This document shows positions 1 to 32,734 of a stretch of DNA of 32,734 nucleotides, piece by piece (the stretch's first letter is position 1; each line of letters opens with the position of its first letter). The DNA lies in NCBI GenBank assembly GCA_001793155.1, contig MGHI01000019.1, positions 1-32,734 on the forward strand, read 5' to 3'. The notes beneath the pieces are model-generated. The model searched no databases. It had not been told where the DNA came from and saw nothing but the letters and a program-made list of their open reading frames with translations. The position numbers and the translations under genes were made by a program. This DNA comes from Candidatus Woesebacteria bacterium RIFCSPLOWO2_01_FULL_39_61. GTDB taxonomy: Bacteria > Patescibacteriota > Microgenomatia > UBA8517.

Positions 1-596
1 GTTTCATGCATTTTTGTCAACTCACGTCCGACAAAAACTCGCAAATCGGAACCGAATGCTTTCTCTAGAGTCTCCAAAGTCCTCAGTATTCGGAATGGGC
101 TTTCGTAAAAAACAAAAGACATCTTGGTTAACCTTATTAACTCGATTAACCGTTTAACTTTCTTCTTAGGCCAGAAACCCAAAAATAAAAATTTGTCTGC
201 ACGGAATCCGGAAACAGACAATGCTGTGGTGATGGCTGAAGCACCAGGAATGGGAATAATTTTTAAATCAGGCTTATACGAAAGCAGAAAATCAATAAGC
301 TCGTTTCCGGGATCGGAAATTCCGGGAGTACCGGCGTCGGAAACTAGCGCTATGTTTTTGCCGTCGAGAAGATAATTCAGAATTTCGAGTTTCTTTCCTT
401 CACCGGAGTGCTGATGGTAGCTAACCAATTTGGCATTTTTTATTTGCCATTTAGCATTTAACGAAGAAAGCAATTTCTTCGCTACTCTTGTATCTTCAGC
501 CAATATTATATCCACCTCCCCCATCACCCTTATTGCCCTTAGCGTTATATCCTCAAGATTTCCTATAGGAGTTGCAACAATATAAAGCGTACCCAT
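1..596 (-). CDS. rsmI: 16S rRNA (cytidine(1402)-2'-O)-methyltransferase RsmI, truncated by the left window edge
   Basis: Minus-strand translation from ATG at 596: MGTLYIVATPIGNLEDITLRAI...EDTRVAKKLLSS...VSDAGTPGISDPG...FVFYESPFRILRTLETLEKAFG...VGRELTKMHE; characteristic RsmI motifs. Not in the ORF track because it runs off the edge. Confidence 0.93.
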   Translation of the reverse strand, partial: MGTLYIVATPIGNLEDITLRAIRVMGEVDIILAEDTRVAKKLLSSLNAKWQIKNAKLVSYHQHSGEGKKLEILNYLLDGKNIALVSDAGTPGISDPGNELIDFLLSYKPDLKIIPIPGASAITTALSVSGFRADKFLFLGFWPKKKVKRLIELIRLTKMSFVFYESPFRILRTLETLEKAFGSDLRVFVGRELTKMHE

Positions 597-630
597 AATG
601 CTATAATTATACTCACCAATTAAACCTAAT

Positions 631-672
631 GCATTTAGCATTTAGCATTTAGCATTTAGCATTTAGCATTTT
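631..672. repeat. Short tandem heptamer repeat, 6 copies of GCATTTA (last copy GCATTTT)
   Basis: Direct reading: gcatttagcatttagcatttagcatttagcatttagcatttt. Confidence 0.95.
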
Positions 673-677
673 ATAAA

Positions 678-750
678 CGGGGTGTGGCTCAGTTGGCAGA
701 GCGCTACGTTCGGGACGTAGAGGTCCCCGGTTCGAATCCGGGCACCCCGA
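678..750 (+). tRNA. tRNA-Pro (anticodon CGG)
   Basis: Acceptor CGGGGTG/CACCCCG with discriminator A; anticodon stem-loop CTACG-TTCGGGA-CGTAG; T arm CCCCGG-TTCGAAT-CCGGG. Confidence 0.95.
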
Positions 751-857
751 CTCTTTTTTGGAGCTTTATTTTAGATATAAAATCTTATATAATTCTGCCT
801 TAAGTCCAAATCAATAAGAGCCAATAGCGGCAAATTCTTTGACATAGGAGGTGTAAG

Positions 858-986
858 ATGCTTAAGTCGCGTAGGATGCGAAAACACTGGTACCCCAGTG
901 ATCTTCACCGCTTCTTTATCGGATGGCCGATTCTAATTACAATCTTTCTGATTGTATTTATACTTTTTTCGGTTATGCCGAAGTGA
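858..986 (+). CDS. 42-aa basic single-TM microprotein
   Basis: Strong SD (ATAGGAGGTG) 5' of ATG; MLKSRRMRKHWYPSDLHRFFIGWPILITIFLIVFILFSVMPK; followed by a terminator-like hairpin. Too short for the ORF track. Confidence 0.6.
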   Translation: MLKSRRMRKHWYPSDLHRFFIGWPILITIFLIVFILFSVMPK

Positions 987-997
987 AGCCAACATCC

Positions 998-1072
998 TTG
1001 GTGGGGAGGCCGCCAATCCTTTTTTGATCATCCGATCATTTAGGCGAATAAAACCTCCCCACCAAACCTTTT
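998..1072 (+). terminator. Long hairpin followed by T-run downstream of the 42-aa ORF
   Basis: TTGGTGGGGAGG (998-1009) pairs perfectly with CCTCCCCACCAA (1054-1065), with inner stems CGCC/GGCG and TGATC/GATCA, then CCTTTTT. Confidence 0.6.
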
Positions 1073-1107
1073 TACAAATATTGCCACCTCTCTTCATAAA
1101 ATTGATA

Positions 1108-1130
1108 TGTCCAAGGAATATCCTTGTACA
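1108..1130. repeat. REP-like palindrome copy 1 (TGTCCAAGGAATATCCTTGTACA)
   Basis: Near-palindromic 23-mer; its reverse complement TGTACAAGGATATTCCTTGGACA matches the copy at 1331 with few mismatches. Confidence 0.75.
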
Positions 1131-1148
1131 TGAATGCTATACTAAATT

Positions 1149-1832
1149 ATGCCTCAGAAAAATACGGTCAAAATTTCTGTAGAAAATAGTTTTTATCATA
1201 TCTATAACCGTGGAGTCGAAAAAAGAATCATCTTTGAGAACGAACAAGACTATCGAGTATTTCTGCACTATCTAAAAGAAGCCCTCTCCCCACCTCTCAA
1301 GAAAGAAGATCTGCCAAAGGACAAGGTGCATGTACAAGGAGTATCCTTTGACAGACCTAAGAGACAAAGTAAAAATCTTCATAACAAAATAGAACTTATT
1401 GCGTACTGCCTCATGTCTAACCACTTTCATTTATTAATAAAACAGGTTGAAAAGGGCTCTATGGAAACTCTTATGCGTTCCCTTCTAACACGCTACTCGA
1501 TGTATTTCAACAAAAAATATAAACGGGTCGGCACCCTCTTTCAGGGTACTTATAAAGCAAGTCTAATAGACAATGATAGATACCTTTTACACCTCACTCG
1601 TTATATTCATTTAAATCCCATCGAAACTACGAGTGACGTCTCAAGATGGTATTCTTCCTATGCTAACTATTTAGGAATAAAGAAAAGTAATTGGTTAAAT
1701 CCAAAACTTATACTTTCCTTTTTTGAACGAGCAAAAATCCCCGAATTAAAAAGAGTTAATTCTTACGAAAAATTTGTTGAGGACTTCAAAAAGGATAGCG
1801 CTGAAATCCTTGGAGAACATACTTTAGAATAG
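1149..1832 (+). CDS. Y1/HUH transposase, REP-associated tyrosine transposase (RAYT/TnpA_REP) like
   Basis: FYHIYNRGVEKRIIFENEQDYRVFLHYL...AYCLMSNHFHLLIKQ...TLFQGTYKASLIDNDRYLLHLTRYIHLNPI; HFH (HUH) motif and typical RAYT residues. Confidence 0.9.
   Translation: MPQKNTVKISVENSFYHIYNRGVEKRIIFENEQDYRVFLHYLKEALSPPLKKEDLPKDKVHVQGVSFDRPKRQSKNLHNKIELIAYCLMSNHFHLLIKQVEKGSMETLMRSLLTRYSMYFNKKYKRVGTLFQGTYKASLIDNDRYLLHLTRYIHLNPIETTSDVSRWYSSYANYLGIKKSNWLNPKLILSFFERAKIPELKRVNSYEKFVEDFKKDSAEILGEHTLE
1331..1353. repeat. REP-like palindrome copy 2, inside the transposase CDS
   Basis: TGTACAAGGAGTATCCTTTGACA, translated in-frame as part of KVHVQGVSFDRP. Confidence 0.75.
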
Positions 1833-1841
1833 ATGTACAAG

Positions 1842-1864
1842 TGTACAAGGAGTATCTTTCTACT
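1842..1864. repeat. REP-like palindrome copy 3, diverged, just 3' of the transposase stop
   Basis: TGTACAAGGAGTATCTTTCTACT, preceded by an extra TGTACAAG at 1834-1841. Confidence 0.65.
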
Positions 1865-1873
1865 TGTGGTTAC

Positions 1874-2458
1874 TTAGCCCAAGTACATTTCCTCGTCAAG
1901 TCTTTTATAGGAGTAAATCTCATTTTTCTTGAACCAGAGTTCTTCTTCAAACTCTGCTTCCTCACTATTTCCTGAAGCATGTACCAAATTATGCCCCGCC
2001 CTTTTGGACATAAATGAAGCATAACCCCTGGCTTTAGTAAAATCCCCCCTTATTGTACCTGGAACGGCTTTATCGCCAAACGTATGACCGACTATTTTCC
2101 TTACGGTATTTATTGAGTTTTCGCCTTCCAAAAGTATTGCTACAACAGGACCTGAAGTCAGAAATTCAACTAACCATTTACACATCTTTTTCCCAATCTC
2201 ATATGGCTCCATCGTATCCAAATCTTCTCCCAGATCCCGCCCGTATTCTTTGTAAGTTTCGAGAGCTCTTTTGCCGATGCTTTCAACCCACTGTTTCCTG
2301 GAAACCGGATAATGCTTGGCGGCAAAATCCTTGTCTATCCAAATCATCTTCATGGCCGCTATTTTTAGTCCGACATTTTCGAAACGGCTAATAATCTGAC
2401 CAACTATTCCCCTTTTAACTCCATCCGGTTTGATAAGCACTACAGTTCTTTCAGTCAT
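1874..2458 (-). CDS. ndk: Nucleoside diphosphate kinase (long form)
   Basis: MTERTVVLIKPDGVKRGIVGQIISRFE...GENSINTVRKIVGHTFGDKAVPGTIRGDF...NLVHASGNSEEAEFE; active-site His context NLVHASGN. Confidence 0.93.
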   Translation of the reverse strand: MTERTVVLIKPDGVKRGIVGQIISRFENVGLKIAAMKMIWIDKDFAAKHYPVSRKQWVESIGKRALETYKEYGRDLGEDLDTMEPYEIGKKMCKWLVEFLTSGPVVAILLEGENSINTVRKIVGHTFGDKAVPGTIRGDFTKARGYASFMSKRAGHNLVHASGNSEEAEFEEELWFKKNEIYSYKRLDEEMYLG

Positions 2459-3726
2459 GTTAGAAGTTTAGCAAATTTTTCTTCGTTTTTGTAAGGTCCA
2501 ATTATGGCAAGATTCACTTTTTTGGGGTTAAAGATGTCTCTGGAGATTTTTTCCAGTTCGGCAAGCTCGATTTTATCGATTCTTTTGAAAAATTCCTCCG
2601 GAGTATCAATCTTAGGTAAAAATAAAGCTCTTTGGCCGAAATATTCGCTCACTTCGGTCGTATCCTCTAAACCCAGCGCTGTTTTTCCCTTTACATATTC
2701 TTTGGCTTTTTGTAGTTCCTTTACGGTCAACGGATAGCGCCCTGAAGCTATTCCATAGATTTGATCAAGAATCACTTTAATGGATTCCGAAATTTTATCA
2801 GGGTGAACGCCTGCATAAGTTGCAAAGATGCCGCAATCGATATATCTTTCGATTGACGTCGAAATCGAATATGCCAATCCCCTTTTAGTTCTGACTTCTG
2901 TAAAGAGTCTCGAACTCATCCCCTTTCCTAAGATAATAGACAAAAGTCCCTCAGCATACCTGTCTTTGTGAGTTCTTTCGTGTCCATAAAAACCTAAAAT
3001 AAAATGAGCCTGCTCAGTTTCTTTGGACTTAAGCTTCAGACGGGGTGATTTTTGATTCGGATTGAAACCCTCAAACTTCGATACTTCACCTTTCGTCAAA
3101 CTACCGAAATACTTTTCCGAAAGATCTAAAGCCTCTTGAGACCGAAAGCTTCCAACAACCGTGATAAACATTGAATTGGTATGATACTGCCTTTTCCGAT
3201 AATTTAAAAAGTCTTCTCTGTGAAGAGATTTGACGCTCTCGGGTGTTCCTGCAATATCTCGACCTAAAGGATGATTAGGAAACATAAGCTCGCTAAAAAT
3301 ATCTCCTATGTTCCACATCGGCGTATCAAGATGCATAGAAATCTCTTCCAAAATTACTCCTCTTTCTTTTTCAATCTGTTTTTCTTCCAAGTTAGAGTGA
3401 ACAACCATATCGGAAAGTATGTCGAATGCCATCTCTAATTTAGCTGACCGTAATTTGATATAAAAATTTGTCCATTCATTAGATGTTCCGGCATTATATT
3501 CGCTCCCCAATGAGTCAAGCTCATAAGTAACTTCCTCCTGCGACTTATATTTTCTCCCGCCCTTAAAAGCCATGTGTTCCAAAAAATGACTAATGCCGCT
3601 AACACTTGTCTCCTCGTTTCTTGAGCCGGTCTTAGCCCAAACTGTTACTGTGGCCGATTCCAATGACGGCATGGCAACAGTCAGAACCCTGAGACCGTTT
3701 TTGAGTATATTTAAGTCAAATTTCAT
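2455..3726 (-). CDS. M16 family zinc metallopeptidase (processing-peptidase-like)
   Basis: HFLEHMAFKG (HxxEH), SRLFTEVRTKRGLAYSISTS; overlaps ndk start by 4 nt. Confidence 0.93.
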   Translation of the reverse strand: MKFDLNILKNGLRVLTVAMPSLESATVTVWAKTGSRNEETSVSGISHFLEHMAFKGGRKYKSQEEVTYELDSLGSEYNAGTSNEWTNFYIKLRSAKLEMAFDILSDMVVHSNLEEKQIEKERGVILEEISMHLDTPMWNIGDIFSELMFPNHPLGRDIAGTPESVKSLHREDFLNYRKRQYHTNSMFITVVGSFRSQEALDLSEKYFGSLTKGEVSKFEGFNPNQKSPRLKLKSKETEQAHFILGFYGHERTHKDRYAEGLLSIILGKGMSSRLFTEVRTKRGLAYSISTSIERYIDCGIFATYAGVHPDKISESIKVILDQIYGIASGRYPLTVKELQKAKEYVKGKTALGLEDTTEVSEYFGQRALFLPKIDTPEEFFKRIDKIELAELEKISRDIFNPKKVNLAIIGPYKNEEKFAKLLT

Positions 3727-3787
3727 TAAATGAAAAAGACGCGAGCTTGTCGCGTTTATGCTACTATTGTACTACGAGGTTCTCCTG

Positions 3788-4762
3788 ATGACAAAAGCAA
3801 ATTTATACCCAAAACACTCCATCGGTGAACACATCATCCCCTTCGAACTAATGTTTGATAAAAGCGATACTGTCGAATACGTTTTATCATCTATTCGTAA
3901 AAAAACGGGAAGCTGGCCAAACTCCGAATCCATCTATGTCGTGGATAAAGAGAACAAATTAACAGGAGCAATCGAGTTTAAAAGGTTACTTACATCAAAC
4001 CCAAAAGAAAGACTTTTAAATCTGATGCCAAGAGATACCGACTTTCTGACTGACCGTTCACATCAAAATACAGCTGTTAAACTTGCGATAAATAAAAACT
4101 TAGAATCCATTCCTATAGTCGATCAAAACGGACATTTTTTGGGAATTATAGACTCAGGTCAGATTTTAAAGATTATGCACGAAGAACACGTTGAAAAACT
4201 AATGCATTTTTCAGGAATACTAGATAATGAGTCTTTGGCTGATGCTTATAAAGCTAAAATTTCTGGTGTGTTTCGTGCACGAATCCCTTGGCTTCTGCTT
4301 GGGTTAATTGGTGGAATTTTTTCTACTTTGGTCATTAAATTATTTGACCATACCCTCGAAAAAGAGTTATCGTTGGCATTCTTTATTCCCCTTATTGTTT
4401 ATATGAATGCAGCTGTCGGGGCACAAACACAAACAATCTTCGTTCGCTTTAGCGCTTTTGAAAAGATTAGCTTTAAAAAATCAATGCTTTATGAATTAAA
4501 AGTTGCCTTACTGGTCGGAGCAACGATAGCAATTGGAATGTTTTTCTTTGCCACTATCTGGCTGGGATCAAAAATTGCAGAAATCGTTTCTCTGTCAATA
4601 TTTATCGGAGTAGTATCATCTGTAGTTATCGGAACCTTTATTCCTTGGTTTCTGCAAAGGAAAGGCAAAGATCCTGCAATCGGTTCCGGACCTTTTGCTA
4701 CAATAATTCAGGATCTGTTGTCTGTAATCATCTATTTTTCTATTGCAGCATACCTTTTATAA
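3788..4762 (+). CDS. MgtE-like divalent cation transporter (CBS pair plus MgtE membrane domain)
   Basis: CBS-like region (ESIPIVDQNGHFLGIIDSGQIL), then RIPWLLLGLIGGIFSTLVIKLF...NAAVGAQTQTIFVR...IGTFIPWFLQRKGKDPAIGSGPFATIIQDLLSVIIYF. ORF opens at 3758; 3788 preferred because of GAGGT upstream. Confidence 0.85.
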   Translation: MTKANLYPKHSIGEHIIPFELMFDKSDTVEYVLSSIRKKTGSWPNSESIYVVDKENKLTGAIEFKRLLTSNPKERLLNLMPRDTDFLTDRSHQNTAVKLAINKNLESIPIVDQNGHFLGIIDSGQILKIMHEEHVEKLMHFSGILDNESLADAYKAKISGVFRARIPWLLLGLIGGIFSTLVIKLFDHTLEKELSLAFFIPLIVYMNAAVGAQTQTIFVRFSAFEKISFKKSMLYELKVALLVGATIAIGMFFFATIWLGSKIAEIVSLSIFIGVVSSVVIGTFIPWFLQRKGKDPAIGSGPFATIIQDLLSVIIYFSIAAYLL

Positions 4763-4768
4763 TGCGTC

Positions 4769-5389
4769 ATGAAACAACCGACTCATGAGGTTAGTAAACA
4801 TCTAATCAAAAGTTTCGAAGCCAAAGCGCTCAAGAAACGCTCCCTTGCTGTAAGATTCGCCGATGATTTGACTTCGCTTTTCGGAAGTATGTTCTTTTTG
4901 ATCGTAAATGCATTAGTGTTTATTGTTTGGATTTTAATTAATACCGGTAAAGTTCAGGGTATTGCCCCATTCGATCCTTTCCCTTTCTCAATGCTCACGA
5001 CCGTAGTTTCGCTCGAAGCGATAATTTTAACGGTAATAGTTCTTATGAGCCAAAATCGATCAAGCCTAATAAGTTCTATGCGTGAAGAAATCGACATTCA
5101 AGTAAATCTCATCGCCGAGCGCGAAATTACAAAAATTCTCAAACTCCTAAATGAGCTTCTCAAAGTAAAAGGAATTAAACTCGAGGATAAGGAGTTAGAT
5201 GAGATGTTGAAAGAAATCGATGCCTCGTATTTGGAGCGAAAACTTGAAGACGAATTATTCGGTAAACCCGAAACTTTTGTAAATAAAGTTAATAAAGTAA
5301 CTAAACCAATAAGAATGGTTGGGGAAGAATTTGAGGAAGGAGTCGAAAAAGTAGCAGAAAGGTTTGAAAAGAAATTAACCCTGAAATAA
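4769..5389 (+). CDS. DUF1003 family membrane protein
   Basis: RFADDLTSLFGSMFFLIVNALVFIVWILIN...FDPFPFSMLTTVVSLEAIILTVIVLMSQNR is typical of DUF1003. Confidence 0.85.
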   Translation: MKQPTHEVSKHLIKSFEAKALKKRSLAVRFADDLTSLFGSMFFLIVNALVFIVWILINTGKVQGIAPFDPFPFSMLTTVVSLEAIILTVIVLMSQNRSSLISSMREEIDIQVNLIAEREITKILKLLNELLKVKGIKLEDKELDEMLKEIDASYLERKLEDELFGKPETFVNKVNKVTKPIRMVGEEFEEGVEKVAERFEKKLTLK

Positions 5390-5394
5390 CGGAG

Positions 5395-6585
5395 CTACCT
5401 TTGAGGAACTTCTGCCACTAGAGTATCATAATACCCTCCGGCTCCGTAGCCAACAAAAAGCCATCTTGTACCTTCTTTCATTTTATCAACCTGTTTTAGC
5501 CAGGAAATCATCGGCGAAGCCGCACTGACATTTCCGAATTCACGGACTACAAAATGTTTGGTTAAGTCAAGCTTTAATCCGTGTGCTCTTTCCAGTCTTC
5601 TCGATTGAGATTCCGCGATTTTATAATTGGCGTGGTGCATGACAACTCCGTCAAACCAACCATCCGGATTTCCGCTTGCCCCGGTACGGCTTTTGAATTG
5701 ATTCAATGTTTGGGCTACTATATCAGCGGTATTATATCCGAAAAGCTTTAGCATGCCCCGGTTATCCTTCATTTTAATCGAGGATCCGTCTTCAGGTTCC
5801 GGCAACTTACCGGCGATAACGATATGATTCTCATCCGGAAAATAATCCATTGCCGGTAAATCACCTTTCGGTACATCATATGCCATTGCAACCTGAAGAG
5901 CTCCCTCCTCATCATAAATAGTAGCTGACCTACTTACAACAGGGACCAAAGATTCTCCCGGTACAATGCCTATTACCGCACCTGCGTTACCGAATAGCTG
6001 TAAAGCTTGGGTATCTTTTGTACCGATTAATCCACGACTTAAGTTCTCTATTCCTCCGATTAATACCTTTTTTCCTTGCAAGTTCCTAGTACTTAAGGCC
6101 AAATTTAGAGCTCGCATTGAACTATCACAAGCGGTGTGCACACTCACCTTGGGAGTTTTTTCGGGAATTCCAACCCTTTGGGCAATTTCTACCGTATAAT
6201 GTGGGTGCGTTGGAATCGACGTTCCAATAAATAAGGCATCTACCTCTTCGGGATTCCAGTTATTGGCTTGAAGTGCACCGGCTACCAATCTCTCGCCCAC
6301 AGCGATCTCAACCTCTTTTTGTCCCTCTAAGCTAAAATGAAGGGTCAAAAAACGAGAGTCAAAACCCTTAGAACTAAGTTCTAATGTTTCACTCGCCGCC
6401 AATTTACGTCCTAAAAAATTTTCCAAATAAGCCGGAAGTTGATCATTGGATAGCATCACTCCCCAACCGGCATATTCTCCCCCCAAACCGATTTCTGGTT
6501 TCCCGGGTACCCTCTCGGCAAAATAACCCACTCCATCTCCAATCGGAAGTATTTCATTCGCTCGTAATTTAAACCTGTCTACCAT
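5395..6585 (-). CDS. 3-oxoacyl-ACP synthase III / thiolase-fold (FabH-like) protein
   Basis: Cys-His-Asn triad recognisable: VHTACDSSMRALNLAL, MHHANYKIAESQ, EFGNVSAASPM; C-terminal FVGYGAGGYY. Confidence 0.82.
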   Translation of the reverse strand: MVDRFKLRANEILPIGDGVGYFAERVPGKPEIGLGGEYAGWGVMLSNDQLPAYLENFLGRKLAASETLELSSKGFDSRFLTLHFSLEGQKEVEIAVGERLVAGALQANNWNPEEVDALFIGTSIPTHPHYTVEIAQRVGIPEKTPKVSVHTACDSSMRALNLALSTRNLQGKKVLIGGIENLSRGLIGTKDTQALQLFGNAGAVIGIVPGESLVPVVSRSATIYDEEGALQVAMAYDVPKGDLPAMDYFPDENHIVIAGKLPEPEDGSSIKMKDNRGMLKLFGYNTADIVAQTLNQFKSRTGASGNPDGWFDGVVMHHANYKIAESQSRRLERAHGLKLDLTKHFVVREFGNVSAASPMISWLKQVDKMKEGTRWLFVGYGAGGYYDTLVAEVPQR

Positions 6586-6717
6586 GTTATTGCGTTAAAT
6601 ACTTGACAGAGAGTATACTCGCTTATCCTTTTTAAAATAAGAGGAAATATTGGCACATTGACATTACTTTTGGCGGAAAAGTAAATGTCCCAAACATTCG
6701 CGTTTGGAGGAAGGAAA

Positions 6718-7107
6718 ATGAAACAAAACCTGCGCATTGCAATCCTCGAGGACTCTACCAAACTGGCAGAGTCACTAAGAAATGCAATCAGAAACTCTCT
6801 GGTTGCCTACATCCAGTTGTTTTTTTCCGGAGAAGATTTGCTTAAGGAATTAGCTTCCGGAAGGAGGTTTGATATTTACATCCTGGATTACCAATTGGAT
6901 AGATACCACCGCAAACTCTGGGGTGACGAGGTTGCCGAAAAAATTCTGGCGTTCTCTCCGAAAGCAAAAATAATAGGAGTGTCCTCCGCTTCTTACGAGG
7001 AAATTTTCACACAGATCGGAGCACATTTTCTTGTCAAGGCTTCGGTCAATAAGAATATTCTCAGGACAATAAGAGAGCTTCTTAGCCAAAAATCCGGGAA
7101 AAAATGA
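6718..7107 (+). CDS. Stand-alone response regulator receiver (REC) domain protein, copy A
   Basis: RIAILEDS (acidic pair), DIYILDYQLD (phosphoacceptor Asp), GVSSAS (Ser/Thr), HFLVKAS (Lys). ATG at 6718 has SD GGAGGAAGG; ORF opens at 6685. Confidence 0.83.
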   Translation: MKQNLRIAILEDSTKLAESLRNAIRNSLVAYIQLFFSGEDLLKELASGRRFDIYILDYQLDRYHRKLWGDEVAEKILAFSPKAKIIGVSSASYEEIFTQIGAHFLVKASVNKNILRTIRELLSQKSGKK

Positions 7108-7118
7108 GGAGGCTTTAA

Positions 7119-7496
7119 ATGGATCAATTCAAAATTGCAGTTGTCGACGATGACAGGCTGTTCAGCGATTCCTTGCGGATAACTTTACAAGATGAGCTGG
7201 GCGCAAACGTTGTCTTATTTACTTCGGGTGAAAAATTACTCGTTGAATTAAATTCGGGTAAGAAATTCGATCTTTACATCCTGGATTACCATCTGGATAG
7301 ATATCACCGCAAACTCTGGGGTGACGAGGTTGCATCGCTACTTTTTGAGTTTCATCCAGAAGCTAAAGTCGTGGGATTGTCCACTTCGGACGAGGCAGGA
7401 CGAAAGTTCAGAATTGCTGGGGCCCACTTTATAGACACAAGGATTGGATATCAGGATCGGATAAAGATTCTCAAGCAAATTCTTGAGTCAAACTAA
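7119..7496 (+). CDS. Stand-alone REC domain protein, copy B (paralog of A)
   Basis: KIAVVDDDRLFSDSL, DLYILDYHLDRYHRKLWGDEVA, GLSTSD; the conserved beta5 Lys appears lost (HFIDTRIG). Confidence 0.8.
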   Translation: MDQFKIAVVDDDRLFSDSLRITLQDELGANVVLFTSGEKLLVELNSGKKFDLYILDYHLDRYHRKLWGDEVASLLFEFHPEAKVVGLSTSDEAGRKFRIAGAHFIDTRIGYQDRIKILKQILESN

Positions 7497-7580
7497 TTAA
7501 ACAATTCCGGTTAAATCTCATTTCCATTAAGCCTAAGAGTATAGCAAATCAGAACAGATTAAAAAAGTAAGGAGGCCAAG

Positions 7581-8003
7581 ATGTCGAAGGATATAAAAAG
7601 TGCGTTAATTTTTATGGGGATATTCATTCTTGGAGCAAGTCTTTTTGTAAGCTGTAGTTTGGTCAACTCCAGCAAAAGACAACAAGAAGCCGAAAGGTAT
7701 TACTTGGGAAAAACTTTTGAAGTTGATTCTGAATTTCCCCTATGGTTCAGGGTAGAAAAGGTAGAAATCGTGAGCAGTTTCTGGGGCTCGGTCGTGGAGA
7801 CTTTTATAGAAGGAACGCTAATCCTTGAGCCGCCCGAAGGAGCCAAATATTTAGGAACGAGTCCCGGTTCATCCTTTATTAACTGGCAATACTCGGACGG
7901 AGGAGGTGAATCCTGGCGCCTTGAGACTATAGATCTCAAAGGAGCCTGGGGAAAGGACGATAGAAGAGTAATCGAAATCGTCAAAATTGAGACAATAAAA
8001 TAA
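7581..8003 (+). CDS. Small putative lipoprotein of unknown function
   Basis: SD AAGGAGG; N-terminal hydrophobic segment ending in LFVSC (lipobox-like). Confidence 0.6.
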   Translation: MSKDIKSALIFMGIFILGASLFVSCSLVNSSKRQQEAERYYLGKTFEVDSEFPLWFRVEKVEIVSSFWGSVVETFIEGTLILEPPEGAKYLGTSPGSSFINWQYSDGGGESWRLETIDLKGAWGKDDRRVIEIVKIETIK

Positions 8004-8015
8004 GATCCATGATTA

Positions 8016-8120
8016 AAAAACAGCAGACAGCCAAAGGGTTTCCGCCCCCTACGGTTTCTTACGTTTGGCACCATGCCAACAACCTACCAAAACGTAAGAT
8101 TATGCTGTTTTTCTTTTTTT
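8016..8120 (+). terminator. Nested hairpin terminator between convergent genes
   Basis: AAAAACAGCA (8016-8025) pairs with TGCTGTTTTT (8103-8112), inner CTTACGTTT (8058-8066)/AAACGTAAG (8090-8098), followed by a long T-run. Confidence 0.6.
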
Positions 8121-8173
8121 TATTTAAATTAGCTGCCAACACCGGGTGTTGATTAGGTTCGAACACCGGCTAA

Positions 8174-10036
8174 TTACATCGATTTAGGGGCTTGAATTCC
8201 AAGAAGATAAAGACCATTTTTTAGAATTTGACCAGTAGCAGCGGTAAGTGCCAGTCTAAAATCTCTTACACTCTCCTGCTCTTCCACTCTTACACTCTCG
8301 TCTTTCAATATTCCATGTTTCTGGTAAAACAAATTAAACTTTTGGGCTACGTCGTAAAGGTAGTTGCATAGTAAGTTTGGCGCGTAATTTTTGGTCGCCT
8401 CTTCAACAACCTCCGGATAATGAATAAATGTCCGAAGGAGTGAGAGCTCTTCTGGTTTTAAATCTTTATAATTATTATAATTTTTATGACGTCCTCCCCG
8501 CGCTAACAGTGCGGGGTTTCCTCTAAAGGAGGACGACATATCAGAGCTCAATTCATCCCCGCCTTGAAAGGCGGCGTTTTCTTGAGATCTGCTATAACTG
8601 TTATATTTTACTTTGCGCAAAACGGAGTTCGTCCGAGCGACCGTGTACTGTAAATATGGGCCTGAATTGCCTTCTAGCGAAATTGACTCCTTAATATCAA
8701 ATGCAATTTCCTGAGAAAGACCCACCTTCAGAAATGAATACTTAACGGCCGCAATAGCAACTTTTTCAGCGACATTTTCTTCCGACTTATAAGTTTTTAT
8801 AATTTCCTCTTTAACCTCATCTAAAAGCCACTCACCCAGTACTACATTTCCGGTACGCGAGGCCATCTTCCCCTCTTTTAACCTTACCCAACCATAAACG
8901 ATATGTATTTCTTTATTTTTAATCTCTGGTTTTAGAGCCTCCAATGCCTTAAAAACAACTCTAAAGTATTCTGTCTGTTCAGGTCCCACCACATGCAGAA
9001 CAAAATCCGGATTGTATTCTGCAAATTGCAGCTCGGCTAAGCCCATATCTTTCGCCTCATAAGTAGGTACATCTTCCGAGGTTATAAAAACCCTGTCGTG
9101 CAATCCGAATTTTTTTCCCGGAAAAATTACGGCTCCTTCACTTCTTTCGAAAATTCCTTTTTCCAGTCCTTCAAGTACTCTTTCCTTGCCTAATTTGAAA
9201 ACCTCGCTCTCAAAATAGAGCCTGTCAAATTTTACATAAACCCTTTTATAGATCGTTTCAAAATAATCCAAACTCCATTTCCTAGTCGCCTCATAAAGTT
9301 CTAAAAGCTCAGGATCACTCTTTTCGTACAATTTTTTATTAATATTTGCGATTTTTTCCTTGGCATCTTCATCTTCTTCATAATCCTGACTGCCTTCAAC
9401 ATAAGCTTTGCCCAAATAAGCCATTCTCCCTTTGACGTCGCCGGGATCCTCAAAACCAATTTTCTGAATGCCGTAAATAGCCTTCGCAATATGAAGACCT
9501 ACGTCTCCCTGGTAATTGACTCTGACGACCTTTGTACCGTTTGCTGCCAATATTCTGCATATTGCTTCACCGGTACATATATTCCTCAGGTGGCCAATAT
9601 GGAATTGTTTATGGGTATTGGGATGAGCAAATTCAACCACTATTTTGCTACCTTTCAAAATCTCCGACTCTCCAAATTTATCGGCCCTTTCAATAACTTC
9701 CTTGAGCATGCTTACAAGGACTGTCCCCGCAAGGCGAAAGTTGATAAACCCGGGACCGGCGACTTCTATTTGTTCGACGATTTCTGAAAGACCCTTGTCT
9801 TTTTTCAATTCCTCCGTTAACTTTTGCGCTAAGTTTCTCGGAGATTTTGAATCTTTTAAATTTTGATTTGTAATTTTGACCTTTGATTTTTCATTTTTGA
9901 TTTCAGCAAACAATTGCAAGGCAATGTTTGAGCTATAATCTCCAAACTCCTCATTCTCCGGAGTCTCCAAATGGATTTCTTGCTCTTTTATGCCCATTAC
10001 TTTTTCTAAAGCCTTTATGATTCCGTCTTTTATCAT
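8174..10036 (-). CDS. argS: Arginyl-tRNA synthetase, with two unusual insertions
   Basis: EFAHPNTHKQFHIGHLRN (HIGH), EGKMASRTGNVV (KMSKS-like), GNSGPYLQYTVARTNSVLRK, DALR-type C-terminus NYAPNLLCNYLYDVAQKFNLFYQ. Confidence 0.96.
   Translation of the reverse strand: MIKDGIIKALEKVMGIKEQEIHLETPENEEFGDYSSNIALQLFAEIKNEKSKVKITNQNLKDSKSPRNLAQKLTEELKKDKGLSEIVEQIEVAGPGFINFRLAGTVLVSMLKEVIERADKFGESEILKGSKIVVEFAHPNTHKQFHIGHLRNICTGEAICRILAANGTKVVRVNYQGDVGLHIAKAIYGIQKIGFEDPGDVKGRMAYLGKAYVEGSQDYEEDEDAKEKIANINKKLYEKSDPELLELYEATRKWSLDYFETIYKRVYVKFDRLYFESEVFKLGKERVLEGLEKGIFERSEGAVIFPGKKFGLHDRVFITSEDVPTYEAKDMGLAELQFAEYNPDFVLHVVGPEQTEYFRVVFKALEALKPEIKNKEIHIVYGWVRLKEGKMASRTGNVVLGEWLLDEVKEEIIKTYKSEENVAEKVAIAAVKYSFLKVGLSQEIAFDIKESISLEGNSGPYLQYTVARTNSVLRKVKYNSYSRSQENAAFQGGDELSSDMSSSFRGNPALLARGGRHKNYNNYKDLKPEELSLLRTFIHYPEVVEEATKNYAPNLLCNYLYDVAQKFNLFYQKHGILKDESVRVEEQESVRDFRLALTAATGQILKNGLYLLGIQAPKSM
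8491..8576 (-). mobile_element. IS200/IS605 right-end / omegaRNA-like palindromic relic translated within argS
   Basis: Minus-strand reading: CCGCC-tttcaa-GGCGG, GGATGAATTGAGC, then GTCCTCC...[CCCCGCACT-GTT-AGCGCGGGG]AGGAC. Adds about 35-40 residues (ENAAFQGGDELSSDMSSSFRGNPALLARGGRH) between catalytic core and anticodon domain. Confidence 0.55.
9842..9905. repeat. Degenerate GATTTTT-type heptamer repeat within argS
   Basis: gattttgaatcttttaaattttgatttgtaattttgacctttgatttttcatttttgattt; translated as KNEKSKVKITNQNLKDSK. Confidence 0.6.
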
Positions 10037-10130
10037 TACTTTTTCCTCATATGAATAATTTTTTTTAGTCGTAGAAAATAATTGCTAGTTTAGTTACTAC
10101 TGTACTCGTTGTTCCAATTTTATACCATTC

Positions 10131-10928
10131 TCATACCCCTATCCAATTTAAAAAATCGTTAAGGGCACTTTTTGCCGTAGAGCTATCATGTCCACCGTTG
10201 CCATAAAGTCTTAATTTATAATCACTTTTATTATCTTGAAAGGTGGTTATCAGGGATTTATAAAATGCTACTGATTTCGAAAAATGAATACATTTGTCTT
10301 TCTTACCGTGGGCAATGAAAACCTTGGCACCCCTTAAAAATTCAATATTATCCATAGGGGACAATCCATCCCTATCATATAAATGTCTTAACCATACCTT
10401 CTCATTGAACCCCCTGTACAAGTACTTATACCCATCCATGAGTATGCAATCTATAAAATCTTCGTTTGTTTCCTCACCTTTGACTACACCTTGTTCACTT
10501 TGATCCAATGCCCCGAATATTACTCCAATCTCTTTAATGTTTTTATTATATTTAGGTAAAACCGGTACATAAGCTCCACCCAAACTTCTACCTGCAAAAA
10601 TTACCCTGTTATACTTCATTGGCACTTTAGTGTGTGAATAATGATTAATCCCTAACGTTCCTTTAGTGAACGAATCATATAGTTTCAGGAAAGTTTTAAT
10701 ACTATTCTTAGGTGTAAATCTGCCAATACTTCTTCCGAAACCAATATAGTCTGGAACAAACAAATCAATTTTTTTCTTTGTCACCACTATGGATTCTGGT
10801 AAATCACCATTATCCGGAACAGTCGGCGCACCAATCCCGTAAATAAGAATATTTTGCGTTATCTTACCGCAAGGGTAAAATATTCCCGAAATACCTTCAA
10901 TATTTAACAGAATACTATTCATCTTCAT
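10131..10928 (-). CDS. Alpha/beta hydrolase fold protein
   Basis: Nucleophile elbow FAGRSLGGAY (GxSxG), acid region VFIAHGKKDKCI, C-terminal GNGGHD. Confidence 0.75.
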   Translation of the reverse strand: MKMNSILLNIEGISGIFYPCGKITQNILIYGIGAPTVPDNGDLPESIVVTKKKIDLFVPDYIGFGRSIGRFTPKNSIKTFLKLYDSFTKGTLGINHYSHTKVPMKYNRVIFAGRSLGGAYVPVLPKYNKNIKEIGVIFGALDQSEQGVVKGEETNEDFIDCILMDGYKYLYRGFNEKVWLRHLYDRDGLSPMDNIEFLRGAKVFIAHGKKDKCIHFSKSVAFYKSLITTFQDNKSDYKLRLYGNGGHDSSTAKSALNDFLNWIGV

Positions 10929-10929
10929 A

Positions 10930-11748
10930 TTAGGCTTTTATTTGAATTCTTGTCATTTGCCTTAAGCTCTCTGTAAAACGAGCGATTCCAAATAATGGTT
11001 CTAGCCGCTCCGCAACTACATAAATTCCATTGTGACCGACTATATCAGCAATTTTATGATCAAATGACATATAACCAGCTATTAACCAAAAAGCCCCATT
11101 AAATGTCATCCCATTCATTGATAAAACTCTCTCGACTATATGTCTATTCTTTTTTGAAGTACTAATATCTGAATTGAAATAAGCATTAAGATGTGCGATT
11201 AGTTCTGTTTCCTTATTAACATAATCTAATTCAGTTAATACACTTAGCGATTGTGGATGACTCAAGTCTACAAATTGTGGAAAGTTGACATTATGATCAT
11301 TATAAGTTGACCAATGTAAATTCATATGATTTACTTGAGCAAATTTATGGTAAGCAACTGAATATAGTTCCTCATGGTATTCTAACGTTCTCTGATCCTC
11401 ATCACTTGGCAATCCTGGGAAAAGTACACCTCTGTTTGCGAATATCGCATGTAAGTTTACGTTGCCACCAAAAGTCGTGAGAGACCCGTTCATATTTTGT
11501 AAAACCTCATTATATGCTTTGAACTTATTTGCTACCCGAGAATCCTCAATTTGTAATGGAGGTTTTATTAATCCCGCTGTACTCAGATCCCCCTGAGCGT
11601 ATAAAGGGCACACAACAACACATACGTTTAAGTCCTTACCCAAAATATCTTTTTCGTTTATCACAGATGTCTCTGGCCAAGACGACTTAACCGTCGACCA
11701 GAATAATTCGGAGTGTTTTTTTGGATCAATAATTAATTCTTTATACAT
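10930..11748 (-). CDS. Uncharacterised 272-aa protein, first gene after the T-box-like leader
   Basis: Complete ORF in operon with the hydrolase (1-nt gap); no family recognised by eye. Confidence 0.75.
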   Translation of the reverse strand: MYKELIIDPKKHSELFWSTVKSSWPETSVINEKDILGKDLNVCVVVCPLYAQGDLSTAGLIKPPLQIEDSRVANKFKAYNEVLQNMNGSLTTFGGNVNLHAIFANRGVLFPGLPSDEDQRTLEYHEELYSVAYHKFAQVNHMNLHWSTYNDHNVNFPQFVDLSHPQSLSVLTELDYVNKETELIAHLNAYFNSDISTSKKNRHIVERVLSMNGMTFNGAFWLIAGYMSFDHKIADIVGHNGIYVVAERLEPLFGIARFTESLRQMTRIQIKA

Positions 11749-11760
11749 TTTTTAGCAACA

Positions 11761-12066
11761 AAAAAAAGCCCCTCCAATCTCTGAACTGATTCAGAAACTG
11801 AAGGGGCTCTTCGCATACTTCGAAGGACTGCTTGCCACTCCGAAGCTTTATGCGAAGGGTGGTACCACCCTTCTTCAATTATTCCCTGTTCCAATAAAAA
11901 TCCGGCTATAAAGCCGGAGATCTCGAAACTACAAGGAATAATCCTTATTATTCAAGAGCTCCGTTTCCGACACTCTCTAGTACTGTAACGGGTACTCCCG
12001 TCAGGCATTTTTGCCTGCAGCTCCCGGATCGCGACTCCGGTAATAACGCTTTTACTTTTTCAATGT
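11761..12066 (-). promoter_or_regulatory. T-box-like leader RNA (tRNA-sensing transcription attenuator)
   Basis: Minus-strand GAAGGGTGGTACCACCCTTC at 11873-11854 contains the T-box core GGGTGGTACCAC; preceded by hairpins (CCGGA/TCCGG, CAGGCA/TGCCTG, ACGGG/CCCGT, TCCGGCT/AGCCGGA). A competing stem (11849-11857/11809-11817) overlaps the T-box 3' half; final terminator AGCCCCT/AGGGGCT plus T-run lies just before the ATG. Confidence 0.72.
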
Positions 12067-12070
12067 ATTT

Positions 12071-12079
12071 ATTATACCA
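12071..12079 (-). promoter_or_regulatory. Extended -10 promoter element (TGGTATAAT) for the T-box-like operon
   Basis: Minus-strand TGGTATAAT at the expected position just 5' of the leader; no good -35. Confidence 0.5.
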
Positions 12080-12222
12080 AAGATGTCAAATAATGAAATG
12101 ATCACATATATATTATCCTGATAACTTGCAATCTTATAGTTACTGAAATAAAATTGACTCCATAGCACCTTACAATGCAAAAATAGAACTAAAAAACCTT
12201 ACTTTCAGGAAAGGAGTTTTAA

Positions 12223-12498
12223 ATGTCTGACCAATCCATTGATCCCTGTAAGGATCCGAAAATGCGAGATTGGGCGATCCTGATCGATAACCTTTTTATA
12301 GACGATCGTCCATATTATTATATCTACCCTTATGGACGGGGGCACCATATCCAACTCATTATTGAGGAAATTGATTCTAAACATTTAGCCGATCTTCGTA
12401 AGGCGCTAACCCGTTGGGGTTGGAAAAAAGGAGATGACGAAGTGGGTACAGAGTCGTGGCTTTATGAAGGACGAAGGTGGAATAACCCATGCAAATAA
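12223..12498 (+). CDS. Hypothetical 91-aa protein
   Basis: Good SD (GGAAAGGAG) before ATG; overlaps the next ORF. Confidence 0.65.
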   Translation: MSDQSIDPCKDPKMRDWAILIDNLFIDDRPYYYIYPYGRGHHIQLIIEEIDSKHLADLRKALTRWGWKKGDDEVGTESWLYEGRRWNNPCK

Positions 12499-12800
12499 AA
12501 ATTATTCAAAAACCCAAACCATGCAAGGGTTGGGAAAGTTGGTGCGAAGCGGTAACTCTCGCCGGCATGATGCTGGTTATTGGCCGGGATAAGAGCGCTG
12601 AAATCGGGTGGTTTGAAACCCGACTGATTGACGCGCAAAATGCCGCGGAAGTAGCTCAGAAACTGGGATTATCGGGAAACACTGTTTACGAGTTGAGCGC
12701 ACACTTAAGAAGTTTGGGTGCTTACATCGAAAAGCAGCAACCTCCCGGTACAGGCATAAGAGCCAAGTTCATCAAAAACGACTTTCGTCCCTGCCGGTAA
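12489..12800 (+). CDS. Hypothetical 103-aa protein with HTH-like segment
   Basis: AAEVAQKLGLSGNTVYELSAHLRSLGAYIEK resembles a (winged) HTH; start overlaps the upstream stop (coupled). Confidence 0.6.
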   Translation: MQIKIIQKPKPCKGWESWCEAVTLAGMMLVIGRDKSAEIGWFETRLIDAQNAAEVAQKLGLSGNTVYELSAHLRSLGAYIEKQQPPGTGIRAKFIKNDFRPCR

Positions 12801-12833
12801 TTCTTCAAATTACCTTTAAATAAGGTGCACTTT

Positions 12834-12925
12834 GAGGATAGGTGGTTTTTGTGCGTTTAAACGCGCCCGTTTTCCTGATGCTTGCATCAAAAAAAACGAA
12901 ACAAAAAACCATCTATCCTCTTTTT
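12834..12925 (+). terminator. Multibranched intrinsic terminator
   Basis: GAGGATAGGTGGTTTTTGT pairs with ACAAAAAACCATCTATCCTC followed by TTTTT; two inner hairpins GCGTTTAAACGC and CGTTTTCCTGATGC/GCATCAAAAAAAACG. Confidence 0.75.
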
Positions 12926-13124
12926 CACTATAGTTTCAAGAATACCGAGTAATGCTCGGATGAATTGAACCTAGAGCTATAATCTTCGCTTAGGCGCGAG
13001 AGCCGTCGATTTTAGCCAACGGAAGATTCTATTTTTTAACCCAGATTTTTTTCCATCTGTGTCTACTTCAACATCTCCCCCCTCATCGAGTCAAACACGA
13101 CTTAGGCAACTAAATGATGTCATA

Positions 13125-14027
13125 TTATTCTTCCCACCAACTTTCTCCGTCTGTAACAATTTGAATGTCTCCAAGCAGGTCAGTCCTTAATACCTTAATA
13201 TCTTTATCTTCTAATATCTTAAGTATCTCCTCATGCGGATGTCCGTAATTATTATTCCGACCAACCGAAATTACTGCGACCCTTGGCCTCGCAACTTTTA
13301 ACAATTCTTCCGTAAGTCCGTTACGACTGCCATGATGAGGTATTTTGATGTATTCGAGCGTTTGTTTGCCGTTAACTGATAACCGTTGAGCTATTATGTT
13401 TGAAAGTTCGGGACTTGCATCCCCGGTAAAAAGAGCATCAAAGTTTTTATACCGCAACTTAGCCACAATCGAAAACTCATTAGGGTCTTTTTTGGAAGTG
13501 TAAACACCCAAAACTTTATCGTCTTTATCATCTACCAGAGTACTTTCCTGCGCTAAAAACTCTTTCGAAGGATGAAGTATATCTAAATATATCAATCCAA
13601 CACGCATGGTCATTCCCTCAACTGCGTCAACGACTTTTATACCACCACCCGTCACTTGACTTTTTAGCAATTGGAACTCCTGACTGCTAGAATCTAACCC
13701 CGATGTCACAAAAACTTGGACATCATAGCGCGCTATAACATCTAGAAAACCTCCGTAATGATCCTTTTGAGGATGAGATAACATAACCATCTCAATTTCT
13801 CTATCCCAAAAAGGAATGTTTCTGTCCAAACATTCTAAGACTTTCCTCCCAGGACCCGAATCAATAAGTATCTGAGTTACCTTATAAGTAATCAAGAACG
13901 CGTCCCCTTGACCGACATCACAGGCAATAATTTTAAGTTTAGCTTCGGGATAGAAAAGTACCGCTAGCCATACGGTCACAGAAATTAATAGCATAAAAGC
14001 AAAAGGGTATTTCCAACGGATGTTCAT
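13125..14027 (-). CDS. ComEC C-terminal metallo-beta-lactamase domain as a separate protein
   Basis: IIACDVGQGDAFLI...MLSHPQKDHYGGF...FDALFTGDAS...KIPHHGSRNG: ComEC/Rec2-type MBL. Confidence 0.87.
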   Translation of the reverse strand: MNIRWKYPFAFMLLISVTVWLAVLFYPEAKLKIIACDVGQGDAFLITYKVTQILIDSGPGRKVLECLDRNIPFWDREIEMVMLSHPQKDHYGGFLDVIARYDVQVFVTSGLDSSSQEFQLLKSQVTGGGIKVVDAVEGMTMRVGLIYLDILHPSKEFLAQESTLVDDKDDKVLGVYTSKKDPNEFSIVAKLRYKNFDALFTGDASPELSNIIAQRLSVNGKQTLEYIKIPHHGSRNGLTEELLKVARPRVAVISVGRNNNYGHPHEEILKILEDKDIKVLRTDLLGDIQIVTDGESWWEE

Positions 14028-14034
14028 TTTAAAC

Positions 14035-15102
14035 TCAAAATAGATTAATAGTAAAAACGAACCAGCTGGTTAAGGGATATGATAACCACAATATTATTTT
14101 TCCTAACGTTAAATTTACCAAACCTAGTATTCCACCGATCATCCCGATAATTGTAATAGGTGGAATAGTCCAAAGTACCGCTGCATTTATTAATGGTGAC
14201 AAGATATTAAACTGACCGAAAGAGGCATACAGTATCGGTGCGACACCAATTTGTGCAGCCAAAGTGGTAGCTAAACCCTCTCTGAAAAAATCTATTCGGA
14301 TAAAGTCAATTAATTTCTCGATCTTTTTATTAAAAATTAATATAGATATAGTCGCGGCGAACGATAACCAAAAACCCAAATCACTAACCCACTCGGGCTT
14401 AAAGAGAATCATAACTAAACCTGTAACAAATAAGGTGCGCAATGCAAAATTCAACCTTCCGAGCTCTTGGGCTAAGAAGGCCAGCGACCCCATGATAGCA
14501 GCCCGAACAATCGGGGCGTCAAATCCGGCAATGAACGCATACAACCAAATACCGAAGGTGGCAATTAATATTGCCCGCCTGCGAGATAAAAAAACTACTA
14601 ATACCCCAAATAAGAAACCTGCTACCAAAGTAACATTTAAACCCGAAGCTACAACTACATGTGCAGTTCCTGTTTTTTTAAGACTTTCCCAGAAAATAGG
14701 ATCAATATTTGTTTTTGAACCGATACTAACCCCCGCAACTAGGGCTGAATGAGGATTGGGCAATGATTTTTCAAATACTTTCACTAAATTCTTCCTCAAA
14801 TTTAGTATCAATGCCTGATTTGGCTTTACCTTAATTAACTTAGCTTGATTTAACTTATCTTTTTCGACAACTCCTTCTACTATAAGACTGTCTCCGTACG
14901 TAACTTCAGGGTATAGCGGTAAATAAAAACTAAGACCCGAAAGTCTGAGATATTGAGAATTATCATAGCGAACAGGCTCAGTTGCTAGCTTATCCTCAAT
15001 CCTTATCTTGGTACCATCAGGGTATGACGGACGAAGTGTGTGATAAAGAAAAACTCTTAAGGTAATCAATACAAAAAGAAGTACCCAAAGAAGGTTACGC
15101 AT
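14035..15102 (-). CDS. comEC: ComEC/Rec2 competence (channel) domain protein
   Basis: LVAGVSIGSKTNIDPIFWESLKKTGTAHVVVASGLNVTLVAGFL...APIVRAAIMGSLAFLAQELGR: Competence domain. Confidence 0.88.
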   Translation of the reverse strand: MRNLLWVLLFVLITLRVFLYHTLRPSYPDGTKIRIEDKLATEPVRYDNSQYLRLSGLSFYLPLYPEVTYGDSLIVEGVVEKDKLNQAKLIKVKPNQALILNLRKNLVKVFEKSLPNPHSALVAGVSIGSKTNIDPIFWESLKKTGTAHVVVASGLNVTLVAGFLFGVLVVFLSRRRAILIATFGIWLYAFIAGFDAPIVRAAIMGSLAFLAQELGRLNFALRTLFVTGLVMILFKPEWVSDLGFWLSFAATISILIFNKKIEKLIDFIRIDFFREGLATTLAAQIGVAPILYASFGQFNILSPLINAAVLWTIPPITIIGMIGGILGLVNLTLGKIILWLSYPLTSWFVFTINLF

Positions 15103-15160
15103 AAACTAATTTAACCCAACCGATCAAAGTTGTGTAGATTTAAGTTTTGGTTTTAAGTTA

Positions 15161-15862
15161 CTAATACACAGATACCTTATCTTTAATTTTTTCATAAACG
15201 TTTTTCTTCAATGCGCTTTTGGAAAGTAGTTCTTCAACTGATGAGTAAGGCCTGTGTTCAATGATGCTTCGGGCGTAAACAGGGCCAATTCCATTAAGCG
15301 ATTCCAGCTCGGAAGCACTCGCGGTATTTATATTAATAAGTCCCTCTCCTGCTATATTACCGCCCGAAAAACTGCTGCCCCCCTCCCTTGAAACTTTGTC
15401 ACTCAAGACTTCTGACTGCTCATTTATGTTGGGAATAAATATTTTTTGCCCGTCAGTAAGTCGCGCCGCTCTATTTAACATTTTCTCCATCCAAAACCGA
15501 TCCGCATCAGCAGATACACCCCCTGCTGCAATTAAAAGATCCTCAACTCTGGCATCGTTTAACATCTTATAAACGCCGGGCTTTTGTACAGATCCGGCTA
15601 TCTCAACAACCAATTCATTTGAGCCGTTTTGGCCGTCCGCGGTCTCTTGGATTACCTCTATTTTATCGGAGCCAGTTATATAACCATCCTTATATAAAAA
15701 CATTCCCAGACCCAATATAATCAATCCTGATAAACTCAAAGCTAACGGTATTTTGTTATCATTTATAAATTTTTCGATATTAAGTTTAGTCGAAGAATTT
15801 TTCTTTGAATCAAATTTATTAATCAAATCGAGCTCGTCCGTCTGAAGATTTTCGGAAATCAT
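15161..15862 (-). CDS. comEA: ComEA-like DNA-binding protein (SLBB plus helix-hairpin-helix)
   Basis: EIAGSVQKPGVYKMLNDARVEDLLIAAGG and ININTASASELESLNGIGPVYARSIIEHRPYSSVEELL. Confidence 0.88.
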   Translation of the reverse strand: MISENLQTDELDLINKFDSKKNSSTKLNIEKFINDNKIPLALSLSGLIILGLGMFLYKDGYITGSDKIEVIQETADGQNGSNELVVEIAGSVQKPGVYKMLNDARVEDLLIAAGGVSADADRFWMEKMLNRAARLTDGQKIFIPNINEQSEVLSDKVSREGGSSFSGGNIAGEGLININTASASELESLNGIGPVYARSIIEHRPYSSVEELLSKSALKKNVYEKIKDKVSVY

Positions 15863-15917
15863 GTTAATTAATTAAACCAGAAGACAACTTTAAGGTAAAT
15901 AGTAATTAAGGAAGATT

Positions 15918-18524
15918 CTAAAGTACAAAATTCACCAATTTTTCGGGTACGAAAATTTCCTTTTTAATCTCTTTCCCTTCAAGCCATTTGGCAAGGTTAT
16001 TTACTTTTTTTGCACTTTCAATGACTTTTTCTTTATCTTGGGCTTCGGACTTACTCAAGCTTATGGTCCCGCGCAACTTACCGTTTACCTGTATGACAAT
16101 TTCTACGCTATCTTCTTCGATAAATTCAGGATTATATTTAGGCCAGGGGTAGGTATGAACACTAAATTCCTGACCTAAAATATTCACCCAAACCTCCTCT
16201 GCTAAGTGTGGTGCAAACGGTGCCAACAATAAGGCTAAGTTCTTTAAAGCTTCATCCCACTCAGCACATCTTATATTATTAAAGTGCTTATTTTTAAATC
16301 TCGATTTATCTTTTTGATTTTTGATTTTAGATTTTTGATTTTTACTTGCTACTCCGCGCAACAAGTTTATATACTCCATAATCGACGATATCGCAGTATT
16401 ATATCTAAATTCTTCTATATCCTCGGTCACTTTCTTTATAGTTTGATGCATTTTGATCATTATGAATCGAGCGCCCTCTTCATCTAGCACAACTACGTTT
16501 TTGAAATTAGTAAATAGTTCCCAAACCCTGTCTACGAACCGTCTCATACCTTCTATTCCCGTATCACGAAAATCAGGAAATCCGTCCATGGGGCCCATAA
16601 ACATAAGATAGAGTCTTAAAGTATCTGCGCCGAATTTTTCTATGTAGAGATCAGGATTAACCACGTTCCCTCTGCTTTTGCTCATCTTGGCTCCGTCTTT
16701 GATCATAAGTCCGTGAGCAAAAAACCTTGGAAATGGTTCATCAAAATCCAGGTAACCACGATCATGCAGTACCATCGTTACAAACCTGGCATACATAAGG
16801 TGTAATACCGAATGTTCGGCACCGCCAAAATATAAAGATACCGGCAGCCACTTCTTTGTTATTTCCCTATCAAACGGTAACTTTGTACTACTTTTTGAAT
16901 CAACGCTCGGGTAGCGTAGAAAATACCAGGATGAATCTACAAACGTGTCCATGACATCCGTTTCTCTTTCTGCACTACCTCCGCAATTGGGACAAGTGGT
17001 TTTAAAAAACTCCGGATGGTTTGCCAAAGGACCTCGACCCTTGCCTTCCGGTTTATAATCGGATATTTCCGGCAGTTGTACAGGCAGCTCTTCTGATGGG
17101 ACCGGTTGCCAACCACACAACTTACATTTAACCATAGGAATCGGAACACCCCAATAACGCTGTCTTGATACTAACCAGTCACGAAGATGATAATTGATAA
17201 CCCGCTTACCCCATCCTTTTTCCTCAAGGAAATCCATCATTTTTCCGATTGCGATATTAATATCCAAACCGTTAAGAAATTCAGAATTGATCATCGTACC
17301 CTCCTCTTCCTGGACTTGATTTACATCTGTAATATCCGACTGATCTTTATCCTGTCCTACTACAACCCTAACAATCGGAAGTTTAAATCCTTTAGCAAAC
17401 TCAAAATCTCTTTTATCATGACCCGGGACCCCCACTACTGCTCCCGTCCCAACTTCAGATAAAACAAAATCACTTACCCAGATCGGCATTTGAGTATTAT
17501 TAAGTTGATTTAATGCATAAAGACCAGTAAATACCCCCGTTTTTTTTCTACCCTCATTCAATCTCTCTTCCTTTGATTTACTAAGAGATAATTTGATATA
17601 TTTTTCAACTTTGCTCTGAACGTCTTTAATAAGTAAATTCTTAAGGTTTTGCTTAGCATATTCTGGAGAAACCACAATAAAAGTTGCTCCAAAATTAGTA
17701 TCGGGTCTTGATGTCCATACGACAATTTCTTGATTACTATCTTTAATCGGATAGGTAATATTAATACCTTCTTTTTTACCGATCCAGTTTGTTTGAGCCA
17801 ACTTAACTTTGTCAGGCCAGTCAATTTTCTTTAGTCCCGCTAGCAGTCTGTCGGCGTATTTAGTAATCCGAAAAAACCATTGCTCCAAAAGTTTCTTCTC
17901 AACTTGTGTCCCACACCTCTCACAAACCAAAATATCCTTTTTTCCTTTTATAATATTTCCCCGCGCATCTTTCGCTTCTTTTCCGGCCTGGGCAGGACTC
18001 ATAACCTGCTCGTCAGCGAGCACTGTTTTATCGGACGGACACCAGTTAACTTCCGTTTTTTTTCTGTATGCAAGTCCAGCCTTAAATAACTCGATAAAAA
18101 GCCACTGTGTCCATCTATAATAATCAGAGTCAGATGTGGTCACAGTTCTTCTCCAGTCATAACTATGGCCCAGACTTCTCAATTGTTGTTCATATTTTTT
18201 GGTGGTTTTTTCAAGCATCTCTCTGGGATGCTTTCCAATCTTTAAAGCGTAGTTTTCGGAGTGAATTCCGAAGGAATCGTACCCAATCGGTTGAAATACG
18301 ATCTTTGCATTCATCCTTTTGAATCTTCCGTAGACGTCGCTTCCTGTAGAAGCAAAGGCATGGCCGGCATGCAAGCCCTCTGCTGAAGGATAAGGAAACA
18401 TCCAAAGGTTGTAAAAAGCATTAACTACCTTGTTCATGTCGGAAAGTTTATAAAGATTCTTTTCTTCCCAAATTTTCTGCCAGTGAGTTTCAACACTTGA
18501 ATGATTAAATACCTGTTTTCTCAT
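15918..18524 (-). CDS. leuS: Leucyl-tRNA synthetase
   Basis: FPYPSAEGLHAGHAFASTGSDVYGRFKRM, GAEHSVLHLMYARF, DGAKMSKSRGNVVNP. Confidence 0.97.
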   Translation of the reverse strand: MRKQVFNHSSVETHWQKIWEEKNLYKLSDMNKVVNAFYNLWMFPYPSAEGLHAGHAFASTGSDVYGRFKRMNAKIVFQPIGYDSFGIHSENYALKIGKHPREMLEKTTKKYEQQLRSLGHSYDWRRTVTTSDSDYYRWTQWLFIELFKAGLAYRKKTEVNWCPSDKTVLADEQVMSPAQAGKEAKDARGNIIKGKKDILVCERCGTQVEKKLLEQWFFRITKYADRLLAGLKKIDWPDKVKLAQTNWIGKKEGINITYPIKDSNQEIVVWTSRPDTNFGATFIVVSPEYAKQNLKNLLIKDVQSKVEKYIKLSLSKSKEERLNEGRKKTGVFTGLYALNQLNNTQMPIWVSDFVLSEVGTGAVVGVPGHDKRDFEFAKGFKLPIVRVVVGQDKDQSDITDVNQVQEEEGTMINSEFLNGLDINIAIGKMMDFLEEKGWGKRVINYHLRDWLVSRQRYWGVPIPMVKCKLCGWQPVPSEELPVQLPEISDYKPEGKGRGPLANHPEFFKTTCPNCGGSAERETDVMDTFVDSSWYFLRYPSVDSKSSTKLPFDREITKKWLPVSLYFGGAEHSVLHLMYARFVTMVLHDRGYLDFDEPFPRFFAHGLMIKDGAKMSKSRGNVVNPDLYIEKFGADTLRLYLMFMGPMDGFPDFRDTGIEGMRRFVDRVWELFTNFKNVVVLDEEGARFIMIKMHQTIKKVTEDIEEFRYNTAISSIMEYINLLRGVASKNQKSKIKNQKDKSRFKNKHFNNIRCAEWDEALKNLALLLAPFAPHLAEEVWVNILGQEFSVHTYPWPKYNPEFIEEDSVEIVIQVNGKLRGTISLSKSEAQDKEKVIESAKKVNNLAKWLEGKEIKKEIFVPEKLVNFVL
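16292..16343. repeat. GATTTTT heptamer repeat translated within leuS
   Basis: aaatctcgatttatctttttgatttttgattttagatttttgattttt; translated as KNQKSKIKNQKDKSRFKN. Confidence 0.75.
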
Positions 18525-18559
18525 TTAGATGTATAGTATATCAAGTTTTGGAAATTAGA

Positions 18560-18700
18560 AAATGAAGCCCCCCGGGTTGAAACCCGGTGTATCTTCTTCT
18601 CACTGCTTCGTCGGGAGCGAAATTTCGCACCGTATGCAGAAAATTCTTCGCATTCATCCACGGGTTCACCACCATGGTTTTCTGCGAAGGATGATAAAAG
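18560..18700 (-). mobile_element. IS200/IS605 TnpB 3'-end / omegaRNA / right-end relic in the leuS upstream region
   Basis: Minus-strand peptide ENHGGEPVDECEEFSAYGAKFRSRRSSEKKIHRVSTRGASF resembles degenerate TnpB C-termini; terminal hairpin CCGGGTTTCAACCCGG; stem GCAGAAAA/TTTTCTGC; shared GGATGAAT core. Confidence 0.5.
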
Positions 18701-19117
18701 CATTTGGGTTTATATATAAGTTTTAAAACCAAACTCCGACTCCTCCCGATATTAACAGGGTTTATTTGCATAGTTTTTTAAAATATTTTCACAGAATATT
18801 AATTTTATAATAACCTAAGATAGACAAATTTATATAATAATTGAAGTCGTAACTTGCGGTTTTTTCAAAATATTTTGATTAGTGTTATATTAAAAATACG
18901 GCTTAATCTTCACTTTTAATAATTTATCAATCTAATCGTCAATCTGCTAACTATAGCCTACGGTAAGATTTTATATATATTTTCACAGAAGTTTTTAAAT
19001 GTAAATTATTATCTTTTTACTTTTTAAAAGCAGGAAAATTATATTTTTTAATTTAAAAATAGTCTCCTTATAATTAAGTATATTAATGTACAAATATATA
19101 TGCAATATCTTATACCC

Positions 19118-20840
<1,723 letters not shown>

Positions 20841-20873
20841 TTAATGATTCAAAACAGTTCGTAATATATCTTT

Positions 20874-21740
20874 TTATTGCATAACAGTCGATGATAATGA
20901 ATTTAATTGCCTTCTGTTGACAAGTCTATGCTGAACCTTTAACCGATCAATCTTCAGGTTTGATAATCTCTTTTTAATATTTTCTGCCGCTCTATCCATG
21001 GCTAATATTCTTGAGGCTAATTTAGCCAGTTGAGATTCCCTTATTGATTGATCAAAAAGTGATGCAAAAATCTGAGTTTCAAAAAACATCAGAATTTTTT
21101 CAACAGTGGGTTCAAAGATGTAAGAAACTTTTGGTTCTTCAACTTCTTCCCTGATCGGAGTACCTGCCGAAATAGAAAAAGTCGTTGGTTTTTGGGTAAC
21201 TACCGATTGATATTGGCCGTAATAAACACGTATCTCTTCGTACTGGACAAGATGTCTTATTACCTCTGCAAGTTTGAGTTCGTTTACGCCATAATCCGGC
21301 AGTTCAAAAAAGGTATATGGCCGTTTAGGTTCTTCACCTAAAAAGAGCGTTCTACCATTTCTACCTATTATGGTTATTTCAAAATCTTCTTTTCTAATAT
21401 CCTCTAAAAATTTTCTGAAGGTTTCCAGAACAACTTCTCCGTAGAAACCCGTGTTTGCCGAGATCAAAACAGCAACAGTTTTTCCATTATGGGCTAAAAA
21501 TGTTACTTTGCCTCCTTTTTTTAGCTTTCCCTTCTTAACGAGATCTGAAAGTTTTTTAGCATACGCCTCCAGCGAATCATGGAAAATATCGGTTATTGCT
21601 TCCAAAAATTGTCTGTTTTTAAGGACAAACGCTCTAATTTTTACCATCCTAATAGATGCTATCTCGCCATAAATTTCAACCAGATTCCTTAAAGAGGATA
21701 CTTCATTAATTTCTTGATCTATTTTTCCTTTAAATGCCAT
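20874..21740 (-). CDS. atpG: F1 ATP synthase gamma subunit (divergent)
   Basis: Position between atpA and atpD; C-terminal ESQLAKLASRILAMDRAAENIKKRLSNL...HRLVNRRQLN. Confidence 0.85.
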   Translation of the reverse strand: MAFKGKIDQEINEVSSLRNLVEIYGEIASIRMVKIRAFVLKNRQFLEAITDIFHDSLEAYAKKLSDLVKKGKLKKGGKVTFLAHNGKTVAVLISANTGFYGEVVLETFRKFLEDIRKEDFEITIIGRNGRTLFLGEEPKRPYTFFELPDYGVNELKLAEVIRHLVQYEEIRVYYGQYQSVVTQKPTTFSISAGTPIREEVEEPKVSYIFEPTVEKILMFFETQIFASLFDQSIRESQLAKLASRILAMDRAAENIKKRLSNLKIDRLKVQHRLVNRRQLNSLSSTVMQ

Positions 21741-21743
21741 TAT

Positions 21744-23201
21744 CTATCTTCTAATTTTAGAGACAATTATTTCGTCGTTCTGACGCAGAAACTGCACAAG
21801 CTCGGTAAAAGAGGGTGAGCTTGATATAAGCTGGTCTACTTGAGCTTTATACGCGGGATCTGTTTGGTAAGTGAGAACTATCTGTTCCATTTCTCTTTTT
21901 AACTCAATCCCTTCAATCTCCTTCCAAATTCCTCCCCAAAGACCGGCTAAGATCAAAATATTAACGTTTATTGCAATGACTTCATCTTGTCTTTGGCTAA
22001 AAAATTCATCAACTTTTGCTCCGAGCCTTAGTACTGATTTGACCGTCTCTCCCGCTTCCGCTCCAAAATGCATAAATTGCTGCATTCTCTGATAGTTGAC
22101 CAGAAAACTCATTAATTCGCGACTTAAATCGCGCTGTAGAGGCGTTTGGGCTTGGTGGCCTACACGGGTAACTGAAAGCTCGGGATTAACTGCAGGCCTC
22201 TTTCCTTGGTTGTAAAGTTCTATATCAAAAAATACATGCCCATCCGTCATAGCCATCAGATTTGTCTGAACATAACCGGAAAGATCCCCTAAAACCGATT
22301 CGGCAGCAGGAAGACAGGTAATCGACCCTCTTTTATAATTACCCGCCCTTTCTATCAAGCGTGCGTGAATATAGAAAATGTCCCCCGGGTAAGAATCACG
22401 GCCTGGGAAACGTCTGGCCAAAAGCGATATTTCCCGATAGTAGCGGGCGTGTGTGGTCATATCATCCAAAATCAAAAGAACGTCCAATCCTTGATCTCTA
22501 AAGTGCTCAGCGATTGTCATAGAAGTATAAGGAGTTAAATATATTAACCCTGAAGGATCGGACGAGCTCGAAGCAACGATAATACACTTATCCATAATTT
22601 TTTTGTCTTCCAAAAACTCCTGTCTTTTTTTAATGTCTACTTGCTTTTGACCGATAAGAGCATATATGCAAATCGTTCCTTTTGTAGCTTGAGAATATAT
22701 TGTCTGAAGCAAGAATTCGGTTTTACCGGTTTTTCGATCTCCGATTATCAACTCCCTTTGACCTTTACCGAGGGGAACAACTAAATCAACCAGAGTTACA
22801 CCGGTCTCCAGAGGCTTTTTAACCGGTTCTCTTCCTATTATACCGTGGGGTTGGGTATCGATTGGCTCTAAATGTACATCCTTTACGGGAATTGCCGAAT
22901 CGATGGGTTTTGCCAAAGGATCGACAACTCTGCCTAATAAACCTGAACCGATCGCCACCTGGAAAAGGTCACCTGTTCTTGCAACCTTGTTGCCGACTTT
23001 AGTTACCTGTCTTGATAATAAAAGCACCTCCGCACTCTCGGGGGAAAGGGATAAAATTGTACCGACTTCACCACCCTCAAAAATAACGACTTCGCTTGGC
23101 CGCGCGCTAGGAATACCTGACACATACGCAATAGAATGAACTATCTCGTCGACAAAGCCTATTTCGCCGATTTTATTTAAGTAGTAATCAAAATCTTTCA
23201 T
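21744..23201 (-). CDS. atpA: F1 ATP synthase alpha subunit
   Basis: IIGDRKTGKTEFLLQTI, FPGRDSYPGDIFYIHARLIERAG, LSVTRVGHQAQT. Confidence 0.95.
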   Translation of the reverse strand: MKDFDYYLNKIGEIGFVDEIVHSIAYVSGIPSARPSEVVIFEGGEVGTILSLSPESAEVLLLSRQVTKVGNKVARTGDLFQVAIGSGLLGRVVDPLAKPIDSAIPVKDVHLEPIDTQPHGIIGREPVKKPLETGVTLVDLVVPLGKGQRELIIGDRKTGKTEFLLQTIYSQATKGTICIYALIGQKQVDIKKRQEFLEDKKIMDKCIIVASSSSDPSGLIYLTPYTSMTIAEHFRDQGLDVLLILDDMTTHARYYREISLLARRFPGRDSYPGDIFYIHARLIERAGNYKRGSITCLPAAESVLGDLSGYVQTNLMAMTDGHVFFDIELYNQGKRPAVNPELSVTRVGHQAQTPLQRDLSRELMSFLVNYQRMQQFMHFGAEAGETVKSVLRLGAKVDEFFSQRQDEVIAINVNILILAGLWGGIWKEIEGIELKREMEQIVLTYQTDPAYKAQVDQLISSSPSFTELVQFLRQNDEIIVSKIRR

Positions 23202-23270
23202 ATATTTATTGCGAAACTTTTCTATTTCCTAATTCCGTATACATTGCAAGTCAGAGTTAAGCTCTCTGGG

Positions 23271-23741
23271 CTAGTGAGCCATTTGTATAAACAAGTCCTG
23301 CTTTATTTTCGCAAATTCCGAGTTAAAGAAGCTCTTCATCGAAAAATCCCTGTATTTACCCTCATATGTCAGCGTACAACCCGCTATTAGAGTAGGATTA
23401 TAGGAAAACTCGATCACAACTTTTTCGCCTAAATACTTTTTTACCGCATAACTGAATTTCTCAATGTTCGATTCGGTAGGTTCAAAGGCTAAAGTAAGTT
23501 TTAAGGCCTTAAAAGAATTTAATTCTTCTTTGATTTTTTTTAAATATTCGAAAGGATTTGCTTCATCTTTCGCTAACTCGGCCCGGATATATTCCGATAG
23601 CCAAGCCCGGACTCCTGTCTTTAGTAATATGCTAAAAGCTTCACCTTTATTTTGGAACAAACTATTTAAAAGTATATCTATCTCCTCCATAAGTTTATCT
23701 TTTTCTTCACTTGTTTTTATCTTTTCAAAAAGAGCTTCCAT
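23271..23741 (-). CDS. atpH: F1 ATP synthase delta subunit-like
   Basis: C-terminal EKVVIEFSYNPTLIAGCTLTYEGKYRDFSMKS plus operon position. Confidence 0.75.
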   Translation of the reverse strand: MEALFEKIKTSEEKDKLMEEIDILLNSLFQNKGEAFSILLKTGVRAWLSEYIRAELAKDEANPFEYLKKIKEELNSFKALKLTLAFEPTESNIEKFSYAVKKYLGEKVVIEFSYNPTLIAGCTLTYEGKYRDFSMKSFFNSEFAKIKQDLFIQMAH

Positions 23742-23742
23742 A

Positions 23743-24432
23743 TTATTTTTCGGCAGGTTTTTCCTGACGGACTAATACATTTTCTTCTTTCGCTTTTTCC
23801 AAAGCTTTCAAAACCAGCTTTTCGTGTTCGTCCGCAGTTATTTCTTTTGCCAATACTCGTCTTGATACCTCTTCAACCATTTTCATTATCGATTCATCTA
23901 CCTGCTTTAATCTTTCAAGTTTATAGTTCTCGACTTCTACCTCAGCTTTTTGATAAGTTTCCTTAACTGCCGCTTGAATTGATTTTTGGGCATTAAGAAG
24001 TTCTGTATCTACACCGGATGTAAATTTTTCTATTCTAACCATTACTTCCGACTTAACCTGATGGGGAATTGATGAAATCATCCTGACCGCCTCATCCTCT
24101 GCAAATTTTAAAGCTGCCTGATATTTATCTGCATAGGTATGCGTAGCTTTATTTATCTCTTCTAATAAGACGTTTTTTTGGTTCGCGGTAAATAGCTCCG
24201 CTTGCGTTATAACTTCTCCAGCCTTAACTCGGGCCTCTTCAATCATCGCTTTGGCTTTTTTCTGGGTTTCTTCCAGATCTTCCACCCCAGTACTTTTTTC
24301 TGCTATTTCTTTTGCATTTTGGTACCTTAAAAGTAGTCTGATATAAAGCACTACCAAAGCAATTGTTAGCAACGTAAATGCAACAATTACCAAGGACAAA
24401 ACATAAACCATTGTTGGGTCGTCGATACTCAT
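23743..24432 (-). CDS. atpF: ATP synthase b subunit-like (N-terminal TM plus long coiled coil)
   Basis: TM VYVLSLVIVAFTLLTIALVVLYIRLLL, then a charged helical region; operon position before delta. Confidence 0.72.
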   Translation of the reverse strand: MSIDDPTMVYVLSLVIVAFTLLTIALVVLYIRLLLRYQNAKEIAEKSTGVEDLEETQKKAKAMIEEARVKAGEVITQAELFTANQKNVLLEEINKATHTYADKYQAALKFAEDEAVRMISSIPHQVKSEVMVRIEKFTSGVDTELLNAQKSIQAAVKETYQKAEVEVENYKLERLKQVDESIMKMVEEVSRRVLAKEITADEHEKLVLKALEKAKEENVLVRQEKPAEK

Positions 24433-24441
24433 TTCAGATAA

Positions 24442-26154
24442 TTAATTCATAACTGATTTATTTGTAATATTACCTATTGCAGCAAGCAGGTTTTTTCCGG
24501 TCATCACCTCTGGTTTTTGTATCCCAATTAAGGCTAATATTGTTGGAGCAACATCACTCAAAGCACCCTTTGCTATGCTAATCCCCTTTTCCTTAAGAGA
24601 ATTATTTATAATTATCAATGGCACGGGATTATTTGAATGATCTGTATTAACGGATCCTTTAGAGGTGGTAAAAAAGTAAGACGAGCTCGGAAAAGTTAAT
24701 AACTCCTCTGCATTCCCATGATCAGCTGTCACAAAAACGGTTCCGTCAACTCCTAAAACTACCGATACTAATTCCGCCAGGTATCTATCTACAAATTCTA
24801 TAGCTCTGATCGTAGCTTTTAAATTTCCGCTGTGTGCAACCATATCGGGATTAGCGATATTGATTACAAAAAAATGGTATTCGTCTTTGTTTAACTCGTC
24901 TTTAAATGCCTTAGTAAGGCTCGGAAGCGACATCTCGGGTTTCTGATCATATGTAGCAACTTTCAGCGAACTGACAATATGATCATCTTCCCCGGCCACC
25001 TTCTCTTCTTTCAGACCGTTAAAGTAATATTTAACAAACCTTTCTTTCTCGCTTTCACCCATATGCATTTGTCTCAAGCCACTATTCGCCAATACCTCAG
25101 ATATAGTATTAAGAACGACTTCGGGACCGAATGCCACGCCGGAAACCGGCAATCCTTTTTGATATTCGGTCATAGTTACAAAAAATAAATTTTTAAGCAC
25201 TTTGCTCCTTTGAAAGGTTTTACCAACTTCCAGTTCTCCTAATTTTTTATTAGTTTCAGGATCATAGCCAAAGTCAAAAGATTTTAGATTCTCAAAATCC
25301 GGCATGATGAAAGCCATAGTAAGTTGTTTTGGACGATCAACCCTGAAGTTAAAAAAGACAATCGCGTCGTCATTATTAACTAGTCCCAAGGGACCATCTT
25401 TGCCGGCTATAAGAGTAGGCTCAATAAATTCATCGGTCTGGCCTCTTAAATATGCGTTTTTAACCGCATCCAAAGCTGTAAAGGTTTGAATTGCATGAGA
25501 AGAAACCAACGCGTTGTAGGCCTTCTCCGTTCTATCCCACCTGCGATCCCTATCCATTGCATAATATCTCCCAGTAATAGAAGCAATTTTACCGATTTTT
25601 ATTGCTTCAAGATATCTTTCAAGACCTTCCACTATCTCAAGACCCTGTTTTGGAGGCGAATCACGCCCATCGGTAAAAAGGTGAAGATATACTTTCTCTA
25701 AACTTTCTTTCTTACAAAACTGCAGCAGTGCGTATAAATGCGACATCGAAGAATGAACGTGTCCTGATCCAATCAAACCTAAAATGTGGAAGCCGGAGTT
25801 GTATTTTTTAACATGGGTTGCGGCAGATAGCAAAACTTTATTATCGAAAAAATAGCCCTTCTCTATTTGAACATCTATTCTTTTAAGATCCTGCAAAATT
25901 ACCCTTCCCGCACCGAGGGTCAAATGTCCCACTTCGGTATTACCGACTTCATTTGCGGGTAACCCTACGGACTCTCCCGAGGCTATCAATTCTGTATTGG
26001 GGAAGTTTTTAAGATACGCACGGTAGTTCGGAGTATTAGCTAATGTTATTGCATTACCTTCCGACGGAGGAGCCAAACCAAACCCGTCCAATATTACTAA
26101 AACAACAGGTTTAATTTTCTTATCTCTGTTTCCGAAAAAAGGCAGGTTAAACAT
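24442..26154 (-). CDS. gpmI: 2,3-bisphosphoglycerate-independent phosphoglycerate mutase
   Basis: KPVVLVILDGFGLAPPSEGNAI...NEVGNTEVGHLTLGAGRVILQDL...GRYYAMDRDRRWDR...VTADHGNAEE. Confidence 0.96.
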   Translation of the reverse strand: MFNLPFFGNRDKKIKPVVLVILDGFGLAPPSEGNAITLANTPNYRAYLKNFPNTELIASGESVGLPANEVGNTEVGHLTLGAGRVILQDLKRIDVQIEKGYFFDNKVLLSAATHVKKYNSGFHILGLIGSGHVHSSMSHLYALLQFCKKESLEKVYLHLFTDGRDSPPKQGLEIVEGLERYLEAIKIGKIASITGRYYAMDRDRRWDRTEKAYNALVSSHAIQTFTALDAVKNAYLRGQTDEFIEPTLIAGKDGPLGLVNNDDAIVFFNFRVDRPKQLTMAFIMPDFENLKSFDFGYDPETNKKLGELEVGKTFQRSKVLKNLFFVTMTEYQKGLPVSGVAFGPEVVLNTISEVLANSGLRQMHMGESEKERFVKYYFNGLKEEKVAGEDDHIVSSLKVATYDQKPEMSLPSLTKAFKDELNKDEYHFFVINIANPDMVAHSGNLKATIRAIEFVDRYLAELVSVVLGVDGTVFVTADHGNAEELLTFPSSSYFFTTSKGSVNTDHSNNPVPLIIINNSLKEKGISIAKGALSDVAPTILALIGIQKPEVMTGKNLLAAIGNITNKSVMN

Positions 26155-26155
26155 A

Positions 26156-26938
26156 TTACAATATTAATATCAAGTAGGCTATGGCTAAGCCTACAAGGAC
26201 AATTACGATAGTTAAAACAATATTCATAAACACGGTTAGCTGTATTACCCTCTTGGCTAACGGATTTCTTCCAACTGCCTCGATACCGGCACGCGACGAC
26301 CTTCCAAAATAGATCATTCCCAACGTAAATGAAATCAAAACCATTAAAACCGCAAGAATATATCTTAATGATTCGAGCGGTTCAAACAACGGAACTGCAA
26401 GCCCACGGCGAATAAATTGCAGAAGATTAGATCCAGGTCCTGTTAGACCGGACGCCGGATGGATATTAAGAGTAACTTGTATATTACCTATATCTCCAGG
26501 GTTATCTGCCGAATAGCCTTGCATCGCGATGCCTAATACATAACCATTCTTCCGGGCTTTTTGGCCTACACCCGGTGTCTCTGATGAGCTTATAAAGTCT
26601 CCCTCCTCTATGTTTCCACCTATTGTATTTACCCTGACTGTTGCAATTCCTGTCGTTAATACTAGGGTCGAATTTTTTAGTTCAGTGTCTTCTATCTCTA
26701 CCGTGACGTCTTTGGTTGATACACCGTACATCGAAGGGTCATATTCGCCTATACATGCGGTAAATCCTTCGGGATAGGAACATATAATACTTCCCACCGC
26801 AATTCCTGAATCTTTTAAGGGTATAGATATACCTATGCCTGAAGAGTTCACTTGTGCAAAAGTTATTGATCGACCCGATATCCAAATTAAAATAAATAGT
26901 ATAATCACAGATAGTTTTTTAACTAGTAATTTTCTCAT
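26156..26938 (-). CDS. Secreted-domain membrane protein with C-terminal F-ATPase c-subunit-like two-helix hairpin
   Basis: N-terminal signal-like segment, about 150-aa ectodomain, then LAVLMVLISFTLGMIYFGRSSRAGIEAVGRNPLAKRVIQLTVFMNIVLTIVIVLVGLAIAYLILIL (TM-GRNP loop-TM). Confidence 0.65.
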   Translation of the reverse strand: MRKLLVKKLSVIILFILIWISGRSITFAQVNSSGIGISIPLKDSGIAVGSIICSYPEGFTACIGEYDPSMYGVSTKDVTVEIEDTELKNSTLVLTTGIATVRVNTIGGNIEEGDFISSSETPGVGQKARKNGYVLGIAMQGYSADNPGDIGNIQVTLNIHPASGLTGPGSNLLQFIRRGLAVPLFEPLESLRYILAVLMVLISFTLGMIYFGRSSRAGIEAVGRNPLAKRVIQLTVFMNIVLTIVIVLVGLAIAYLILIL

Positions 26939-27561
26939 ATAACTTTATACTTTAAACAATTAAAGTATTTATATTTATTCTTATTAGATAATAACATCGT
27001 AAAATGTTATTTAACAAAATGCAATAGCCTCTAATCTATGCATTTACTATACTCGTGAAAAGATTTCAAAATGTACATATTTTTAAAATGGCTAAGTTAT
27101 TTCACGGTTAATTTTAACTACCTTCTATAGTATATCGATATACGGTATTCGCAAAAGATTATTAATTATTCCTAAAAATTAGATCATTTTCTAAATTCTT
27201 CTTTTGTTAAAATTGTATTTTCAAGGCTGAAGCTAGGATTTGTATTTAAAGATGGTTTTAGAATCCTACCATATATATTCCGCATATTCTCCGCCATAAA
27301 CGGTTTTAAATTTATTTGCCCTCATTATCGTCGCGGTAAATATGTAGCTATTCCTTAATTTCAAAAGTACATTAATAGCAAGATATTTCAGTGTTAATTT
27401 CTTTGGACCTACATTACCGGTTTCTTTAACCCTAAGTTATGTTGTTTTCTATAAGTTCCTAGATATTTTTCTTCATTAAAATTTTTTACTATTTTTTTAC
27501 CACTAATCTACTAACATAAAGAGGCTTGACAGAAGTATTAATAAATGTCTTAATTAATGTG

Positions 27562-27582
27562 GACATTATTATTCATAATGTC
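27562..27582. promoter_or_regulatory. Perfect inverted repeat GACATTAT-N5-ATAATGTC upstream of the giant ORF
   Basis: 8-bp arms at 27562-27569 and 27575-27582; overlapping TAATGT-GG-ACATTA and another AATGTC at 27544-27549; TTGACA at 27526-27531. Confidence 0.5.
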
Positions 27583-27639
27583 TAGTTTTATAGATTGATT
27601 TTTAAACTATCATAAATTTCAAAACGCTACTTGCCCAAT

Positions 27640-30600
27640 ATGCCCACTAAAAAAGAATCGCTTTTATCAATAAACCAAGCCTCAAAGTCATTAAGTGTTA
27701 CTGAAAAAACATTAAGACGTTGGGAGGCTAAAGGCTTTCTAATTCCAATCAGAACCTCCGGAGGTCACCGTCGATATTACTCCTCGCAGATCGAAAATAT
27801 CAAAAGGAAAAAGGGTAAAAAGAGAATCACTAAAAATTTGATCGCAAAGACTTGGATTGATGATTCTGAAATTATTACCGCATATAAAACGCAACTACTG
27901 CGATCTGATACTAAAAAGCTACAAGAAAAAATTACCAATAAAGCAATTCAAAAAGAACCTTTACTCACTCCACTCCAAACCAAAACTGTTCTTGAAGATA
28001 TATATAAATTTACTCCAAAGATTTATAAAAAAATTCTTTGGGTATATCTATCGACCTTTATGCTTTTAATTTCTGTTTATTTTAGTTCAAGACACCTTCC
28101 GGAAATCAGATCTAAATATAAAATCGCCGATTATGCAGTTAGGAAAACTATGCAAGTTCTTCCTTTTATCGGTAATAATATGCAAAATAATAATGATTTT
28201 ATATCGGATCAAGATAACCTTGAAACTAAACCTACATCTACCGTTCTGGCCGCTACCTCATTTAATAATGTTTCTTTTAAAGTAAATGTAGAAAGTTTTT
28301 TCGCTGAAGATTCAAACTTCTCGGGTAATATTGCAGCGAACGGCGGAAGTATAACAACAAGTTCTGATAGTTTTGATTTAGTGAATTTAAACGCCACTAC
28401 CTTAAATATCGGAGGCGCGGCATCAACGGTTTCTATTGGAGCAACAACAGGAACAACATCAGTAAATAATATTCTCAACGTAGTTGGAAACATAATTACA
28501 ACCCCTGGCGATCTGACTTTGGATGCAGGAGGAGGGGCAGTATCTGTGGGAACAGGAACTCCTGAAATAATTGATCTGGCGGATGACGATCTTTATATCA
28601 CAGGAGATCTTGAATTAGATGGATCATTAGTAGTCGGCAGTGATTCTGTAAATGATTTAACAGGAACGGGTCTTCAGGTTTCCGGTGGTGCACTACAAAC
28701 TACATTAGGAACAACAATAGAATCATCAGAAATAACAGATTCTACAATATTAGAAGTAGATCTTAACGCATCAAACTCTGCCTCTAACGGTCAATTTTTG
28801 ACTTACAACTCATCTACGGGTGGATTTACCTGGACAAACTCATCCGGGAGTTTATGGACTGATTCCGGCACAATTACATATTTGACAGAAACCGGTGACG
28901 ACTTGGCTGTTGGCGGAACCGACTCAAGCTCTTCCTTTTTTCTTGATGTTTCAAGCGGAAACCTAAGTATCACCGGGGATTTAGCTGTAAACGGAGATGA
29001 TATAACATCCGACTCAAATTTAACCATAAATGCGCTGGGATATGTACGCGTAGGAGATACTTCAACTCCCGTTTCCGCAACGGGTGATGATGATCTTTTT
29101 GTCGAATCCGACCTTGAAGTTGATGGTGTTATATATATTGACAATCAGTTTGTTATAAATACGGACACGTTTTCCGACTTAACAGGAGACGGACTCCAGG
29201 TTTCCTCAGGTGTACTGACTTTGAGACTGGATACGACTGCAGCTGATGGTGCGACCACAACTTCTGTATCTGGATTGGAGCTTGTCGGCGGAGAGCTTTC
29301 ATTAGTCAGGGGTTGTGCTGCCGATCAGATATTAAAATGGGATGATAGCAACTTCGAGTGGGATTGTGCAGCTGATGCCGGCGGGGGAACAAATTATTGG
29401 CAATTAAATGGTAATGTCCTAGCTCCCGGAAATGATGCGCTGGTCACCGACCAACTTATTTTAGGGGGTGGAACTTCGACAGATTTCTACTTTGAAGTTT
29501 CTGGTTCCAGAACCGGCAAAGCCCTGGTTGCCTTGACGGAAACCGGTGACCAGGACATCCTCGTTGCCTCTTCATCCGCAACAACCAATGTCTTCAGGTT
29601 AACAAGGACAGGAAATGTCATGGCAGCTGATCTGACCCTTGGCTTAAACGATACAACAGCTACGATTACAACTGCCGATACCGATGAGGACTTGACAATT
29701 AACCCAAATGGTGCGGGTGACATTTACTTCCATGGGTCAACATACAATCTTTCAGATACGGGTGACCTGACTCTCGGGGGAAGGATTACTTTTGAAAACA
29801 GCGAATTTATTGACAATGAAACTGAAGGCTCAATCGTCTTTAACGACTCAGGCGGTAATACTTTGACTTTTGATTTAGACGCGACAAATCCCACCTTAAA
29901 CTCTTCAACAGGAACGCTGGTCATTGATGATATTTTAACGGTAACCGGCACCGGTTCATTCCAGGGAAATACCATAGGACTAAACAATGACGCATTCGCC
30001 AATAACTTAATCGGTGTTGCTGCAGCAGGAGGAACGGCCGGTGAAGATCTTTACTGGGGAGACAAGCTTGTGTGTGATGCCGACCAGACAAACTGCGGCT
30101 GGCTGGCTGTGGTTTCCAATAATGATCTCTGGCAACTTAATTCTAAAGTTTTATCCCCCGGCAACACAACTTGGGATCTGGCGGTCGGAGGGACTGCAAC
30201 AAGTAGTGCTCTCTTTAATATTCAAGGTTTAACCGGTAAAGCAATCGTAACCCCCAATACCACCGGAACTTATCTTGATTTTGATCTTGAAACCGAGTGG
30301 ACTGGAGGGAATTTAATAAGCGCTAATTGGGATTCGCCTACTACCCAAGTTGGTTCTCTTTCTTTAATCAACCTTGATTTTTCTAATCTGACTTCTGTTG
30401 CAGGTAGTCCTACTTACGGCATCTATATAAACGATCTTGCCGCACAAACATCCGGGACTGAATATGCAATTTTCCAGGAAGGAGGACAATGGGATTTCGG
30501 TGGCTATTTTGAAGACGATTTAGCAACACTAAATAATCTTTACGTAGGCCAGACAACTGAAACTATCAACAATACTGGGTTTGTAATCAATGGTGATGAT

Positions 30601-32734
30601 TTCTTTGTATCCGGAATGGCGGGAATAGAAGGAAGTGTCTATACTGACACCTCGTTTATTGCTGGTACTGGTTTAACGATTTCGGATTCTGCTATTAGTG
30701 AAACTGCAAGTCTGAATTTCCAACCGGACAGCGATAGTGACGATTATATCTTCTTGAGTACTACTTCAGACCTGCCGGCTATATTTTGGGAAACGGGTAT
30801 GACTACTAATGATGCAGGTCTGAGAATATCTGTAACAGATGATACAGGACAACTCCAATATCGAGATCAAAATTCGGCCAGTTGGGTATCTTTTGACTCA
30901 TTTGGACTCGCATCTAATGACCTCTGGCAGTTAAATACCCAGATTATTTCTCCTGGAAATTCGACTTGGGATGTGGCCATTGGAGGAGCCGCAACCTCTA
31001 GTGCTTCATTCCAGGCCTTTGGTATTGAAACGGTAGGCGGCAATGTCGCCAAGCTAACCAGTGACACCATAACAACAGGGTCTGTACTTGAAGCAACGGC
31101 CAGCGCAATAACCTCGGGCAATTTACTTAAACTGGGTCAGGGAGGAAACTCTGCCTTCTCCGGTAACGTCATATATGCTGATATCGATAATACAGGCGGA
31201 GACACATTCACGGGCAACTTCCTTCGCTTTGACAACAATCAAAGTACCGTATTTAGTGTTAATTCAGCCGGATCAATAACAATTGATAATTCAGGAAATA
31301 CGGGCCAGCTGTCGGTTGAGGGAACCGTCCTTGACATAGACTCACTGACCTTTGTGGGAGCAGGAACGCTGACTTCAACCTCAGCCGATCTTTCATTAAC
31401 CACGGCCGGATCCGGAGACATTACTCTTAATCCGGCCGGTACCGGCCAGGTTGAGTTTGCAGACGGAGACTTTGTCAATATCGGCGGAATTGTTGATCAA
31501 ACAACAAATGCCATCTCTGATGCAGGAGCAACGATTAACTTTGCAACTTCCGATAATGACCTCTACATACAGGATGTGCTGGAGGTTGACGGGGTAATTT
31601 ACCAGGCAGGTAATCAGGTCTGTGACACCTCGGGAAACTGCGCTGGTACTTCAGGTGGAAGCAAATGGCAATTAAACGCCGGAGCTATTTCCCCCTTCGT
31701 CAGCAGTCTTGACGTTCTGGTGGGATCATCCGCAACTTCCTCTGCCACAGTTGTTGCCAAAGGTTCAAATACCGTTGGTCGTGCAGCTTTGATCGTCAAC
31801 CAAAACGAGTCTCAAGATATTTTCAGCGCATCGGTTTCCGGCGGTTTTAGATTCGCCATCCAAAACGATGGCGACTTGGAGTTGAGAAACCAGGCAATAA
31901 TCTCAAATGCGACAGACGGTACGCTTTCTCTGACAGAACCCACCATCCAGCTTGTTGGTGCAACCGCAATCGACGTCGATTCGCCTTTAATAAACCTTTC
32001 GACACAAGCAACTGACATTGAACTTAAGGATGCTGAAACATCAGCTCTAACCATATCTTTGGGATCCGATAACTTCCTGACTTTCGATACCGGTGACAGT
32101 TCTGAATCATTAACCGTTGGAAATTCCCTAACCAATATGAGCCTTGTCTTTGATATCGGTTCTTCGGGAAATATAACCTTTTCTGATTTCCAGACTGATG
32201 CCAATGCAGTTCTATACACCAATACATCAGGAGTCTTAACAAGAGTCGCCGAAACCGAAACGGGATCCGAGTGTTTATTATCCGGTGCAGGTGCATCAGG
32301 AGCTCCTTCATGGGGTACTTGTCCCGGAGGCGGCACAAACTACTGGCAATTAGGGACTCAAGGAATAGCACCTTACAATCTTACACTTGATACCTATTTT
32401 GGAGGTACAGCTACTGCCTCTGCTCACTTGAGAGTCGCAGGAATTGAAACTGCAACCGGAAACGTACTTGATATTAATTCCGATACAATAACATCCGGAA
32501 CGGTTGCAGACTTTAATGCTTCGGCAATAACTTCCGGGGAAATATTAAAGATTTCAACAACCGGTAATACTTGGAATACTGGTCAGCTTTTAGAAGTTTC
32601 CTCAACCGCCACTTCCTTAACCTCAGGAAACCTCGGACTTTTCGACTGGTCACCCTCTTCCTGGGCAACCGCATCTGGGGATTTAGTCAGAATCAACATA
32701 GGTCAGTACGGAGATACAACAGGCAATCTTTTTG
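27640..32734 (+). CDS. Giant repetitive putative surface protein with N-terminal MerR-like HTH and one TM helix; open at window end
   Basis: Frame open from ATG 27640 to window end: SINQASKSLSVTEKTLRRWEAKGFLIPIRTSGGHRRYYSSQIENI (MerR-type HTH), TM ILWVYLSTFMLLISVYF, then >1500 aa of Gly/Ser/Thr/Asp/Asn-rich beta-type repeats. Confidence 0.88.
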   Translation, partial: MPTKKESLLSINQASKSLSVTEKTLRRWEAKGFLIPIRTSGGHRRYYSSQIENIKRKKGKKRITKNLIAKTWIDDSEIITAYKTQLLRSDTKKLQEKITNKAIQKEPLLTPLQTKTVLEDIYKFTPKIYKKILWVYLSTFMLLISVYFSSRHLPEIRSKYKIADYAVRKTMQVLPFIGNNMQNNNDFISDQDNLETKPTSTVLAATSFNNVSFKVNVESFFAEDSNFSGNIAANGGSITTSSDSFDLVNLNATTLNIGGAASTVSIGATTGTTSVNNILNVVGNIITTPGDLTLDAGGGAVSVGTGTPEIIDLADDDLYITGDLELDGSLVVGSDSVNDLTGTGLQVSGGALQTTLGTTIESSEITDSTILEVDLNASNSASNGQFLTYNSSTGGFTWTNSSGSLWTDSGTITYLTETGDDLAVGGTDSSSSFFLDVSSGNLSITGDLAVNGDDITSDSNLTINALGYVRVGDTSTPVSATGDDDLFVESDLEVDGVIYIDNQFVINTDTFSDLTGDGLQVSSGVLTLRLDTTAADGATTTSVSGLELVGGELSLVRGCAADQILKWDDSNFEWDCAADAGGGTNYWQLNGNVLAPGNDALVTDQLILGGGTSTDFYFEVSGSRTGKALVALTETGDQDILVASSSATTNVFRLTRTGNVMAADLTLGLNDTTATITTADTDEDLTINPNGAGDIYFHGSTYNLSDTGDLTLGGRITFENSEFIDNETEGSIVFNDSGGNTLTFDLDATNPTLNSSTGTLVIDDILTVTGTGSFQGNTIGLNNDAFANNLIGVAAAGGTAGEDLYWGDKLVCDADQTNCGWLAVVSNNDLWQLNSKVLSPGNTTWDLAVGGTATSSALFNIQGLTGKAIVTPNTTGTYLDFDLETEWTGGNLISANWDSPTTQVGSLSLINLDFSNLTSVAGSPTYGIYINDLAAQTSGTEYAIFQEGGQWDFGGYFEDDLATLNNLYVGQTTETINNTGFVINGDDFFVSGMAGIEGSVYTDTSFIAGTGLTISDSAISETASLNFQPDSDSDDYIFLSTTSDLPAIFWETGMTTNDAGLRISVTDDTGQLQYRDQNSASWVSFDSFGLASNDLWQLNTQIISPGNSTWDVAIGGAATSSASFQAFGIETVGGNVAKLTSDTITTGSVLEATASAITSGNLLKLGQGGNSAFSGNVIYADIDNTGGDTFTGNFLRFDNNQSTVFSVNSAGSITIDNSGNTGQLSVEGTVLDIDSLTFVGAGTLTSTSADLSLTTAGSGDITLNPAGTGQVEFADGDFVNIGGIVDQTTNAISDAGATINFATSDNDLYIQDVLEVDGVIYQAGNQVCDTSGNCAGTSGGSKWQLNAGAISPFVSSLDVLVGSSATSSATVVAKGSNTVGRAALIVNQNESQDIFSASVSGGFRFAIQNDGDLELRNQAIISNATDGTLSLTEPTIQLVGATAIDVDSPLINLSTQATDIELKDAETSALTISLGSDNFLTFDTGDSSESLTVGNSLTNMSLVFDIGSSGNITFSDFQTDANAVLYTNTSGVLTRVAETETGSECLLSGAGASGAPSWGTCPGGGTNYWQLGTQGIAPYNLTLDTYFGGTATASAHLRVAGIETATGNVLDINSDTITSGTVADFNASAITSGEILKISTTGNTWNTGQLLEVSSTATSLTSGNLGLFDWSPSSWATASGDLVRINIGQYGDTTGNLF

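Follow-up and report, generated by a model that had tools for sequence, protein, structure and literature searches.

The window analysed here is a stretch of 32,734 nucleotides from a 1.08-Mb genome that is 96% complete. On its minus strand it carries a leader (11760-12079) upstream of an open reading frame that starts at 11748, and the promoter element and genes of the locus are as follows:

12071-12079, minus strand: extended -10 element TGGTATAAT, read directly from the sequence and present at the same position in relatives; putative promoter
10930-11748, minus strand: first gene, encoding a 272-aa protein without a Pfam family, its fold possibly cyclodipeptide-synthase-like
10131-10928, minus strand: second gene, an alpha/beta hydrolase (Peptidase_S9-like; Pfam PF00326 above cut-off)
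8174-10036, minus strand: third gene, argS, arginyl-tRNA synthetase (Pfam PF00750, PF05746 and PF03485)

An earlier, sequence-only reading of this DNA had proposed a T-box-like leader ahead of a two-gene operon whose targets did not include a synthetase. That account stopped one gene short: argS follows on this strand, 94 bases past the second gene, and the operon very probably extends to it, which makes the target a classical one. Given the 94-base gap after the hydrolase gene, argS could also have a promoter of its own. As argS is not directly next after the gene pair in genome G014 (locus L173), and the pair of 272-aa gene and hydrolase occurs without a T-box ahead of it at L175, we regard the pair as the constant target and argS as a frequent one. 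Near the other end of the window, an open reading frame of at least 1701 residues (27631-32733, plus strand) runs off its edge.

The first gene matched no Pfam family, and sequence searches against the PDB returned nothing convincing; a PADLOC match was at chance level and was discarded. Upon comparing an AlphaFold model of the protein, built from four homologues (pLDDT 78, pTM 0.78), with the PDB, we found the top matches to be mostly cyclodipeptide synthases (CDPSs) and tyrosyl-tRNA synthetases, with probabilities up to 1.00, a best E value of just 2.5e-3 and a TM score of about 0.4. The model of a distant homologue (L175) was poor (pLDDT 50) and was left out. Any likeness to CDPSs lies in the predicted fold, with E above 0.001; no sequence similarity was detected. 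The protein has an invariant C-P-L-Y motif, and its cysteine (Cys47) lies near what we take, by eye, to be the position of the CDPS catalytic Ser. The modeled structure suggests that the first gene may be CDPS-like. Since CDPSs use aminoacyl-tRNAs (PMC5816076), such a protein would fit a tRNA-Arg-controlled operon, and we treat this as a lead.

The leader RNA and its covariation

The leader folds at -134.2 kcal/mol compared to -85.5 kcal/mol in shuffled sequences (z -9.4), with none of 100 shuffles doing as well. It matches the T-box model RF00230 over the whole model length (12053-11853) with 30.6 bits and an E value of 4e-5, which does not reach the gathering score of 93 bits, a database threshold rather than a biological feature that 17 of 288 class members pass. 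Some other Rfam families (SpF22, mir-1290 and others) gave weak matches over the terminator hairpin, which we ascribed to chance. The leader is the sole RF00230 match in the source genome, and hence a leucyl-tRNA synthetase gene within the window (15918-18524, minus strand) is without a recognisable T-box.

Because the RF00230 score alone was merely suggestive, we gathered relatives, and a model built from three leaders found further ones. Covariation was assessed on a MAFFT alignment of 31 sequences, covering Stem I, Stem II and both helices of the Stem IIA/B pseudoknot. Paired cells amounted to 96.7%, double changes occurred in 16 of 17 pairs, and the cells with double changes numbered 117 versus 29.6 in shuffles; sliding the structure by 1-3 columns as a control reduced pairing to at most 37%. 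The upstream part of the leader comprises:

12024-12040, minus strand: ultrashort Stem I, CCGGA-GUCGCGA-UCCGG; 5/5 pairs with double changes and 100% of cells paired in 31 relatives
12031-12033, minus strand: specifier codon CGC (Arg) in the apical loop of Stem I, from comparing CAC and CGC loops with the bulge base and tRNA genes
12002-12017, minus strand: Stem II, a short hairpin with an AAAAU loop and no S-turn; 5/5 pairs with double changes, loop conserved
11979-12000, minus strand: Stem IIA/B pseudoknot with F-box (CCCGUUA, 11986-11992); IIA and IIB covary, and the element fits the RF00230 consensus
11956-11977, minus strand: extra hairpin with UGUC opposite GGAG, inserted relative to the RF00230 consensus
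11878-11943, minus strand: Stem III, from the minimum-energy fold
11896-11918, minus strand: terminator-like hairpin with U5 inside Stem III, from a terminator scan; similar ones occur in relatives

Stem I is a 17-nt hairpin of 5 bp and a 7-nt loop, which reads GUCGCGA or GUCACGA across relatives. It is too short to hold the elbow-binding double T-loop motif, placing the leader outside the canonical long-Stem-I class I subclass. The AAAAU loop of Stem II is nearly invariant among the 31 aligned sequences, and 34 of 69 T-boxes of the group, versus 1.9% of shuffles, have a UGUY/RRAG hairpin separating the pseudoknot from Stem III. Stem III of 26 of 51 T-boxes contained a GC-rich hairpin with a run of four or more U after it, versus 0.5% in shuffles; one of six usable Firmicute-type T-boxes from viral contigs had a similar one, too few to call the feature Patescibacteria-specific. 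Long-Stem-I T-boxes with the specifier UAC occur in the same group as the ultrashort ones (L003-L007, L034 and L045), and a TyrRS gene follows in L006.

Part of this evidence would also suit a leader that is not a T-box at all, made up of a chance palindrome and an ordinary attenuator or terminator: the Rfam score is under the cut-off, and strong hairpins alone account for the folding z-score. Yet the pseudoknot covariation, the specifier/discriminator pairing and the target genes would then all be coincidence, and the co-variation in trans with tRNA-Arg base 73 (see below) speaks further against it, leaving this explanation with hardly any probability. The sequence-only reading had stated that the palindrome would be a simple hairpin if neither an RF00230 match nor covariation were found; the match is present below the cut-off, and the covariation is strong. 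With the T-box identity thus borne out by covariation and by the specifier/discriminator match, the leader at 11760-12079 is, on comparative grounds, a T-box riboswitch in an ultra-small, uncultured Patescibacterium (Microgenomates group).

Specifier codon and probable tRNA partner

The specifier codon, which had previously been left unassigned, could be fixed as CGC at 12031-12033 by comparing two classes of leaders whose loops, CGC and CAC, differ solely in the middle codon base. The bulge reads UGGG in 18 of 18 CAC loci with a readable T-box, and UGGU in eight and UGGC in two CGC loci, counts that come from related loci, so that their Fisher value cannot be read as a probability. One CAC row with an A (L060) stems from a match outside the T-box core, where the pattern used gave no core. 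UGGG pairs with C73, a base that is to our knowledge peculiar to tRNA-His; the tRNA-His of the source genome ends in C73, and tRNA-His genes lie downstream, on the same strand, of nearly half of the CAC T-boxes. This match of CAC, UGGG and tRNA-His sets the codon at loop positions 3-5.

On the arginine side, the source genome encodes a tRNA-Arg(GCG) with A73 and an encoded CCA, which fits both CGC and UGGU and agrees with the earlier suggestion that the bulge corresponds to a discriminator A. The tRNA-Arg(GCG) of four more UGGU genomes (G014, G016, G019 and G061) likewise has A73, and that of the UGGC genome G037 has G73. For the UGGC locus L073, we predicted G73 in tRNA-Arg(GCG) beforehand and then found it. 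Altogether, the bulge base agreed with base 73 of tRNA-Arg(GCG) in 7/7 genomes checked, two of them being UGGC/G73 cases. A pattern search for tRNA-Arg(ACG) found no tRNA.

A T-box read by another tRNA would be compatible with some of these data, as the 7-nt loop permits several frames: besides CGC, GUCGCGA contains GUC (Val), UCG (Ser), GCG (Ala) and CGA (Arg), and the ligand might be read in a different register or be a different Arg isoacceptor; leaders of the Trp type in this group have longer loops, and A73 is common among tRNAs. However, exchanging the middle base alone, CAC versus CGC, switches the bulge to UGGG, which fits the C73 of tRNA-His only, and many CAC T-boxes have tRNA-His genes downstream. 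Likewise, the tRNA-Arg(GCG) genes with G73 are precisely those of the genomes with a UGGC bulge, and the targets of the CGC leaders include argS, argG and argH. We therefore consider a different tRNA improbable; going by these correspondences, the reader of CGC is tRNA-Arg(GCG).

Terminator, antiterminator and candidate mechanism

The downstream part of the leader holds the elements of a switch:

11868-11873, minus strand: 5' arm of antiterminator helix A1, GAAGGG, pairing with 11800-11805; same layout in L028, L037 and L043
11861-11867, minus strand: T-box bulge UGGUACC, a T-box consensus match that co-varies with tRNA-Arg base 73; its UGGU would pair with ACCA
11854-11873, minus strand: 20-nt palindrome GAAGGGTGGTACCACCCTTC, a local hairpin masking the bulge in the OFF fold; from the minimum-energy fold
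11849-11857, minus strand: 5' arm of antiterminator helix A2, CUUCGCAUA
11809-11817, minus strand: 3' arm of antiterminator helix A2, UAUGCGAAG
11800-11805, minus strand: 3' arm of antiterminator helix A1, CCCUUC, also the terminator 5' arm
11760-11808, minus strand: intrinsic terminator with U8 (-30.3 kcal/mol), from a terminator scan

The elements named in the sequence-only reading, namely the extended -10 TGGTATAAT, the palindrome GAAGGGTGGTACCACCCTTC, CTTCGCATA (11849-11857) and its complement TATGCGAAG (11809-11817), are all present on the minus strand, as is the intrinsic terminator just before the ORF, with its U8 at 11760-11808. Some of their roles had to be reassigned. CTTCGCATA and TATGCGAAG do pair, but rather than being exclusive with the antiterminator they constitute its helix A2 in the ON fold, and the palindrome, formerly read as the antiterminator, is instead an alternative local hairpin hiding the bulge. 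The competitor of the terminator is helix A1, GAAGGG (11868-11873) with CCCTTC (11800-11805), since CCCTTC is also the terminator 5' arm; with this segment common to both, antiterminator and terminator are mutually exclusive in silico.

Folded freely, the platform reached -66.6 kcal/mol, compared to -40.4 kcal/mol with the antiterminator forced. The greater stability of the free platform indicates a default OFF state, as in T-boxes generally. Helix A2 of the window copy has one mismatch, adjoining the bulge. One could take these observations as signs of a decayed T-box, in which the fold persists while the terminator is always read through or always stops transcription, with no response to tRNA: the OFF fold is far more stable, A2 is imperfect beside the bulge, and a second terminator-like hairpin lies upstream. 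A strong OFF bias is nevertheless normal before tRNA binding, the leader has kept an intact bulge, specifier, pseudoknot and expression platform, and relatives retain the layout despite sequence change, which leaves a non-switching leader only a slim chance.

We favor, with a probability of about 0.92, a tRNA-Arg-sensing T-box riboswitch that acts by transcription attenuation. Against it we counted the RF00230 score under the cut-off, the A2 mismatch, the possible separate promoter of argS, the lack of an S-turn in Stem II and that of the elbow motif in Stem I, which has been described as essential for transcriptional T-boxes (PMC7583486). The structure, its covariation, the specifier, the matching tRNA, the discriminator co-variation and the targets were established in silico; on top of these we infer tRNA binding, the sensing of charging, antitermination and a transcript that reaches argS. 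In the proposed mechanism, the nascent leader would present CGC in the apical loop of Stem I, where the anticodon GCG of tRNA-Arg would pair with it, while Stem II and the IIA/B pseudoknot would position the tRNA. An uncharged tRNA would pair through its 3' ACCA with UGGU of the bulge and stabilise the antiterminator (A1 and A2), which would take the 5' arm from the terminator and let RNA polymerase read into the 272-aa gene, the hydrolase gene and argS. With a charged tRNA, or none, folding of the palindrome and of the terminator would end transcription. The leader appears to read the charging of one specific arginine tRNA and to switch the argS-containing operon.

Distribution, targets and known T-boxes

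At E<=0.001, RF00230 matched 24 of 57 near relatives and, across the class, 154 of 288 genomes; at E<=1e-6, it matched 80 of 290 genomes sampled from the phylum. Among 14 control genomes, five had matches (Bacillus, Lactococcus, Corynebacterium, Thermus and Deinobacterium), and the control E. coli and archaea had none. A pattern scan of 85,462 species genomes returned 25 loci, 24 of them labelled as Patescibacteria or its subgroups and one as 'bacterium'.

Many RF00230 matches lie upstream of synthetase genes, including argS, tyrS, proS and glyS (identified with family models) as well as trpS, thrS and ileS (assigned by domain and sequence start). Among the CGC T-boxes, L083 precedes the 272-aa protein, hydrolase and argS in the same order as in the window, with an intervening csaA-like gene in addition, and L043 and L028 precede a 272-aa-type gene and a hydrolase. 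Named from the sequence by eye, the next gene reads as argininosuccinate lyase (argH) in L029/L069 and as argininosuccinate synthase (argG) in L066. L025/L062 and L073 lie ahead of a gene for a fused phosphoribosyltransferase/HAD-like protein, whose HAD part was assigned by a family match and whose remainder was read by eye, and of a nucleoside-hydrolase-like gene, and L037 and L026 are upstream of unknown genes. Finding argS, argG and argH led us to abandon the view that these targets have nothing to do with aminoacylation.

Several relatives have features of their own. Genes for tRNA-His(GUG) lie just past T-boxes with the matching specifier at L030, L031, L035, L036, L064, L067, L071, L072, L077 and L082, as do genes for tRNA-Tyr(GUA) at L007 and L045; where the matching tRNA gene adjoins, the T-box may control the tRNA that it senses. 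In His-type T-boxes (e.g., L033, L036, L063, L064 and L071), a hairpin GGACC-GCGGGA-GGUCC with a U-run overlaps the bulge, and a second, conventional terminator lies downstream of it, such that pairing of the tRNA 3' end could block the first terminator directly. The CAC-loop leaders L031 and L035, located before tRNA-His, keep the loop and the pseudoknot, with no recognisable UGGGACC bulge. L028 contains a tRNA-like acceptor and T-arm without a 5' half between terminator and ATG, in which ARAGORN calls no tRNA.

With the class I T-boxes of Firmicutes (RF00230), of which it looks like a pared-down relative, the window leader shares the UGGNACC bulge, the IIA/B pseudoknot with F-box, Stem III, the antiterminator/terminator switch, a synthetase target and transcription attenuation. 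It differs from them in its 17-nt Stem I with an apical-loop codon and no double T-loop, the absence of the Stem II S-turn, the UGU/RAG hairpin, the terminator-like hairpin in Stem III and a score below the family cut-off. Ultrashort Stem I elements have been described for translational T-boxes in ileS leaders of Actinobacteria (Sherwood et al. 2015, as cited in PMC7583486); these likewise have an apical-loop specifier in an ultrashort Stem I and no elbow motif, and keep the IIA/B pseudoknot. By contrast, the window leader has an intrinsic terminator with U8 before the start codon instead of RBS sequestration, has an arginine instead of an isoleucine specifier and a Stem II without S-turn and belongs to a distant phylum. 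The argS T-box of Bacillus cereus (PMC2494555) resembles it by target gene, in that an arginyl-tRNA synthetase gene is under T-box control, but is from another phylum, and in the window a possibly CDPS-like gene and a hydrolase gene precede argS.

T-boxes have been described as abundant only in Firmicutes (PMC2494555). Our search of openly accessible papers found no link of T-boxes to Patescibacteria or Microgenomates; single copies may already be listed elsewhere, as in subscription papers or databases such as TBDB. T-boxes and ultrashort Stem I being already known, what would be new, judging from sequence, is a transcriptional, ultrashort, arginine-specific T-box in Patescibacteria. More tentatively, and with the odds leaning somewhat against it, the T-boxes of Patescibacteria may form a separate lineage, in which transcriptional control is uncoupled from the tRNA-elbow contact that is said to go with it. 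Codons would be read by loop-loop contacts, with the UGU/RAG hairpin and the AAAAU loop replacing the lost ones, and two serial terminators, one of them in Stem III and acting as a terminator or a pause, would set the timing. The window copy would tune an aminoacyl-tRNA-consuming CDPS-like enzyme together with argS, and sister copies would control tRNA-His and tRNA-Tyr genes.

Overall, T-boxes are common in this little-studied phylum, occurring in about half of the sampled class genomes and in more than a quarter of the sampled phylum genomes, mostly under the Rfam cut-off. They would broaden transcriptional T-box control to include leaders whose Stem I does not bind the tRNA elbow, may help in linking unknown genes to particular amino acids, and would give a first inroad into amino-acid-responsive regulation in bacteria about whose regulation hardly anything is known.
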